In this document: one piece after another, positions 1-64,000 of the stretch
Layout of the letters: every line of letters begins with the position of its first letter
How positions within the stretch are numbered: position 1 is the stretch's first letter
Assembly: GCA_016929395.1 (NCBI GenBank)
Contig: JAFGIX010000060.1
Location: forward strand, 1 to 64,000
DNA length: 64,000 bases
From: Candidatus Zymogenus saltonus
GTDB lineage: Bacteria > Desulfobacterota > Zymogenia > Zymogenales > Zymogenaceae
Direction: 5' to 3'
Translations under genes and position numbers: made by a program
Notes under the pieces: generated by a model
Databases searched by the model: none
What the model saw: the letters and a program-made list of their open reading frames with translations, nothing else
What the model was told of the DNA's origin: nothing

Positions 1-25
1 GAAAAGAAACGAGATACCAAAGGAA

Positions 26-43
26 GCCGCCTAAATCGGCGGC
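26..43 (-). other. GC-rich hairpin across the stop codon of the truncated ApeA-like gene
   Basis: GCCGCC (26-31) and GGCGGC (38-43) form a perfect 6-bp stem with a 6-base loop, overlapping the stop codon at 31-33 of the minus-strand gene. It lies in a short GC-rich patch (about 1-60) that contrasts with the AT-rich gene body, so it probably belongs to the flanking chromosome and marks the junction. No clean T tract follows, so a terminator role is weak. Confidence 0.4.
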
Positions 44-1266
44 CCCGAGAGGACATACTGTACGGAAGGTGCTTGACTTTTACAACTAAAAAACACTTCC
101 ATTAAACGGTATTTTCTTTCAATTTCTTTTAGTCTTTTTCTTAAGGAATATTTATTTCCCAGTTCTAAATACTTTATAAGATGTTGTTTTAAGTGATTAG
201 CACTTTTATCATTAATATTTGGAATTTCCTCATCAAGTGCTTCGTACAATTTCTTGCATATTTTGTTATAGTTATCATCAGATACATAATCTTCTTCATA
301 CCTTTCATCTTTCTTATTATATGATATCCGATGGTGAAATGTTTCAATTGCCTGAGCTATTACTAAAAAATCAATTTCGTAGTGCATTTCAGGGAAGTAG
401 ATAGTTCTTAGAAAAAGGCTAAAAACAATATCAAGTTCAAGTTCAAGTTGACTTCCTTTTTTGAACCAGCTCACTATTAAATATTCTATTTTAATTTGGA
501 TACTTCTTAGACTAAATAGAAATTGTTTTTCTACTAAGGTTTCAGGCAAATTGGTAATACCTCGTATTCTAAAAAAGACCTCAACTTCATCATGGTTATC
601 TGTTAAACCTCTAATTGATAATGGATGTGTTCTGTTAGAAATTGCGAATGAAAAGAACATGAACATTAGACCCATATCATCATCGTAATCAAAATACTTT
701 TTTGATTCTTTAGGGTGGAGTATTATGCTATTTTCTATATTTTCTAAATTATTCAATTCGTTAATTGGCAGCTCGACATTATTTTGTAAAACAAAATAGA
801 GGTTGAGGTCTTCTCTAATATCTATTTTTATAAATTTAATTTTGCTACCCTCACGTCTAGTGTAGGATTTAGTCCAAGTGTCAAAATAGAGATACTTTAG
901 TACTAAGGCTTGGAATTTTATATCGTCTTTATTATTAAAATGCTCACCTCTAAAGATGTATTGAATGTCAAAAGTTTGTTTCTCTACGACAATATCCTTT
1001 ATAATTGTTGTTGGATTAATTGAATAGCATTTATGAAGAGTTGCTTTTTCCCCTGAATTTGAAATTCCTAAAATGAAATCCTTACTAATTAATTCACCCA
1101 AGGCTAATCTTGTTGTTTTGCCTTCTTTTACATTTAAACTGGATAAGACTCCCGACAGATCTAAAATTGGAGTCTGTCCCGGATTATAAATAAGCTTGCC
1201 CTTAACCTTGTTATCAGGATTTTCCGGCAGCCACCACTCCCCCTCAATTTCAAATGAATTAATCAT
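31..1266 (-). CDS. ApeA-like HEPN phage-defence protein, 3' end lost
   Basis: This 411-residue protein starts with the ApeA N-terminal domain signature (a GEWWLPENP block near residue 10, then a beta-rich region). Its C-terminal third is helical and matches the start of an ApeA-type HEPN domain (AQAIETFHHR region). ApeA-family proteins act as abortive-infection RNases through a late HEPN RNxxxH-type motif. No such motif occurs here: the helical part breaks off after KYRLMEVFF and ends with an unrelated short tail. Reading the other two minus frames to the window edge also shows no such motif. The ATG at 1266 is preferred over an upstream TTG at 1281 because GGAG lies 9 bases ahead of it. The gene is strikingly AT-rich against its GC-richer neighbours, which suggests horizontal transfer. 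The family call is firm; loss of activity is inferred. Confidence 0.75.
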   Translation of the reverse strand: MINSFEIEGEWWLPENPDNKVKGKLIYNPGQTPILDLSGVLSSLNVKEGKTTRLALGELISKDFILGISNSGEKATLHKCYSINPTTIIKDIVVEKQTFDIQYIFRGEHFNNKDDIKFQALVLKYLYFDTWTKSYTRREGSKIKFIKIDIREDLNLYFVLQNNVELPINELNNLENIENSIILHPKESKKYFDYDDDMGLMFMFFSFAISNRTHPLSIRGLTDNHDEVEVFFRIRGITNLPETLVEKQFLFSLRSIQIKIEYLIVSWFKKGSQLELELDIVFSLFLRTIYFPEMHYEIDFLVIAQAIETFHHRISYNKKDERYEEDYVSDDNYNKICKKLYEALDEEIPNINDKSANHLKQHLIKYLELGNKYSLRKRLKEIERKYRLMEVFFSCKSQAPSVQYVLSGPPI

Positions 1267-1393
1267 TATTCTTTGCTCCAATATTATTTTTTAATAGCAA
1301 TGTCTTGTTATAATAGTTAATATTTGATTCGCTAAAAAGTGTTTGATTTCTACGGAAATTTTAAATTAAGAAGTTACACCACCTTATTAAAAA

Positions 1394-2944
1394 CTATCTC
1401 ACATCAACGGCGGAGAGCGGCGTCAGGAAGTGGTACGTCAGCGAGGCGTCCTTCCCCATGATCTCCTCGGCCATGGCGATCGCCTCGGTGAGGTCCTTCG
1501 CGGGGAGAAGCCCCAGCTTCTCGGCCACCCTTTTGTCCTTTACGCCCGCGGCGATTATCTTCTGGGGGTGATTCAGCCCCTTCGATGCCCAGTACCATGC
1601 TATGATCGAGTGGGCGCCGTGGTACGCGTATTCGTTCCGGTAGAGGTCAATATATCTCTCATCCTTCGCGAACTGAAGCTCCAGCTCCTCCGGGACGTCC
1701 TCCGGGTTCTTGTACTCCGGCAGATGGTTCATGTAAAAGTCGTAGTAGGAAGGGTGGTGCCTCATGTGAAATTGCTCCTCAAAGGGATTTGCAATGATGA
1801 TGACACCGTCCTTCTTGACCAGTGGCTTTCCCCTGTAGAAGTTGAAATAATAGCCCATCGCCATGACAATAACGAGGATCGGATTAATGTTCGAGAGGGC
1901 GGCGTAGGGGCAAAAGTTTGGGACCCCATAGACGACGATGTCGGACTGGCCTTCTACCGGGATGTTCTGCTGCTTAAACAGGAGCTCGAGGGTCCTTTTG
2001 TGAACAAGGTCCACCTTTCCGGCGTTGACGCCGATCATTCGATAACCCGCCGAGAGGGATTTGCTGATCTTCTTCTTGATCACGCTCGGCGTCATCCTGG
2101 ATGCGGGGACGACGGCCCTGATTATCGGCGACGGCTTTCTCCTAATGTCTTTCCCTATCGGGGTAAGGTGTTTGGCGATAGCCTTCGGCCAGACGCTGTT
2201 ATTAAGGACGGTCTCTACCATGAAGAAGTTCGTGTTCTTCTCGATTATCTCCCCCATCCTCGATATGGAGGAGAGCATGGCGGAGGTCTCGGGGTCAATG
2301 AGGGAGCCGACCTTGAGCGTCTTGTGATGGTGGTGGCTGCGTATGCTGTTGTATGTGGAGAGGCCGACCGCCGCGGACTTCCAGCCCCCGTTCATCGTGA
2401 TGAAATTGAGGTTTGCGTAGATAACAAGGTCCGAGTCCACGAGGGAGCGGTTTACCTCGACGTCTTCGCCCGCCTCGGTCTTCCCAAGGGATACGATGGA
2501 GGCGGGATCCTCCGCGTCGTGACACGAGATGTTTTTCCTGAACTCCCTCGTTACCTTCCGTCCCAAAATGGTCGAGAGCTCCCTCAGCGTCCATTTCCTG
2601 TGTATGCCCCCGGCGCAGATCAGCCGGATATTCTTTTTCTTGATCCCGGCGGCGAAGAGCTTTTCGATAACCGCCTCGATGATCTGGCCCCTCGTGTCTT
2701 TTATCATCGGGGGAACCGGGATGCAGGGGTCGTCGAAGGCGATTGTCACCCTGGATGTCGGGTCCACCATGCTGATCAAGGGGGGCGTGCCCAGGGGGCG
2801 GTCGAGGGCGTTGACGATTGCGGCCTTTTCGTCGGCGATGGCTGGAAACGGCCCCGGGGGATATATGATTCTCGTCTTTTCGGGAAAATCGTATATGGTA
2901 AGATCGTCTCCGGAGAATACGAACTCTCTTTTGTAAACCGGCAT
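1394..2944 (-). CDS. LarA-like (DUF2088) nickel-dependent racemase family protein
   Basis: This 516-residue protein belongs to the LarA/DUF2088 superfamily. LarA racemises lactate, and relatives act on other 2-hydroxyacids, using a nickel-pincer nucleotide bound to a lysine. Family motifs include FDDPCIPVPP (family DDxTRPxP), GGIHRKWT (family GTHRPMT), HDAEDP, GGWKSA, and a His-rich stretch followed by Lys (HHHHKTL) where LarA carries its cofactor-linked lysine. It is about 90 residues longer than classical LarA, so the substrate cannot be assigned. The ATG at 2944 is chosen because GGGAGG sits 7 bases upstream; an in-frame start 11 codons earlier lacks this. The cofactor-making larB, larC and larE are not in this window. 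The gene diverges from the gene starting at 3179. Confidence 0.75.
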   Translation of the reverse strand: MPVYKREFVFSGDDLTIYDFPEKTRIIYPPGPFPAIADEKAAIVNALDRPLGTPPLISMVDPTSRVTIAFDDPCIPVPPMIKDTRGQIIEAVIEKLFAAGIKKKNIRLICAGGIHRKWTLRELSTILGRKVTREFRKNISCHDAEDPASIVSLGKTEAGEDVEVNRSLVDSDLVIYANLNFITMNGGWKSAAVGLSTYNSIRSHHHHKTLKVGSLIDPETSAMLSSISRMGEIIEKNTNFFMVETVLNNSVWPKAIAKHLTPIGKDIRRKPSPIIRAVVPASRMTPSVIKKKISKSLSAGYRMIGVNAGKVDLVHKRTLELLFKQQNIPVEGQSDIVVYGVPNFCPYAALSNINPILVIVMAMGYYFNFYRGKPLVKKDGVIIIANPFEEQFHMRHHPSYYDFYMNHLPEYKNPEDVPEELELQFAKDERYIDLYRNEYAYHGAHSIIAWYWASKGLNHPQKIIAAGVKDKRVAEKLGLLPAKDLTEAIAMAEEIMGKDASLTYHFLTPLSAVDVR

Positions 2945-3124
2945 CGAATTTCCTCCCTGATTTAGGCTTAAGCTCAATTATTATATAGATATCGTATAGT
3001 ATAGGAGATGTCCGTTTCTTTATCAAGGAGTTTTTCTTTTAAAGCCGGCTCCTTTTTTAAGGAGACTTATCGGGGCGATATTTGTAGGGTCAATGGTGTC
3101 TTTTGGGGCAATAAGGACAAGGGA

Positions 3125-3153
3125 TTGACAAAGGGAGCTATCTCTGGTAAATT
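3125..3153 (+). promoter_or_regulatory. Sigma-70 type promoter for the 3179-6986 operon
   Basis: A perfect -35 TTGACA (3125-3130) is followed after 17 bases by TAAATT (3148-3153; 4 of 6 matches to the -10 consensus). Transcription would begin near 3160. This supports the downstream ATG at 3179 rather than the long in-frame upstream extension as the start of the next gene. Confidence 0.6.
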
Positions 3154-3178
3154 ATTACGAAAAATATCGCTGGTCGTG

Positions 3179-4081
3179 ATGTTTACTCTAAATCCAAAAA
3201 TCGAAAGGCTTGATTTAAAGTCCTCCGAGATAGTTGCGGTGGTCTCATCGGGGAACCGGCCCTTCGTCGCCGTTTCCGGGCCGGCCCAGGAGGCGGATGC
3301 GTATATAATCTCCGCCAAGGAGGGGAAGGGAAGGTACGTCTATGTCTGCCTTCACATGGTGATGGAGGATAAGCGCCTCTTCTTTACCTCGGACGAGTGT
3401 CCCACTACGGAATCGAAGATACACCAGGTCGAGACCGATGCGGTGAATTTCATCGAGGATATGGGTTTTATGATCGTAAAGAAGAATATGCTTGATGAGC
3501 GCGCTGGTGCTTTAAGGGAAAACTTCATCAGGAGGCTGGTCCCCTTTGCTGAGAACCTAAAGGATATAAGGAAGCGGGAGGAGAGGGAAAAAGAGGAGAA
3601 GAGAACAAAAATTGTAAAAGTGGAAGATGAAGAGGAAGAATACGAAGAGGTTTTAGAAGAGGTGTATGAGGAGGTGCCGGTAGAAGAGGAGGATGACTCG
3701 GATCGAATCGAATCCTCCGGCGGGGCTCGGGGTGAAGAAGAGGTGAAGTATGAGAGTCTCGATGATATTATGGTGGATGATTCGAGCGATCTGGAGGTCA
3801 AGAGTTCAGGGGTGGTGAGGGGAATCGTAGATAAGCCCAAGCGTGAAGGAGTGAAGGCGGAGATAAAGATCGAGGCGGATTCAAAGAGAATAGCCGAGGC
3901 GGAAGATAAGGTCTCAATCGTCGTTGAATCGGCGGTGAAGAATATCCCGGATATTTCCGCTTCGAAGATCAGGACCGATGATGATAAGGTGGTTCGGGAG
4001 AGGGTCGCAAGAAAAACGGAGTCGGAGTTCTTCGTTGAAGAGGATCAAAAGGATCTTGTAAAACTTCTTATATCTTTGTAA
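3179..4081 (+). CDS. Hypothetical protein with acidic, charged C-terminal half
   Basis: I do not recognise this family. From the ATG at 3179 the protein has about 300 residues. The first 110 or so (MFTLNPKIERLDL start) look like a compact alpha/beta domain. The rest is highly charged: a Lys/Glu helix (REEREKEEK), a long Glu tract, then mixed low-complexity sequence. There is no signal peptide or membrane segment, so it is probably cytoplasmic. In-frame coding potential extends upstream to 3008, but a good promoter at 3125-3153 lies inside that extension, so the shorter form is preferred; its ribosome site is weak. It is followed 32 bases later by a TPR lipoprotein and then a GGDEF protein, so it may belong to the pilus or surface module. 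The function is unknown. Confidence 0.6.
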   Translation: MFTLNPKIERLDLKSSEIVAVVSSGNRPFVAVSGPAQEADAYIISAKEGKGRYVYVCLHMVMEDKRLFFTSDECPTTESKIHQVETDAVNFIEDMGFMIVKKNMLDERAGALRENFIRRLVPFAENLKDIRKREEREKEEKRTKIVKVEDEEEEYEEVLEEVYEEVPVEEEDDSDRIESSGGARGEEEVKYESLDDIMVDDSSDLEVKSSGVVRGIVDKPKREGVKAEIKIEADSKRIAEAEDKVSIVVESAVKNIPDISASKIRTDDDKVVRERVARKTESEFFVEEDQKDLVKLLISL

Positions 4082-4113
4082 TTTTAGGAACAATTAAGGA
4101 ATGTAGGTAAATC

Positions 4114-4911
4114 ATGAAAAAAAGTCCGCTTTTCATTACGGCGTTCTCTTTTTTGGCATTAATCCTTCTTTTATCGACGGCCTGTGTGACGACCCCGAAA
4201 AATGAAACAGACAAGGAGGGGCAGCCGAAGGATATCAAGGGGGCGAGATACACCCTTCACTACAACACGGGTCTTTCCCGCCTGGGCGCCGGGAAACCGA
4301 CTTATGCCATGGTGGAGTTTATAGAGGCGGAAAAATATAAAAAGACACCGGAGCTTTACTACGCCATGGGTCAGACGTGCTACGAGCTCAAGAGGTATGC
4401 TCTATCGCTCGACTATTTCGATAAAACCCTTTTCATGGATAAAGATTTTTCGAAGGCGTACGTAGGCAAGGGGATTGTCTTGATAGCTATGGAGCGTTAC
4501 GACGAGGCGATCGTACAGCTGAAAAAATCCCTTGAAAATATCATATTTCACGAGCCGGAGTCCGCCTATTACAACATAGCCGTGGCGTATGCGAAGATGA
4601 ACAACTACGAAGGAGCCGTTGAAAACCTGAAGACAGCGATCAGATTGAAGCCGGAATACATTCCACCGTACCTCGAGCTGGCGCGGATATACAGGAAGAT
4701 GGGGAGGTTCGATTTGTCGGAAAGCGTTCTCCAGGAGGCGCTGGAGCAATATCCCGAGCTTGCCCAGGCTCACTATATGCTGGGGATAATCTATCTCGAA
4801 CAAAAGAGAAGTTTAGCGGCCAAAATGGAGTTCAGTGAAGTAATAAAGCTGGTTCCCGACACGCCGCTGGCGAGAGAGGCGGAAAAGTATCTGAAAGGAT
4901 TAGAGAACTGA
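4114..4911 (+). CDS. TPR lipoprotein, PilF/PilW/Tgl-like candidate secretin pilotin
   Basis: This 265-residue protein has an N-terminal lipoprotein signal (basic start, hydrophobic core, LLSTAC with Cys24), then TPR repeats from about residue 45 to the end (pairs such as LYYAMGQTCYELKRYALSLDYFDKTL and later repeats of the same periodicity). Size, lipidation and TPR content match PilF/PilW/Tgl, outer-membrane lipoproteins that help PilQ secretins multimerise. The pilMNOPQ operon begins 2.2 kb downstream, which supports that role, but TPR lipoproteins are varied and the assignment is inference. The -3 position of the lipobox is Ser rather than the usual Leu. Its stop codon overlaps the proposed CTG start of the next gene, implying translational coupling. 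Confidence 0.65.
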   Translation: MKKSPLFITAFSFLALILLLSTACVTTPKNETDKEGQPKDIKGARYTLHYNTGLSRLGAGKPTYAMVEFIEAEKYKKTPELYYAMGQTCYELKRYALSLDYFDKTLFMDKDFSKAYVGKGIVLIAMERYDEAIVQLKKSLENIIFHEPESAYYNIAVAYAKMNNYEGAVENLKTAIRLKPEYIPPYLELARIYRKMGRFDLSESVLQEALEQYPELAQAHYMLGIIYLEQKRSLAAKMEFSEVIKLVPDTPLAREAEKYLKGLEN

Positions 4912-6986
4912 AAAAGAGATTTTTCCCCTTAAGTGGATTTTTCGATTCTTTCAACGCTTTTGATATTGTAGTTCTCGTAATCACGGCCCTTTATATCCTC
5001 TTAATCTTCACCGGATATTTCGCATCCAACAAAAATGACGCAGGCTTAAGAATCCTTTTGACCCTGCCCCTTGTGCCCCTATTCTTGACGGCGGTGGTCA
5101 GGCTTGGGGGCAGCGGAAGATCAATCCTGACGGAGATCGAGTTCGCCCTCATCTTTGCGGTCCTCACGATCGTCGTAATCCATATAACCGGCCTTTCAAA
5201 CTCGTCCCTCTACCCGATGCTGTTTCTCACCGCTTCTATTTTGGCCGTAGTTCTGGATATAAAGGTGAGTATTGGCACCTTTTTGTTCCTCGCAGTGTCA
5301 GATATTATATCAGTTTATGTCATTGAAAGACCCGTCGAGATAACCGAAATGGTATTCAAGCGGACGGTCGTATCTTCCCTGTTTTTCATATTTTTCCTCC
5401 TCTACGGCAGGATAGAGTTTGTAAAGAGGGCCGAGATCGGGAGGAGGCTAAGGAGGTTTGAGGAAGATCTGAAGGGAGTAAAGGGAGGGGCTTTCGTTGA
5501 AAAGGGTGGAGTGTCAGGCGAGACCATCGAGAAAGAGGCGGTAAAGACCCTGGCCAATGTCGACGACACCATGTTTGAGATCCTCGACGGGGCTAGGGAT
5601 GCGCTTAAAGTAAACGGGATCTGCTATCTTGTCCCCGATATGGAGGGCGGTGGCTTCCGGGTGAGGGAGGGCTCGTCTTTGAAGGGTGAATTCAACTTCG
5701 ACTCTTCGGTGGAAGATAAACATTTTAGGACGGTGATGCGGACGGGAAGGCCGCTCACGATCCACGGTGAAGGCGGGGGCGGGAAGCTCGATCCTGACTA
5801 TTACATCGATACACCCTCCGGTGTATCTATTCTGGCGGTCGTCCCGGTTTTTGACGAAGGGGAGGTAAAGGGGGTTTTGGTGTTCGACGGCCGTATCGAT
5901 GACGGGGAATCGGAAGGGCGCCTCCCCATCTTTCGGCTCGTGGCGTTCATGGTCGGGGAGATGGTGGGGTACAGGGTGCACCTATCGAGGTTTGTCGTGA
6001 ATCTTCGCGAGCTTGAGGAGCTTTACGCCGTCAGCAGGAAGCTTGCCGAGGCGAAGAAGGTGGGGGATGTATTGGATATTGTGTTTGCGGCGGCGGCAAG
6101 GATGCTTCCGGTAAAGAGCATGGCGTTCACCTCCAGTCGCGGCGATGAGAGCGTCGTCATCTCTTACTGGGGGGAAGATGCCGAAAAGTATAGAAAGATC
6201 AGGTTTGAAAACGGCGATTCCCTGGTCGGCTGGGTGCTCGAAAACAGGAAATATCTCGTTTATGAAGGGGGGGGTAAAAGAAGAGATGTTTTTGGCCAAA
6301 AGCACAAGATAGAAAAGGGGAGGGCTTTTATGATCTTCCCCCTCGTCTCGGAGGAGGAGCTTATAGGAACCTTTGTTCTTATTTTGCGCTCTGAGCGCCT
6401 TCCCTATAGGTTTTATATCAGGATCATGGAGGTTATCATCAACATGACGGCGGTTTCGATGGTGGGGTTGAGGCTGATGAAGAGGCTGAACAGGCTTGCC
6501 GTAACCGACCCGATGACGGGGCTTTTCAACAGGAGGAGGTTTAACAGGGCGCTCAGGGAGCAGTGGGAGCAGGCCGAGAGATATTCGGAGAACCTGTCGC
6601 TTCTGATAATCGATATCGACTTTTTCAAGAAGATCAACGACACTTACGGACACTCGGCCGGGGACGAGGTGATAAAGGAGGTCTCCAACACGATTTTAAA
6701 GATCACGAGGAAGGTGGATATTGTCAGCAGAATAGGGGGGGAAGAGTTCGCGGTTCTGCTCCCGAGGATATCAAGGGAGAGCGGACTTGCAACCGCCGAG
6801 AGGATCAGGAGGGCGGTGAAGAAGGGGATGATCAGGGCAGGGAGCGGAAATATCTCCGTCACGGTAAGCGTTGGGGTTGCATCTTATCCCGGGGATTGGC
6901 CGTCTGTGGAGGAGTTGATGAAGGGCGCAGACGATGCCCTTTACAGGGCGAAGGAGACCGGGAGGGACCGTTGTGTCGCAAAATGA
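4908..6986 (+). CDS. Membrane diguanylate cyclase with GAF-like and GGDEF domains, probable CTG start
   Basis: This protein makes c-di-GMP. The GGDEF domain is at the C-terminus (about the last 165 residues) with an intact GGEEF active site, an RxxD inhibitory site (RKVD) five residues before it, and the usual D-x-D-x-FK-x-IND block. Two GAF-like sensor regions precede it, and several hydrophobic helices fill the first 150 residues. The first conventional start is TTG at 5058 (642 residues), but the frame is open upstream and encodes (M)KKRFFPLSGFFDSFNAFDI followed by a clear extra membrane helix. Reading from CTG at 4908, overlapping the preceding stop as CTGA and preceded by AAAGGA 8 bases upstream, gives 692 residues. 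The location beside the pilus operon suggests control of surface motility or adhesion. Confidence 0.8.
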   Translation: MKKRFFPLSGFFDSFNAFDIVVLVITALYILLIFTGYFASNKNDAGLRILLTLPLVPLFLTAVVRLGGSGRSILTEIEFALIFAVLTIVVIHITGLSNSSLYPMLFLTASILAVVLDIKVSIGTFLFLAVSDIISVYVIERPVEITEMVFKRTVVSSLFFIFFLLYGRIEFVKRAEIGRRLRRFEEDLKGVKGGAFVEKGGVSGETIEKEAVKTLANVDDTMFEILDGARDALKVNGICYLVPDMEGGGFRVREGSSLKGEFNFDSSVEDKHFRTVMRTGRPLTIHGEGGGGKLDPDYYIDTPSGVSILAVVPVFDEGEVKGVLVFDGRIDDGESEGRLPIFRLVAFMVGEMVGYRVHLSRFVVNLRELEELYAVSRKLAEAKKVGDVLDIVFAAAARMLPVKSMAFTSSRGDESVVISYWGEDAEKYRKIRFENGDSLVGWVLENRKYLVYEGGGKRRDVFGQKHKIEKGRAFMIFPLVSEEELIGTFVLILRSERLPYRFYIRIMEVIINMTAVSMVGLRLMKRLNRLAVTDPMTGLFNRRRFNRALREQWEQAERYSENLSLLIIDIDFFKKINDTYGHSAGDEVIKEVSNTILKITRKVDIVSRIGGEEFAVLLPRISRESGLATAERIRRAVKKGMIRAGSGNISVTVSVGVASYPGDWPSVEELMKGADDALYRAKETGRDRCVAK

Positions 6987-7112
6987 CCCTTCGTTTATCG
7001 GTTTTTTGAAAAATCGCGACACAAGATATAGTTAAAAGAAAGGTCATTAATACAAGATGCATGATAAGATAAGTATAATTTTATATAATTTATACATAAA
7101 ATTAGAAAATAC

Positions 7113-7142
7113 TTGACACTTTAGCGCTAATTTCACTATAAT
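7113..7142 (+). promoter_or_regulatory. Strong sigma-70 promoter of the pil operon with internal palindrome
   Basis: Perfect -35 TTGACA (7113-7118) and perfect -10 TATAAT (7137-7142) are separated by 18 bases. The spacer contains the perfect 10-bp palindrome TTAGCGCTAA (7121-7130). An AT-rich, UP-element-like stretch lies just upstream (7078-7110). A DNA-binding protein at this palindrome would block RNA polymerase directly, and the first gene of the operon encodes a small XRE-family regulator, so autoregulation is a natural inference. Confidence 0.8.
7121..7130. promoter_or_regulatory. Perfect palindrome TTAGCGCTAA, candidate operator
   Basis: This 10-bp perfect inverted repeat sits between the -35 and -10 boxes of the pil promoter. 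Its position is classic for a repressor operator. The likely binder, by proximity only, is the XRE protein encoded at 7195-7410. Confidence 0.5.
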
Positions 7143-7194
7143 ATAGCCAAAAGGGTAACTGGTTTTATCTATTTAATTTTTTTTGATAAGTATC

Positions 7195-7410
7195 ATGAGT
7201 GGAAATTCTAATCAGAACAACGTTAAGAAGTACCGGGAGAAGCTCCTGATGAGCAAGGCGGAGCTTGCCAGAAAGGCGGGCGTTTCGCCTCTTACGATTG
7301 ACAGGATCGAAAAGGGGAAGGACTGTCGCATGGACACCAAGAGGAAGATTCTCTTTGCCTTGGATCTTAAACTGAACGATAAGGACAAGGTTTTTACGGA
7401 TTCTGCATAA
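7195..7410 (+). CDS. Small XRE/Cro-type helix-turn-helix regulator leading the pil operon
   Basis: This is a 71-residue protein made almost entirely of one Cro/C1-type helix-turn-helix domain (about residues 10-60; the MSKAELARKAGVSPLTIDRI core is the canonical HTH pair). There is no separate effector domain. The ATG at 7195 is chosen over a TTG at 7183; no strong ribosome site is visible for either. The gene lies 53 bases downstream of the -10 box and 19 bases before pilM, so it is co-transcribed with pilMNOPQ. It most likely regulates this operon, possibly through the palindrome inside the promoter. Activator and repressor roles cannot be told apart from sequence. Confidence 0.8.
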   Translation: MSGNSNQNNVKKYREKLLMSKAELARKAGVSPLTIDRIEKGKDCRMDTKRKILFALDLKLNDKDKVFTDSA

Positions 7411-7429
7411 ACGGTCTGGGTGCTAAGAA

Positions 7430-8488
7430 ATGATAGGGAAAAAGAAAGATCTGATAGCCATAGATATAGGCTCCAGCTCGATAAAATTACTTGAGATAAA
7501 GGAGTCTAAGAGGGGCTACAACCTGACAAATTTCGGGATAGCGGAGCTGCATCCCGAGACGATAGTCGACGGTGCAATCATGGATACGGCGGCCGTTGTC
7601 GACGCTATCCAGAGTCTTGTGACCGGATTGAAGGTGAAGGTAAAGGATGTGGCCACATCGATTTCCGGAAACGCCGTCAGGATTCAGAAAATCACCCTTC
7701 CCACCATGTCTCAGGAAGAGCTGGAGGAGTCGATTCAGTGGGAGGCGGAGCAGTATATACCCTTTGATATCTCCGATGTCAACATAGATTTCCAGATACT
7801 GGAAACCCTGGAGGACGGATCGGGGCAGATGGAGGTAATGCTTGCCGCGGCGAAAAAGGATGTAATAAGTGAATATATTGCGGTTATAAGTGAGGCTGGG
7901 CTGAACGTCGTGGTTGTAGATGTCGATTGCTTTGCGCTGGAGAATATGTATGACGTCAACTATCAGTTTGACAGCGGGGATGTCATAGCCCTTATAAATG
8001 TCGGCGCCAGCTTTACCAATATCAATATTATCAAGAACGGAGTGTCCGCCTTTACCAGAGACATATCTTCCGGGGGAAATCAATATACCGAGGAGCTTCA
8101 GAAGCGCTTTTCGATCAGTTATGACGAGGCCGAGTCGTTAAAGCTGGGCAAGGGCGGAAGGGACGTATCCAAAGAAGAGATTATAAACGTTATTAATCAG
8201 GTCTCGGGGGACCTCGTGGCATCCGAGATACAGAAGACTATCGATTACTTCTTGTCCCAGGGGACCAGCGATTCGGTCAGCAAAATCTATTTAAGCGGAG
8301 GAACGTCAAAGACTCCCGGGCTGAGCCGGGTCATAAAGGACAAATCCGGCACAAACGTGGAAATGGTAAATCCCTTTGCGAACATTGATTTTAACGAGAA
8401 GCTCTTCGACGCATCATATATTCAGGATATAGCGCCGTTTGGAGCGGTGGGGGTCGGCTTGGCCTTGAGGCGGGGTGGCGACAAATGA
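7430..8488 (+). CDS. pilM: Type IV pilus assembly protein PilM
   Basis: This 352-residue actin-like cytoplasmic ATPase-fold protein scaffolds the pilus inner-membrane platform and binds the PilN N-terminus. The phosphate-1 motif is AIDIGSSSIK near the N-terminus. The VINVGASFTN-type phosphate-2 region and the YLSGGTSKTPGL adenosine motif follow in order. Length is normal for the family. Its stop overlaps the pilN start by four bases (ATGA), as in most pilMNOPQ operons. Confidence 0.95.
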   Translation: MIGKKKDLIAIDIGSSSIKLLEIKESKRGYNLTNFGIAELHPETIVDGAIMDTAAVVDAIQSLVTGLKVKVKDVATSISGNAVRIQKITLPTMSQEELEESIQWEAEQYIPFDISDVNIDFQILETLEDGSGQMEVMLAAAKKDVISEYIAVISEAGLNVVVVDVDCFALENMYDVNYQFDSGDVIALINVGASFTNINIIKNGVSAFTRDISSGGNQYTEELQKRFSISYDEAESLKLGKGGRDVSKEEIINVINQVSGDLVASEIQKTIDYFLSQGTSDSVSKIYLSGGTSKTPGLSRVIKDKSGTNVEMVNPFANIDFNEKLFDASYIQDIAPFGAVGVGLALRRGGDK

Positions 8489-9117
8489 TAAAGATAAATC
8501 TCCTCGAAACAAGGGAAGTAAAAAAGAAAGAAACGCTGCGTCAGCAGGTTGTTATAGCGGTTCTGGCGCTCATTGCCACGCTGGGGATTATCGGATATTT
8601 CCATCTTGGAATTACGAAAAAAATTGAAGAGACGATTGAGAAGAAGGAAAAGTTAGACAATGATATAAAGACGCTGCAAAAAGAGGCGGAGGCCCTGAAG
8701 AAGTTCAAGAAACAGGTGAGTGATCTGGAATCGAGGCGAAATGTTATCAGGAACCTCCAGTCCGAGCGGAACGGCCCCGTTATGGTGATGGATGAAATAG
8801 CGGACGTTATGCCCCGGGAGCTCTGGATCGATGATTTCCAGCTTAAGGGCTCGAAATTGACCATAAAGGGGTATACGGCGGACAACGAAACCCTTGCAAC
8901 CTTTATGAGAAATTTGGATAGCAGTAATTATTTCAAGGGCATTACTTTAACTCAGAGCAAGAAGTCCCAAAAGGAGGGTCTTACGGTAAATACTTTCGCT
9001 CTGAGTATGGGGGTTATGTATCCAAAGATGGAGGGCGAAGAAGAAAAGGTAGCGGAGAAACCGGCGGAGAAAAAGAAGCCCGCAAAAAAGAAACCGGCGA
9101 AGAAAAAGAAAAAATAG
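8485..9117 (+). CDS. pilN: Type IV pilus inner-membrane protein PilN, Lys-rich tail
   Basis: This 210-residue bitopic membrane protein has a short cytoplasmic N-terminus with the conserved INLLETRE motif that PilM binds, a transmembrane helix at about residues 20-40, a coiled coil (about 45-90), and a periplasmic ferredoxin-like fold to about residue 180. The last 25 residues are unusual: a Pro/Ala/Lys tail (KKPAKKKPAKKKKK) not typical of PilN, which may bind peptidoglycan or acidic polymers. It pairs with PilO. About 175 non-coding bases separate it from pilO, whereas these genes are normally contiguous. Confidence 0.92.
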   Translation: MIKINLLETREVKKKETLRQQVVIAVLALIATLGIIGYFHLGITKKIEETIEKKEKLDNDIKTLQKEAEALKKFKKQVSDLESRRNVIRNLQSERNGPVMVMDEIADVMPRELWIDDFQLKGSKLTIKGYTADNETLATFMRNLDSSNYFKGITLTQSKKSQKEGLTVNTFALSMGVMYPKMEGEEEKVAEKPAEKKKPAKKKPAKKKKK

Positions 9118-9292
9118 TATCTTAGTATTGTTCCTTTTTGAGTGGACTTATGATTATATGCCCTGCGGATCTAGAAAGTAATTTTTATGGACAATGTCAT
9201 GTTGTTTATTGAGATGGAATCGATGTGGATAATTGAATCTTCCTTTTGTTGTCGTTTTAAGTAATAGTTAATAGTTAAAGGGGATCTAACCT

Positions 9293-9865
9293 GTGGCCTT
9301 TTCGTTGGATGTAATAAACAAGATACCGGGGTATCAAAGGGGTTTGATACTTCTTGGATTGATGATTCTTTTAGGCGTGGGGTATTACTTCGGGATCTAT
9401 ACCGGCAAAAAAGTGGAGCTGAAAAAGCAAGAAGATGCCGTGGCAAAATTAGAGAAGGATCTTCAAAAGCTCGAAGAGACCAAGAAAAATCTGGCGGCCT
9501 TTGAAGCGAAGGCGAAGAAGCTTGAGGTGGAGCTCGGAATCCTCGAGATAGAGATTCCGAAGAGCTCGGAAATACCCGACATATTGTCATATATCTCGAC
9601 CAGCGGAAAGGAATCCGGCCTTGATTTCCTTTTGTTCAAGCCGGGCAAGGAGAAGAACATAAAAGAAAAAAACTATATCGAGGTTCCGGTTTCCATTAGT
9701 GTAAAGGGTACTTACAACAGCTTCGCCGTATTCTTGGATAAGATCAGAACCTTGGACAGGATTATTAATGTGAGAAATATCACCATGAAGAAAAGCAGCA
9801 TAAGCGGAGGAAATGTAATCCTTCAGATATCCTGCACGGCCGTAACGTTTAAGTTCCCTAATTAA
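9293..9865 (+). CDS. pilO: Type IV pilus inner-membrane protein PilO
   Basis: This 190-residue protein starts at GTG with AAAGGGG upstream. It has one transmembrane helix (about residues 17-37), a coiled-coil segment (about 42-90), and a periplasmic domain ending near residue 190. The order TM, coiled coil, ferredoxin-like fold is that of PilO, which forms a heterodimer with PilN and contacts PilP. The motif around SSEIPDILSYISTSGKESGL is typical of the family. It is followed closely by pilP. Confidence 0.92.
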   Translation: MAFSLDVINKIPGYQRGLILLGLMILLGVGYYFGIYTGKKVELKKQEDAVAKLEKDLQKLEETKKNLAAFEAKAKKLEVELGILEIEIPKSSEIPDILSYISTSGKESGLDFLLFKPGKEKNIKEKNYIEVPVSISVKGTYNSFAVFLDKIRTLDRIINVRNITMKKSSISGGNVILQISCTAVTFKFPN

Positions 9866-9883
9866 GAATCTTTGGTAATAAGA

Positions 9884-10906
9884 ATGATGTTGAGAAAACA
9901 TAAATACTTAAGCTTGTTGGTGGTTGTTTTGTGCGTGTCCCTTTTCGGGGGATGTTCGGATATTATGGACAAGATACCTTTTTTAAAGTCCGAGACAAAA
10001 AAGGAAGTGTCCAAGAGGCAAAAACTCAGCGATCCAAATGATCCGAATGTAATCAAGAAAAGTACCGGGCCCAAGGATAAGGTGACGCCCCCTGGCGAGG
10101 GGGTGAAAGAGGAAGAAACGGAGGGAATTCCAGCCAAGCCCGAGGGTGATGAAACGGTTCAGCCCGAAAAGGAGAAAATCGCCAAAGGACCCGTACCGGA
10201 AAAGAAGGAAGAAGTGAAATCCCCAGGACCCGAGGACAAGACTCCCGTTGAGGATAAGGGGAAAGGCGTGCCTATAAAGCCTCCAAACGGAGATGCAAAG
10301 ACTCCAAAGGAGACGAAAGCTCCGGAGACGGTTGAGGGAGAAAAGCCCGAGAAGAAGGGAGAAAAGAAGGAGTCGGACACCGAAACCGCGGAAGCGCCCG
10401 AAAAGCTCGAACCGGAAAAGCCTTCCGTGGAGGACAAGGGAACGGAGAAGGATTCCGGGAAAGGGAATGTCATCGGGGAAGATATCGCACTCCTTCCGGC
10501 CTCTCCTGGATCCGAAATGCCTAAGGATGATACTGCGGCCAAGAAAGACGGATTCATTATCGATAAAGAATTTAAATATGATCCTACGAAGAAGAGGGAT
10601 CCCTTCAGGCCGTATAATGTAAAAATTGAAAAGAAGATTGAAAAGCCTGAGGAAGAGCTTACGCCGTTGCAGAAATTTAAACTTTCCCAGTTAACGGTAA
10701 AGGCGATAATTTACGATCCCGAGACGGATACGGGGGTGGCCATGATCGAGGATCCCACAAAGAGGGGTTACAACATCTATGTGGGCACGGAAATAGCGAA
10801 TGGGAAGGTCATTGCAATCACTCCCAGCGAGATTCGCGTTCAGGTTGAATTTACGGACTATTTTGACAATCCTAAAACTACAATTGAGACCTTGAAAGTA
10901 AAGTAA
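9884..10906 (+). CDS. pilP: Pilus lipoprotein PilP with very long low-complexity linker
   Basis: PilP links the PilNO inner-membrane complex to the PilQ secretin. The protein starts with a lipoprotein signal ending in LFGGC (Cys24 from the ATG at 9884; an in-frame TTG at 9872 is less likely). The C-terminal 110 or so residues hold the PilP fold, beginning with the family motif KKRDPFRPY and followed by LSQLTVKAII and a TKRGYNIYVGTEI block. Between them lie about 180 residues rich in Lys, Pro and Glu with repeated KxPE-like steps. Ordinary PilP is about 170-180 residues, so this form is nearly doubled by the linker, which would allow a longer reach across the periplasm. Confidence 0.9.
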   Translation: MMLRKHKYLSLLVVVLCVSLFGGCSDIMDKIPFLKSETKKEVSKRQKLSDPNDPNVIKKSTGPKDKVTPPGEGVKEEETEGIPAKPEGDETVQPEKEKIAKGPVPEKKEEVKSPGPEDKTPVEDKGKGVPIKPPNGDAKTPKETKAPETVEGEKPEKKGEKKESDTETAEAPEKLEPEKPSVEDKGTEKDSGKGNVIGEDIALLPASPGSEMPKDDTAAKKDGFIIDKEFKYDPTKKRDPFRPYNVKIEKKIEKPEEELTPLQKFKLSQLTVKAIIYDPETDTGVAMIEDPTKRGYNIYVGTEIANGKVIAITPSEIRVQVEFTDYFDNPKTTIETLKVK

Positions 10907-10920
10907 TGGAGGGGAAATAG

Positions 10921-13695
10921 ATGATTTTACTTAGAAAATTATTAAAATTTCCTTTTGGATCGATACTCCTTTTGATACTCACACTAATTATTTTCGGATG
11001 TGCAACCACGGCTACAGGTCCGGGCACTTCAACGTCGATGAAGGGAAAGAGTGTCCAGCTCGAATCGGTTACGGAGATGAAAGACAAAGTGATCATTTCC
11101 CTGAAATCCGAGGGCAAGCTTGATTACACACCCTATCGGTTGGAGTCTCCATTGAGGTTGGTGGTTGATATGCCCAATGCGCTCTTCGAGGAATCCGAAA
11201 AGAAGGTATCTGTTGAAAACGGGACTATAAGCACCATCAATCAAAAGAATATGACCACAGACGGGAAGAATGTCGCCAGGTTGGAGATATATCTCGTCGG
11301 TGATACCAACTATCTCATTCCTGAGCAGGTGGGCAACACCCTCAAGATCGAGATTCAGAGGCTCGATGGGGCGGGAACCTCGGCCCTTGAGGATGGTGCC
11401 GTTCCGAAAACGGGTGAAGTCGCCCCCAAGACCGAAGAGAAGAAATGGACCAATTCCGCCACAAAGATCATCAACGTGGAGAAATCGGATGACGTCTCCG
11501 GAACCAAGATCACCATATTTGCGGACGGATATGTAAAGGACTTCGAGTCTTTCGTCCTTGAAGACCCGTATCGTCTTGTGGTTGATATCAGCGGTGTAAA
11601 GAGCAGTTATCCGAATAAATCGATCGAGGTGGGCAGCAAGGATGTAAAGAATATCAGGATAGGGATTCATCCGGACAAGGTGAGGTTCGTTTTCGAGTCG
11701 GGGATCTCGAGCGGTCTCAATAAATACAATGTTTACTCCAAAGAGAACAAGTTGATGGTGGTCTTCGGCAAGGCCATCGATACCGCCTTTGAGTCCGATA
11801 CAGCGGAGACCACGACGCCTGCCTCGAAAACGCCGTCTGCGCCTTTATCGGGAGGAGCGGTAAAGCTGAACGAGATTAAATATGAAGACAAGGCGGACGT
11901 TTCAAGGGTGATCATAAGCGCGAGCGGCACGGCGGACTATACGGCGAAGATGATCTCGGATTCTAGCGTGGTCGTGGACATTCCAAACGCCGTGATAGAT
12001 CAATCTTTGAATAAGAGCCTCGACGTATCGAAGTCCGATGGCCCAATAAAGAGTATCAAAACGTACAGGACCGAGACCGGGGGTGTATCGTCTGCGAGGG
12101 TTATCGTTGAGCTTTCAAAGAGGGTTGCATACAACTACTTTTCCGAGGGCACCAATATAATAGTCGATTTCTCTAAGAGGGAGGGGGTATCTTTGGCTCC
12201 CGATACTACGAAGATCGAGGATGAGGGCGTAAAGCCCAAAGATATAACCCTTGCACAGCCCGCAACACTGCCAGGGGAAACCCCATCCACCACGGAGTCC
12301 GAGGTGGCGGCCCCTGAGGTCACGGGTCCCGGAGGCGATACGTTCGGAGAGACGGGGGACGGGGAGACCAAATACACGGGAAAGAAGATATCCCTTGTTT
12401 TTACAAACGCCGACATTAGAAACATCTTCCAGCTTATTGCAGAGGTAAGCAACCTCAATATGCTGGTCGATTCGGACGTTCGCGGCAGGATTACCCTACG
12501 TCTGGTGAAGGTCCCGTGGGATCAGGCCCTCGATATTATCCTGTCTACCACCGGTCTCGGCATGACGAGGGTGGGTAACGTAATACGTATTGCCAGAAGG
12601 ACAACCCTTGCCAGGGAGCGCACCACGGAGCTGGCGTCCAGAAGGGCCCAGGAGGAGCTGGAGGATCTCGTTACGAGAAAAGTCGATCTTAGCTACGCGC
12701 CATTGACAGCCGTTCAGGCCGTTATAAGGCCGATGCTCAGCGCCAGGGGATCGATAACGACCTTTACCCAGACCCAGTCACTGCTGATCACGGATATTGC
12801 CGCCCGGCTCGATGATATCTTGAAGGTGATCAAAAAACTCGACGTTGCAACGCCCGAGATACGCCTCGAGGTGAGGATCGTGGAGGCGAGCGACACCTTC
12901 ACGCAGGAGCTGGGGGTCAACTGGGTCATTGCACACTTTGACGATGATGCCAACAACGGGTACAGCGGAAGTAAGACCACCGGCGGTACCCTGGCGAACA
13001 CATTTTTGAACAACACGAATATTTTTGACTCCGGCTTCGGGGCGATCTTCCCCTCCGTCCCGTCTTCCGCCCTCGGCGTCGGCGGCGCCTCGGTTGTAAT
13101 CGGTCTCCTCGAAGATACCTTGAGGCTAGATATTCAATTAAGGGCACTCGAATCCATGGGGGAGGTGGAGATTATAGAATCCCCGAAGATAAGGGTGCTG
13201 AACAACGTTGCCGCGGAGTTGTCCATTACGAGGAGGATACCGATACGAAACGTTACAACCGAAACCAGTGAAGAAGGCAATGTCAGCACGGAATCGGAGA
13301 TTACATATCAAAATATCGTCACGGATCTCAAGATTACTCCCACCATCTCCGCGGACAAGAGGGTAAGACTGGATGTGGAGCTCACCCATACAACTCTTGG
13401 AGACGCGGTCAGCATTACGCTGGACGGTGTCCTGAATACCTACTATATTACCGATACCAAGGAGATTGACACTGAGGTATTGGTAAATAACCGCGACACG
13501 GTGGTGATCGGTGGGCTTTACAGAAAGAGAAAGTCGAATGTTGACCTGGGACTTCCGCTGCTTAAGGACATCCCCGTTTTGGGATGGCTCTTTAAGACAA
13601 GGACAACGGAAGATACAAGAAGGGAGCTCTTGATTTTTGTGACTCCCACAATTGTCAGAGAGAGCGAGGGTGTTGTCTCCGAGATCAACGAGTAG
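10921..13695 (+). CDS. pilQ: Type IV pilus secretin PilQ, lipoprotein with AMIN domains
   Basis: This 924-residue outer-membrane secretin forms the channel through which the pilus leaves the cell. In order: a lipoprotein signal (IIFGC, Cys27), three AMIN-like peptidoglycan-binding domains (about residues 45-140, 180-290 and 320-420), a Ser/Thr/Pro/Glu linker, an STN/N0 domain (about 490-555), an N1 domain, and the secretin beta-barrel domain ending with VVIGGLYRKRKS, GLPLLKDIPVLGWLF and LLIFVTPTIV. PilQ is often not lipidated; a lipobox here fits dependence on an outer-membrane pilotin such as the TPR lipoprotein at 4114. A terminator follows directly. Confidence 0.95.
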   Translation: MILLRKLLKFPFGSILLLILTLIIFGCATTATGPGTSTSMKGKSVQLESVTEMKDKVIISLKSEGKLDYTPYRLESPLRLVVDMPNALFEESEKKVSVENGTISTINQKNMTTDGKNVARLEIYLVGDTNYLIPEQVGNTLKIEIQRLDGAGTSALEDGAVPKTGEVAPKTEEKKWTNSATKIINVEKSDDVSGTKITIFADGYVKDFESFVLEDPYRLVVDISGVKSSYPNKSIEVGSKDVKNIRIGIHPDKVRFVFESGISSGLNKYNVYSKENKLMVVFGKAIDTAFESDTAETTTPASKTPSAPLSGGAVKLNEIKYEDKADVSRVIISASGTADYTAKMISDSSVVVDIPNAVIDQSLNKSLDVSKSDGPIKSIKTYRTETGGVSSARVIVELSKRVAYNYFSEGTNIIVDFSKREGVSLAPDTTKIEDEGVKPKDITLAQPATLPGETPSTTESEVAAPEVTGPGGDTFGETGDGETKYTGKKISLVFTNADIRNIFQLIAEVSNLNMLVDSDVRGRITLRLVKVPWDQALDIILSTTGLGMTRVGNVIRIARRTTLARERTTELASRRAQEELEDLVTRKVDLSYAPLTAVQAVIRPMLSARGSITTFTQTQSLLITDIAARLDDILKVIKKLDVATPEIRLEVRIVEASDTFTQELGVNWVIAHFDDDANNGYSGSKTTGGTLANTFLNNTNIFDSGFGAIFPSVPSSALGVGGASVVIGLLEDTLRLDIQLRALESMGEVEIIESPKIRVLNNVAAELSITRRIPIRNVTTETSEEGNVSTESEITYQNIVTDLKITPTISADKRVRLDVELTHTTLGDAVSITLDGVLNTYYITDTKEIDTEVLVNNRDTVVIGGLYRKRKSNVDLGLPLLKDIPVLGWLFKTRTTEDTRRELLIFVTPTIVRESEGVVSEINE

Positions 13696-13721
13696 GGAGA
13701 TTATCTCTCCCCATAATAAAT

Positions 13722-13754
13722 GCGCGCCCGTTTTTTCGGGTGCGCTTATTTTTT
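13722..13754 (+). terminator. Rho-independent terminator after pilQ
   Basis: GCGCGCCCG (13722-13730) pairs with CGGGTGCGC (13737-13745), with one G-T wobble and a T6 loop, and a T-rich tract follows (13746-13754). A second small hairpin, GGGAGA/TCTCCC (13695-13711), lies just upstream at the pilQ stop. This ends the pil operon. Confidence 0.85.
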
Positions 13755-13953
13755 GTTTATTTTCCACCGTTGTCGAATCGCAATAAAGGATTTTTAAAGT
13801 GTGAGGTGTGATTGAGGCGTTCGATTACGGCGGTATATCGGACAAGTTTTGCCGGATTCTCATAAAAGAGTTTTCACGAAGGGCGGGACAGCCACATAAT
13901 GTCTTGTTTTTTGATCGCCTGAATTTTTTAAAGGACTTTTTTTATTTAGGATT

Positions 13954-15111
13954 ATGTTTCATTTCGTATCGGCGGGGGAATCCCACGGGCCGGGTGTAAT
14001 CTCGTTGATTTCCGGCGTCCCCTCGGGGTTCCCGGTAAAATTGGACGATATAAACTCTGAGCTCAAGAGGCGGCAGAAGGGATACGGGAGGGGCGGGAGG
14101 ATGGCCATAGAGCGGGATAAGGCTCAGATACTCTCGGGGATCAGGGGCGGATTTACCATAGGGAGTCCGGTCGCTTTTTTAATCGAGAACAAGGATTGGG
14201 AAAACTGGGCCCCGTACATGGATCCCGTCGAGGTTATCCATGCCGGCAGGGAGGTGACAAGACCACGGCCTGGCCACGCCGACCTCGCCGGAGGGATCAA
14301 GTACGGCCATACCGATCTCAGAAACGTCCTGGAGCGGGCGAGCGCCCGGGAAACCGCCGCCCGAACCGCCGCAGGGGCGCTGGCAAAGATCATCCTGTCT
14401 CAATTTGATGTGGAGTTCTTCGGCTATGTCCTGTCCATTGGAGATATGGTAATCGATCCGGGGGAAACCCCGCTGAGCGTCAGGGGTCAAAACGCCCAGA
14501 AATCAATATTTTCCCTGCCGGTTACCGACGAGGATGAAATCTTGAAGGAAGCCGTGGACAAAGTAAAGGGGGAGGGGGATACCCTCGGCGGCGTGGTGGA
14601 GGTCGTTGTCGCCGGAGTCCCGCCGGGGCTCGGAGGCCCGGAGCAATGGTACACCCGGCTTGATGCTAAGCTTGCGGCGGCCCTCATGAGCATCCCAGCG
14701 GTAAAGGGTGTCGAGGTCGGAGACGGCTTTGAAACCGCAAGGAAAAGGGGGAAAGACGCCCACGACGAGATATTCTTCGACGAGTCGAGGAGATTTTATA
14801 GAAAGACGAATCGGGCCGGCGGGATAGAGGGGGGGATAACCAATGGAGCCCCGATCGTTGTGAGAGCCGCCATGAAACCTATCCCGACCCTCATGAGCCC
14901 CCTCCATTCCGTGGACATCAGATCGAAGGAGGAGATAAGCGCCCAGGCCGAGAGGTCCGACGTCATGGCCGTTCCCGCCCTCTCCGTTATTGCGGAGGCA
15001 ATGGTTGCCGTGGTGTTGGCCGGCGAGTTTCTGGGAAAATTTGGGGGAGACAATCTCGAGGATATATCGAGGAGCTATAAGAGCTATCTCGACAGGATAA
15101 GCCTTTACTGA
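13954..15111 (+). CDS. aroC: Chorismate synthase
   Basis: This 385-residue enzyme catalyses the last shikimate-pathway step, EPSP to chorismate, with reduced FMN. Signatures are GESHGPGV at the N-terminus, the RNVLERASARETAARTA block, and the AERSDVMAVPA block near the C-terminus. Length is normal. It starts at ATG with AGGATT just upstream; about 200 bases separate it from the pil terminator. The next gene, aroK, begins two bases after its stop, so aroC-aroK-aroB form an operon. Confidence 0.97.
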   Translation: MFHFVSAGESHGPGVISLISGVPSGFPVKLDDINSELKRRQKGYGRGGRMAIERDKAQILSGIRGGFTIGSPVAFLIENKDWENWAPYMDPVEVIHAGREVTRPRPGHADLAGGIKYGHTDLRNVLERASARETAARTAAGALAKIILSQFDVEFFGYVLSIGDMVIDPGETPLSVRGQNAQKSIFSLPVTDEDEILKEAVDKVKGEGDTLGGVVEVVVAGVPPGLGGPEQWYTRLDAKLAAALMSIPAVKGVEVGDGFETARKRGKDAHDEIFFDESRRFYRKTNRAGGIEGGITNGAPIVVRAAMKPIPTLMSPLHSVDIRSKEEISAQAERSDVMAVPALSVIAEAMVAVVLAGEFLGKFGGDNLEDISRSYKSYLDRISLY

Positions 15112-15113
15112 AT

Positions 15114-15641
15114 ATGGGGAAAAACGTCGTATTAGTCGGATTTATGGGCACGGGGAAGTCGAGGGTGGGGAGTATCCTCGCAAGGAAGATGAGGAGGAGA
15201 TTTATAGATCTCGACGATGAGATAGTTAGACAAAGCGGCATCAGCATCAAAGAGATATTTGACAGGTACGGAGAAGACCGCTTCAGGGAGCTGGAGTCGG
15301 AGGCCGTAAGGAGGGTGTCTTCGATGGAAGATCTCGTCATATCCACGGGGGGCGGGGTGCTCATCAGGGAGGAGAATGTAGAGATGCTCAAACAAAACGG
15401 TGTCTTGGTCTGTCTCGAGGCCTCGGCAGGGGAGATCTTAAGAAGGGTGGGGGGGCGGACCCACCGGCCACTTCTCAACGTGGAGGACAAGATTGGGGCG
15501 ATAGAGGAGAAGATCGAGGAAAGACGCCGATTCTATGCTTTCGCCGACCTGAGCGTAGATACGGAAAAGGGGGGGCCGGATATGATTGCGGCGGAGGTTT
15601 TTAAGGCGTTTTCTGATTACGTGAAAGATGGAAGAGATTAA
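15114..15641 (+). CDS. aroK: Shikimate kinase
   Basis: This 175-residue P-loop kinase phosphorylates shikimate at O3. Walker A is GFMGTGKS (residues 9-16), followed by the shikimate-binding IDLDDEI motif, the RELES segment, and STGGGV (Walker B-like region). The lid Arg lies in the GRTHRPLL motif. Its 3' end overlaps aroB by 14 bases in another frame, indicating tight coupling. Confidence 0.96.
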   Translation: MGKNVVLVGFMGTGKSRVGSILARKMRRRFIDLDDEIVRQSGISIKEIFDRYGEDRFRELESEAVRRVSSMEDLVISTGGGVLIREENVEMLKQNGVLVCLEASAGEILRRVGGRTHRPLLNVEDKIGAIEEKIEERRRFYAFADLSVDTEKGGPDMIAAEVFKAFSDYVKDGRD

Positions 15642-16689
15642 GGTCAATCTGGGGGAGAGGTCCTATCCCATTTATATAGGATTTGGAATATTGGACGATG
15701 CCGGCTCGCTTTTAGAAGCGGCAGATGTGTGCGTCCTCACAAATCCGGTTGTGGAATCCCTTTACTTCGGGAGACTCGAGGCGGCAATAAAGGACGCCGG
15801 GATCGAGGTCACAAGGATCATAGTGCCGGACGGGGAGGAATCCAAGAATTTTGACGTTTTATGCAAGGTTTACGATTCCCTTGTTACGGCCGGGGCGGCA
15901 AGATCAACCCCACTTTTGACGCTCGGGGGGGGCGTGATCGGAGACTTGGGGGGGTTCGCGGCGGGGAGTTTCATGAGGGGCATCCCCTACGTGCAGATAC
16001 CTACAACCCTCCTGTCCCAGGTCGACTCCTCGGTTGGAGGAAAGACCGCCGTAAACCACCCCAGCGGGAAGAACCTGATAGGGCTCTTTTACCAGCCCAA
16101 GTTCGTGCTTATTGACATCAATACCCTCAAAACGCTTCCGGAGGAGGAGTTTCTCTCCGGTCTTGCCGAGGTAATCAAGTACGGTATAATATCGGATCGG
16201 GAGCTCTTCGATTATTTGGAATCGAAGAGGGATAGAATCCTGAATAAGGACGGGGAAGCGATTAAGTATATAATAAAGTCCTCTCTTAAAATCAAGGCGG
16301 ATATAGTGTCGAGGGACGAGAGGGAGGCCGGGCTTCGGGCCGTCCTTAACTTCGGGCACACCTTTGGGCACGCGGTGGAGAATCTCACCGGGTACGGGGT
16401 TGTAAAACATGGAATGGCCGTTGCAAAGGGGATGGCCGTATCGATCGAGATTTCAAGAAAGATGGGGTTGTTGTCGGGATCGGAACAAGACAGGATGTTG
16501 AATCTTCTCGAAGATTACGGCTTTGATCTTTCGCTGCCAAAATTTTCAAAAGGAGAATATGAAAGCGTGATTAATTATGATAAAAAGGCCAGTGGCGAGG
16601 CAATTAATTTTGTCTTGACAGAGGGCATAGGGTGTGTTAGCTTAAAAATGGAGAGGGTCTCAGATATAGTTGATATTATTGAATTTTAG
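15628..16689 (+). CDS. aroB: 3-dehydroquinate synthase
   Basis: This 353-residue NAD- and metal-dependent enzyme converts DAHP to 3-dehydroquinate. The GGGVIGDLGGFAA and PTTLLSQVDSSVGGKT motifs bind NAD and substrate. The metal ligands are the Glu in the LAEVIKYG segment and the His residues of NFGHTFGHA. It is the last of the aroC-K-B cluster and is followed 8 bases later by a TPR gene. Confidence 0.96.
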   Translation: MEEIKVNLGERSYPIYIGFGILDDAGSLLEAADVCVLTNPVVESLYFGRLEAAIKDAGIEVTRIIVPDGEESKNFDVLCKVYDSLVTAGAARSTPLLTLGGGVIGDLGGFAAGSFMRGIPYVQIPTTLLSQVDSSVGGKTAVNHPSGKNLIGLFYQPKFVLIDINTLKTLPEEEFLSGLAEVIKYGIISDRELFDYLESKRDRILNKDGEAIKYIIKSSLKIKADIVSRDEREAGLRAVLNFGHTFGHAVENLTGYGVVKHGMAVAKGMAVSIEISRKMGLLSGSEQDRMLNLLEDYGFDLSLPKFSKGEYESVINYDKKASGEAINFVLTEGIGCVSLKMERVSDIVDIIEF

Positions 16690-16697
16690 GGTGCTTC

Positions 16698-18350
16698 ATG
16701 GCTGATGATAAAGCAGGGATTAGGGGTGCCGGTGGAGTTGGGCCAAAAGCCCCGAAACCCGCCTCCCCGGTCGTCGGGAAAAAATCCATTCCCGTTGTGA
16801 TCAGGGGGCCGTCCCATCTCGGCACCAGAGTCATCACCCCGGAGATGGAAAAGTACCAGTCTATGCTCGCAAAGAATCCGAGCTCCCGGGTCTTTGCCGC
16901 CCTTGCCGAGTGCTATCGCAAGCAGGGAATGCTGGACGAGGCGATCCACCTCTGCGTCGAAGGGGTCAAGAAGTACCCGAACTATATGAGCGGCCGGGTT
17001 GCCTTGGGGAGGGCCTACTTTGACAAGGGGATGATCAAGGAGGCCAAGGAGGAGCTCGAAAAGGTCGTTTCCATAACTCCTAATAATATCGTCGCAAATA
17101 AGGTCCTCGGCGATGTCCACCTCTTTGAAGAGGATATTAACGGGGCCGGGGTCTTTTTCGGGAAGGTCCTCTCTATGTCGCCCGAAGACGAAGAGGTTGC
17201 GGCGAAGCTAAAAGATGTTAAGGCCGGAATAAATCCGCTCTCCGCGGCAATCAAGGAGGCGAAAAAAGAGGAAGAGGGAGAAGCCAAAGCGGTAGAGGAA
17301 GAGGTCCTGGAAGGGAAACAGGCGGAACAAGCTGCTCAAGGGGCCGAGCGGGAGACGATCGAGGTCGGCCCCGATTCGGCCGAGCCTGCGGGCGAGGTTC
17401 GGAAGATCGAAAATGAAGCGGCGGATGAAGAGATATTGGAGGATATAGAGGAGGTCGAGCCGGAGCCGGACGAGGAAGAGCTGGGGATTTACGAGGAAGA
17501 GGGAGAGCTGGATCTCGAAGAGGGAGGGGAGGACATCGAGGCTGGGGGGGTGGATGAAGATATTTTTACTGAAGACGAGCAGATAAGGTTCACCGAAGTT
17601 GATGAAATCCCCCTTGATTCAGAACCTGCCGAGACTGTGGGGGAGGATGAGCTGGATATATCTGCCGATGATGTGGAAGTTGTAGATCTAACGGAGGGGG
17701 AGGGGTACGGGGAAAGTGCGGGAGGGGAGGAGGCCGATTTGGATGATGAGTTTGGCATTCTCGACGAGGTGTTTACTTCGGGGGAGGGTATGGACGACCT
17801 TTCAAGGGCCGTCGAGGAATTCTCCCAAATGGAGGAGGGAGCCGTCGAAGTCGAGATCGAGACTAAACCTCCGGAGGATTTTGAAGAGGAAGAGGCCGAA
17901 ATAGCGGAATTCGGGGACGAGACGGCGGTTGAGGATACAGTCTCGGAAGATTACTACGACGACGTGGAGGAGGTACGTCCGGCGGATATGGAAGAATATG
18001 AAGACAAGTCAAGCGCCGGAAATTTGGGCGGAGAGGTGGATATCTCCACGGAGACCATAGCGGATATATACGTAAAACAGGGATATTTCGACAGGGCGCT
18101 GGCGATTTACGAAGATCTCAGCGACGCCTTTCCCACGAGGAGAACCTTAAAAGAAAAGCTCAGCCATGTTAGGAAGAAGTTAAACGAGCTGGGCAGGATA
18201 ACGGCAACGGAGGGAAAGGGAGAAATCTCGATGGAAGACGAAGAAGCTTTGGGAGATACGGCGGTTGTCAGCGAGGATATCCTCAACAGTAACATCCAGA
18301 GCCTGCAGAAATGGTTGCAGAATGTGAGGAAGTATAGGAGGATGACGTAA
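16698..18350 (+). CDS. TPR protein with long Glu/Asp-rich middle
   Basis: This 550-residue cytoplasmic protein has no signal or membrane helix. Residues 50-180 contain about four TPR repeats (RVFAALAECYRKQGMLDEAI and following). Residues 190-440 are an extreme acidic low-complexity region of Glu and Asp with few hydrophobics. Residues 450-500 are one more TPR-like pair (IADIYVKQGYFDRALAIYEDL). This plan of TPR, acidic linker and TPR recurs in the larger protein at 23619. It is co-oriented with and close behind aroB, but no link to shikimate synthesis is evident. The architecture suggests a scaffolding protein; the partner is unknown. Confidence 0.8.
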   Translation: MADDKAGIRGAGGVGPKAPKPASPVVGKKSIPVVIRGPSHLGTRVITPEMEKYQSMLAKNPSSRVFAALAECYRKQGMLDEAIHLCVEGVKKYPNYMSGRVALGRAYFDKGMIKEAKEELEKVVSITPNNIVANKVLGDVHLFEEDINGAGVFFGKVLSMSPEDEEVAAKLKDVKAGINPLSAAIKEAKKEEEGEAKAVEEEVLEGKQAEQAAQGAERETIEVGPDSAEPAGEVRKIENEAADEEILEDIEEVEPEPDEEELGIYEEEGELDLEEGGEDIEAGGVDEDIFTEDEQIRFTEVDEIPLDSEPAETVGEDELDISADDVEVVDLTEGEGYGESAGGEEADLDDEFGILDEVFTSGEGMDDLSRAVEEFSQMEEGAVEVEIETKPPEDFEEEEAEIAEFGDETAVEDTVSEDYYDDVEEVRPADMEEYEDKSSAGNLGGEVDISTETIADIYVKQGYFDRALAIYEDLSDAFPTRRTLKEKLSHVRKKLNELGRITATEGKGEISMEDEEALGDTAVVSEDILNSNIQSLQKWLQNVRKYRRMT

Positions 18351-18354
18351 TTCG

Positions 18355-18754
18355 TTGATGGCAGGATTTGGGTGGTTGCGGGGGTTGGAGGATGGAAGTA
18401 GGGGGTGGAAGGAGGGGATGAAAGGGGGAAAGGAAAGGGGGAGAGAGGTTGGGGGATTTCAGGACTGGAAAGGACGAAGAGGAAAGGGGGGGAGGAAAGA
18501 GGGAGGTGGGCAGGGAGATTTCGGCTTTGAAAAAAACGGATGATTGTAATGTGTTTGTATTAGTAAAGGTGTCTTTAACTCGTTCGATTTTGATAAAAAG
18601 TTCTATTTAGAAGTCTGTTGAAAAAAGGGTTGGATGAATTGCCGAAAGAGATTTTGGTTGTATCACCTCAAGATATGCGGTTCTGGTTTGACTGAAAAAC
18701 ATGCTTTTATATTTCACTTAAGTTCTAACGGCGTATAATATTTATATAAAGCAG
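18355..18754 (+). other. Gene-free stretch with G-rich low-complexity block
   Basis: About 18355-18543 is almost pure purine with many runs of three to six G on the + strand. It could form G-quadruplexes. The open reading frame across it is a composition artefact of G-rich sequence (Gly/Arg/Lys/Glu only). 18544-18754 is AT-rich and contains a TATAAT at 18734-18739 that may be the -10 box for the next gene, without a convincing -35. Confidence 0.6.
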
Positions 18755-18802
18755 ATGACGGCAAACAGGTCGTTTCTTAATCGTTTTGGGAATCGCTTAA
18801 AG

Positions 18803-19165
18803 ATGGTCGATTTCAGGAGTGTATTGGAGGAGGTAGTTGACTTGGTCCCCGGAAGCCTCGCCGGCATGATTATAGGGAGGGACGGTATTCCCATTGAAAA
18901 ATATCAGAGCGACAGGTTCGGGCTTGATGCAGACATGGTGTGTGCGGAATTTGCGGGTATTATGGCCGAAGTTCAAAAGGTTATCTCCATACTTCACCTC
19001 GAGGATTTGAAAGACGTTACCATAACCATGAAGAAATTCGTCGTCATCTCCCATATGATTTCCGAGGATTACTATTTCATCCTTATAATCAATCCAAAGA
19101 CGGACTTGGCGTTAAGCAGATACAGAATCAGGATTGGATCACTGAAGCTCAGGGAGCTTATGTAA
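18803..19165 (+). CDS. Roadblock/LC7-domain protein (MglB-like)
   Basis: This 121-residue protein consists of one Roadblock/LC7 domain: an N-terminal helix (VLEEVVDLVPGSLAG), a hairpin with the sequence MIIGRDGIPI, a helix (FAGIMAEVQKVI), and three strands ending with IRIGSLKLREL. In bacteria such proteins (for example MglB) regulate Ras-like GTPases that control polarity and pilus-based motility. No MglA-type GTPase is in this window. The start is uncertain: ATG 18803 matches the family's usual N-terminus; ATG 18755 would add 16 residues and lies only about 10 bases from a likely transcription start. Confidence 0.75.
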   Translation: MVDFRSVLEEVVDLVPGSLAGMIIGRDGIPIEKYQSDRFGLDADMVCAEFAGIMAEVQKVISILHLEDLKDVTITMKKFVVISHMISEDYYFILIINPKTDLALSRYRIRIGSLKLRELM

Positions 19166-19301
19166 AAAACCGGTTTATCAATCCTGTAAATATAAAGGCT
19201 GCATATTTAGCATTGTACACTCTGTTTTGGCTGTTTAAGTATTGTGCAATGCGTATTTAATCCCGCAGCTTTTTCTTTTTGGATCTTTGGAAGGTAAAAA
19301 C

Positions 19302-19736
19302 ATGAATGTCCTGGTGATAAACGGCCCCAACCTGAACATGTTGGGCCTGCGGGAGCCGGAGGTCTACGGCTACCTTACCTATGCAGATCTGGAGGAATTC
19401 ATAAAAGAAGCCGCCGAGGGCCTGAAGATCGAAGTCGAGATATTCCAGTCCAACTCGGAAGGCGAGATTGTTGATAGGATTCAAGAGGCGGATGTCTTTG
19501 ACGGAATCCTGATAAATGCGGGGGGATACACCCATACATCCGTGGCTATTAGGGATGCGCTGTTGGCCGTGGCGGTCCCCTTTGTGGAGGTTCACCTGAC
19601 CAACATCTTTTCGAGGGAGGACTTCAGAAGACACTCATATATTTCGGACGTGGCCGTGGGCGTAATTTCCGGATTCGGCAGGGAGGGATACCGCCTCGGA
19701 CTCATGGCCATTGAGGCCCTCGTCGGTGAGAGTTGA
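19302..19736 (+). CDS. aroQ: Type II 3-dehydroquinate dehydratase
   Basis: This 144-residue protein belongs to the small dodecameric type II dehydroquinase family, which dehydrates 3-dehydroquinate to 3-dehydroshikimate. Signatures are [18 protein letters not shown] (with the catalytic Tyr in the flexible loop), [28 protein letters not shown] and [17 protein letters not shown] with the catalytic His. ATG 19302 has GGAAGG 7 bases upstream. It extends the aro gene set of 13954-16689, from which it is separated by the TPR and Roadblock genes. The M24 peptidase gene begins one base after its stop. Confidence 0.95.
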
Positions 19737-19737
19737 T

Positions 19738-20817
19738 ATGATCGAGGACAGGATCAAGAGGCTGAGGAGTTTCTTCAAGGGATTGTCCCTCTCCGGAATC
19801 GTAATAACCGACATGAAAAACGTCAGGTACTTCTCCGGCTTTACCGGAAGCGACGGCGTCCTGGTTGTCGGCGGGGCCCGGGGGGTTTTTTTGACTGACG
19901 GCCGTTACACGACCCAGGCCTCAGCAGAAGTTAAAGACTTTCCCGTCGAGGAGTACAAAAAAAAGGTCGACGGCATTGCCGATGCGATAGCCGATCTATC
20001 CATCAAGGAGATCGGCGTCGAATCTCACAACATGACCCTGTTTCTCTATGAGAGCCTGAAGGAGGTCCCCTTAGTCAAAGGATCGGCATCAATAACGCCG
20101 ATAAGGGACGACCTGTCAAGGCTTCGCGCCGTGAAAGAGGAGGGGGAAGTTGAGATGATAATCGGGGCGATAAAGATCTCGGAAGACGCCCTAAACGGGA
20201 TAATTCCGATGATCGCCCCGGGGATTTCCGAGGCGGATATCGCCGCGGAGCTGGATTACGCGATGAGAAGGGGGGGGTCGGGGCCGACGCCCTTTCCGAC
20301 CATCGTCGCGTCGGGGGAAAACGGAGCCGTCGTCCACGCTCAGCCGGGGAAAAGGAAGCTTGAAAAGGGAGACCTCTTGATAATCGACTTCGGGGCGGAG
20401 TTTATGGGGTACGCTTCGGACCAGACGGTGACTTATACGGTCGGAGAGGCCGACGAGAAGAAGAGGGAGGTGTTCGAGGTCGTTCGCACAGCACAGATAG
20501 AGGGGATAAAACGGGCGAGGCCCGGGATCTCCGCGGTGGAGCTGGACGGGGCGGTCAGGGGTCATATCGAAGAAAAAGGATACGGCAAATATTTCTCCCA
20601 CGGCACGGGCCACGGCGTGGGGCTGAACGTCCATGAGCCGCCGGTCCTCAGCCCCCTGGGGGACGCCGTCTTATCGCCGGGAATGGTGATTACCGTTGAG
20701 CCGGGGATATACATCCCCGGATGGGGCGGGGTGCGTCTCGAGGACATGGTCCTGGTTACGGAAGATGCCCCTAATGTATTGACAACGCTTGAGAAATCTT
20801 TTAAAGTATTAGCCTGA
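19738..20817 (+). CDS. M24 family aminopeptidase (Xaa-Pro peptidase-like)
   Basis: This protein of about 359 residues has a creatinase N-terminal domain (about 1-130; NVRYFSGFTGSDGVLVV) and an M24 pita-bread catalytic domain. The five metal ligands are visible: Asp in IDFGAEF, Asp in YASDQTVT, His in SHGTGHGVGL, Glu in VEPGIYI and Glu in RLEDMV. It removes N-terminal residues next to proline. ATG 19738 immediately follows the aroQ stop. The gene lies just upstream of efp, an arrangement common in bacteria. Confidence 0.92.
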   Translation: MIEDRIKRLRSFFKGLSLSGIVITDMKNVRYFSGFTGSDGVLVVGGARGVFLTDGRYTTQASAEVKDFPVEEYKKKVDGIADAIADLSIKEIGVESHNMTLFLYESLKEVPLVKGSASITPIRDDLSRLRAVKEEGEVEMIIGAIKISEDALNGIIPMIAPGISEADIAAELDYAMRRGGSGPTPFPTIVASGENGAVVHAQPGKRKLEKGDLLIIDFGAEFMGYASDQTVTYTVGEADEKKREVFEVVRTAQIEGIKRARPGISAVELDGAVRGHIEEKGYGKYFSHGTGHGVGLNVHEPPVLSPLGDAVLSPGMVITVEPGIYIPGWGGVRLEDMVLVTEDAPNVLTTLEKSFKVLA

Positions 20818-20859
20818 TTAAAGTAATGTCTTATAAATAGTTTGCTGGGGGGATTTTAA

Positions 20860-21423
20860 GTGTATTCTACAGCGGAGTTCAGAAGGGGATTGAAGATAGA
20901 GATAGACAAGAAGCCCTATATAATCGTGGAATTTCAACACGTAAAGCCGGGGAAGGGGGGGGCGTTTGTCCGCACCAAGCTGAGAAACCTGATAAACGGG
21001 GCGGTCACGGAAAAGACCTTCAGGTCCGGCGAGAAAGTTGACAAACCGGACCTCCTCGAGAAGGAGATGCAGTATCTCTATCGTGACGATCAGGGATTTT
21101 ACTTCATGGATATGGAAAACTACGAGCAGATATTCATTGAGGAGGATAAGGTGGGGGATTCGGCGGATTTCCTTTCCGACGGGCTCGAAATTACCGTCCT
21201 CTATCACGAGGGGAACCCCATCTCCCTTGAGCTCCCGACCTTTGTGGAGCTCCCGATCGAAAAGACCGATCCGGGGGTTAGGGGAGATACCGCCACCGGT
21301 GGCACAAAGCCTGCTACGCTGTCGACCGGATTGGTCGTGCAGGTGCCCCTGTTTCTCAACGAGGGGGATCTCTTGAAGATAGACACGAGGACCGGCGAGT
21401 ATATCGAGCGCATATCCAAATAG
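20860..21423 (+). CDS. efp: Translation elongation factor P
   Basis: This 187-residue protein starts at GTG with a G-rich ribosome site. EF-P relieves ribosome stalling at polyproline. The KOW-like domain I carries the loop HVKPGKGGAF with the modifiable lysine at position 32. The two OB domains follow, with FMDMENYEQI and the C-terminal GDLLKIDTRTGEYIERI signature. No epmA/epmB-type modification genes are in the window. Confidence 0.96.
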   Translation: MYSTAEFRRGLKIEIDKKPYIIVEFQHVKPGKGGAFVRTKLRNLINGAVTEKTFRSGEKVDKPDLLEKEMQYLYRDDQGFYFMDMENYEQIFIEEDKVGDSADFLSDGLEITVLYHEGNPISLELPTFVELPIEKTDPGVRGDTATGGTKPATLSTGLVVQVPLFLNEGDLLKIDTRTGEYIERISK

Positions 21424-21474
21424 ACCTAAACAGAGCCTGAATAGAGAGGCTGAATAAAAAAGGCGGTAAATGGA

Positions 21475-21888
21475 ATGAATCTCAAGGAGATAAAAGATAT
21501 TATCAAGGTGATCGATGGAACGGATATCTCTGAGATAGAGATCGAGCGCTCCGGCGAGCGTCTTATGATCAAGAGAAACCTGGGCGGATCGGTAGAGAAA
21601 AATCCGTCTTTGGATAAGCCGAAGGGGAGCGTCCCGGAGGGAAGCGAGCTCGTCGCGGTTGTATCTCCCCTCGTGGGCAGCTTTTATCGATCGCCTTCGC
21701 CCGATTCCCCCCCCTTTGTCGAGGTGGGCAGCGAGGTCAGAAAGGGGGACGTCCTTTGTATTGTCGAGTCTATGAAGCTCAACAATGAGATAGAGGTGGA
21801 GTCCGACGGTATCATTGTGTCTATCCTTGTCGAGAACGGCCAGCCCGTTGAATACGGCCAGTCGTTATTCCTTTTGGAGCCCATATAG
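21475..21888 (+). CDS. accB: Biotin carboxyl carrier protein of acetyl-CoA carboxylase
   Basis: This 137-residue protein carries biotin on the lysine of [10 protein letters not shown] (residue 101). The N-terminal 40 residues ([21 protein letters not shown]) are the AccB-specific oligomerisation segment, then a short Pro/Gly linker, then the biotinyl domain starting [20 protein letters not shown]. It is paired with accC 31 bases downstream, the standard accBC operon. Confidence 0.97.
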
Positions 21889-21918
21889 TATATAGGCTCT
21901 TTCTTATAAAGAAAAAAA

Positions 21919-23253
21919 ATGATTGAAAAAGTTCTTGTCGCCGACAGGGGTGAGATTTCAATAAGGATAATCCGCTCCTTGAAGGAGCTGGGGATAAAGT
22001 CCGTTGCGGTTTATTCCGAGGCCGACAGGGACGCCCTGAACGTCCTGCTCGCGGACGAGGCGGTCTGTATCGGGCCCGCGGATATCAAGGAGAGCTATCT
22101 AAAATTCTCTTCGATTCTGTCCGCGGCGGAGATTACCGGCGCGGGCGCAATACACCCCGGGTACAGCCCCCTTTCGGAGAACCTGGAATTTGCGGAGGCG
22201 TGCCAGAAATCGGGCATCGTCTTTATTGGGACCGGCGTGGATACGATGTCGCTGATGGCCGACAAGATCGCCGCAAAAAGGGAGGCGAACAGGTCGGGAA
22301 TCCCCGTTGTCCCCGGAAGCGACACGGCCCTCGTGGATGACAGGGAGGCGTTGAGCGTTGCGGAATCCCTCGGATTTCCGGTTATTCTCAAGGCTGTGGG
22401 AGGAGGCGGCGGCAGGGGGGTCAAGGTGGTCCCGGAAAAGGTGGATTTCCTGGACAGCTTCCACAATGCCAAGAGGGAGGCCCAGGATTATCTCAAAAAT
22501 CCGGGGATATACGTCGAGAAATATCTCGACAAGGCAAGACACATAGAATTCCAGATCGTCGCCGATATGGAGGGGAACGTAATCCATCTGGGGCACAGGG
22601 ACTGCACGATCCAGAGGCGTTATCAGAAGATTATCGAGGAATCCCCGTCGCCGGTGGTCGAAAGGGAGCTCAGCGAAGAGATGGGGGAGGCGGCGGTTAA
22701 GTTTGCCCGCTCCGTGAACTATTCAAATCTGGGGACCGTGGAATTTCTCGTCACCGACGGCGGTGAATATTTCTTTTCGGAGATGAACACGAGAATCCAG
22801 GTTGAGCACACGGTGACCGAGATGGTTACCGGAATAGATGTGGCCAAGTGGCAGATCATGCTGGCCTTCGGGGAGAGGCTCGGACTGAGTCAAGAGGATG
22901 TTCAATACAAGGGACACAGCCTGGAGTGCAGGATAACGGCAGAGGACCCCTTCAGATTCACCCCGTCATCCGGCGTGATAACGAGATACATCCCCCCCGG
23001 CGGGCCTGGGGTCAGGGTAGACTCCGCCATCTTCTCCGGGGCGTATGTAAATCCCTACTACGATCCGTTGATCGTGAAGCTGATAACACTGTCCAGGGAC
23101 AGGGATGGGGCCATAAAGAGGATGAGCAGGGCCCTTTCGGAGTTTCACATAGAGGGGATAGAGACAACCATTCCCCTGTTCAAGAAGATAATGAAGGATC
23201 CGGAGTTTATAGATGGGTATCGCGATATCCGCTTTTTGAACAAATATATATGA
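21919..23253 (+). CDS. accC: Biotin carboxylase subunit of acetyl-CoA carboxylase
   Basis: This 444-residue ATP-grasp enzyme carboxylates biotin on AccB using bicarbonate. The N-terminal domain begins KVLVADRGEISIRIIRSL. The glycine-rich loop is VGGGGGRGVKVV, the DCTIQRRYQKIIEE and FSEMNTRIQVEHTVTEM motifs are conserved, and the C-terminal domain ends FKKIMKDPEFIDG. Length fits AccC rather than pyruvate or propionyl-CoA carboxylase fusions. The carboxyltransferase subunits accA and accD are not in the window. Confidence 0.96.
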   Translation: MIEKVLVADRGEISIRIIRSLKELGIKSVAVYSEADRDALNVLLADEAVCIGPADIKESYLKFSSILSAAEITGAGAIHPGYSPLSENLEFAEACQKSGIVFIGTGVDTMSLMADKIAAKREANRSGIPVVPGSDTALVDDREALSVAESLGFPVILKAVGGGGGRGVKVVPEKVDFLDSFHNAKREAQDYLKNPGIYVEKYLDKARHIEFQIVADMEGNVIHLGHRDCTIQRRYQKIIEESPSPVVERELSEEMGEAAVKFARSVNYSNLGTVEFLVTDGGEYFFSEMNTRIQVEHTVTEMVTGIDVAKWQIMLAFGERLGLSQEDVQYKGHSLECRITAEDPFRFTPSSGVITRYIPPGGPGVRVDSAIFSGAYVNPYYDPLIVKLITLSRDRDGAIKRMSRALSEFHIEGIETTIPLFKKIMKDPEFIDGYRDIRFLNKYI

Positions 23254-23562
23254 ATCTTCGCCGTGACTGCGGGTTTTCGGCTTTTGGTCTCTAATTGATC
23301 CTTAAGTGACTGTGCTCACATATTTTTTATATAAAAATAGTTATTTATACAATGTAATTTCAATGAAAATTGTTTTAGGCAAACGTCAGCGTTTTTGGAG
23401 GAGGGGCGTGGTGTTCTCCTTTCGCTTGGGATTGAAGGAATACCGTGTTCACCTTCCGCCTTTGACTCCTTGAAGGCGGTAAGTGTGTGTTTTGATGGGT
23501 CTGGGGGAGGGTTTTCCTGCGTAAATTCGGAAAGAATGGGGAAATTAATTGGCGTAATACTA
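23254..23562 (+). other. Gene-free stretch after accC
   Basis: About 310 bases (to the promoter at 23563) separate accC from the next promoter. An open frame of about 60 codons (23395-23580) has no family resemblance and ends in the -10 region of that promoter, so it is not called. I see no clear terminator. Confidence 0.5.
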
Positions 23563-23591
23563 TTGACTTTTTTTGCCTAATTTAGTATATT
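23563..23591 (+). promoter_or_regulatory. Sigma-70 promoter for the large TPR gene
   Basis: TTGACT (23563-23568) and TATATT (23586-23591) are separated by 17 bases, each with one mismatch to consensus. Transcription would start near 23598, about 20 bases before the preferred ATG at 23619. Confidence 0.7.
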
Positions 23592-23618
23592 ACAAAAGGT
23601 TAATTGTTTTTTTTAGTC

Positions 23619-26027
23619 ATGGCTTTTGATAAAAACAAGTCAATGCTGGCGGCTCAGAAATTCTTTCAGAAGGGCCAGTATGACAAGGCTATAAGAGAAT
23701 ATGAGAGGATTGTAAAGGAAGATCCTAAGGATATAAAGGTACGCCAAAAACTCGGTGATTTATTCGCCAGAGAGGGCAAAAGGGCCGAGGCCATATCGGA
23801 ATATAACTATGTGGCGAACTTCTATTCCGAAGACGGATTTTACCTGAGGGCAATAGCCGTTTACAAACAAGTTCTTAAGCTCGATCCCGTCCAGATTCAG
23901 ATCAACCTCAAGCTCGCGGAATTATACCACAAGCAAAACCTGATCGGAGACGCCATAAAACAGTTCCAGCTCGTTTATTCCTACTACGATAAGAAGGGGG
24001 ATACGAGAAAGGCGCTGGACACCCTTGACAAGATGGCGGAGATGGCTCCCTCGAATCTCGCCTTGAGGATGAAGCTCGCCGATGCGTACTATCGCAGTAA
24101 ATTCGTTGACAAGAGCCTCGACGAATACGTCAAGATAGGCGAACAGCTCAAAAAGGAGGGGAGGGGGGAAGACCTGGTGAGTCTCTATGAGAAGCTCATC
24201 AAACATCATCCCGATCGGGTTGACATGATTTCCGTCCTCGCCGAGATATATATCAGGAGCAACAGGCTCGATCTCGCCAGCGGCCGCATAGATATGGGTC
24301 TGAAGGTTGCCCCGGATGACAGAAAACTCCTCTATATGAAATCTCGGATCCTTTTGGCAAAGCAGGACTATAAGGCTTCCGCCGATATTCTGAACAAGCT
24401 GCTCGAAGTCAATCCAGAGTTTATGGAGGCGAAAGAAGAGCTGGCCCGGGTCTACGAGAAGCTGGGGAGGACCGATCTCCTCGGCAAGCTCTACACAGAG
24501 CTCATGGTCTATTTCCAGGGGAAGAGACAGCAGGAGAAGGCCGGGCATTACAAGGCGCTCTATAACAATCTCACAAGCGCTGTTACCGGGGACATGACGA
24601 GCTCTGGAATAGAAGGGGACGTAAGGGGGTTTTCCGGCGAAAGCGACGTCATAGAGGATGTCATTGAGGCCGATGTCATAGAGATGGAGGACGGGGATGT
24701 TCTGGAGGCGGAGGTATTCGAGGAGGTTACGGGAGCCGACGAGATGTCCGAGCCGGCCACCTTTGAAGTAGAGCCGGGAGTGGATCTAAAAGATGAGGTA
24801 ATTGACAACGAAGGACGAATGGTGATGTTGAAGGTCGACACATACGTAAAATACGGACAGTACAGGGAAGCGGCCGAAGTCCTGAAAGCATACAACAATA
24901 AAAATACGGAATATATATCCCCGAAAATGAGACTCGCCGAGCTGTATCTCGAAATCTCCCAGTCGGGGGAGGAGAAAGACGAATATCTCAGGCGCGCGGC
25001 GGAGATTTTTTTTGATATTTCCTCCGTCGCCAAGAGAAAGGGAATGTATGATGTAGCGGACGATGCGGAAACGAGGGCGATGGAGCTCGATTCCGGGCAC
25101 GATATGACCATGATTGACGAGGCGATTCCCTCGGAAGATATCGATACGTTCGATATCGTACAGGATGATGTCGAAGAGATGGGGCTGGCAATGGATGAAG
25201 AGATGATGCAGCCCATCGAAGATATGGAGATACCGGAATCTATAGAGCTTGGCGATATGGGCGCGGAGCCGATCGAGATATCGGTGGATGACGGATTTTT
25301 GGATGAGGGCGTGGAATTCACCACGGAGGAGGTCGTTGCCGAGCATGTTGACATTGGAGATATGGATAGAGGGGGAGGACTTATCAGCATGACCCCCGAG
25401 GACGATACCCTGAGCGAGGGGGAGGAGTATTTCGATCTCAGGAAGGAGCTGGAGGGGGTGGTCCTCGACGAAGACATGTCTCTGGAATCGAAGGGTGGAG
25501 CGGGGCTTTTGGGCGAGGACGAGCATTACTCCTTCGAAGATGTCTTCGACGAGTTCAAAAAGGGCGTTGAAAAGCAGTTCGGGAAAGAGGATTATGACAC
25601 CCACTACAACCTCGGAATCGCATACAGGGAGATGGGACTTTTTGACGATGCGATAAAGTCATTTAATATCTCGGTAAACGACCCCAAAAAAAGGCTCGAC
25701 AGTTTCATTATGATGGGAGTCACCCACAGGGATATGGGGGATTTTGAAAAGAGCATCGATTACTTCCGCGAGGCCCTCGACACCCCGGAAATAAAAGCCG
25801 ACGAAAGACACGGCCTCCTATACGAGCTTGCGCTTTCCTATGAGGCCGACAACGACATAGATCAGGCGTATCCGATATATAAGAGCATCTTTAATGAAAA
25901 GGAAGATTTCAGGGACGTCTCCGAAAAGGTGAAGACCCTGGCGGGCCTGACGTCACAGCCTGTCGAAATAAAGAAGGAGAAGGAGCCCTCCGTAGTGGGG
26001 AAGAAAGACAAGATATCTTACGTCTGA
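23619..26027 (+). CDS. Large TPR protein with acidic linker
   Basis: This 802-residue cytoplasmic protein has about eight TPR repeats in residues 8-320 (AAQKFFQKGQYDKAIREYER and on). A Glu/Asp-rich linker around 330-385 is followed by a small helical pair (about 395-475), another long acidic stretch (480-640), and a C-terminal TPR block (about 645-770; THYNLGIAYREMGLFDDAIK). No signal or membrane helix is present. ATG 23619 is preferred over TTG-type starts just upstream because it begins the first helix. The plan resembles the smaller protein at 16698. The gene lies between accC and an ExeA-like ATPase. It may be a scaffold in a motility or secretion machine, but this is inference. Confidence 0.82.
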   Translation: MAFDKNKSMLAAQKFFQKGQYDKAIREYERIVKEDPKDIKVRQKLGDLFAREGKRAEAISEYNYVANFYSEDGFYLRAIAVYKQVLKLDPVQIQINLKLAELYHKQNLIGDAIKQFQLVYSYYDKKGDTRKALDTLDKMAEMAPSNLALRMKLADAYYRSKFVDKSLDEYVKIGEQLKKEGRGEDLVSLYEKLIKHHPDRVDMISVLAEIYIRSNRLDLASGRIDMGLKVAPDDRKLLYMKSRILLAKQDYKASADILNKLLEVNPEFMEAKEELARVYEKLGRTDLLGKLYTELMVYFQGKRQQEKAGHYKALYNNLTSAVTGDMTSSGIEGDVRGFSGESDVIEDVIEADVIEMEDGDVLEAEVFEEVTGADEMSEPATFEVEPGVDLKDEVIDNEGRMVMLKVDTYVKYGQYREAAEVLKAYNNKNTEYISPKMRLAELYLEISQSGEEKDEYLRRAAEIFFDISSVAKRKGMYDVADDAETRAMELDSGHDMTMIDEAIPSEDIDTFDIVQDDVEEMGLAMDEEMMQPIEDMEIPESIELGDMGAEPIEISVDDGFLDEGVEFTTEEVVAEHVDIGDMDRGGGLISMTPEDDTLSEGEEYFDLRKELEGVVLDEDMSLESKGGAGLLGEDEHYSFEDVFDEFKKGVEKQFGKEDYDTHYNLGIAYREMGLFDDAIKSFNISVNDPKKRLDSFIMMGVTHRDMGDFEKSIDYFREALDTPEIKADERHGLLYELALSYEADNDIDQAYPIYKSIFNEKEDFRDVSEKVKTLAGLTSQPVEIKKEKEPSVVGKKDKISYV

Positions 26028-26547
26028 CAACGGCTCCGTCCCTGTTTTAAGAGGTCGGGTGCCCTATATATAAGAAGGGGGTTGGGAGGTAGTCGGTCGC
26101 GGGGGGGATGGATTTTCAGTCTGGGGGATGATAGGTGGGGTAGCCTCAGGGTGGGCGGGTTTAGAGTCGGGGGGATGAAAGGTGTGGCTGGTCGGCCGCA
26201 GGGGGGATAAGCTTCGAGTCCGGGATTGATAAAGGGGGTTGGTCGTTTGCTGGGAGGATGGGCTTCAGCTCCGGAGAAGATAAAGGGGGTTGGTCGGTTT
26301 TATGAGCATTTCATTTATTTTTCCGAAAAATATTATATAATACTGTAATAGCTGCCGACAATCCGCTCGTTTAGGGTGAGGTACATAATTAAAGGGGCGA
26401 GGGAATTCATAAAGATTTTTGGTAAAGAGTTGAAAATTTCTTGTCTTGCTTGTCAATAAATAGGAAACCTTTTTAACGCTTCATAGTGCCTTTCTCGAAG
26501 GCGAGGTTTTTTTGGTGTAAAGAGACCTATAAATACCGTTTCTAAAG
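26028..26547 (+). repeat. Gene-free stretch with degenerate ~51-bp tandem repeats (26095-26297)
   Basis: Two clear adjacent units start GGTCGG (26190) and GGTCGT (26241). Both run 51 bases and both end GATAAAGGGGGTT. Two more degenerate units of about 48 bases precede them from 26095, and a partial unit follows at 26292. The block is G-rich on the + strand. The remainder (26298-26547) is AT-rich and leads into the ATPase gene; I see no clear promoter there. Confidence 0.6.
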
Positions 26548-27642
26548 ATGCAACATTACGAATATTACGGCTTGAAGTTGGATCCGTTTTCCAACACGCC
26601 GGACAACAGGTTTTATTACGAGAGCGCCCAGCATACCACCGCCCTGGCAAAGCTCCTGTATGTCGCCCAGTCGATGAAGGGCCTTGCAATTCTCTTGGGG
26701 GACGTTGGGACGGGCAAGACCACCCTTGCCAGAAAGCTCCTTATGTCCCTTCCCGAAGACAGGTTCGAGGCCTCGATGCTTGTTATCATCCACTCCGGGA
26801 TCACGGCGGACTGGCTCCTCAAGAAGATCGCGACCCAGCTCGGTGTCGAGAGTCCAAACGATGACAAGATGAAGCTTTTGAGTCAGCTCTATGAAAGGCT
26901 TGTTGAAATACAGGAGGAGGGAAGATCGGCGCTGATCCTTGTTGACGAGGCTCAGATGCTGAAAGACAGGTCGATCATGGAGGAGTTCAGGGGGCTCTTG
27001 AACCTCGAGATTCCGGGCAGAAAGTTCATATCGTTTATCTTTTTCGGGCTTCCCGAGATGGAAGAAAACCTGAGGCAGGATGAGCCCCTCAACCAGAGGG
27101 TTGCGGTTCGATACGAGCTGGGGTGTTTCCACTTCAAATCCACCGAAAACTACATAAAACACAGGTTGAGGGTGGCCGGCGCAAAAAAGATGCTTTTTAC
27201 CAGGGAGGCGGTCCAGGTAATCCAGACCTTTTCCAAGGGGATCCCGAGGCTCATAAACAATATATGCGACAATGCCCTTCTGGAAGGTATGTTGAAAAAG
27301 CTTGATGTAATAGGGAGGGAGATAATAGAAAACGTCGCAAGGGAGCTGGGCCTCAGGGCGGCGTCAAAGGAGCTGTTGAAACAATTGGAGTCTCAGAAGA
27401 TAATTCCGATCCCTATTCCCCAGGAGTTTGTACGGCCCAAGCTCGAGGCCGAGCATATCGATGAATTGGGGGATATGGGATTGATTGCCAGACAGAGAAA
27501 CGACTCCGCTCCTATAACCCGGGGGGCGATGAACCTTCAAGCAGAGGATAATTTGATCGTTGCAAAGAAGCCGGAAGTGAAAGATCAAGGTGGAAGTGAT
27601 GTGGATATAGACAAGCTTCTGGACGCCCTGGAGATAGACTAA
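26548..27642 (+). CDS. ExeA/GspA-type AAA ATPase
   Basis: This 364-residue ATPase begins MQHYEYYGLKLDPFSNTPDN, the family's standard start. Walker A is GDVGTGKTT (51-59), Walker B is LILVDEAQ (near 130), and the sensor region includes the NLEIPGRKFISFIFFGLP stretch. The typical ExeA winged-helix region (KGIPRLINNICDNALL) follows. The C-terminal 90 residues are low in order and family-specific. Known relatives drive assembly of type II secretion or exopolysaccharide/pilus machinery. No transmembrane helix or peptidoglycan-binding domain follows, unlike full-length ExeA (about 550 residues), so this is a cytosolic short form. Confidence 0.88.
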   Translation: MQHYEYYGLKLDPFSNTPDNRFYYESAQHTTALAKLLYVAQSMKGLAILLGDVGTGKTTLARKLLMSLPEDRFEASMLVIIHSGITADWLLKKIATQLGVESPNDDKMKLLSQLYERLVEIQEEGRSALILVDEAQMLKDRSIMEEFRGLLNLEIPGRKFISFIFFGLPEMEENLRQDEPLNQRVAVRYELGCFHFKSTENYIKHRLRVAGAKKMLFTREAVQVIQTFSKGIPRLINNICDNALLEGMLKKLDVIGREIIENVARELGLRAASKELLKQLESQKIIPIPIPQEFVRPKLEAEHIDELGDMGLIARQRNDSAPITRGAMNLQAEDNLIVAKKPEVKDQGGSDVDIDKLLDALEID

Positions 27643-27652
27643 GAAAGCGGTC

Positions 27653-27700
27653 AGGGACCCGTTTCAATCGCGTCTTGAACGTTCTTGAAGGGTCCCTTTT
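27653..27700 (+). terminator. Candidate terminator after the AAA ATPase gene
   Basis: AGGGACCC (27653-27660) and GGGTCCCT (27690-27697) pair perfectly, and an inner TTCAA/TTGAA pair extends the stem. Four T bases follow. The loop is long and the T tract short, so efficiency is uncertain. Confidence 0.5.
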
Positions 27701-27742
27701 CCGTTTGAATATGGTTGAATATAGAAATAAGTGATAAAAATA

Positions 27743-27771
27743 TTGACTTTCTTGGCAATATTAAATATAAT
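27743..27771 (+). promoter_or_regulatory. Promoter of tRNA-Gly
   Basis: TTGACT (27743-27748) and perfect TATAAT (27766-27771) are spaced 17 bases apart, about 55 bases ahead of the tRNA. Confidence 0.75.
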
Positions 27772-27824
27772 TTAAGGTTAAATAGAGGGTTTGACAGCTT
27801 ATTACGGTGTCAATTCTTAATTTT

Positions 27825-27900
27825 GCGGGCATAACTCAGATGGTAGAGTGTAAGCTTCCCAAGCTTAAAGTCGCGGGTTCGATCCCCGTTGCCCGCTCCA
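27825..27900 (+). tRNA. tRNA-Gly (anticodon CCC)
   Basis: This 76-base tRNA has acceptor arm GCGGGCA/TGCCCGC, discriminator T and encoded CCA. The anticodon stem TAAGC/GCTTA holds a 7-base loop TTCCCAA, giving anticodon CCC at 27858-27860, and the T arm is GCGGG/CCCGT with TTCGATC. It reads GGG glycine codons. Confidence 0.95.
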
Positions 27901-28035
27901 GTTTAAGACAGCGAAAGGGCCGTTAGATTGATGTATTTGGTATCGCTCTTTTTGTTGAATATTGTCTCTGTTTTAATAGACGATGTTAGTGCGCATTCTT
28001 AGGTGATATGGAGTTTTGGGTCTGCTTTTTAAAGG

Positions 28036-28066
28036 GCGGGCTCTTAAGGCCCGCTTTTTTTATTTT
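28036..28066 (+). terminator. Rho-independent terminator downstream of tRNA-Gly
   Basis: GCGGGC (28036-28041) pairs with GCCCGC (28049-28054) around a 7-base loop, followed by a T-rich run (28055-28066). It lies 136 bases after the tRNA and 60 bases before rimP. Confidence 0.8.
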
Positions 28067-28128
28067 TAGGGTCTTTGCGATAGTTTTTTAGGCTTTGACA
28101 AAGCGAATCGGTCGGGTAGGCTGTTATC

Positions 28129-28620
28129 TTGGAACAGGAAGGGATATTTGAAGGACTGGAGGGAGTCCTCTGGCGCATAGGCGAAAAGGCGTGTGACCTT
28201 CACGGTCTTTCCTTGGTGGAGCTCGAGGTTCAAAGGGGGAAGGGGAAGTGGCTCGTGAGGTTTTACATCGACCGCGAGGGTCCCGAGGGGGGCGGTGTGG
28301 ACGTGGAAGATTGCGCCGAAGTAAGCAGGGCCATCAGCAAGATGCTCGACGCCAAGGATCCGATCGATTCCCCGTATACCATGGAGGTCTCTTCGCCGGG
28401 ATTGGAAAGGCCCTTGAGGAGGGAGGAAGATTTCAGGGCGTATACGGGAAGTGAGGTCAAAATCAGGGTCAGGGAGCCTCTTAAAGAGAGGAAAAATTTT
28501 ACTGGGACTATCTTGGGTGTGTCGGGGGAGGGTGTGTTGATAAGGGAGGGGACGGAAGAGGAGCTCTCAATCCCTCTGAAAAATATTAAGAGAGCAAGGC
28601 TCATATATAGATATGAGTAA
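28129..28620 (+). CDS. rimP: Ribosome maturation factor RimP
   Basis: This 163-residue protein supports 30S subunit maturation. The N-terminal domain ends with the family motif VEDCAEVSRAISKMLDAKDPI followed by YTMEVSSPGLERPL; the C-terminal SH3-like domain contains VKIRVREPL. It starts at TTG with TAGG 8 bases upstream; no ATG lies near the expected N-terminus. It heads the rimP-nusA-infB cluster. A TTGACA at 28095-28100 may be a -35 box, but no good -10 follows. Confidence 0.93.
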   Translation: MEQEGIFEGLEGVLWRIGEKACDLHGLSLVELEVQRGKGKWLVRFYIDREGPEGGGVDVEDCAEVSRAISKMLDAKDPIDSPYTMEVSSPGLERPLRREEDFRAYTGSEVKIRVREPLKERKNFTGTILGVSGEGVLIREGTEEELSIPLKNIKRARLIYRYE

Positions 28621-28797
28621 AAGCGACATGATTAAAAAGCGGTATGATTAAGCGTCAAAATGATTGAATGATACTCGTGAAAAGGTTATATAGAATAAGG
28701 GTTTTATAGACGACGGAAATTGGGGGGAAATGAAATACAGGGTTTTTTTTAGAGTTATTATAATTGAAGGCATTACATATTTTGGAGGATTCTTAAG

Positions 28798-30285
28798 GTG
28801 AAACCGGCCGCAGGGCAGACTATGCAATACTACAGCCTTAACAACGTCTTGGAGCAGATCGAAAAGGAGAAGGGCATATCCAAGGAGGTTCTGATCGAGG
28901 CTATCGAGTCGGCGCTCCTCACCGCCGCCAAGAAGAAGTATGGGACCTTGAGGGAGATCGAGGCCACCTTCAACAATGAGCTTGGCGAGGTCGAGCTTTT
29001 TGAATTCAAGGAGGTAGTAGAGGAGGTCACAGATCCCGAAAACGAGCTCTCCATCGAGGAAGCCCATAAATCAGATCCGGACGCTGTAATCGGAGACAGC
29101 CTCGGCTTCAAGATGGATATCTCCGACTTCGGAAGGATTGCCGCCCAGACCGCAAAGCAGGTGATAATCCAGAAGGTGAGGAACGCCGAGAGGGAGAATA
29201 TTTACGACGAATACCACGAAAAGGTAAACGAGCTGATCACCGGAATGGTACAGCGCTTCGAACGCGGTCAAATATACGTCAATCTTGGCAGGGCCGAGGC
29301 GATCATCCCCCAGAAGGAGCAGGTACCCCGGGAGGGTTACCGTCAGGGGGACAGGATTAGGGCCTATATCCTCGAGGTGCTGAAGGAATCGAAGGGCCCC
29401 CAGATAATCCTCTCCAGGACCCACCCCGGTCTTTTGATAAAGCTCTTCGAGCTTGAAGTCCCAGAGATAAGCGAGGGGATAGTCAGGATAATGGGCGCCT
29501 CGAGAGAGGCGGGGGAACGCTCCAAGATAGCGGTTTACTCCAGAGACAAGGATGTGGACCCGGTGGGGGCCTGTGTCGGAATAAAGGGATCCAGGGTTCA
29601 GAGCATCGTCCAGGAACTGAGGGGCGAGAAGATCGATATAGTCCCATGGAACGAAGAACCGGTCAAGTTTGTCTGCAACGCCCTCTCCCCGGCTGAGGTC
29701 AGCGAGGTGGTGATAGATGAGGACGAGCACAGCATGGAGATTATCGTCGAGGACGATCAGCTCTCCCTCGCAATAGGCAAAAAGGGACAGAATGTGCGCC
29801 TCGCCTCAAAGCTTGTGGGGTGGAGGCTGGACATCAAGAGCTCCTCGAAGAGGGAAAAGCAGTTCGCCGAGGCGATCTACTCCCTGGGCGCGCTCCCAGG
29901 GGTGGGCCTTGCGACGGCGGAGATACTCTATCAGGAAGGGATTACATCCCCCGAGGGCGTCGTGAACGCGGGCCTCGAATTTCTCTCGAATATCCCGCAC
30001 CTTGGACATAAAACCGCCGAGAAGCTCTACAATTCGGCGTTGGAGATAGTCAAGGGGGAAGGGGCCGCGGCCGAGGCGGTGGAAGATAAGGCGTCGGTCT
30101 CCCTCGTGAATTTGGAGGGGGTCGGGGAAAAGACGAGGGAGCTCCTTATTTCGGGGGGATTCGATGACGTAAAGAAGATCGCCGAGAGCAGCATAGACGA
30201 GCTGAGCAAGATCGAAGGAATCGGACAGAAGAAGGCAGAGAGTATCATAGAGTCCGCCAAGAAGCTTCTGGACGGCGAATCTTGA
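28798..30285 (+). CDS. nusA: Transcription termination/antitermination factor NusA
   Basis: This 495-residue RNA-polymerase-binding factor starts at GTG with GGAGG 9 bases upstream. Domains in order: N-terminal RNAP-binding region (1-125, LEQIEKEKGISKEVLIEAIE), S1 (about 143-195), two KH domains (about 200-345; VGACVGIKGSRVQSIVQELRGEKIDIV and AIGKKGQNVRLASKLVGW), and two helix-hairpin-helix repeats at the C-terminus (LPGVGLATAE and IEGIGQKKAESI). The tail resembles the longer E. coli-type form rather than the short Gram-positive form. Confidence 0.97.
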   Translation: MKPAAGQTMQYYSLNNVLEQIEKEKGISKEVLIEAIESALLTAAKKKYGTLREIEATFNNELGEVELFEFKEVVEEVTDPENELSIEEAHKSDPDAVIGDSLGFKMDISDFGRIAAQTAKQVIIQKVRNAERENIYDEYHEKVNELITGMVQRFERGQIYVNLGRAEAIIPQKEQVPREGYRQGDRIRAYILEVLKESKGPQIILSRTHPGLLIKLFELEVPEISEGIVRIMGASREAGERSKIAVYSRDKDVDPVGACVGIKGSRVQSIVQELRGEKIDIVPWNEEPVKFVCNALSPAEVSEVVIDEDEHSMEIIVEDDQLSLAIGKKGQNVRLASKLVGWRLDIKSSSKREKQFAEAIYSLGALPGVGLATAEILYQEGITSPEGVVNAGLEFLSNIPHLGHKTAEKLYNSALEIVKGEGAAAEAVEDKASVSLVNLEGVGEKTRELLISGGFDDVKKIAESSIDELSKIEGIGQKKAESIIESAKKLLDGES

Positions 30286-30395
30286 CAATAAAGAGGCAAT
30301 CACAGATTTTTGTAAATTTCATCGTGGTATTCATAATAGTATTAATATAGGTCTTAAATGTAACGCAGTGTCAGAGAAAACGGGGTAATTCTTTT

Positions 30396-33134
30396 ATGGC
30401 AAAGATGAAAGTCTTTGAACTTGCAAGAAAGTTAAAGGTGGACGACGGAGCGCTCCTGTTGAAGATTCAGGAGATGGGCATAGACATCGACGACCCGGAA
30501 ATGATCCTTGAACCGGAAGAGGTAAAAATTCTCGAGGACAAGATCATCAAGGAGAAGGGCGCCGATGTGGTCGAAGAGAGGATAAAACCCACCGTAATAA
30601 GAAGGAGAGCCAAGAAGAAGCCCCAGGAGCGTGTTGTACAGGAGGGCATGGAGGAAGAGGAAAAGGAGGCGGCCGAAGATGTTGAGGTGGCTGAAGGTGA
30701 GGTTGAGGCCGTGTCCAAGGGGGAGGAGGAAAGGAAGCTGGAGGACAAAAGAGAGATAAGGAGGAGAGAGTCTGAAAAGGCAGAGAGGGCCGATGAGAGG
30801 GAGATGCCAAAAAAGGCGGATAAAGAGATTAAGGCGAAGGAGGAGTTAAAAACTGCTGAAGAATCTACGCCTAAGATCGAAGACATTCCGGTTGAGGGAG
30901 GGGATAGAGCAGATAAGGCTGCGAAAGCGCCGGAAGTTAAGGGAGAGAGGGTCTTAAGGAAAAGGCTGAAGACCGTTTCCAAAGATGAGATTACCGAGAT
31001 TTTAAGGCCCAAGGTAATTCAGAAGCCTACGAAGGAGGATATCCTCCACGGAAAAGACAAAAAGTTCAAGAGAGATAAAGGGGAGAAGGAAGGATCACCC
31101 TCTGTTGTTGGTACGGCCCCGGCCCCCGCAAAGAAGGAGGCGGAGAAGAGAAGGAAAAAGAAGAAGCGTCAACAGGAAGATGTTTCAATGGAGCCCCAGA
31201 AGAGGTCGCTCAAGAAGAGAGAGATCTTGATAAGGACCGATGATGCCGTTAAATGGGACGAGGGCAAGCAGTTCAGGGAAGAGAAGAAGAGGAAAAAGCC
31301 GAAGAAGAAGGAGGCAAAGGCCGCAAAACCGGCAAAGAAGGTCTTTAAAAAGCCCCTGATTACCACTCCCAAGGCGAGTAAGCGGGTTATCAAGATAGAG
31401 GAGGTAATCAGCGTGGGAGAGCTGGCCAGGAAGATGGGGGTAAAGGCGGCGGACATTATTAAGAAGTTAATGGAATTAGGAGTAACGACCACCTCTATAA
31501 ACAACGTCATAGATATGGACACGGCCTCCCTCGTGGCGCAGGATTACGAGTACGAGGTGGAAAATGTCGCGTTTGAGGAAGAATCGATAATAAAGGAAGT
31601 CGACGACAGGAGGGAGGACCTGGTCTTAAGGCCCCCCGTTGTGACTATAATGGGGCATGTGGATCACGGCAAAACGACGCTGCTGGACGCTATTCGGCAG
31701 ACCAACGTCGTGGGAGGGGAGCTTGGGGGGATAACCCAGCACATCGGTGCATATGAGGTCGACATTGCCGACAAGAAGATCGTATTTCTGGATACACCAG
31801 GCCATAAGGCCTTTACCACCATGCGGGCCAGGGGGGCCGAGGTTACAGATATTGTCGTCTTGGTCGTAGCGGCGGACGACGGTGTGATGCCGCAGACGGT
31901 TGAGGCGATAAATCATGCAAAGGCCGCCGGCGTTCCGATCATAGTCGCTGTGAACAAAATAGACAAGCCGGAGGCAAATCCTTCAAAGATAAAGAAAGGT
32001 CTAATTGAGTACGGCCTCATCACGGAAGAGATGGGGGGGGATACCATTTTCGTTGAAATATCGGCCAAGGAGAAGAAGAATCTCAACGGGCTTTTGGAAA
32101 TGATCGCTATTCAGGCCGAGGTTCTGGAGCTCAGCGCAAATCCGAACAAGCATGCCAGGGGAGTGGTTATTGAGGCGAAGCTTGACAGGGGACGGGGACC
32201 TATAGCGACGGTTTTGATCAAAGAGGGGACGCTGAAGGTTGGAGATCATTTTGTAATGGGTCTCTACGGCGGGAGGGTAAGGGCCCTCATCAACGATAAG
32301 GGGGAAAATGTAGAAAGCGCGGGACCTTCCATCCCCACAGAGGTCCTCGGTCTTGGTGGAGTGCCGAATGCCGGTGATCCGATGATAGTGGTCGAAAGCG
32401 AAAGAGACGCGAAGGAGATAGCGGGCCACCGGCAGATGAGATCACGGGAAAAGGAGATGGTGGTGCCGCAGGCAAAGGTAACCCTCGAAGACCTGTATGA
32501 AAGGATCAAGAGGGAGGGCAAACAGGAGCTCAACCTGATTATAAAGGCCGACGTTCAGGGGTCTGCCGAGGCGCTGTCTGAAAATCTCATCAATCTCTCT
32601 ACCGATGAAATAAAGGTCGTGATCATCCACGGAGCCACGGGAAGTATCACGGAGTCGGACGTCATACTGGCATCCGCCTCCGATGCGATAGTTATCGGTT
32701 TTTCGGTTCGTCCAGAGCCGAAGGTTGCCGAGCTGGCGGAAAAGGAGAACGTGGAGATCAAGCTCTACAATGTCATCTACGACTGTGTGGATGATATCAA
32801 AAAGGCGCTGACCGGAATGCTCGCGCCGAAGTATGTAGAGAAGACCCTGGGAAGGGCCGAGGTCAGGGAGATTTTTAATGTGCCCAAAATAGGCGCCGTG
32901 GCGGGAAGCTATGTTATTGACGGAAAGATACTCCGTGGATCGAATGTTCGTCTGATCAGGAATGACGAGGTGGTTTTCAAGGGCAAGATGTCTTCGTTGA
33001 GGCGGTTCAAGGAGGACACCAAGGAAGTTGCCAGCGGTTACGAATGTGGAATAAAGATAGATAACTTCAACGATATACAGCCTAAAGATATCATCGAGGC
33101 CTACGAGATTGAGGAAGTAGCCCGGGAGTTGTAA
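30396..33134 (+). CDS. infB: Translation initiation factor IF-2
   Basis: This 912-residue GTPase brings initiator tRNA to the 30S subunit. Two IF2-N modules (about 3-55 and 335-385) flank a long Lys/Glu-rich linker. The G domain starts near residue 410 with GHVDHGKTT (G1), DTPGHKAF (G3) and NKIDKPEA (G4). Domains II to IV follow to a typical C-terminus. A ylxR/ylxQ pair, often between nusA and infB, is absent; only about 110 bases separate the two genes. ylxP starts one base after the stop. Confidence 0.97.
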
Positions 33135-33135
33135 A

Positions 33136-33441
33136 ATGGTTGTGGGAGTAGGTCGGATGGAGTTTTTTATTCATCACGCTGACTCTTTGAAGTCCAAAAG
33201 GCGGGTGGTTAAAAGGCTGGTTTCTTTGATAAAAAATAAATTCAATGCGGCCTGTGCGGAAGTCGCCGGGGGGAACCTCTGGCAGAGGACCGTGATAGGG
33301 GTGGCCGTTCTGGGGAATGACGCGTCTTTTGTCAACTCCCATTTGGACAAGATAGTTAACTATGCGGAGTCCCTCGATCTGGCGGAGATGATAAACCACC
33401 AGATCGAAATATTGAGCTACTCCGACGGAGATTTTCTTTAA
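33136..33441 (+). CDS. ylxP: DUF503 / YlxP family protein
   Basis: This 101-residue protein matches the DUF503 family (YlxP), whose genes almost always lie between infB and rbfA. Motifs are the VVGVGRMEFFIHHADSLKSKRRVVKRL start and the NLWQRTVIGVAVLGND centre. The exact role is not settled in the family; a link to ribosome assembly is inferred from context. rbfA begins at the next base after its stop. Confidence 0.9.
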   Translation: MVVGVGRMEFFIHHADSLKSKRRVVKRLVSLIKNKFNAACAEVAGGNLWQRTVIGVAVLGNDASFVNSHLDKIVNYAESLDLAEMINHQIEILSYSDGDFL

Positions 33442-33804
33442 TTGAAAAAAAGCGGCTCAAGGCGTATCGAGAGGCTGAAGGATCTGATATTGGAAGAGGT
33501 CTCCAGGGTGCTACTCATGGAGGTCAAAGACCCCAGGATAGGGATGGTTACGGTGACCGGGGTTGAGTTGTCTCAGGACATAAGGATAGCCCGTTTTTTT
33601 TATTGCGTGGGAAAGGACGCGGACGGTTCATTGATTAAGGATACCCAGAAGGGCCTGGAAAGCGCATCCGGATTCATCAGGAGCACATTGGCGGCCAATC
33701 TTAATCTCAAGAGAACCCCGGAGATCTTTTTTGTGTATGATAAAACTCTGGATTACGGGGAAAAGATCGATAAAATATTAGAAGATTTGAAGGAAGAGTC
33801 CTGA
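33442..33804 (+). CDS. rbfA: Ribosome-binding factor A
   Basis: This 120-residue KH-fold protein is needed for 16S rRNA maturation. It starts at TTG directly after the ylxP stop. Family motifs include RRIERLKDLILEEVSRVL, VKDPRIGMVTVTGVELS and the C-terminal KRTPEIFFVYDKTLDYGEKID. Confidence 0.93.
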   Translation: MKKSGSRRIERLKDLILEEVSRVLLMEVKDPRIGMVTVTGVELSQDIRIARFFYCVGKDADGSLIKDTQKGLESASGFIRSTLAANLNLKRTPEIFFVYDKTLDYGEKIDKILEDLKEES

Positions 33805-33809
33805 TTTCC

Positions 33810-34808
33810 ATGCTGAGAGAAATTTCCAGGGTTATCGACGATGCGGAAAGCTTTTTTTTGACTAGTCACCTGAATCCGGACGGTGATGCCATAGGCTCGA
33901 TTTTGGCTTTCAAGGGCATTTTAAACAAATTGGGCCACGACCCTGTATTGTACATGGAAGACCCCGTGCCTGAGAATTTCAAGTTTCTCCCCGGCTCGGA
34001 TAAAATAATCCATCATATGAATGGAATAAGTGGGAGGACGTTTGATCTCGCGATCGTCGTTGACAGCACCGATTGGATGAGGACCGGAGGGCCTTTTGAG
34101 CCTGAGGTAAATTTCAGAAAGGTTATCAATATAGATCACCACAAGTCCAACACCAATTTTGGGGATATCAATCTCGTTAAAACGGAGGCGTCCGCCACAA
34201 GCGAGATAATATACGATTTATTGAATGTTATGGGGCTTCCCCTGAGTCTCGAGGTGGCCACCTGCATATATGCCGGTATCATGACCGACACCGGCTCTTT
34301 TACATATTCCAACACCAACGACCGGGCCTTTGGCATATCGGAAAAGCTCGTCAAGGTGGGGGTGGTCCCTGACGCCATTGCGGAAGAGGTGAACGAGAAC
34401 TATTCCGTGTCCCGACTTCTCCTGTTGAAGATGGCGCTGGACACACTGGAGTTCAGCGCCGATAAAAGGATCGGGGCGATGACGATATCGCAGGAGATGT
34501 TTAAAAAGACAGACAGCGGCCCCCACATTATCGAGGGATTTATCGACTACCCGAGATTCGTCTCCGGCGTAAAGGTCGCCATCCTTTTTCGTGAGCTTTC
34601 CGGCGGCGGGAAGTACAAGGTAAGCTTCAGATCGAGAAATCCGCTGGATGTTTCAAGGATCGCCGGCGCCTTCGGCGGGGGCGGTCACATGAACGCCTCC
34701 GGCTGCACGGTCGAGGGAAATCTCCTTGATGTCAAGGCCGAGGTCTTCAAGGTCGTGGAAGCGGAGCTTAAAAAAAAACGGCGGAATGAAGAAAAGCGGG
34801 GGAGTTGA
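33810..34808 (+). CDS. nrnA: DHH-family phosphoesterase, NrnA-like nanoRNase/pAp phosphatase
   Basis: This 332-residue protein degrades very short RNAs and 3'-phosphoadenosine 5'-phosphate. Manganese-binding motifs are HLNPDGDAIGS, VVDSTD and the DHH box IDHHKSN. The AGIMTDTGSFTYSNT motif follows, and the DHHA1 domain ends with FGGGGHMNASGC. Context between rbfA and truB is canonical for NrnA/YtqI. An activity against c-di-AMP or pGpG is possible in relatives. Confidence 0.92.
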   Translation: MLREISRVIDDAESFFLTSHLNPDGDAIGSILAFKGILNKLGHDPVLYMEDPVPENFKFLPGSDKIIHHMNGISGRTFDLAIVVDSTDWMRTGGPFEPEVNFRKVINIDHHKSNTNFGDINLVKTEASATSEIIYDLLNVMGLPLSLEVATCIYAGIMTDTGSFTYSNTNDRAFGISEKLVKVGVVPDAIAEEVNENYSVSRLLLLKMALDTLEFSADKRIGAMTISQEMFKKTDSGPHIIEGFIDYPRFVSGVKVAILFRELSGGGKYKVSFRSRNPLDVSRIAGAFGGGGHMNASGCTVEGNLLDVKAEVFKVVEAELKKKRRNEEKRGS

Positions 34809-34810
34809 AG

Positions 34811-35794
34811 ATGTCTAAGGACGGGATCCTGATAGTCGACAAGCCCGCCGGGCTTACTTCCCACGATGCGGTTATGAGGGTCAAGAAGGCTCTCTCGGCA
34901 AAGAAGGTCGGCCACACCGGCACCCTCGATCCGTTTGCCACCGGTGTCCTCGTCATGGGGATAAACCAGGGGACCAAGCTGATCCCCTTTCTGGACAAGA
35001 CCGACAAGGCGTACCGAGGGGTGATCGTATTGGGGATGGCCACTGACACCTACGACTCCACGGGGGAGATTGTCGAGAGATGCGATGAGGCGGATATTGA
35101 GGGGGTATCCGAGGAGGATATAAGAAAGGCGGTAGGGTCCTTCGCCGGGACGATAAGACAGCGTCCGCCCGTCTATTCGGCCCTGAAGGTCGACGGGGTG
35201 AGGCTTTACAAGCTTGCAAGGAGCGGGGTCACGGTTGACGTTGAGGAGAGGGAGGTAAAGATTTTTTCCATCGAGCTTGTCGACTACACCAGGCCCAGGA
35301 TCACGATCGACGCCACGTGCTCCCCTGGGACCTACATCCGCTCCCTGGCCGTGGATATAGGAAAGGCCCTTGGACTGCCGGCCCACCTCGAGGGCCTTAA
35401 GAGGACGCGATCCGGCCCCTTCTCAATCGAGGAATCGACGGCACTTAAGGAGTTTGCGGTTTTGGGGGATGCAAGGGGAGGCGGCAACGGGAAGAGGGGG
35501 CCCAAAGGATGGTCTAAGGTCATCGGGTTAAGGGAGGCCGTGGGAGACATGATGGAGATATCGATAAACGAGGGGCAGGCGAATCAGGTGGTGAACGGCG
35601 CTCCCCTACTCTTCGATAAAGGGCTTTTTGAGGATAGGGTTTCCGGGGGAAAGGGGGATGCATATGATATCCCCGGCGCGGTCGTAAAGTTGATATATAA
35701 CGAGAAGCTGCTGGCCCTGGCCAGAGTGGTTATAAAAAGTAAGGCTGAAAGAGAAAACAAAATGAATCTAAAGCCTTTCAAGGTTTTTCATTGA
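34811..35794 (+). CDS. truB: tRNA pseudouridine-55 synthase
   Basis: This 327-residue enzyme makes pseudouridine 55 in the T loop. The motif GHTGTLDPFATGVL carries the catalytic Asp (residue 40). GGGGGAG lies six bases ahead of ATG 34811; an in-frame TTG two codons earlier is less likely. The C-terminal 100 residues (PUA-like plus a Gly/Lys insert near residue 220) are longer than the shortest TruBs. ribF, often next to truB, is missing; rpsO follows directly. Confidence 0.95.
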   Translation: MSKDGILIVDKPAGLTSHDAVMRVKKALSAKKVGHTGTLDPFATGVLVMGINQGTKLIPFLDKTDKAYRGVIVLGMATDTYDSTGEIVERCDEADIEGVSEEDIRKAVGSFAGTIRQRPPVYSALKVDGVRLYKLARSGVTVDVEEREVKIFSIELVDYTRPRITIDATCSPGTYIRSLAVDIGKALGLPAHLEGLKRTRSGPFSIEESTALKEFAVLGDARGGGNGKRGPKGWSKVIGLREAVGDMMEISINEGQANQVVNGAPLLFDKGLFEDRVSGGKGDAYDIPGAVVKLIYNEKLLALARVVIKSKAERENKMNLKPFKVFH

Positions 35795-35812
35795 TTAAGG
35801 GGAGATAACAAC

Positions 35813-36082
35813 ATGTCTTTGGCGAGAGAGACTAAAAACGAAGTTATCAATAATTTTAAGAAGCATGATTCCGATACCGGTTCTCCGGAGGTTCAGATTG
35901 CCCTCTTAACCGAGAGGATAAACGGGCTGACGGAGCATTTCAAGACCCACAAAAAGGATCATACTTCAAGGCGCGGGCTTTTGAAGATGGTCGGCCACAG
36001 AAGAAGACTTTTAGAGTATCTCAAGAAAAAAGATATCGAGAGATACCGGAAGCTTATAGAGAGGCTGGGCATCAGAAAATAG
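35813..36082 (+). CDS. rpsO: 30S ribosomal protein S15
   Basis: This 89-residue protein has the standard S15 sequence ([45 protein letters not shown]). A good GGGGAGA ribosome site precedes the ATG. rpsO-pnp is the usual pair. Confidence 0.98.
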
Positions 36083-36115
36083 CTCCGCATAGAATATTTA
36101 GGAGCAAAAAAGTAA

Positions 36116-38239
36116 ATGACAAAAGCTACAGAAAAGAGAGTGGATTTTTACGGGCGTCCGTTTTCCCTCGAGACGGGGAAGCTTGCAAAGCAGGCGGACG
36201 GGACCGTAATGGTAAAGTATGGAGATTCGAGGGTCCTCGTTACGGCTGTTTCTCTCGATTCCACCAAAGAGGGAACCGATTTTCTGCCATTGACGGTGGA
36301 ATATCAGGAGATGACGTACGCCGCGGGCAAGATCCCCGGCGGATTTTTCAAGAGGGAGGGGAGGCCCAGCGAGAAGGAGATTCTCACCTGCCGTATCATC
36401 GACAGGCCGGTTCGGCCCCTTTTTCCCGATGGCTACAATTTTGAGACCCAGATAATAGCGACCGTCCTTTCGGTGGACAGTGACAACGACCCGGACATAA
36501 TGGCGCTCACCGGGGCATCATGTGCCCTTTCCATTTCGGATATCCCATTTCACGGCCCGATAGCGGCGGTGAGGGTCGGCAGGGTAAACGGGGATTTCAT
36601 CATAAATCCGGGCGAGGACGAGCTGGAGATAAGCGAGATGGATCTCGTGGTCGCCGGAAGCAGGGACAGCGTCGTGATGGTCGAGGGGAAGTTCAAGGAG
36701 ACCGATGAGTCGGTCGCCCTTGAGGCGATCTTCAAGGCCCACGAGGCCATTCAGCCTCTGATAGATATGCAGTATGAGCTGATGGAGGAGGTGGGAAAGA
36801 AGAAGAGGGAATTCGAGGAGCGGCCTTTCGGGAAGGACTATTTTTCCGACGCGGAGGAAAAGAACAGCAAAAAGATTTCCGAGGCGCTTAAGATCAGAAT
36901 CAAGCGGGAGCGAAACGGCGCCCTCGGTCAATTGAAGGCCGACTATATTGATACCCTCGGCGTAGAGGAAGACGCCTCGAAGATAATGGAGGCCTCATCC
37001 GCCTTTGATAATGCCGAGAAAAAGGTCATGAGATCGATCGTCCTCAACGACGGTGTCAGGATAGACGGCAGGAAGTTTGACGAGATCAGAGATATAGATA
37101 TAGAGGTGGGCTTTCTCCCCAGGACGCACGGCAGCGCCCTCTTTACAAGGGGCGAGACCCAGTCTCTATCCACGGCTACCTTGGGTACTTCCCAGGACGA
37201 ACAGCGGATAGACGCCTTGCGCGGTGAGAGCACGAAATCCTTCATGCTTCACTACAACTTCCCGCCGTTTTCGGTCGGGGAGGCGAGGTTCCTTAGGGGA
37301 CCGAGCAGGAGGGAGATAGGTCACGGCGCCTTAGCCGAGAGGGCCATCTCCGGGGTGCTCCCCGAAGAGGAGGGATTTCCCTATACGATCCGTATCGTCT
37401 CCGAGATCCTCGAGTCGAACGGTTCCTCGTCCATGGCCACCGTATGCGGGGCGAGCCTTTCGCTCATGGACGCCGGGGTGCCGATCAGAAAGCACGTGGC
37501 CGGGATAGCCATGGGTCTCATCAAGGAGGGAGACAGGGTCGCGGTTCTCTCCGACATCATGGGGGACGAAGACCACGCGGGGGACATGGACTTCAAGGTA
37601 GCGGGGACCGACAGCGGAATCTCGGCCCTCCAGATGGATATAAAGATCAAGGGGGTCGACAGGGAGATTCTGGGAAAGGCCCTCGATCAGGCAAAGGAGG
37701 GAAGGCTTTTCATCCTGAAAAAGATGATGGATGCCATCGAAAGGCCGAGGCCCGACCTGTCTAAATACGCCCCAAGGATACTGACGATACACATCAATCC
37801 GGACAAGATTCGGGACATCATCGGCCCCGGGGGCAAGATCATCAGGGGGATTATAGCCGAGACCGGGGCGAAGATAGAGGTGACCGACGACGGCAGGGTG
37901 GATATCGCAACCCACGACGAGGAGGCCGCAAGAAAGGCCGTCTCCATAATCGAAAACCTGACCAAGGAGGCCGAGATCGGGCAGATCTACGAGGGGAGGG
38001 TAGTCAAGATTATGGATTTCGGGGCCTTCGTGGAGATCCTGCCGGGCGTGGACGGCCTTGTCCACATATCCCAACTCGACCATCACCGGGTCAATCAGGT
38101 CACGGACGTCCTGAAAGAGGGGGATATCGTAAGGGTAAAAGTCATAGACATCGACAGGGAGGGGAGGATCAAGCTTTCCAGAAAGGACGCCCTGAAAGAT
38201 GAGGGGCCGAGCCCCAGGGACAAGAGACGACCTCAATAA
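36116..38239 (+). CDS. pnp: Polyribonucleotide nucleotidyltransferase (PNPase)
   Basis: This 707-residue 3'-5' phosphorolytic exoribonuclease contains two RNase PH domains (about 10-235 and 310-550; the second with [13 protein letters not shown] and [16 protein letters not shown]). The KH domain (about 555-610; [21 protein letters not shown]) and the S1 domain (about 620-690; [24 protein letters not shown]) follow. It starts just downstream of rpsO, and an M16 peptidase gene begins two bases after its stop. Confidence 0.97.
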
Positions 38240-38241
38240 AT

Positions 38242-39489
38242 ATGTTTAGAAAAAGCGAAATCGGGGGGGGAATAACTTTCCTCTCCGAATATATCCCCTA
38301 TGTCCACAGCGTTTCGATGGGTATCTGGGTCAAGTCCGGCTCAATATTTGACCACAAGGAGACGGCCGGAATCGCCCACTTCGTCGAGCACATGATCTTC
38401 AAGGGCACCGAGAAGAGAACATCCTTTGACATCGCCAGGGAGATCGATGACGTCGGCGGACACCTGAACGCATACACCTCAAAGGAATACACCAGTTTCT
38501 ACGTAAAGGTCTTGAAGGAAGACCTAAAGCTTGCCATTGACGTAATCAGCGATATCTTCAAAAACTCCACCTTTCCGAAAGACGAGCTGAACCGGGAAAA
38601 GGACGTGGTGATCCAGGAGATCAAGATGGTGGAGGACACCCCGGACGAGTACATCCACGACCTCGCCTTCAAAAATATGTGGGGGGGGCACTCCCTCGGT
38701 TATTCCATTCTTGGTGAGATAGAAACCGTAAGCTCCTTCGATCGGGATACCCTCTTTGAATACAGGAGTGCCCACCACACGAGGGACAACATAATAGTCG
38801 GCCTCGTTGGAAATTTCGACATTAACCAGGCGGAAGGTTTCTTGAACACTGCCTTCGGCGGCATCGGCCAAGGAGTGCCTAATGATATATCCTGTCCCGT
38901 CTTCGCGCCGGGGAGGATAATTAAAGGGCGGGATACAGAGCAGGTCCACACACTAATCACCTTTCCAGCCCTCCCCTATTCCCATCCGAAGAGGTACGCC
39001 CAGTATATCCTGAATACGGTCTTGGGCGGCGGGATGAGCTCAAGGCTCTTTCAGGAGATAAGGGAAAAAAGGGGGCTCGCCTATTCCGTCTATTCGTTTC
39101 TCTCTTCGTTCAAGGAGGTGGGTACCCTGGGGGTCTACGCCGGAACGGACAAGAGGTCGGTTGCGGAATTGATGGACGTGATGACCGGGGAGGTTGTGAA
39201 GATGAACAGAATCCCCCTGACCGACGGCGAACTCAACTCCGCCAAGGGACAGATAAAGGGTAACCTGCTGTTGAGTATGGAGAGCACCGACTCCCGGCTT
39301 TCGAGGATGGTCAGAAACGAGATATTCTTCAAAAGGCAGGTCAACGCTGACAAGATAATCGATAGAATAGACAGTATCACCCCCGACGACGTAATCGATG
39401 TTGCAAGAGAGATCATCGACACGGAAAGTATGTGCTGTGTCTTTATGGGGCCGATAACCGAAGAGGACGTGCCCGGCGTTTTCAATTGA
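38242..39489 (+). CDS. M16 family zinc peptidase (PqqL/MPP-like)
   Basis: This 415-residue protein has the inverted zinc motif HFVEH (His46, Glu49, His50) and the downstream Glu-containing helix, the marks of an active M16 half. The second M16 half (about 190-415) includes the LGGGMSSRLFQEIREKRGLAYS segment. Its closest relatives are the processing-peptidase-like genes that follow pnp in many bacteria. There is no signal peptide, so it is cytoplasmic. Confidence 0.93.
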   Translation: MFRKSEIGGGITFLSEYIPYVHSVSMGIWVKSGSIFDHKETAGIAHFVEHMIFKGTEKRTSFDIAREIDDVGGHLNAYTSKEYTSFYVKVLKEDLKLAIDVISDIFKNSTFPKDELNREKDVVIQEIKMVEDTPDEYIHDLAFKNMWGGHSLGYSILGEIETVSSFDRDTLFEYRSAHHTRDNIIVGLVGNFDINQAEGFLNTAFGGIGQGVPNDISCPVFAPGRIIKGRDTEQVHTLITFPALPYSHPKRYAQYILNTVLGGGMSSRLFQEIREKRGLAYSVYSFLSSFKEVGTLGVYAGTDKRSVAELMDVMTGEVVKMNRIPLTDGELNSAKGQIKGNLLLSMESTDSRLSRMVRNEIFFKRQVNADKIIDRIDSITPDDVIDVAREIIDTESMCCVFMGPITEEDVPGVFN

Positions 39490-39552
39490 GACAGGTTTTA
39501 AAGGATATTCATGGGTGAGAAGGAAGGGGGGAAACCCCTTTTTTTATAAGGG

Positions 39553-39879
39553 ATGTTTAGAAAAAAAGACATTCAGGTTGAGTACTTCAGGGCGTCCGGC
39601 CCAGGGGGCCAGCGGAGAAATAAGAAGGACACGGCGGTGAGGGTGACCCACCTGCCCACTGGGATAAGGGCGGTGGGGACCGAGAGCAGGTACAGGAGCA
39701 GAAACCTGAGGGCCGCCCTGATGCGTCTTGGAGAAAAGCTGGATTTGCGGAGCCGCAAGACGAGGCCGAGGCTTCCCACCCGAACCCCAAGGCGCGCCGA
39801 GGAGAGGCGCCTTTTGGGGAAGAGGCTTATCGGGGAAAAAAAGTCAATGAGAGGTAAGGTCACGGCCCATGAAGATTGA
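39553..39879 (+). CDS. Minimal GGQ-motif peptidyl-tRNA hydrolase / release-factor-like protein
   Basis: This 108-residue protein carries the class I release factor catalytic motif GPGGQRRNK (GGQ at residues 18-20) followed by the family strand [10 protein letters not shown]. It lacks the codon-recognition domain. The C-terminus is very basic (many Arg and Lys), as in ArfB-type proteins that rescue stalled ribosomes. It is smaller than ArfB (about 140 residues). The 3' end overlaps the next gene by 11 bases. Confidence 0.85.
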
Positions 39880-41224
39880 GGACCGAAAAATAGGAATCGA
39901 CTGGGAGGAGATAGGAAGGGAGGCCGCAAAAATCCTCTCCGATTATATTAAGATCAGGACCGTAAATCCCCCCGGAGACGAGGAGGAGGCGGCCCGGTTC
40001 CTCGAATCGATATTGAAGAGGGAGGGGATAGAGCCCCTGATAATGAGGTCTGCGCCAAGGCGGGCCAACTTAATATCCAGGCTCTCGGCGAAAATCTCCG
40101 GCGGCGATACCTCGGGACTTATCCTCCTCTCCCATATCGACGTCGTGCCGGTGGAGGAGGACAAGTGGGAGAGGGACCCCTTCGGAGGCGAGATCGTTGA
40201 CGGCCATATCTGGGGGAGGGGGGCCGTTGACGACAAGGGGATGGGTGTAATGAACCTGATGGCGACAATCCTCGTAAAGCGTATAGGGATAGAGTTAAAG
40301 AGAGACCTGGTCTTTCTCGCCACCGCCGACGAGGAGACGGGGGGAAAATACGGCGCGGGGTACATGGTTAAGGAACAGAGGGAGAGGCTCAAAGGGAAAT
40401 ACCTCTTGAACGAGGGGGGGGCGATAGTGACCGACGCCCTGCCCAAGGGAAGGCCCCTCGTAACCGTCGGGGCCGGGGAGAAGGGGCCGCTTTGGCTCAA
40501 GCTCAAGAGGAGGGGGACGCCCGGGCACGGCTCCGTTCCGCTTCCCGACAACGCCGTGCTTCGCCTCTCGGAGGCGCTGTTGAGGATCGAGAGGGGAAAA
40601 AGGCCCGTAATCTTCAGCGATGTAATGGTCGATTTTGCGGCCGGCCTGGGGGACGGTATGGGTGGTATAAAGGGGGGCGTTTTGAGGTTGACCGCGCTCC
40701 CACCCCTTCGGGGCCTGATAGGAAATATTATGGGCAAAAATCTATCCATAGGCGCAATGATGAGGGATACGGTAAGCGTTACCACATTTAACGCCGGCGT
40801 CAAGGAGAACGTCATCCCGGACGAGGCGGCGGCAACCTTGGACAACAGGCTCCTGCCGGGGACGGACAAGTCGGAATACCTCGACTGGATCAAAAAGACG
40901 ATGAAGGACGATTCGATAGAAATCGAGGAGATATTTCACAGCCCGGCGTCCCGGTCGCCGGTCGATACGGACTTTTACGGCTCCGTAAAAGCAGTGGCGC
41001 AGGATATGTATCCGGACGTGACGGTCGTCCCGATGGTGACATCGAGCTTTACCGATTCCCGCTTCTTCAGGGATATCGGGATGGTCTCCTACGGATTAAT
41101 CCCGGCTGAGCTTACAACGGAAGAGCTCGCGGCTATTCACGGCCACAACGAGAGGATAAGCGAGAGATCGCTTACAAACGGCGTGAAGTTCGTCTACAAC
41201 CTCATCCTGAAGCTCTGTGCCTAA
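39869..41224 (+). CDS. M20 family metallopeptidase/deacylase
   Basis: This 451-residue protein has the zinc-ligand motifs of the M20/ArgE/DapE family: SHIDVVPV with the first His, RGAVDDKG with the bridging Asp, and ADEETGG with the catalytic Glu pair. A central dimerisation domain follows and the C-terminal ligand lies in the [11 protein letters not shown] segment. It hydrolyses N-acyl amino acids or dipeptides; the substrate cannot be told. It has no signal peptide and starts inside the previous gene. Confidence 0.9.
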
Positions 41225-41286
41225 GTCGGGGAAATTCTCTTGGGGGGACTGACGGTTTTTGAAATAAAACATGCGAGGGATTTTCA

Positions 41287-41499
41287 TTGGACTATATTAA
41301 AATAACGACCGGCCTCTTCGTCATATTGAATCCCTTTGTGTTGATCCCCGTATTCTTGAGTCTCGCCGGCCAGATAGAAAGGCTCCTCGGCCACAACGGC
41401 CTCAAGGTCTTGGGCCGTATAATGGGGATCATTCTCCTTGCGGTTTCCGTGGATTTTCTGATCTTCGGAATTCGCCAGGCATTTGACCTGACTTCATGA
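41287..41499 (+). pseudogene. MarC-family membrane protein remnant with in-frame internal deletion
   Basis: This 70-residue reading frame joins the N-terminal signature of MarC (LFVILNPFVLIPVFLSLAG) directly to the C-terminal one (GLKVLGRIMGIILLAVSVDFLIFGI). The four or so membrane helices between them in a normal protein of about 200 residues are missing, with the frame preserved. It has a TTG start with GAGGG upstream, so it may still be translated as a two-helix miniprotein. Family assignment rests on those two blocks. It could be a degraded gene or a stable short form. Confidence 0.65.
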
Positions 41500-41521
41500 T
41501 TTTATAGGAAAGCGGTTCGTT

Positions 41522-42568
41522 TTGATTAACGGTGATAGGGCGGTAACAAACAGCAGGCTGAACGACGAGGAGAGGGCAAGCGGGGCGACGGCCTTAAAGT
41601 CGTATCCGAAGATCCTCCAGGTGGAGATAAGCGCCTCCTGCAATCTCAAGTGCAATATCTGCGCGAGAAACGAGTTCGAGTACGGGCCCGGTAACCTCCC
41701 GATTGACCTTTTCAGATCCCTCGCATTCTTGTTTCCTTACCTCGAAAAGCTGATCCTCCACGGATACGGGGAACCCCTCGCCCACCCGGAGTTCGCAAAG
41801 ATCATGGAGATCGTGGCCCCGTACTCATGTCACAAGTCCTTTTACACAAACGGAACGCTTCTTACGGAGGAGAAGTCCCGAAATATAATCGCCGGCGGGA
41901 TAGACGAGGTTACCGTCTCCATCGATTCCCCCGTCAAGGAGACCTTCGAGGCGATAAGGACCGGGGCGTCGTTTGACAGGGTGAAGAAAAATGTGGAGAG
42001 GCTTGTTGAAATGAGAAACGGCACCGGCGGGATGAAGCCCAAGGTGGTAATCGCGGCGGTGGCCATGGTCGATAACGTTGACGAATTACCTTCGCTTGTG
42101 GATTTTGTAAATGATATAGGCGCCGATGCGGTGGAGATAAACTACCTCATAGCGTACAAGGAGCCTCTTGTCAAGAGGAGCCTCTTCTTCGACAAGGATG
42201 GGGCAAACGCCGCACTGAAAGAGGTAAAAGCCCGCTGCGAAGCCCTGGGGATCGAGGCGAGGCTTCCCGATTCGTTTTTGACCGGAAACGGAAAAAAGGA
42301 GAGAACCCCTGAAAAGATGTGTCCCCGCCCCTACGACTTCGCCTACGTGGGATACGATGGGAACGTCAGGCCCTGTTGTTTCCCCCTCCTCTATCTCGGG
42401 AATATCGTTAAGGACCCTTTTTCAGATATTTGGAACAACAAGAAATATCAGAAGTTGAGGAGGTCGTTCAACGAGAATCGTCCCCCCTCCTTCTGTCGGG
42501 AGTGCCTCTCCGGGACATACACCGACGTAAACAGTGAGAAGTGTCATATATCCTGCAGGCTGGGGTGA
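41522..42568 (+). CDS. Radical SAM/SPASM-type protein
   Basis: This 348-residue enzyme has the radical SAM cluster motif CNLKCNIC (Cys40, Cys44, Cys47) within the family strand ILQVEISASCNLKC, the GEP motif (HGYGEPLAHPEF), and a C-terminal Cys-rich SPASM-like region (MCPRPYDF through FCRECL and a final CHISC). It uses S-adenosylmethionine and iron-sulfur clusters; SPASM members often modify peptides or cofactors. No precursor peptide gene is evident next to it. It starts at TTG. The region downstream (42569-42708) is AT-rich and empty. Confidence 0.9.
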   Translation: MINGDRAVTNSRLNDEERASGATALKSYPKILQVEISASCNLKCNICARNEFEYGPGNLPIDLFRSLAFLFPYLEKLILHGYGEPLAHPEFAKIMEIVAPYSCHKSFYTNGTLLTEEKSRNIIAGGIDEVTVSIDSPVKETFEAIRTGASFDRVKKNVERLVEMRNGTGGMKPKVVIAAVAMVDNVDELPSLVDFVNDIGADAVEINYLIAYKEPLVKRSLFFDKDGANAALKEVKARCEALGIEARLPDSFLTGNGKKERTPEKMCPRPYDFAYVGYDGNVRPCCFPLLYLGNIVKDPFSDIWNNKKYQKLRRSFNENRPPSFCRECLSGTYTDVNSEKCHISCRLG

Positions 42569-42708
42569 TTAATTGATTAAATCTGTCTTCGGATGAACTA
42601 TTCAACGGCTTAAGAGGTTCGTCTTGTACTCCATCTTTTTTTCTTGTCATCGTCCGCCTACTGTGATAATTCTTTGGGCTGAGGATAGACTTTAAGAGGA
42701 ACCATACG

Positions 42709-43536
42709 ATGAAAGACCTGATCAAAAGGGCGGCATGGGACATCTTCGGCGCCCAGCACGTGGTGGCGTTGACCGGCGCAGGCGTGTCCACCGAGTCGGG
42801 CATCCCCGATTTCAGGAGCCCGGGCGGCCTCTGGGAAAAATACGATCCGATGGAGTTCATGTATGACCGTTTCATCTCGGACCCGAAGAGGATATGGGAG
42901 ATGAGCACCAAGATGAAGCACGAGGGCGATCTCGACATGGCCGAGGCGAAGCCGAATCCGGCCCACATCGCCCTTGCGGAGTTGGAGGCAATGGGTTTTA
43001 TCAAGTGCGTAATCACCCAAAACGTGGACAACCTCCATCAAAAGGGTGGGAGCAAAGACGTAATCGAGTTTCACGGAAACCTCCTGTTCGGCCGCTGCAT
43101 CAGTTGTTCCCTGCGGTTTTCGCTTTCCGAGGTCGAGGAGATCATAGCCAAAAACGGCCTTCCCCCGAGGTGCAAAAAGTGCGAGGGTATCTTGAAGCCG
43201 GACGCCGTATTCTTCGGCGAGCCTATACCGCCGGAGGCCCTCCAGAGGTCGATTAGCGAGGCTAAAAAGGCGGACGTGATGATAGTGGCCGGGACTTCAG
43301 CGGTGGTCTATCCAGCGGCGGAGCTGCCCTTCGTCGCAAAGAGGGGGGGCGGATTCTTCTCCACATCAGTTACGGAGCCGTCTCCGAACGTCGGTGCCGT
43401 GGTTATCGAGGTCAACGATGAGCCGACGCAGCTGACGGGAAGGGTGTCTGACTACCTGATTCAGGGAAAGGTCGGCACGATCCTCCCGGAGATAGTCGAG
43501 GAGGTAAAGGCGCTTATGAAGGATAAGACACATTAA
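42709..43536 (+). CDS. Sirtuin NAD-dependent deacylase
   Basis: This 275-residue protein is a Sir2-family deacylase. Motifs are LTGAGVSTESGIPDFRSPGG for NAD binding, TQNVDNLHQ, and the catalytic His122 in EFHGN. A structural zinc site is formed by Cys130, Cys133, Cys155 and Cys158. The residues that mark class III (SIRT5-like desuccinylase: Tyr and Arg in the YxxR motif) are not obvious, so acyl preference is open. It is monocistronic in appearance. Confidence 0.93.
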   Translation: MKDLIKRAAWDIFGAQHVVALTGAGVSTESGIPDFRSPGGLWEKYDPMEFMYDRFISDPKRIWEMSTKMKHEGDLDMAEAKPNPAHIALAELEAMGFIKCVITQNVDNLHQKGGSKDVIEFHGNLLFGRCISCSLRFSLSEVEEIIAKNGLPPRCKKCEGILKPDAVFFGEPIPPEALQRSISEAKKADVMIVAGTSAVVYPAAELPFVAKRGGGFFSTSVTEPSPNVGAVVIEVNDEPTQLTGRVSDYLIQGKVGTILPEIVEEVKALMKDKTH

Positions 43537-43556
43537 CGGCCCCATTTTAGGACAAA

Positions 43557-43594
43557 TGTGTCAGAATTGACACACACATGTGTCAGCTGTGACA
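43557..43594. promoter_or_regulatory. Tandem palindromes TGTCA-N4-TGACA, candidate enhancer-binding sites
   Basis: Site 1 (43557-43574) is a perfect 7-bp inverted repeat TGTGTCA/TGACACA around GAAT. Site 2 (43581-43594) is TGTCA/TGACA around GCTG. Their centres are 22 bp apart, two helical turns, so both face the same side. They lie about 90-130 bp upstream of a sigma-54 promoter, the usual position for dimers of an NtrC-family activator. The binder is not known. Confidence 0.65.
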
Positions 43595-43683
43595 TAAAAT
43601 CCGTCAAAAAATTCAACACCTTGTCTTGGCTTTCTTAACTACCTAATATCATTGAAATCTTTTCTATGAAAAAAGGGCTGTTG

Positions 43684-43700
43684 TGGCAAGGATTTTGCTA
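43684..43700 (+). promoter_or_regulatory. Sigma-54 (-24/-12) promoter
   Basis: The sequence TGGCAAGGATTTTGCTA has GG at 43685-43686 and GC at 43697-43698 with exactly 10 bases between, matching the TGGCAC-N5-TTGCW sigma-54 consensus closely. Transcription would start near 43710, about 60 bases before the ATG of the small gene. Two palindromes upstream fit activator sites. Confidence 0.75.
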
Positions 43701-43768
43701 CTTATACAATACAGCGGACAGCCTGGCAGTGGGTTTTTTTTAGTATTATCGGGAGTTCTTCAAAAAAA

Positions 43769-44026
43769 ATGGTTGCAGACAGCAAGAAGGTAGACATACA
43801 AAAATCGGTAAACGGCAAGGTTAACGGGAATGGGAAACTTCTCGGTAACGGGGGCCTTAACCACTGCGCCAATGGGAACTCCAAGGGAATGGATCTTCTC
43901 GCTAAGACGATGTACCGGGAGTTGAAAAAGAACGGGTACGACCCGGGCCAAATCCTCGACTTCTCCGGGAAACTGGTCGGCTTTGTACACGAAGACATTA
44001 CCTCAACAGGCAAAGAGCATAAATAA
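43769..44026 (+). CDS. Small protein of unknown function under a sigma-54 promoter
   Basis: I do not recognise this 85-residue protein. The first 40 residues are rich in Asn, Gly and Lys (NGKVNGNGKLLGNGG and HCANGNSKG) and probably disordered, with one Cys. The last 45 residues look like a compact helical domain (MDLLAKTMYRELKKNGYDPGQILDFSGKL). There is no signal or membrane segment. GGGAG lies 13 bases ahead of the ATG. It appears monocistronic, with an empty stretch after it. The sigma-54 promoter and activator-like sites suggest conditional expression, for instance in starvation, motility or development. This is inference from regulation only. Confidence 0.7.
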   Translation: MVADSKKVDIQKSVNGKVNGNGKLLGNGGLNHCANGNSKGMDLLAKTMYRELKKNGYDPGQILDFSGKLVGFVHEDITSTGKEHK

Positions 44027-44384
44027 AAGGACGATACCCCCCCCACCCCATCTCGCCCCCCCACTTTCTATCCAATCTAAAATATACTGAAAATGCTTTA
44101 TTAAAAACGGGATTCTTTTTATAGTCAGCCTAATAGCGTAAAAAAACACAAATCAAGGGTAAGATTCTTTCGGCAATAAATCCGCAATCAAGTATAATGT
44201 TTCTATAAAATAAAACATAGTCGGTGATATAAATACAAATCTCGCCGTCCTGCCAAGACAAATACAAAAAATATCGATTCAATAATAGCTCAAGGGGAAT
44301 TGTACCACTGTATTTGTTGGTTGTTTTTTATTGTTGACTGATAAAAAAAAATGTGATAAAAATCGACTTTTCGGAGGTAACAAT
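44027..44384 (+). other. Gene-free stretch before gap
   Basis: About 350 AT-rich bases with a C-rich patch at 44039-44065. A TATAAT at 44193-44198 lacks a good -35. A weak promoter closer to the gene is listed separately (44334-44362). No gene is visible. Confidence 0.5.
44334..44362 (+). promoter_or_regulatory. Weak sigma-70-like promoter for gap
   Basis: TTGACT (44334-44339), 17-base spacer, then TAAAAA (44357-44362; 4 of 6). Transcription would start close to the GGAGG ribosome site of gap, giving a very short leader. Confidence 0.35.
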
Positions 44385-45392
44385 ATGAATCTGAAAGTTG
44401 GCATAAACGGTTTCGGCCGCGTTGGAAGATATTGTTTGAGGGTTATTCTCGAAAGAAAAAACATCGATGTTGTCGCAGTAAACAGTCGCGCGGAATCCAG
44501 GATTCTCGCCCACCTTTTGAAATACGATTCCATCCACGGTGTTTACGATAAAGATATTAAATACGACGATAATTCCATCACGGTCGATGGGAAGAAGATC
44601 GCTATAGTTCGGGAGACGGGAGACCTTGCGAAGATAGGCTGGGGAGATCTGGGCGCCGATATCGTGCTCGAATCAACGGGGAAATTCAGAAAACGGAGCG
44701 AGGCGGAAGGACACCTTGCCGGAGGGGCAAAAAAGGTCTTGATTGCGGCGCCGGGAAAGAACGTGGACGCAACCTTAGTGATCGGCGTAAATGAAGATAC
44801 ATATGACCCGAAATCTCACCACGTTATTTCAAACGCGTCGTGCACCACAAACTGCCTGGCCCCGATAGTTAAAATTCTTAACGACAGCTTCGGGATCGAG
44901 CGGGGCCTTATGACCACGGTTCACTCATACACGATGGATCAGCGCTTATTGGACGGCTCCCATAAAGACTTGAGAAGGGCGAGGGCGGCGGCGCTTTCCA
45001 TCGTCCCCACAACCACGGGGGCCGCGGCGGCCGTTTCTCTGGTGATCCCGGAGCTCTCGGGAAAGCTCGACGGGATGGCCCTTCGAGTCCCTACGCCCAA
45101 CGTGTCTTTGGTCGATTTCACCGCCCAGTTGAAAAAAACCGCGGATGTGAACGAAATAAACTCAGCCGTGAAGAAAGCCGCCGACGGGAAGATGAAGGGG
45201 ATCGTGAAATACACCGAGGAGGAGCTGGTCTCCATCGACTACCAGTCCTCGCCCTATTCATCCATTTTTGACGCAAAGCTCACGTCCGCCATCGAGGGTG
45301 GATTGATAAAGGTGATAGCCTGGTACGACAACGAGAGCGGCTACAGCGAGAGGCTTGTAGATCTCACGAGCTACGTCGGGGAGAGGCTGTAA
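44385..45392 (+). CDS. gap: Glyceraldehyde-3-phosphate dehydrogenase, GapB-like cofactor site
   Basis: This 335-residue enzyme oxidises glyceraldehyde-3-phosphate. The NAD(P)-binding INGFGRVGR motif starts the protein and the catalytic Cys is in SNASCTTNC near residue 152. After the second strand, where NAD-specific enzymes have Asn-Asp (VNDL), this one has AVNSRAES: Ser34 and Arg35 replace the Asp that excludes NADP. NADP-using GapB proteins show a similar loss. The usual C-terminal WYDNEWGYS reads WYDNESGYS. ATG 44385 follows GGAGG. With pgk and tpiA downstream it forms a triose-phosphate block; NADP or dual specificity is inferred. Confidence 0.95.
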   Translation: MNLKVGINGFGRVGRYCLRVILERKNIDVVAVNSRAESRILAHLLKYDSIHGVYDKDIKYDDNSITVDGKKIAIVRETGDLAKIGWGDLGADIVLESTGKFRKRSEAEGHLAGGAKKVLIAAPGKNVDATLVIGVNEDTYDPKSHHVISNASCTTNCLAPIVKILNDSFGIERGLMTTVHSYTMDQRLLDGSHKDLRRARAAALSIVPTTTGAAAAVSLVIPELSGKLDGMALRVPTPNVSLVDFTAQLKKTADVNEINSAVKKAADGKMKGIVKYTEEELVSIDYQSSPYSSIFDAKLTSAIEGGLIKVIAWYDNESGYSERLVDLTSYVGERL

Positions 45393-45587
45393 ACTCAAAA
45401 CCGAAAGGCCCCCGAGGATACTTGAATCGTGTTTTTAGATTGATGGGAGGTTACGGCTCGGCTTGTTTTGGGTTGGAGGGTGCGGTCAGCCGGGGATTTG
45501 TTTTTTTGGCTTGTCGAGAACAAGGCCGATATTGAGGGCGTTTTAGGATATAATATAGTTAGCGTTGATTTATTGAGGAAAACGGTT

Positions 45588-46817
45588 ATGACCGGACAGA
45601 GTATTACATATATAGATGATATTGATATCAAGGGGAAGACATTGCTCGTCAGAGTCGATATGAACGTACCGATGGATGAGCTTGGCAATATAACGAACGA
45701 CCTCAGAATAAGGAGCGTCCTCCCTACCGTCAATTACTCCCTCGACGAGGGCTGTAAGGTGATCTTGATGTCTCACATGGGACGCCCCAAGGGGGAGGTC
45801 GTCGAGAAATTGAGCCTGAAGCCCGTGGCCAAAAGGCTCTCCAGACTCCTTAACAAGGAAGTGATAATGGCTCCAGACTGCGTCGGCCCCGAGGTGCAGA
45901 AGCTTGTCAAGGGGATGAAGCCCGGAGACGTTATGCTGCTGGAAAACCTCAGGTTTCATCCCGGGGAGACAAAGAACGACGAGAAGTTCGCAAAGGAGCT
46001 TTCGGAGCTTGCCGATATATATATTAATAATGCGTTTGCGGTGGCCCATCGCGCCCACGCCTCGGTCCACGCCATAACGAAGTACTTCGATATCTGTGTC
46101 GCCGGGTTCCTGATGAAAAACGAGCTCAACTATTTCGACAGGGCCGTAAAAAACCCCGCTCGGCCGGTTGTGGCCATCCTCGGCGGGGCCAAAGCCGCCG
46201 ATAAGCTCGGGGCCATCGAAAATCTTTTGGACAAGGTCGATAAGCTCATAATCGGCGGCGCCATGGCTTTTACCTTCCTCTCCGCGATGAACTACGAGAT
46301 GGGAAGCTCCCCCGTGGAGACAGACCTGGTTTGGAAGGCTAAGGGCCTTATGGAAAAGGCCAATATCAAGGGCGTAAAGCTGTATCTCCCCGTAGATGCC
46401 GTTGTGGCCGAAAAGTTTGATTCCAGGGCGGAGACGAAAATCGTGCCCGTTCAGGAGATACCGGAGCATTGGCATATTATGGATATAGGGCCCGCAACCA
46501 CAACCCTCTTCGGAGAGGTTCTTCACAACGCAAAGACGATCATCTGGAACGGGCCCATGGGGGTGTTCGAGATGGACGCCTTCTCCCGGGGGACCTTTGC
46601 CATGGTGTCCAATGTGGTCAAATCATACGCCCTGACGATCGTCGGCGGGGGCGATACGGACGTCGCAGTGATGAAGGCCGGGGAGCTCGCAAATGTTTCA
46701 TACGTGTCAACGGGCGGCGGCGCCTTTATCGAGCTCCTCGAGGGTAAAAAGCTCCCGGCTATCGCCGCCCTAGAAGAAAAGGTGATAAGAGATGAGAGAG
46801 AAGCTGATAGCGGCTAA
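45588..46817 (+). CDS. pgk: Phosphoglycerate kinase
   Basis: This 409-residue enzyme interconverts 1,3-bisphosphoglycerate and 3-phosphoglycerate with ATP. Motifs are [13 protein letters not shown] at the N-terminus, [19 protein letters not shown], and the C-terminal GGGDTDVAV nucleotide loop. ATG 45588 has GAGG 9 bases upstream; the frame is open further upstream but that part resembles no Pgk. A TATAAT (45549-45554) precedes it without a good -35. It overlaps tpiA by 26 bases. Confidence 0.96.
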
Positions 46818-47547
46818 CTGGAAGATGAATATGGCGCTGAAAGACGCCATTTCCCTTGCGTCGGAGCTGGTAAAGAGGATCGGGGACATTGAGGACAGAG
46901 AAATTGCCGTGGCGCCGAACTTTACGGTCCTCTACGCCGTGGGCGAGGTTCTGGACGGGTCAAACATCAAACTCTCAGCCCAGAATCTATTCTACGAACA
47001 GAAGGGGGCATATACCGGAGAGACGTCCGCCGAGATGATAAAGGCGGTAGGCGCTCATATGGTAATCATAGGACACTCCGAAAGACGAAACGTCTTCGGC
47101 GACACCGACGAAGAGATAAACAAAAGGATAAGGGCGGCAATAAACGCAGGCCTCGTCCCGATCTTCTGCGTGGGGGAAAAGCTCTCTGAGAGAAAAGAGG
47201 GAAGAGCAAGGGACGTGGTGGAAAGACAGATAGTCGCCGGCCTTTCCGGCATTATCAAAGAAGGGCTGGGAGACCTCGTCATCGCCTATGAGCCGGTCTG
47301 GGCCATCGGCACCGGAGAGACGGCGGCACCGGAACAGGCCCAGGAGATGCACGAGTTCATAAGAGGGCTCGCAGCGGATAAAATCGATAAATCTCTTGCA
47401 AATAATCTAAAAATATTGTATGGTGGTAGTGTGACCCCGGAAAACGTCTGGGGGCTCCTCTCCATGCCCGACATCGACGGGGCGCTCGTCGGGGGGGCAA
47501 GCCTGAAGGCAGACTCCTTCGAGAAGATAGTGAAGTGGGAAGGTTAG
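46792..47547 (+). CDS. tpiA: Triosephosphate isomerase
   Basis: This 251-residue TIM barrel has all catalytic residues: Lys11 in AANWKMN, the His in IIGHSERR, and the Glu in [11 protein letters not shown]; phosphate binding is by the LYGGSV and GGASL loops. The start lies inside the pgk 3' end, showing translational coupling. Confidence 0.97.
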
Positions 47548-47836
47548 GGGGGGCCGGGAGCAGGGGGAAAGGGGGGAAGATAAAGAGGGGAGAGTAAATA
47601 AAGGGGAGGGTTGGAGATGATTGGGGAAGGGGGGGGGTTGTCAATTTCATCAAGGGATTCAAACTTAACAATCTGGTTTCTATCCCGGGGTGGCGCTTAA
47701 GGTTGCCCCGGATCCGATATATCGTGGGTTGGCGGATTAAGTGGGTTGGCGGGTTAGGTGGGTTGGCGGATTAGGTGGGTTGGCGGATTAGGGGTTAGTG
47801 TTGGTGGGTGGATATATCAGCAAATTAAATATTTTA
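47548..47836 (+). other. Gene-free G-rich stretch between tpiA and secG
   Basis: 47548-47640 is G/A-rich with many G runs. 47641-47723 has no visible feature. 47724-47791 is a tandem repeat listed separately. No gene is seen: the open frame through the repeat is a composition artefact. Confidence 0.6.
47724..47791 (+). repeat. Four tandem copies of a 17-bp G-rich repeat
   Basis: The unit GTGGGTTGGCGGATTAG occurs four times head to tail (47724, 47741, 47758, 47775) with only one or two changes. Since 17 is not a multiple of three it is not coding. Each unit holds one GGG and two GG runs, so the array could fold as a G-quadruplex. Confidence 0.9.
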
Positions 47837-47860
47837 ATTCCCGGTCGTTTGATCGGGAAT
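47837..47860 (+). promoter_or_regulatory. Hairpin in the secG leader
   Basis: ATTCCCGGTC (47837-47846) and GATCGGGAAT (47851-47860) form a 10-bp stem with one G-T wobble and a GTTT loop. It ends six bases before the AAGGAGA ribosome site of secG. No T tract follows, so it is a leader structure rather than a terminator. Confidence 0.45.
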
Positions 47861-47877
47861 GTAATAAGGAGAAGATA

Positions 47878-48207
47878 ATGACAGCGGTTATAACGGCATT
47901 TCACGTCATCGTGTGCTTCGCCCTGATTCTTATCGTGCTTTTGCAGACCGGCAAGGGCTCGGATATGGGGGCCGCGTTCGGGGGGTCAAGCCAAACCCTT
48001 TTCGGAAGTTCGGGGCCTGCGACCTTTCTCAATAAGATTACGACCATAGCCGCCGTGGTCTTTATGATAACAAGCCTCACCCTCGCCTACTTCTCCGTGG
48101 ACGTTGGCTCGTCGTCGATTATGAAGGACGAGGAGGCAAAACCCGGGGTGGAGAAAGAGCTTCCTAAGGGCCCGGACATCGAAGACCTCGGCGGGGACGC
48201 CGAATAA
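47878..48207 (+). CDS. secG: Preprotein translocase subunit SecG
   Basis: This 109-residue membrane protein is the small SecYEG subunit. It has two transmembrane helices (about 3-25 and 52-75) joined by the family loop LLQTGKGSDMGAAFGGSSQTLFGS. The acidic, Pro/Gly-rich C-terminal tail is variable. ATG 47878 has AAGGAGA upstream; the frame is open further upstream through G-rich repeats but that is not conserved. secG after tpiA is the common bacterial order. Confidence 0.93.
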   Translation: MTAVITAFHVIVCFALILIVLLQTGKGSDMGAAFGGSSQTLFGSSGPATFLNKITTIAAVVFMITSLTLAYFSVDVGSSSIMKDEEAKPGVEKELPKGPDIEDLGGDAE

Positions 48208-48365
48208 AACTTTAAAAAGGCGTGGGCAAAGAGTTTGGGGGCGGATTTCATGGGGGGGCAGGGTTTTTTTGAGGAGCAGAAATTTATTTTGGGCAGGGAT
48301 TTTTATCGATGTCTTGTCCCGATGCTCCCATTACAAATATTTTAAGGGTGATTGCCAAAAATAAC

Positions 48366-48392
48366 TTGACAAATATATTCTTACTATATAAA
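48366..48392 (+). promoter_or_regulatory. Promoter of tRNA-Leu
   Basis: Perfect TTGACA (48366-48371) is followed by TATAAA at 48387-48392 (15-base spacer) in a very AT-rich run with other possible -10 boxes a few bases on. The tRNA starts 13 bases later. Confidence 0.55.
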
Positions 48393-48404
48393 TATAAAGG
48401 CCGT

Positions 48405-48490
48405 GCCGAAGTGGTGGAACTGGTAGACACGCCATCTTGAGGGGGTGGTGGGTTATGCCTGTGCGGGTTCGAGTCCCGCCTTCGGCACCA
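48405..48490 (+). tRNA. tRNA-Leu (anticodon GAG)
   Basis: This 86-base class II tRNA has acceptor arm GCCGAAG/CTTCGGC, discriminator A and encoded CCA. The anticodon stem CCATC/GGTGG has loop TTGAGGG, giving GAG at 48439-48441, and there is a long variable arm. It reads CUC and CUU leucine codons. Confidence 0.95.
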
Positions 48491-48514
48491 TAACCGGATT
48501 TGTTACATATAAGA

Positions 48515-48549
48515 AGGTCGGGGCGTATCTGTCCCGGCCTTTTTATTTT
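48515..48549 (+). terminator. Rho-independent terminator after tRNA-Leu
   Basis: AGGTCGGGGC (48515-48524) pairs with GTCCCGGCCT (48531-48540) with two G-T wobbles and a 6-base loop, then TTTTATTTT (48541-48549). Confidence 0.8.
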
Positions 48550-48600
48550 GGTGTTTTTATATGCCATTTTAAAATGTAACGCATTATTTGATAGAATTCG

Positions 48601-48629
48601 TTGAGAATATTTTTTAAATGTGATATAAG
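48601..48629 (+). promoter_or_regulatory. Promoter for the DUF362 gene
   Basis: TTGAGA (48601-48606) and TATAAG (48624-48629) are 17 bases apart, each one mismatch from consensus. A start near 48636 leaves no room for a ribosome site before the ATG at 48641, supporting translation from 48683. Confidence 0.6.
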
Positions 48630-48682
48630 ATAATCGGAAAATGTTGAATAAAAGAAGAGATATCGAGGTCTCTGGAGAACAT

Positions 48683-50074
48683 ATGACGGAAAAGCTCAAG
48701 GTATCAATAGTAAAATCGAAGACAGCACCCCCCGCGCCGATCGATGAAAGGGGGATCGCGGAGATGGTAAAGGAAGCGGTCGACCTTGTGGGGGGGATAG
48801 GGCGCTTCGTAAAACCGGGACAGACCGTGGCGATAAAGCCGAACCTTTTTGCCCCCTTTCCCCCGCCGGTCTCAGTTGACAGGAGGGTAATCAAGGCCCT
48901 CGTCTCTCTATGTGTCGGGGCCGGGGCGAAGAAGGTGGCCGTGATAGAGGGGGTCAGCGTGGGGAGCCTCATCAAGCGGGTGAATATCGATAGGGAGTCG
49001 GGATCGGATAAACTGCCCCGGGGGATGAAGACCGTCGATGTCATGCGGCTTCTTGGGATAAAGGACGCCGTGGAGGGCGCAGGCGGGGAGGTCATGGGCG
49101 TCGAGGACGCCGAGAAGGAGTGTGTGATGGTGCCCTGCGGGAAGGTACTTCACTTTATCGACTACCCTAAGGCGATCAAGGACGCGGACGTGTTCATCGA
49201 TGTTCCGGCCCTCAAGACCCACACGATGACGATGGTGACGCTGGGGATAAAGAACCTCCAGGGTATATTGAACGAGGGGGACCGCTACTTCGGCCACAGG
49301 GACGACCTCGACCAGCACATGGTGGACATCGTAAAGGTGAGAAAGCCTGACCTTACTTTAGTTGACGGACTCATCGGCATGGAGGGGATGGGCGCCGGGG
49401 AGGCGGGGCTTCCGGTCCCGATGGGAGTTATCATAGCCGGGGAGGACGTGGTCTCGGTGGACTCCGTCTCGTCGATGGTCATGGGGATAGAAAACCCCTT
49501 CGTGGTGGGGACGACCCGGATCGCCGCCCACGACGGAATCGGCGTCGCCGATCCGTCCCGAATCGACGTAGTGGGGAAAAAAATCGAAGATGTGGCGAAG
49601 AAATTCGCACTGCCTTTGAACTACACCCAGCCGATAGATTCCATGGTCACCGGCGTCTACCCGAACGTGGACGTCTACATCGGCGGGGCGTGCCACGCCT
49701 GCTGGCTGATGGCGGCGGTAGTGCTGGGGAGCTTAGCCAAGATAAAGGAGGGGGCAAGCCTGATCGTGGGGGTCGACCCCAAGGTCCCGCCTGGGAAAAA
49801 ATGGGACTACAAAAACACCTTCTTCCTCGGCGACTGCGCCATCGGCGCCTCCGGCGAGACGAGGGAGATAAGAAACAGGATAACCCTGGAAGGCCATGAC
49901 ACCTTCCTCTACGGCTGCCTCCCCTACCAGCAGGCGATGATCAAGCTGGAGGAGATCCTCCTCGATAGGGGGGTAATTACGAAGGAAGACCTGATCAAAA
50001 AGGCGAGGTCGGCCAGGGAGCGTTTTTTTGACTACTATAAAAAGTTTGATCCCACATGGGAGCCGTTTTTTTAA
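48683..50074 (+). CDS. DUF362 family protein
   Basis: This 463-residue protein belongs to the DUF362 family, whose biochemical role is not established. Motifs include VKPGQTVAIKPNLF and the family centre DVPALKTHTMTMVTLGIKNLQGIL, LVDGLIGMEGMGAG and VVSVDSVSSMVMG. The C-terminal 150 residues include a CHAC pair (possible metal or disulfide site) but no ferredoxin-type 4Fe-4S motif, which many DUF362 proteins have. ATG 48683 has GGAG five bases upstream; ATG 48641 is too close to the promoter. A FGGY kinase follows 24 bases later, probably in one operon. Confidence 0.82.
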   Translation: MTEKLKVSIVKSKTAPPAPIDERGIAEMVKEAVDLVGGIGRFVKPGQTVAIKPNLFAPFPPPVSVDRRVIKALVSLCVGAGAKKVAVIEGVSVGSLIKRVNIDRESGSDKLPRGMKTVDVMRLLGIKDAVEGAGGEVMGVEDAEKECVMVPCGKVLHFIDYPKAIKDADVFIDVPALKTHTMTMVTLGIKNLQGILNEGDRYFGHRDDLDQHMVDIVKVRKPDLTLVDGLIGMEGMGAGEAGLPVPMGVIIAGEDVVSVDSVSSMVMGIENPFVVGTTRIAAHDGIGVADPSRIDVVGKKIEDVAKKFALPLNYTQPIDSMVTGVYPNVDVYIGGACHACWLMAAVVLGSLAKIKEGASLIVGVDPKVPPGKKWDYKNTFFLGDCAIGASGETREIRNRITLEGHDTFLYGCLPYQQAMIKLEEILLDRGVITKEDLIKKARSARERFFDYYKKFDPTWEPFF

Positions 50075-50098
50075 CATAATCTTATAATAGGTGTATTT

Positions 50099-51652
50099 AT
50101 GGAAAAAGAATTTGTAATGGCGGTCGACAGCGGCACCCAGAGCGTCAGGGCGATAGTCTACGACAGGGAGGGCAACGAGCTTGCGAAGGCCCAGGCCCCA
50201 CACGATCCCTACTTCTCGGTCAAGCCCGGCTGGGCGGAGCAGAAGCCTGAAGACTACTGGAATAAGCTCTGCGTCGTGACCAAAGAGGTGATGAAGAGCA
50301 AGAAGTTCGACCCGAAGAAGCTCGGCGGGCTGGGGATAACCGCCCAGCGGGGAAATGTGATCCCTGTGGACAAGAAGGGGAATCCGCTGAGGAACTCCAT
50401 CATCTGGCTCGACCAGCGCTTTACCGAAGACCCTCCACCGGTAAGCGCCTCGGTAAAGCTCCTCTTCGGCCTCATCGGCAAGTCGGAGATGATCAATCTT
50501 ATACAGAAAAACTCCAGGTTCACCTGGATATATGCCTACGAGCCGGAGATTTACAAAAAGACCCACAAGTTCTGCCAGGTGACTAGCTGGTTCGTCCACA
50601 AGCTCACCGGGGAGTTTAACGACTCGGCGTCGATGTACGTCGGCTACTGGCCCATCGAATCGAAGAAGTTCGACTGGTTCGGCATCCAGGGAGTCTTCGA
50701 CGTATTTCAGATAAAGAGAGATCACCTCCCCAAGCTTTTCAAGCCGAACGAGGTCTTGGGTCACGTGACCAAGGAGGCCGCGAAAGAGACTGGACTTCCT
50801 GAGGGGCTTCCCATCGTGGTGGGGGCCGGCGACAAGCAGTCGGAGTCCCTCGGCGCCGGCGCCATTACCCCGGATATCGGTATGATCTCCTTCGGGACGG
50901 CCAGCACGCTCGAAATCGTGACTAAAAAATTCATCGAGAACAAAAAGGTCCGCTATTTCACCTGGTGCTCCTCCATGCCGGACGCGTGGAACCTGGAGTG
51001 TTTCATCTATAGGGGCTTCTGGATGGCGCGGTGGTTCACCCAGGAGTTGGGATACAGAGAGGCGATCGAGGCGAAGAAGAGGAACATGGCTACCGAGGCC
51101 GTTCTCGATGAGGTCATAAAGGACATTCCCCCCGGCTCAATGGGGCTGATGCTCCAGCCATACTGGACACCCCATCCATCCCTGAAATTTTCCAAGGGCT
51201 CCATAATCGGCTTCGGGAGCGTCCACACAAGGGCTCACATATACCGGGCCATCTTAGAGGGGATAGGGTATGAATTGAGGAGGCTAGGCGAGATAGCCCA
51301 GGGAGACACGAAGGTGCCCTTAAAGGAGCTTCGGGTCGGGGGGGGCGGCTCCAGGAGCGACATGGCGGTTCAGATCGCCGCGGACATCTTCAACCTCCCC
51401 ACAAAGAGGATGGCCACCTACGAGACGTGCGGCATGGGCGCCGCAATAGACGCCGCCGTTGGAACGGGTATGTTCGGCGGCTTTGACGAGGCGGTAAAGG
51501 CGATGGTCAGAACGGGAAAGGAGTTTCAGCCCATAAAGGAGAACCACAAGATATACGACGGGCTATACAAGGAAGTATTTTTGAAAACCTACGACGCCCT
51601 GGCACCCCTCTACAAGCGAATCGGGGAGATAACGGGCTACATGGAGGGTTGA
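50099..51652 (+). CDS. FGGY-family carbohydrate kinase
   Basis: This 517-residue sugar or polyol kinase has the actin-type phosphate-1 motif MAVDSGTQSVRAIVYD at the N-terminus, the GITAQRGNVIPVD strand, the IVVGAGDKQSESLGAGA block, and the C-terminal FGGY signature (LRVGGGGSRSDMAVQIAADIFNLP). Substrate residues do not allow a firm choice among glycerol, xylulose, ribulose or other sugars, and no transporter or isomerase lies beside it. It follows the DUF362 gene closely; a secreted hypothetical follows. Confidence 0.9.
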   Translation: MEKEFVMAVDSGTQSVRAIVYDREGNELAKAQAPHDPYFSVKPGWAEQKPEDYWNKLCVVTKEVMKSKKFDPKKLGGLGITAQRGNVIPVDKKGNPLRNSIIWLDQRFTEDPPPVSASVKLLFGLIGKSEMINLIQKNSRFTWIYAYEPEIYKKTHKFCQVTSWFVHKLTGEFNDSASMYVGYWPIESKKFDWFGIQGVFDVFQIKRDHLPKLFKPNEVLGHVTKEAAKETGLPEGLPIVVGAGDKQSESLGAGAITPDIGMISFGTASTLEIVTKKFIENKKVRYFTWCSSMPDAWNLECFIYRGFWMARWFTQELGYREAIEAKKRNMATEAVLDEVIKDIPPGSMGLMLQPYWTPHPSLKFSKGSIIGFGSVHTRAHIYRAILEGIGYELRRLGEIAQGDTKVPLKELRVGGGGSRSDMAVQIAADIFNLPTKRMATYETCGMGAAIDAAVGTGMFGGFDEAVKAMVRTGKEFQPIKENHKIYDGLYKEVFLKTYDALAPLYKRIGEITGYMEG

Positions 51653-51701
51653 TGCCGAGACGGGGCCGGTGAGGATTTACAGATAGGGGGGATCGTAAAG
51701 G

Positions 51702-52388
51702 ATGTTATATAGGTGGCGATTAAGACATATCTTTACGGTGGTTGTCGTAATCTTGCTCGCGGCTTTAATATTTTCCGCCGACTGCTGTTTTGCGGTGAAT
51801 TATGAGGGGAAGCCGAAGATCAAGGATGACGGCGACTACGGGTACTATCTATGGAGGGACAACAACAAGGTCTGGCATATAGTGACGATAACCGGCGATA
51901 CACCGCACACCTTTTCCGGGGAGATCATCCTGACCAGGGGGGAGTTTGATGTGGTCGAGAAGGAGGAAAAGGGGATCGTCGAGACGATCTTTAAATACGT
52001 CTCGAGGATCATGGGGAAGGAGGAAGAGGCGAACAAAAAGAAGGGGAAGTTGAAAAAGGAGAGGGAAAAGCGGATAGACGAGAAGGAGAAGGGGGAAAAG
52101 TGGGAGCTTCTTGAGAAGAAGATAGAGGGGACGGATGTGGATAAGTCGGGAGACAAGGTATTGAAAGATGATTTAAAGGGAAGGGAAGTCTCCGTGGTGA
52201 ACGAGCGTAAGATAGAGTTCTCCTTTAATTCCAAGGACGAGAAAAAGGGCTTCAATTTCAAGGTCAAGGGGAACTCCCCGTGCGTGATATTTGACCTTAT
52301 GATAGACGGAAAGAGGAATATCAGGAGGATCTACATCGGGGAGAATAACGTAAGGCCGAGGCACCTCCCGATCAACAAATGCCGTTAG
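51702..52388 (+). CDS. Secreted hypothetical protein with charged coiled centre
   Basis: This 228-residue protein has a signal peptide (cleavage likely after Ala31 in CCFA). The mature N-terminal part (about 35-85; YGYYLWRDNNKVWHIVTITGD) looks beta-rich. A highly charged Lys/Glu stretch spans about 90-165. A C-terminal beta-like segment ends FDLMIDGKRNIRRIYIGENN. The first and last parts probably form one beta-sandwich interrupted by the charged insert. No known family is recognised. It is periplasmic or surface-exposed by inference. Confidence 0.7.
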   Translation: MLYRWRLRHIFTVVVVILLAALIFSADCCFAVNYEGKPKIKDDGDYGYYLWRDNNKVWHIVTITGDTPHTFSGEIILTRGEFDVVEKEEKGIVETIFKYVSRIMGKEEEANKKKGKLKKEREKRIDEKEKGEKWELLEKKIEGTDVDKSGDKVLKDDLKGREVSVVNERKIEFSFNSKDEKKGFNFKVKGNSPCVIFDLMIDGKRNIRRIYIGENNVRPRHLPINKCR

Positions 52389-52501
52389 GGGCTAATGCGG
52401 GGGAGGGCCGAAGCGTGCAGGGCGGGCGGGTAGAACAGGCGGAAAGGGCGAGTGGTTCGAACACGCGGGCAGGCCAGCGGTCTATATTTCTTGTCGGCCT
52501 T

Positions 52502-52551
52502 GTGCCATGTCCTCAACGGCACTTTATCATTTGGAGTGCGAACGGGCACTC
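52502..52551 (+). promoter_or_regulatory. Two hairpins with alternative pairing upstream of the DUF39 gene
   Basis: Hairpin 1 pairs GTGCC (52502-52506) with GGCAC (52518-52522). Hairpin 2 pairs GAGTGC (52534-52539) with GCACTC (52546-52551). GTGCC could instead pair with a second GGCAC at 52545-52549, which would break hairpin 2. A third small hairpin GGGAC/GTCCC lies at 52590-52603. This is switch-like, but no known riboswitch class is recognised. Confidence 0.35.
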
Positions 52552-52638
52552 GCGTTGGTAAATCCAAATTTGCGAATTGTTTTAATCAGGGGACTAATGT
52601 CCCGTTTATTTGTCATATGATGACTTCGGGGGAGCGAA

Positions 52639-53811
52639 ATGGGCAAATATCAGGTTGAAAAAAGCATTGAAGAGATCAACCAGAAGATCAAGAGCGGAAA
52701 GGTCGTGGTGGTCACCGCGGAGGAGATGGTCGATATAGTGAGAAGCGAGGGGGAGGTGAACGCCGCAAAGAGGGTGGACGTGGTCACGACAGGAACCTTC
52801 GGACCTATGTGCTCTTCCGGGGCTTTTTTCAACTTCGGTCACTCGACGCCCAAGATAAGGGCGTCAAGGGTACTTCTGAACAACGTCCCCGCCTATTCCG
52901 GGATTGCGGCGGTGGACTTCTATCTCGGGGTGACGGAGCCCTCCCTGGACGACCCCCTGAACAAAGTCTATCCGGGACATTTCCCGTACGGGGGGGGACA
53001 CGTGATTCAGGACCTAGTGGCCGGGGAGAGGGTCGAATTCGTCGCCGAGTCCTACGGCACGGATTGCTACCCGAGCAAGGTCTTGAAAAAGAAGATGGGG
53101 CTCAAGGATTTCCCCTACGCGATGCTGTTAAATCCGAGAAACGCCTATCAGAACTACAACGTCGGGGTCAACCTGGGCAAAAAGACCATATATACTTATA
53201 TGGGCGTTCTAAGGCCGAATCTCCAGAACGCCAACTACTGCAGCGCCGGCGTGCTGTCCCCTCTATTTAACGATCCCTACTTCAGGACGATCGGGCTCGG
53301 CACGAGGATATTTTTGGGCGGCGGAGAGGGCTACGTGATATGGCACGGGACCCAGCATAATCCGAAGCCGGTCAGAGGCGAGAAGGGCGTCCCCATGGTT
53401 CCCGCCGGGACCCTGTCCGTAATGGGGGAGCTAAAGAAGATGAGCCCCAAATTCCTCGTGGGGGTGAGCCTTATGGGGTACGGCAGCTCCATGGCCGTGG
53501 GGGTCGGGGTGCCGATCCCCATCCTCAACGAGGAGATGGCGTATCACACCTCCGTCTCCGACGAGGAGATAACGGCCCAGATCGTAGACTACAGCGTGGA
53601 CTACCCCCAGGGAACCGGAAAGACCCTGGGGACGACCACCTACGCCGCCCTGAAATCGGGGACAATAGTCCTTAACGGGAAGGAGATACAGACGGTGCCC
53701 TTGTCGAGCTTTGTGAAGGCGCGTGAGATAGCCGACATTTTGAAGGATTGGATCGTGAAGGGGAATTTTTACCTGACCGAGCCGCAGGTCTTGATTCCGT
53801 CCAAGAAGTAG
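52639..53811 (+). CDS. DUF39 homocysteine biosynthesis protein
   Basis: This 390-residue protein matches the DUF39 family, which in anaerobes converts aspartate semialdehyde and sulfide to homocysteine. Conserved segments are GTFGPMCSSGAFFNFGH with one Cys, and SYGTDCYPSK with the second Cys thought to carry the persulfide. It lacks C-terminal CBS domains found in some archaeal forms. The partner ferredoxin/NIL-domain subunit is not in the window. GGGGGAG precedes the ATG. Its presence is a strong sign of an anaerobic, sulfide-using lifestyle. Confidence 0.88.
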   Translation: MGKYQVEKSIEEINQKIKSGKVVVVTAEEMVDIVRSEGEVNAAKRVDVVTTGTFGPMCSSGAFFNFGHSTPKIRASRVLLNNVPAYSGIAAVDFYLGVTEPSLDDPLNKVYPGHFPYGGGHVIQDLVAGERVEFVAESYGTDCYPSKVLKKKMGLKDFPYAMLLNPRNAYQNYNVGVNLGKKTIYTYMGVLRPNLQNANYCSAGVLSPLFNDPYFRTIGLGTRIFLGGGEGYVIWHGTQHNPKPVRGEKGVPMVPAGTLSVMGELKKMSPKFLVGVSLMGYGSSMAVGVGVPIPILNEEMAYHTSVSDEEITAQIVDYSVDYPQGTGKTLGTTTYAALKSGTIVLNGKEIQTVPLSSFVKAREIADILKDWIVKGNFYLTEPQVLIPSKK

Positions 53812-54479
53812 CGGCCTCGCCGAAAAAAACGGCCTGCTTAATCTGTTTCACACCAATAAGGGGGTTTGCCGGTCGGGGACTTGAGGTGCTGATCCTTAGA
53901 TAAGAGATGCCGGGGATTTTTAAATGGGGGGGATTGATCTTTTTCAATCCGCTCCCTTGGATTTTGGGCTATCAAAAAGATAGTTCAGCTTTTTAATGGG
54001 CGGGGATTGTATTACGGTTTCCCAGCAAGAGCGTTTTGATCAAATACATTCGCTTTTCTTCGAGGTTCGGCGGGAATTGTTTTCCATCCTTAATTTTTTT
54101 GTGGGCAAATCACGACAGGTCGGTTGAATCTATGAGGAGCTGAATAATAAACGGCCAATGTCATAGTCGCCGCCGGTTGCAGAAGAGTGAAGTTTTGCCC
54201 CCCTCAAAACCCCGCCTCCTGTGAAAAAAATTCCTTTGACCTTGCGCAGTAAGCGATCCGATGAACTTCAGATCCAAAGGGTGTGGAGTAGAAAAAAGTA
54301 TGTTCCGCCCGGCCGTATAGGATACACCGCTCTGATTGAGGGGCGTTCGGATTGTCCGGGGGGTCCGGTCTCTGTTAGACAAATATCATGGGGGGGGATG
54401 AAAGGAGCGTTAGGGTGGAGAATAGCGTTGTTCTATAATCTGTCGAGTGATTTGTCCAAATGTGTGTTTTTTAGGGGGG
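53812..54479. other. Gene-free stretch between convergent genes
   Basis: About 670 bases between two converging transcription units. I found no convincing gene: an open frame at 54221-54490 has no family resemblance, no ribosome site and overlaps the 3' end of the opposite gene. No clear terminator is visible for either side. Part of it (54370-54410) is G-rich. Confidence 0.5.
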
Positions 54480-55277
54480 CTATCTCCTGATATATATTTG
54501 ACCAGGGTGCCTGACGGTTATCGAGGGTCCGTTGCGCTCCCTTATCGTTCCGGTCGTCTCCACGACCTTTCCCCTGTATTTGGATGCGGGATCGCCGATC
54601 CCCTCGTCTTTAAAATATTGGAGATTATTCGCCGGTATAAAGACCGTGAAGTCGGTGGAGAAATCCTCGCCGAAGTTCAAAAAGACGCCGAAGCCCTTGT
54701 CTTCCGTACGTTTTACCCTTCCCACCACAGTCTTTGAAAGGCCGATGTGTCTTCCCGCGTCTTCGGCGGGTATCACCCATCTGTTGACATCCGCCCATAT
54801 GCCTCGCCCCTCTTTTCTGGCAATCTCCATCTTGTGAGAGAGCTCACCGTAGTGCTTTAAGTTAGGGGGATATGGAAGGGCAACGGCGGCCCCCAGCTCG
54901 ACCAGCCTCAGGTTTACGAACATATCATCCACGTACACGTAAGCGAGCGTCCTCCCGTAATTGTCGGTTCTCTCGAGGTCGGCTTCGAGCCTAACCTCTT
55001 TCCCCTCGGTCAGCTTCTTGTTGATTTTTTTGGCCTCGATCCCGTAATACTCCACGGGCTTGAGTCCCCCCGATTCCGGGGCGTCGATCCCGATGTAGCG
55101 GACCGTCCTGTAGTCGGACAGCACTATGGTGTCCCCGTCGATTACCTCTTTTACGTAAACCGTCTTTGGGGTCTGGGCGTAGAGAGGGGATAACCTTGGA
55201 ACCGCGAGGAAAGCCGAAAAAATGAAAAGGGCGGCTATTAATGCCGCCCTCTTAATATTAATATCAACATTACGCAT
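54480..55277 (-). CDS. Exported SNase-like (thermonuclease family) protein with C-terminal OB-like domain
   Basis: This 265-residue protein has an N-terminal signal peptide (cleavage likely after YAQ). The staphylococcal nuclease-like domain (about 40-165) keeps the catalytic set: VIDGDTIVL, VRYIGIDAPES with Arg and Asp, and DNYGRTLAYVYVD with the second Arg. The C-terminal 90 residues are a separate beta-rich segment, probably a nucleic-acid-binding OB fold. It is likely a periplasmic or extracellular nuclease. It lies two bases after the stop of the lipoprotein gene upstream, so both share an operon. Confidence 0.88.
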   Translation of the reverse strand: MRNVDINIKRAALIAALFIFSAFLAVPRLSPLYAQTPKTVYVKEVIDGDTIVLSDYRTVRYIGIDAPESGGLKPVEYYGIEAKKINKKLTEGKEVRLEADLERTDNYGRTLAYVYVDDMFVNLRLVELGAAVALPYPPNLKHYGELSHKMEIARKEGRGIWADVNRWVIPAEDAGRHIGLSKTVVGRVKRTEDKGFGVFLNFGEDFSTDFTVFIPANNLQYFKDEGIGDPASKYRGKVVETTGTIRERNGPSITVRHPGQIYIRR

Positions 55278-55279
55278 CT

Positions 55280-57280
55280 CTACCTCCGGTATGAGCCCGG
55301 GACCTCCACTATGATCAGGTTTACCTTCTTCTCTTCCTTTTTCTCCGCTGCTATCGCGACCCCCTCTTCCGGCTCCTCGGTTATGGTCAGGGTCGGCTTC
55401 GCCTCGGCCTCGATTACCGTTAGAATAAAAGGCTCCTTGGTGGAATCGCCGTTTCTCTCTATCGTGGTATCTCCGGTTACGCCCTTGTAGTCCCTGATGG
55501 AAAGGAGGGCCGGCATCATCTCATCCCTTTTGCTTACGCCCTGGGTTCTCATGAGGAACTGTATCATCTTGATGGTGTCGTAGCCGTAGGCCTCGTAGGT
55601 TCCGGGCTCTTTTCCGTAAACGGTCTTGAAATCTTCAACGAAGCTCTTGACATTGGGTCTGTCGCTGTGCGGCGTGAAGGAATCGGCGAAGTAGGAACCG
55701 ATGAGCATATCGCCCGTGATATCTAAGATATTTGAGTTGTTCCAGCCGTCGGTGCCAAGGAGGGTGACTCCTTTAAGGTCGTAGAAGAAGACATACGGCA
55801 CGATCATTCCAACCGAGCTGTAGTGATCGGGGATGAAGATGGCGTCGAACGTGACCTTCTCCTTGCTGCTTCCGGTGGCGGAGATGAGTTCCTTCATGGT
55901 GGCCCTGAAATCCGCCGTTTCGGACGTGTATGATTTGACCCCGACAACGCTGCATCCGTATAGGCTTACCTCCCTGGAAAAAAGCTCCTTCAAGACCTTG
56001 CCGTAGTCGTCCTCCGGATAGAGGATGGCAAACCGGGAAAGCCCCTTGGACTGAATAACGTACCTTACCAGAGAGCGGATCTCGTCAGGATATGTTAGAA
56101 AATTTCTGAATACATAAGGGCCTATATCGGTGATATCCCTCTCCTTTGTGAGGGTGATTATCGGAATCGATTGGCGCTGGGCCTCCTCGGCGGCGGCGAT
56201 GGCCGCCTCCTTGATCATCGGCCCGATTATCAGGGCGACGTCATTGTTGCCCGCAAGCTCCTTGACGGCGTAGGACGCCGTTGTGGCGTCTCCCTTGGAG
56301 TCCCTGAAGATGAGTTTTACCTTCGGTCCCTCTGTGAAGCCCTTGCTGCCTGAGGCGAGCTCGAGCCCCTCCCTTACCCTTCTGCCGAATATCGAGGCGC
56401 GCCCGGAGAGGGGGAGAATCACCCCAACGGTTATCTCGCTCGACGTCGGGGCGCCCTGGGTCTCCTTCAAAAGGCCCTGGGCCTCGTAATAGTATTCGTG
56501 GTCGGGCTGGTTTCTGACTATCTTCAAGAGCTCCGTTCTCGCGTATTCAAGCTCGCCTTCTGCGATGTACCTCTTCGCCAGGACGTAGGAGGCGTAGCCG
56601 CCGGCTTCCTTCCCCTCCATGTTCTCGGATACCCTGATAAGCTCCGTCTCCGACAGGTATTCCTCCACCAAGAGCTTGAGCTCTTTTTTTGCCTCGCTCT
56701 TAGAGGATATGTCTGCGGCTTTGTCTATCGCCTCGGAGAACCAGTAAACTGCCTGGTATGTATCCCCCAGCTTGATGTAGCTCCTTGCGAGGATCAGATA
56801 TATCGAGTTATCCGCCCAGGTCTCCTCCGACTCGCGGACGAGAGAGCTGAGTATCCCGACGGCATCGGAGTATTTTTCCGACTTGAAGTACACGTATCCC
56901 AGCTTGTAGCGGGCCTCGTCGTAGCTGTCCGACGAGACGAATTCCTGAACGACCCTGAGATAGTGTGTGCGGGCCGAAGAGAGGTCTCCCCTGGCCAGAT
57001 ATATGTCTCCGGCCCTGACAAGCGCGTTGTCCGTAAGGGTGTTGGCCGGGTATTCCTCGATACATACCAGATAGCCGTTCAGGGCCTCGGAATATCTCCC
57101 GGATTTGAAGTCGGTCTCGGCTGCACGGTATGTCTCCACCATGCCGCTCTTCGGTTCGGGGAAGCGTCTTCCCCTGCCGGAGGTGTCCGTTATGCAGGAT
57201 GACAGGACAAAGATCGCGAGAATCACGGGGACGATAGCCCTTAATCCCCCTAATTCCGCGTTAAGTCTTTTAGTATTCAT
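55280..57280 (-). CDS. Lipoprotein with TPR and periplasmic binding protein domains (LpoA-like)
   Basis: This 666-residue lipoprotein (lipobox VLSSC, Cys29) has TPR-like repeats in about residues 45-285 (YRAAETDFKSGRYSEALNGYLV and following) and a type 1 periplasmic binding protein fold in about 290-610 (ITVGVILPLSGRASIFGRRVREGLELA). The combination resembles LpoA/LppC activators of penicillin-binding proteins, or solute receptors of the Leu/Ile/Val type. No ABC permease genes lie beside it, favouring an LpoA-like envelope role. The C-terminal 40 residues are Glu/Lys-rich. Confidence 0.82.
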   Translation of the reverse strand: MNTKRLNAELGGLRAIVPVILAIFVLSSCITDTSGRGRRFPEPKSGMVETYRAAETDFKSGRYSEALNGYLVCIEEYPANTLTDNALVRAGDIYLARGDLSSARTHYLRVVQEFVSSDSYDEARYKLGYVYFKSEKYSDAVGILSSLVRESEETWADNSIYLILARSYIKLGDTYQAVYWFSEAIDKAADISSKSEAKKELKLLVEEYLSETELIRVSENMEGKEAGGYASYVLAKRYIAEGELEYARTELLKIVRNQPDHEYYYEAQGLLKETQGAPTSSEITVGVILPLSGRASIFGRRVREGLELASGSKGFTEGPKVKLIFRDSKGDATTASYAVKELAGNNDVALIIGPMIKEAAIAAAEEAQRQSIPIITLTKERDITDIGPYVFRNFLTYPDEIRSLVRYVIQSKGLSRFAILYPEDDYGKVLKELFSREVSLYGCSVVGVKSYTSETADFRATMKELISATGSSKEKVTFDAIFIPDHYSSVGMIVPYVFFYDLKGVTLLGTDGWNNSNILDITGDMLIGSYFADSFTPHSDRPNVKSFVEDFKTVYGKEPGTYEAYGYDTIKMIQFLMRTQGVSKRDEMMPALLSIRDYKGVTGDTTIERNGDSTKEPFILTVIEAEAKPTLTITEEPEEGVAIAAEKKEEKKVNLIIVEVPGSYRR

Positions 57281-57327
57281 CTTTCAGTCTTCCCAAAAAA
57301 ACCATGCCGAACAAAAAGTATCTTTAA

Positions 57328-57357
57328 ATAATAGCATAGGAGACTCTTTTTTGCCAA
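57328..57357 (-). promoter_or_regulatory. Promoter for the LpoA-like/SNase operon
   Basis: On the minus strand TTGGCA (57357-57352) and TATTAT (57333-57328) are separated by 18 bases, each one mismatch from consensus. The start would be about 40 bases ahead of the ATG at 57280. Confidence 0.5.
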
Positions 57358-57562
57358 GGAAAATATGGTTTAATTTCGACCACTCCATTTTGACAACGGG
57401 TTTTATAAAAAGTGCGATAAAGTATTTAAATTTTGTATAATCTTTTAGGCCAGATGCTCAAGCTGTCGGCTCAAGTTGTTGATATTGAGCTTTGAAAGCG
57501 GCTGTGAGGGTAAGGATAAAATCCGACCATTTTCGGGTATTCATCATTAAAGGCTCGGTTTG

Positions 57563-58306
57563 CTATTTGACTTTTTCCTTCTTCTTGAGGCGGTCGAGAA
57601 CGGCGTCGCTCGTAAGCTCCCTCAGGGCGTCCGCGGCGATCCACCTTGCGGTGGGCGAATCTATCTCCTTGATCTCGAGGGAGAGCTGAACAGCCCTTTC
57701 GTTAAGGCTCGGGTTTCGCTTCCCGATCTGGCGGATCGCCCAGTTGACCGCCTTCTTGACCATGTTCCTTTCGTCTAAAGCCCCCCTTTTTATATCTGAA
57801 AAAAAACGGGTGAACGCCTCATCGTCCGCCTTCTTGTCGCTCACCGCAAGCCTCGCCATCATGACGTACCCCGCCCGCTTGACGAACTCCTCCTCCCGCC
57901 GTGACCACTCTACCGCTTTGTCATAGGCAAAAGGGGTCTTTTCAAAGAGGTTGGCACAACTCTGGTCGCATGTCTCCCAGTCGTAAAAATCGCCTACCCA
58001 CTCCTCCATCAGCTCCTCCGTCAAGTTTTTGGGCACTGCGATCATCCCGGCCAGGATCATTGTCTCTCTGATCTTCCTGTCCCATAGCTTTTTGGCGAGT
58101 CGGTGGCGGTCGTCGGCGGAAACTCCTTTCCTTATCTCCCGGGCGAGCCTTCTCATCTCCGGGACTTTTACCCCTAAGGCCCGGTCGGGGTCGATGCCGA
58201 ACCTCGCCATCCCCTCGACCGATTTTGGATCGGCAAACTCTTTGAGCCTCTTGACGATACCCTCCTCTGCAAAATAAATCTTGTCGGAATTGTCCTTCTT
58301 TTCCAT
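57563..58306 (-). CDS. DNA alkylation repair protein (AlkD-like HEAT glycosylase family)
   Basis: This 247-residue helical-repeat protein matches the AlkC/AlkD DNA alkylation repair family: LGVKVPEMRRLAREI at the first repeats, the KLWDRKIRETMILAGMI segment, and WETCDQSCANLFEKTPF. Such enzymes remove alkylated bases without base flipping. ATG 58306 has AGAGGA five bases upstream; the frame extends 124 codons further up but that part resembles nothing. It diverges from the nucleotidase gene at 58581. Confidence 0.85.
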   Translation of the reverse strand: MEKKDNSDKIYFAEEGIVKRLKEFADPKSVEGMARFGIDPDRALGVKVPEMRRLAREIRKGVSADDRHRLAKKLWDRKIRETMILAGMIAVPKNLTEELMEEWVGDFYDWETCDQSCANLFEKTPFAYDKAVEWSRREEEFVKRAGYVMMARLAVSDKKADDEAFTRFFSDIKRGALDERNMVKKAVNWAIRQIGKRNPSLNERAVQLSLEIKEIDSPTARWIAADALRELTSDAVLDRLKKKEKVK

Positions 58307-58334
58307 TATGTTCCTCTCGGTTATTTGCCTGTTT

Positions 58335-58363
58335 TTTATATCATATTGACGACGCCCGTTCAA
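58335..58363 (-). promoter_or_regulatory. Promoter for the alkylation repair gene
   Basis: On the minus strand TTGAAC (58363-58358), 17 bases, then TATAAA (58340-58335). The -35 overlaps an inverted repeat of about 7 bp, GACGCCC/GGGCGTT (58351-58370, last pair G-T), which could be an operator. Confidence 0.4.
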
Positions 58364-58580
58364 GGGCGTTATTATGAGCCGTATTAATATTTCGGCATGT
58401 AAAAAATTTGATGCTTCCACGCTGCTTCTTTGCGGATGACGCTCCATCGAGCGTTTCCACGCCAAAGAGGACTCATTAGATATTTTTTTATGTGACACAA
58501 TAAATAAATTGAATTTTCCCGGACATTCTGATAGGCTATTCATGCTTTTTATGCAATTTTTTTGATAAGGGAAGTTAAAT

Positions 58581-60539
58581 ATGAAGACAAATCGGATAAT
58601 ATTGCTCATTTTTTTGGCGCTTTTTTTTATGTCCACATCAGCCGCGGCGGAGGAGGTGACCTTCACGATACTGCACACTAACGATATGCACTCTCACCTC
58701 CTGGGCCACAACCCTAACATTGACTACACGCCGAACACGACAAACGACGACGAGACGCTGGGCGGCTGGGCGAGGCTGGCGACCGTTATAAATGAGGAGA
58801 AGGCGGCCCGCACAAACACCGTCTTTGTCATGGACGCCGGCGATTTCCTCATGGGGACCCTCTTTCACATGATAAGCAGGGACGAGGCGGCCGAGCTTAC
58901 CCTCATGAAGGAAATGGGCTACGACTTCACCACCCTGGGAAACCACGAGTTCGACCTGAGGCCCAGAGGTCTCTCCCGCATCCTGAGGTCGGCCGTAAAG
59001 AAGGGGGGTATGCCCCAGATCCTGGCGTCGAACACCGTCTTTGATCCTGAGGATGAGGCGGACGACGCCCTCGAGGAGGACTTTGAGGCCGGACTCGTAA
59101 AGCGCTACGTCGTCATTGAGAGGGACGGGATAAAGATCGGGCTTTTCGGGATCATAGGCACCGACGCCGCCGAGGTGGCCCCCTTTGCCTCGCCCTTGTC
59201 CTTTGGCGATATGATCGAGACATCGAGGGAAATGGTAAAGCTCCTTCGCGAGGAGGAGAAGGTCGACATCGTTATTTGTCTCTCCCACAGCGGGTTGAGG
59301 GAGGACAAGGACAGGTCGGAGGATGAGATCCTTGCAAAAGAGGTCTCCGGAATCGACATCATCATCAGCGGACACAGCCATACGGTCGTCCCCGATCCTA
59401 TCCTGATAAACAATACCATAGTTGTTCAGGCGGGGGAGTACGGCAAATTTATCGGTGTGTTGGATTTCACCGTGGGCGACGACAAAAAAGTATCCCTCGC
59501 AAATTACAAGCTCGTCAGCATCGATGACTCCATCAAGGGAGACGAGAGGATAACGGGGCTGATCGAGGAGAGGAAGAGGATTGTTGAGAGGGACGTCCTC
59601 ACAGGCCTCGGCCTCAAGTTCTCCCAGACGGTCGCCGAGACCGATTACGACATGATCCTGAAAAACGAGGAGGTGGGGATCGGCAACATGGCCACTGACG
59701 CCATCCGCTGGGCCGCGAACAAGAGGGTTTACGACCCGGCCGATCCGTTGTCAAGAGTGAGGCTCTCCATCCAGTCAAACGGCCTCATCAGGAGCAACAT
59801 CCTCGTAGGCAAGACCGGGCGTGTGTGCGTGTCCGACCTCTTCAGGGTCGAGCCGCTGGGTATCGGCGTCGACGACACGATGAGCTATCCCCTCGTGACC
59901 TTTTACCTAAACGCCCAGGAGATAAAAAAGGCGATGGAAGTACCCACGTCGATATATCCGATCAAGGGGAGCGACTACTACCTGCAGGTCTCCGGCTTAA
60001 AGGTTACGTACAATCCGAAGAGGATGATCTTCGACAGGGTTACGGAGATATTGATCGAAGAGGAAGACGGGAGCTTCGTCCCCCTCGACTACTCCTCTAA
60101 AAATAAGGAGCTCTACAGGATTACGACCAACTACTACAACGCGTCGTTTATCAAGGTCGTCGGGAGCTTCACGAATAATATCCTTACAATGGTCCCCAAG
60201 GACAGGGACGGAAATAGGATAGAAGACCTCGCCACGGAGAGGATAGACAAGGACCCGGCAACCCCAGGGGTTCAGGAGCTCAAGGATTGGGAGACGATCT
60301 TTGAATATGTATCCACCTTTGAGGACGGCGACGGCGACGGGATTAAGGAGATCTCCTATAGATATAAAGGGGCCGAGGGAAGATTTGTCCCCGAGCCGAG
60401 CCTCAATCCGGTGAAGCTACTGAAGAGGGGGAACTATCTGACCTGGATCGCGTTCACGGCGGTTGTCGTTGTCCTCGTCATAGTCTTTTTGATAGTCTAC
60501 GTTCCTGTAAAGATAGTCAAGAGGCGCAAGAAGAAATAG
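58581..60539 (+). CDS. 5'-nucleotidase/UshA family phosphohydrolase with C-terminal membrane anchor
   Basis: This 652-residue protein starts with a signal peptide (cleavage after SAAA). The metallophosphatase domain (about 25-300) keeps the metal motifs HTNDMHSH, DAGDF, GNHEFD and the GHSHT histidines. The 5'-nucleotidase C domain (about 340-530) follows. The last 40 residues form a hydrophobic helix (WIAFTAVVVVLVIVFLIVYV) and a basic tail, so the protein is held to the outer face of the inner membrane rather than free in the periplasm as UshA is. It would hydrolyse extracytoplasmic nucleotides. AAGGGAAG precedes the ATG. Confidence 0.9.
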   Translation: MKTNRIILLIFLALFFMSTSAAAEEVTFTILHTNDMHSHLLGHNPNIDYTPNTTNDDETLGGWARLATVINEEKAARTNTVFVMDAGDFLMGTLFHMISRDEAAELTLMKEMGYDFTTLGNHEFDLRPRGLSRILRSAVKKGGMPQILASNTVFDPEDEADDALEEDFEAGLVKRYVVIERDGIKIGLFGIIGTDAAEVAPFASPLSFGDMIETSREMVKLLREEEKVDIVICLSHSGLREDKDRSEDEILAKEVSGIDIIISGHSHTVVPDPILINNTIVVQAGEYGKFIGVLDFTVGDDKKVSLANYKLVSIDDSIKGDERITGLIEERKRIVERDVLTGLGLKFSQTVAETDYDMILKNEEVGIGNMATDAIRWAANKRVYDPADPLSRVRLSIQSNGLIRSNILVGKTGRVCVSDLFRVEPLGIGVDDTMSYPLVTFYLNAQEIKKAMEVPTSIYPIKGSDYYLQVSGLKVTYNPKRMIFDRVTEILIEEEDGSFVPLDYSSKNKELYRITTNYYNASFIKVVGSFTNNILTMVPKDRDGNRIEDLATERIDKDPATPGVQELKDWETIFEYVSTFEDGDGDGIKEISYRYKGAEGRFVPEPSLNPVKLLKRGNYLTWIAFTAVVVVLVIVFLIVYVPVKIVKRRKKK

Positions 60540-60588
60540 CGGATGGGGCGAGGGATATTAAAGATAATCGAAGTTTGAGGAGCTGAGC

Positions 60589-61152
60589 GTGAGCCATAAA
60601 ATTACGGCGGGGGCGAAGGCGCCCGATTTCACCTTCGACTCCCCCTGGAAGAAGTCGCTGAAGTTTCACGACTCTCTTAAAAGCGGGAAGACGATACTCA
60701 TCTTTCTTCGCTACATGGGATGCCCCATATGCCAGATGAAGATATCGGAGATAAGGAGGGATTGGGACGAGTTCAGGAAGAGAAATCTCAACGTCCTTGT
60801 AGTACTGCAGAGCGAGGCGGAAAACGTGATCTCGGTGAAGGGGAGCGATGAGAAGTTGAAAGAGGCGGTCATTCCCTTCACCATAGTCCTGGATCCGAAA
60901 GAGGAGATATTCAAGCTCTACGGCGTTCTCCCCGGGTCGATCTTAAGGTATATTACCCCGGGGACGATAAAAAAGGCGATGCAATCTAAAAAGCTTGGGT
61001 TCAAGCATGGGGTGAGCGAGGGGAAGGAGCTGCAGCTTCCCGCCGTTTTCATCGTGGACGACAAAAAAATGGTGCGATACGCCTATTACGGGAAAAACGT
61101 CTCCGACGTCCCGGAAAACGCGGTGCTTTTCAATATCGCCGAAAAGCCGTGA
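60589..61152 (+). CDS. Peroxiredoxin-like (AhpC/TSA) thioredoxin-fold protein
   Basis: This 187-residue cytoplasmic protein starts at GTG with GAGGAG upstream. The thioredoxin-fold site is FLRYMGCPICQM with Cys45 and Cys48. The arrangement resembles AhpC/TSA and BCP-like peroxiredoxins, but the catalytic motif is CxxC preceded by Gly rather than the usual TxxC, so it may be a disulfide reductase rather than a peroxidase. A downstream cis-Pro (QLPAVFIVDD) fits either. Confidence 0.8.
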   Translation: MSHKITAGAKAPDFTFDSPWKKSLKFHDSLKSGKTILIFLRYMGCPICQMKISEIRRDWDEFRKRNLNVLVVLQSEAENVISVKGSDEKLKEAVIPFTIVLDPKEEIFKLYGVLPGSILRYITPGTIKKAMQSKKLGFKHGVSEGKELQLPAVFIVDDKKMVRYAYYGKNVSDVPENAVLFNIAEKP

Positions 61153-61504
61153 TGGAGTAAGTGGGTAGGGGGGAGGTTGTTGCAGTTTATCGGCGGATTT
61201 ACTAACGGGGGGAGGGGGTCGGCAGGTCTTGGATTTTGGGGATGAGGCTCACGGTTGGTGTCCGTTTCCGTTTATGGGCAAGGGGGAAGGAGGGGAAGGG
61301 GATTTTTATAATCGATCAGTGTATTTACTGAAGGGGGGAGAGGAAGAAAAAAAGGGGGGGGGTGCAACAAACAATTATCTTACCGTAAAAGGAAAGGGGG
61401 GGAAGGGATACTCTGAAGGTTCGGAAGACTTAATACTGTTTATCAAATTTGCCTTTGTGGTTCGAGTTTTAAATTGTATTTGTAATATTAGAGAGGATAT
61501 GAAA
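61153..61504 (+). other. Gene-free G-rich stretch
   Basis: About 350 bases with many G runs of three to eight on the + strand (61165-61410), then an AT-rich leader. The frame of the next gene is open through part of it but reads as Gly/Lys/Glu low complexity, so it is not coding. No promoter stands out. Confidence 0.55.
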
Positions 61505-62050
61505 ATGGAGAAGATCGAAATTGTACACAAGCCTTCTCTCGGTTACCGGATTAAAAAGGCTATAGTCGCCGTTGCCCTGATCGCCTTCGGGACCACCTTC
61601 GAGAAAGTTTCCAAGAAGGACAAGGTGCTCATCGAGGAGTTGAAAGACTGGAAGGAGGGCCTTGTTTTTTCACTGGGGGTCTTGCCCGCGGGTCCGGCGA
61701 TTACGATGAGGAAGGAAAAGGGGGCCGTGAAGTATCTCGGCAGGGGATACAAGGAGAATCCCTCGCTGAAGCTGCTGTTCAAAAACATGGACTCCGCCTT
61801 TCTGGCCTTTACTGGCCAGATGGGAAACCACACGGCGTTCGCCCAGCACAGGGTGCTCGTGCACGGAAGCCTTGTCGACGGGGTGATGGCAAACAGGGGA
61901 ATGGGGATAGTGCAGTCGTTTCTCCTTCCCGGCATCGTGCTCAAGATGATATTCAAGAGGCCGCCGAAGATGACCTTCAGACAGCTGCTTATAAAGGCGA
62001 ACGTATATATGATGGTGGGTGTCTGGATCGTCCTCAATATGTTTAAATAA
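61505..62050 (+). CDS. SCP2-like hypothetical protein
   Basis: This 181-residue protein is chosen to start at ATG 61505 because AGAGGA lies seven bases upstream. The central part (about 55-130; PAITMRKEKGAVKYLGRGYK and LKLLFKNMDSAFLAFTGQ) resembles SCP2-type sterol/lipid carrier domains. The ends are hydrophobic: an N-terminal helix near 15-25 and a C-terminal one (VYMMVGVWIVLNMF) that may touch the membrane. A lipid-linked role is inferred and weak. It precedes an alcohol dehydrogenase gene by 35 bases and probably shares its transcript. Confidence 0.6.
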   Translation: MEKIEIVHKPSLGYRIKKAIVAVALIAFGTTFEKVSKKDKVLIEELKDWKEGLVFSLGVLPAGPAITMRKEKGAVKYLGRGYKENPSLKLLFKNMDSAFLAFTGQMGNHTAFAQHRVLVHGSLVDGVMANRGMGIVQSFLLPGIVLKMIFKRPPKMTFRQLLIKANVYMMVGVWIVLNMFK

Positions 62051-62085
62051 TCTATAGTCAGAAACCTTTTTTAAGGAGTGAAATA

Positions 62086-63258
62086 ATGGTTCCCGAATAT
62101 TACGAGTTTTTATGTCCCGTGAGGATAATCAGCGGGATGAAGGCGCTGGCGAACATCACCTTCGAGATGGAGCTTCTCGGCGCAAAGAAGGCGCTTATCG
62201 TGACCGATGAGGGCGTTTCCAAGGCCGGTCTGGTAAAGAACGTTCAGAAGGCCTTCGGCGGATCGAAGTGTGAGATTGGAGCCATCTATGACAAGACGCC
62301 CCCGGATTCGGGCACGGATGTCGTAAACGAGGTGGCAAAGCTCTTTAAGGACAAGAAGTGCGACTGTTTTATAGCCGTGGGCGGCGGAAGCTGCATAGAC
62401 ACGGCGAAGTGCGCCAACATGATCATCGTCGAGGGGACAAATGACCTCATGAAGTTCCAGGGGGTGGAGAGGCTGAGCAAGCCGTTGAAGCCCTTTATCG
62501 TGGTTCCCACAACCGCCGGAACCGGCTCCGAGGTCACCTCGGCCGCCGTCATCTACGACGTGAAGAACAAGACGAAGCTCGCCTTCACGTCGGGGCTCTT
62601 GATTCCGCACGTTGCCATCCTCGACCCGAAGATGACAGTCACGATGCCGGCCAAGATCACCGCCTCCACCGGGATGGACGCGCTGACCCACGCCGTCGAG
62701 GCGTACTACTGCATCCAGAAAAACCCGATCTCGGACGCCTACTCCATAGCCGCCATAAGGATAATTTTCGACAGCCTCCTCGAATCCACCTTAAAGCCGA
62801 AGGACGAGAAGAAGAGGCTTGCCATGCTGAACGCGTCGCTCCTGGCCGGGGTCGCCTTCTCCAACTCCCTCGTGGGGGTCGTCCACGGAATCGCCCACGC
62901 CGCCGGGGGGGTCGCCAGGGTGCCCCACGGCATAGCTAACTCAATCCTCCTCCCCTACGGTATGGAGAACAACTTCGACAAGGCGGGCGACATTATAGCG
63001 GAGCTCGCCCCCTTCATGGGAGCCTCCACCAAAGGGAGCAAGCTCGACCAGGCAAAGGCCGCCGTGGCCGCGGTTAGGCAGCTTACAAACGAGCTCAAGG
63101 ACGCCAGCGGACTCCCGACGAAACTCAGCGAGGCGGGGGTAACGAAGGACCAGCTTGAGGCCATCGCCAAGACCGCCATAAACGACGGCTCCTGCACGAT
63201 GAACCCCGAGGAGATCACCTTCGAGGTTGCGCTGGACATCCTGAAGAAGGCCTTTTAG
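62086..63258 (+). CDS. Iron-containing alcohol dehydrogenase
   Basis: This 390-residue group III dehydrogenase has the NAD-binding GGGSCIDTAK motif, the PTTAGTGSEVTS block, and metal ligands Asp and His in the TGMDALTHAVEAYY region, then His in GVVHGIAHAAGG and RVPHGIANSILLP. Such enzymes interconvert alcohols and aldehydes or ketones in anaerobes. The substrate is not determinable. A terminator lies 76 bases after the stop. Confidence 0.94.
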   Translation: MVPEYYEFLCPVRIISGMKALANITFEMELLGAKKALIVTDEGVSKAGLVKNVQKAFGGSKCEIGAIYDKTPPDSGTDVVNEVAKLFKDKKCDCFIAVGGGSCIDTAKCANMIIVEGTNDLMKFQGVERLSKPLKPFIVVPTTAGTGSEVTSAAVIYDVKNKTKLAFTSGLLIPHVAILDPKMTVTMPAKITASTGMDALTHAVEAYYCIQKNPISDAYSIAAIRIIFDSLLESTLKPKDEKKRLAMLNASLLAGVAFSNSLVGVVHGIAHAAGGVARVPHGIANSILLPYGMENNFDKAGDIIAELAPFMGASTKGSKLDQAKAAVAAVRQLTNELKDASGLPTKLSEAGVTKDQLEAIAKTAINDGSCTMNPEEITFEVALDILKKAF

Positions 63259-63333
63259 TTTAAGAATGGACGGCAGCATCGTATAAGCAGGCGGGAGCAT
63301 CGTGTAAAAAACTTGGTCGTGAAAGTCGTAAAT

Positions 63334-63365
63334 GGGCGGGTCTTTGGGCCCGCCCTCTTTTTTAT
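63334..63365 (+). terminator. Rho-independent terminator after the Fe-ADH gene
   Basis: GGGCGGG (63334-63340) pairs with CCCGCCC (63349-63355) around an 8-base loop, followed by a T-rich run (63356-63363). Confidence 0.8.
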
Positions 63366-63413
63366 AGAGTCGAGCAAAAAGTCTGGTCGAAAAACCTCGA
63401 CAAGGAGGAGATT

Positions 63414-63848
63414 GTGTCTATCGAGGAGAACAAGTCGCTCGTCAGGCGCTACTACGAGGAGGTCGTCAACGGCTGCGATCTTAAGAGGGTCTGCGAATTT
63501 GTATCGCAAAACTACGTGGAGGTCTATAACAACGTCAGGCACGAGGTTGGGATCGAGGGGGCGAAGGAGCACCTCGCGGGCGTGAGAAACACCTACCCCG
63601 ACCTTCACCTGACGGTGGAGAGGCAGATCGCCGAGGGGGAGTGGGTCGTAACGCAGATCACGGCCAGGGGAACCCACGAGGGGGTCTGGCTTAACATGAG
63701 GCCTACCGGCAAGAAAGTGGAGATAACGGGCGTCAACGTCGACAGGGTGGTGGGCGGCCTAATCGTGGAACACGGCGGCGCCGCCAACACGTTCGAGGCG
63801 CTGCTCGAAATAGGCGCGATAAAGGTCGCCGATCCGGTGGAGGAGTAG
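63414..63848 (+). CDS. SnoaL-like / ester cyclase family protein
   Basis: This 144-residue protein starts at GTG with a strong AAGGAGGAG ribosome site. It has the SnoaL-like NTF2 fold pattern: a first helix LVRRYYEEVVNGCDLKRVCEFVS, the central PDLHLTVERQIAEGEWVVTQITARGTHEG strand-turn-strand, and RPTGKKVEITGVNVDRVVGGLIVEH. Members of this fold cyclise or isomerise small molecules, and many have no known substrate. It follows its own terminator-separated unit. Confidence 0.85.
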   Translation: MSIEENKSLVRRYYEEVVNGCDLKRVCEFVSQNYVEVYNNVRHEVGIEGAKEHLAGVRNTYPDLHLTVERQIAEGEWVVTQITARGTHEGVWLNMRPTGKKVEITGVNVDRVVGGLIVEHGGAANTFEALLEIGAIKVADPVEE

Positions 63849-64000
63849 GGAAGGCATTTCTTTTCATTTTTGGTTTCTTGTCCTCGTTCGTTTTGTGTCT
63901 CGCGTCTGTCTGATTGCCTTGATTTTTGTGGGAGTGTGACTTTTAGGTTTGATTAAACTATTTGATTTGATCTATCCCATTTTGTTTTGAAGTTTGTCTT
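63849..64000 (+). other. Tail of the window, no gene seen
   Basis: The last 152 bases are T-rich with no recognisable coding, RNA or regulatory feature. Confidence 0.5.

Follow-up and report, generated by a model that had tools for sequence, protein, structure and literature searches.

A conserved sigma-54 promoter with putative enhancer sites precedes a gene for a small helical-hairpin protein

The usual targets of sigma-54 are recognizable pathways, such as nitrogen, flagella, pili, and transport, and sigma-54 promoters require an enhancer. In the locus described here, a promoter of this kind stands before a lone gene for a small protein. The window, i.e., the whole 64,000-nucleotide stretch of DNA that was analyzed, represents contig C60 from the 3.76-Mb genome (G000) of an uncultured bacterium. 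The gene, P0001, is an open reading frame of 85 codons on the plus strand (43769 to 44026), the length given by the sequence-only reading, and has homologs in a second genome of the same family (G003) and in another family, f32. It forms a single-gene unit between a Sir2-like gene (42709 to 43536) and a GAPDH gene (coding from about 44385) that is followed by PGK and TPI genes, the GAPDH, PGK, and TPI genes being named by eye from their translations. In the window and the f32 loci that were read, no gene for an enhancer-binding protein (EBP) adjoins the hairpin gene, and the predicted folding of the 5' leader RNA was no more stable than that of shuffled sequences (z, 1.05).

The promoter element, TGGCAAGGATTTTGCT, occupies 43684 to 43699 on the plus strand, with GG at 43685 to 43686 and GC at 43697 to 43698. 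The -24 GG and -12 GC are thus 10 bases apart in a TGGCAC-N5-TTGC context, which is the arrangement of a sigma-54 promoter, a kind of promoter already known. The GG-N10-GC element noticed from the sequence was recovered, and its distance to the gene was revised from about 60 bases to 70 nt between the GC and the start codon; transcription would be expected to begin at about 43709 to 43712. With 33 of 35 weighted points, the element had the top -24/-12 score on both strands of the window. The pattern TGGCA-N6-TTGC has its sole copy in the window at this promoter, with 0.22 copies expected and occurrences in 19 of 100 shuffles, and by itself it is not significant in the window. The rpoN gene was found in G000 (PF04552; E value, 5.9e-62), G003, and G034, and G000 encodes many NtrC-type regulators.

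The element rises above chance because it is conserved in homologous upstream regions. When 395 genomes of the phylum were searched with a profile, homologs turned up mainly in f32, where the gene occurs in 21 of 24 genomes, distributed over 9 of 10 genera; the relatives with names are deltaproteobacterial MAGs and include one from Syntrophaceae. An earlier single-sequence scan of genome contigs had found no relative. The pattern TGG[CT]A-N6-[ACT]TGC[AT] occurred no more than 150 nt from the start codon in all 19 homolog upstream regions tested, with 0.09 expected from dinucleotide shuffles; these regions include those of the window and G003 and are related sequences, not 19 independent events. 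The -24/-12 element was again present at f32 loci beyond the 19. Inheritance of the element as unselected DNA is implausible because the proteins have diverged, to about 25% identity with the window protein in the lowest case. In G003, the ortholog lies behind the same Sir2 gene, i.e., at the same locus, and its promoter has a perfect -24/-12 element, TGGCACATCAATTGCA. No such promoter was found at a distant homolog in G045, at a degenerate second copy in G400, or at two GAF-fused hairpin genes in G324 and G342. G001 and G002 were uninformative because neither an ortholog of the Sir2 neighbor nor the hairpin gene was found in them. Comparison, rather than the pattern alone, thus supports a real sigma-54 promoter, and the -24/-12 element, the presence of which in homologs was the main check proposed in the sequence-only reading, precedes the gene in every ortholog examined in two bacterial families.

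Upstream of this element lie two inverted repeats, for which no strand is assigned: site 1, TGTCAGAATTGACA, at 43559 to 43572, and site 2, TGTCAGCTGTGACA, at 43581 to 43594. As first described, both are exact TGTCA-N4-TGACA palindromes with centers 22 bp apart. Site 1 extends to TGTGTCA-N4-TGACACA (43557 to 43574) and is also readable as TGT-N12-ACA. Site 2 lies 89 bp before the -24 TGG; it is exact in G003 as well, where the palindrome TGTCATGGGTGACA stands about 91 bp before the TGG, and a decayed partner 22 bp away, TGTTTTTATTGACA, is the counterpart of site 1 at the same spacing. A genome-wide search, which the sequence-only reading had suggested, returned exact copies at four places in the 3.76-Mb genome, two of them at this gene (reversed control, 0). 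The sole other intergenic copy (C38:6978-6991) is in front of a two-CW-domain gene, whose perfect sigma-54 site, TGGCACATAAATTGCA, follows the copy at a distance of about 265 bp. Across the 395 genomes, the composite of palindrome and sigma-54 element yielded 10 matches, compared with none in the reversed control; most of these stand before diverse genes, including a pilin gene, and 3 of the 10 fall within long open frames, one of the three being the pilin promoter. The TGTCA palindrome therefore appears, from its distribution, to behave like a class of sigma-54 enhancer with varying targets.

Alternatively, a repressor or some other regulator that has no connection with sigma-54 might bind the palindromes; the -24/-12 element would then be real, with its activator site lying elsewhere. 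In line with this, none of the other strong sigma-54 promoters of G000, except that of the two-CW gene, contains TGTCA-N4-TGACA. Against it, no better conserved candidate for an upstream enhancer was found, the distance to the -24 TGG is nearly the same in G000 and G003 (89 to 91 bp), and the palindrome co-occurs with sigma-54 elements across the phylum at the rate given above. We regard this alternative as unlikely and favor the palindromes as sites of a sigma-54 activator.

Of the upstream features described for the window, GG-N10-GC recurs in both families, whereas the palindromes are confined to the window's own family and were not found in f32 promoters. These have TATTGCA-N7-CACA instead, placed in almost every promoter 91 to 94 bp ahead of the GG and retained whether or not the upstream neighbor is a divergent membrane-protein gene. 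When TATTGCA-N7-CACA was searched for together with the -24/-12 element in 11 f32 genomes, the hairpin gene was recovered in 11 of 11, with three extra matches and none in the reversed control, and the motif looks like a putative enhancer dedicated to one gene. An IHF-site search between enhancer and promoter gave matches of at least 8/9 in 11 of 20 promoters (3.7 expected), these promoters being related in sequence, the matches lying mostly at one fixed f32 position, and the match in the window being weak. The divergent gene, present in many f32 genomes such that the putative enhancer lies between both genes, encodes a membrane-anchored protein of about 210 to 230 amino acids with no family match (L034, 5152 to 5790; L048, 5144 to 5836).

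The product of the gene has an Asn/Gly/Lys-rich N terminus (residues 1 to 37) that is predicted to be disordered; this stretch had been described as a tail. In the AlphaFold2 model of the window protein, it is followed by a helical hairpin (helices 38 to 54 and 59 to 80; block-mean pLDDT, 88 to 96). The f32 proteins, of 74 to 75 amino acids, have conserved N-terminal NLDIILKNMD and C-terminal DRLLIG sequences, and an f32 model shows the hairpin (block-mean pLDDT of at least 88) with an additional N-terminal helix. Only the hairpin is common to the two groups, the window and G003 proteins having Asn/Gly-rich N termini instead. dN/dS values in f32 were mostly 0.04 to 0.13, and by this comparison the protein is real and under purifying selection. 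Searches against Pfam, NCBIfam, and PHROG gave nothing above chance, in keeping with the initial view of an unrecognized protein, and Foldseek searches of the PDB with the window and f32 models gave no significant structural relative; the family is apparently undescribed in the libraries searched. A PDB match to the TAL-like protein BurrH (E value, 1e-7) was rejected as the sum of many subthreshold hits to a repeated 18-residue motif. In G324 and G342, GAF-domain proteins (L126, 8482 to 9336; L127, 8597 to 9400) have a C-terminal domain homologous to the hairpin, and this fusion would fit the hairpin as a binding or output module. The second copy in G400 (L142; G400:C193:10885-11061) is divergent, lacks the DRLLIG end, and looks like a decaying duplicate.

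A more specific role for the hairpin would be that of a Spo0E-like phosphatase. It would inactivate a phosphorylated response regulator, and if this were the EBP of its own promoter, as is possible, a negative-feedback loop would result. Size and hairpin architecture are the same, the second helix locally resembles the Spo0E-like structure 2c0s (EKYGFTHHKVISFSQELD versus KKNGFSnkdIIdFSkELL), and the Pfam SpoOE-like profile (PF09388) matches 2 of 20 members. However, the E values of these matches, 0.88 and 0.044, are not significant, and no Spo0E structure was among the Foldseek results. The Asp of the SQELD signature is essential in Spo0E, and it is not conserved here: the window protein has SGKLV, and in the f32 sequence, SKEM(L/I)D, the Asp is displaced by one position toward the C terminus. 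Spo0E proteins are, moreover, known from spore-formers. A phosphatase of this type is improbable on these grounds, and a hairpin that binds a protein partner is preferred.

Several other loci with sigma-54 elements were noticed. The second-ranked sigma-54-like site of the window, TGGCACAAAGCCTGCT, lies at 21300 to 21315. The two-CW-domain genes of G000 (NF045718; L067, G000:C38, 5294 to 5542 and 6370 to 6618, minus strand) are in tandem, each with its own sigma-54 promoter and with the TGTCA-N4-TGACA copy at the upstream gene, and a sigma-54 promoter also precedes a CW-type gene of G003 (L078). At L071 (G000:C3) and L080 (G003:C18), a strong sigma-54 promoter is followed by a response-regulator gene and then, as judged by eye, by a roadblock/LC7-type gene; these genes perhaps belong to a motility or polarity system. 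In G327 (L148/L055, G327:C5), TGTCA palindromes and a sigma-54 site precede a pilin gene and then two pilin-like genes.

The last of these loci has the same composite as the hairpin gene, and PilR of Pseudomonas binds TGTC repeats, so that the hairpin gene could be imagined as a member of a PilR (type IV pilus) regulon. This membership is disfavored because the pilin genes of G000 and G003 (L073 to L075 and L079) have sigma-54 promoters without TGTCA-N4-TGACA; other composites also precede unrelated genes, and we consider PilR control highly improbable. A chance pattern before a spurious open reading frame, suggested by the appreciable chance rate of the -24/-12 pattern alone in 64 kb, is refuted by the 19-of-19 conservation, the purifying selection, the same-locus ortholog in G003, and the near-core status of the gene in f32.

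The favored account is thus a sigma-54-dependent single-gene unit with an NtrC-type activator at the palindromes and a partner-binding hairpin as its product. A dimeric NtrC-type EBP would bind the two helically phased palindromes and loop to the sigma-54 polymerase parked at 43684 to 43699, and the hairpin gene would not be expressed before the EBP had been activated by a signal. Its product would be small and soluble, consisting of a flexible N terminus and a helical hairpin, and would most likely serve as a regulator or adaptor by binding to another protein; action as an enzyme or structural fiber is less likely. Within this account, comparative sequence establishes the promoter and the fact that it is conserved, as well as the conserved sites upstream of it and the selected protein. 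We infer that an EBP rather than another factor occupies the palindromes, and its identity and signal belong to the same conditional part of the model; small size, fold, and domain fusion suggest the adaptor role. The account as a whole is judged to be probable, with moderate confidence.

A broader reading is offered more tentatively, as a possibility that we would not favor over narrower ones: the hairpin proteins may form an undescribed family dedicated to sigma-54, in which every member has an EBP of its own, with few or no other targets, and binds and tunes a signaling or transcription partner, e.g., a response regulator. If so, they would represent a novel type of small regulator made on demand and conserved across deltaproteobacterial lineages, also in GAF-fused form. 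A dedicated enhancer and promoter would be spent on one uncharacterized protein of about 75 to 85 residues that is near-core in the uncultured family f32 and also occurs in a second family. Between the families, the putative enhancer sequence changed and the type and position of the switch were kept, which would be a clear example of a shift in activator specificity. With gene, promoter, and site defined, the locus offers a testable orphan regulon and adds a protein family where the searched databases have none.

Known systems resemble the locus in part. Spo0E-like phosphatases (PF09388; 2c0s) share the small helical hairpin, with an 18-residue local resemblance, and differ in the nonsignificant profile match, the nonconserved SQELD position, the phylum, and the regulation. 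In the PEP-CTERM/PrsR system, single-gene units have long upstream regions and a motif about 60 bp before the sigma-54 site (PMC1569441). The hairpin gene is likewise a single-gene unit with a long upstream region and a motif before its sigma-54 site, but motif 1 of the PrsR system ends in TTTACA (PMC1569441) and the hairpin protein has no PEP-CTERM anchor. PrsR regulation was rejected on motif 1 and on the best match to TIGR02915 in the own genome, 426 bits against a cutoff of 502.6. In the Desulfovibrio vulgaris regulome, the regulons of most EBPs comprise one to four operons, several Desulfovibrio EBPs bind TGT/ACA half-sites 9, 11, or 12 bp apart, and the -24/-12 consensus is tGGcacg...tTGCt (PMC4641369). 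The locus is like these deltaproteobacterial sigma-54/EBP regulons in its -24/-12 consensus and upstream TGT/ACA half-sites (PMC4641369); unlike them, it has an orphan small protein as its target, next to which neither an EBP gene nor a metabolic gene stands in the loci that were read, and TGTCA-N4-TGACA is not printed in the text of that study. The two-CW-domain proteins (NF045718) are unrelated in sequence and have Cys/Trp motifs of their own, but they are likewise small orphans, encoded by the same genomes and preceded by sigma-54 promoters, and one of them has the palindrome too.
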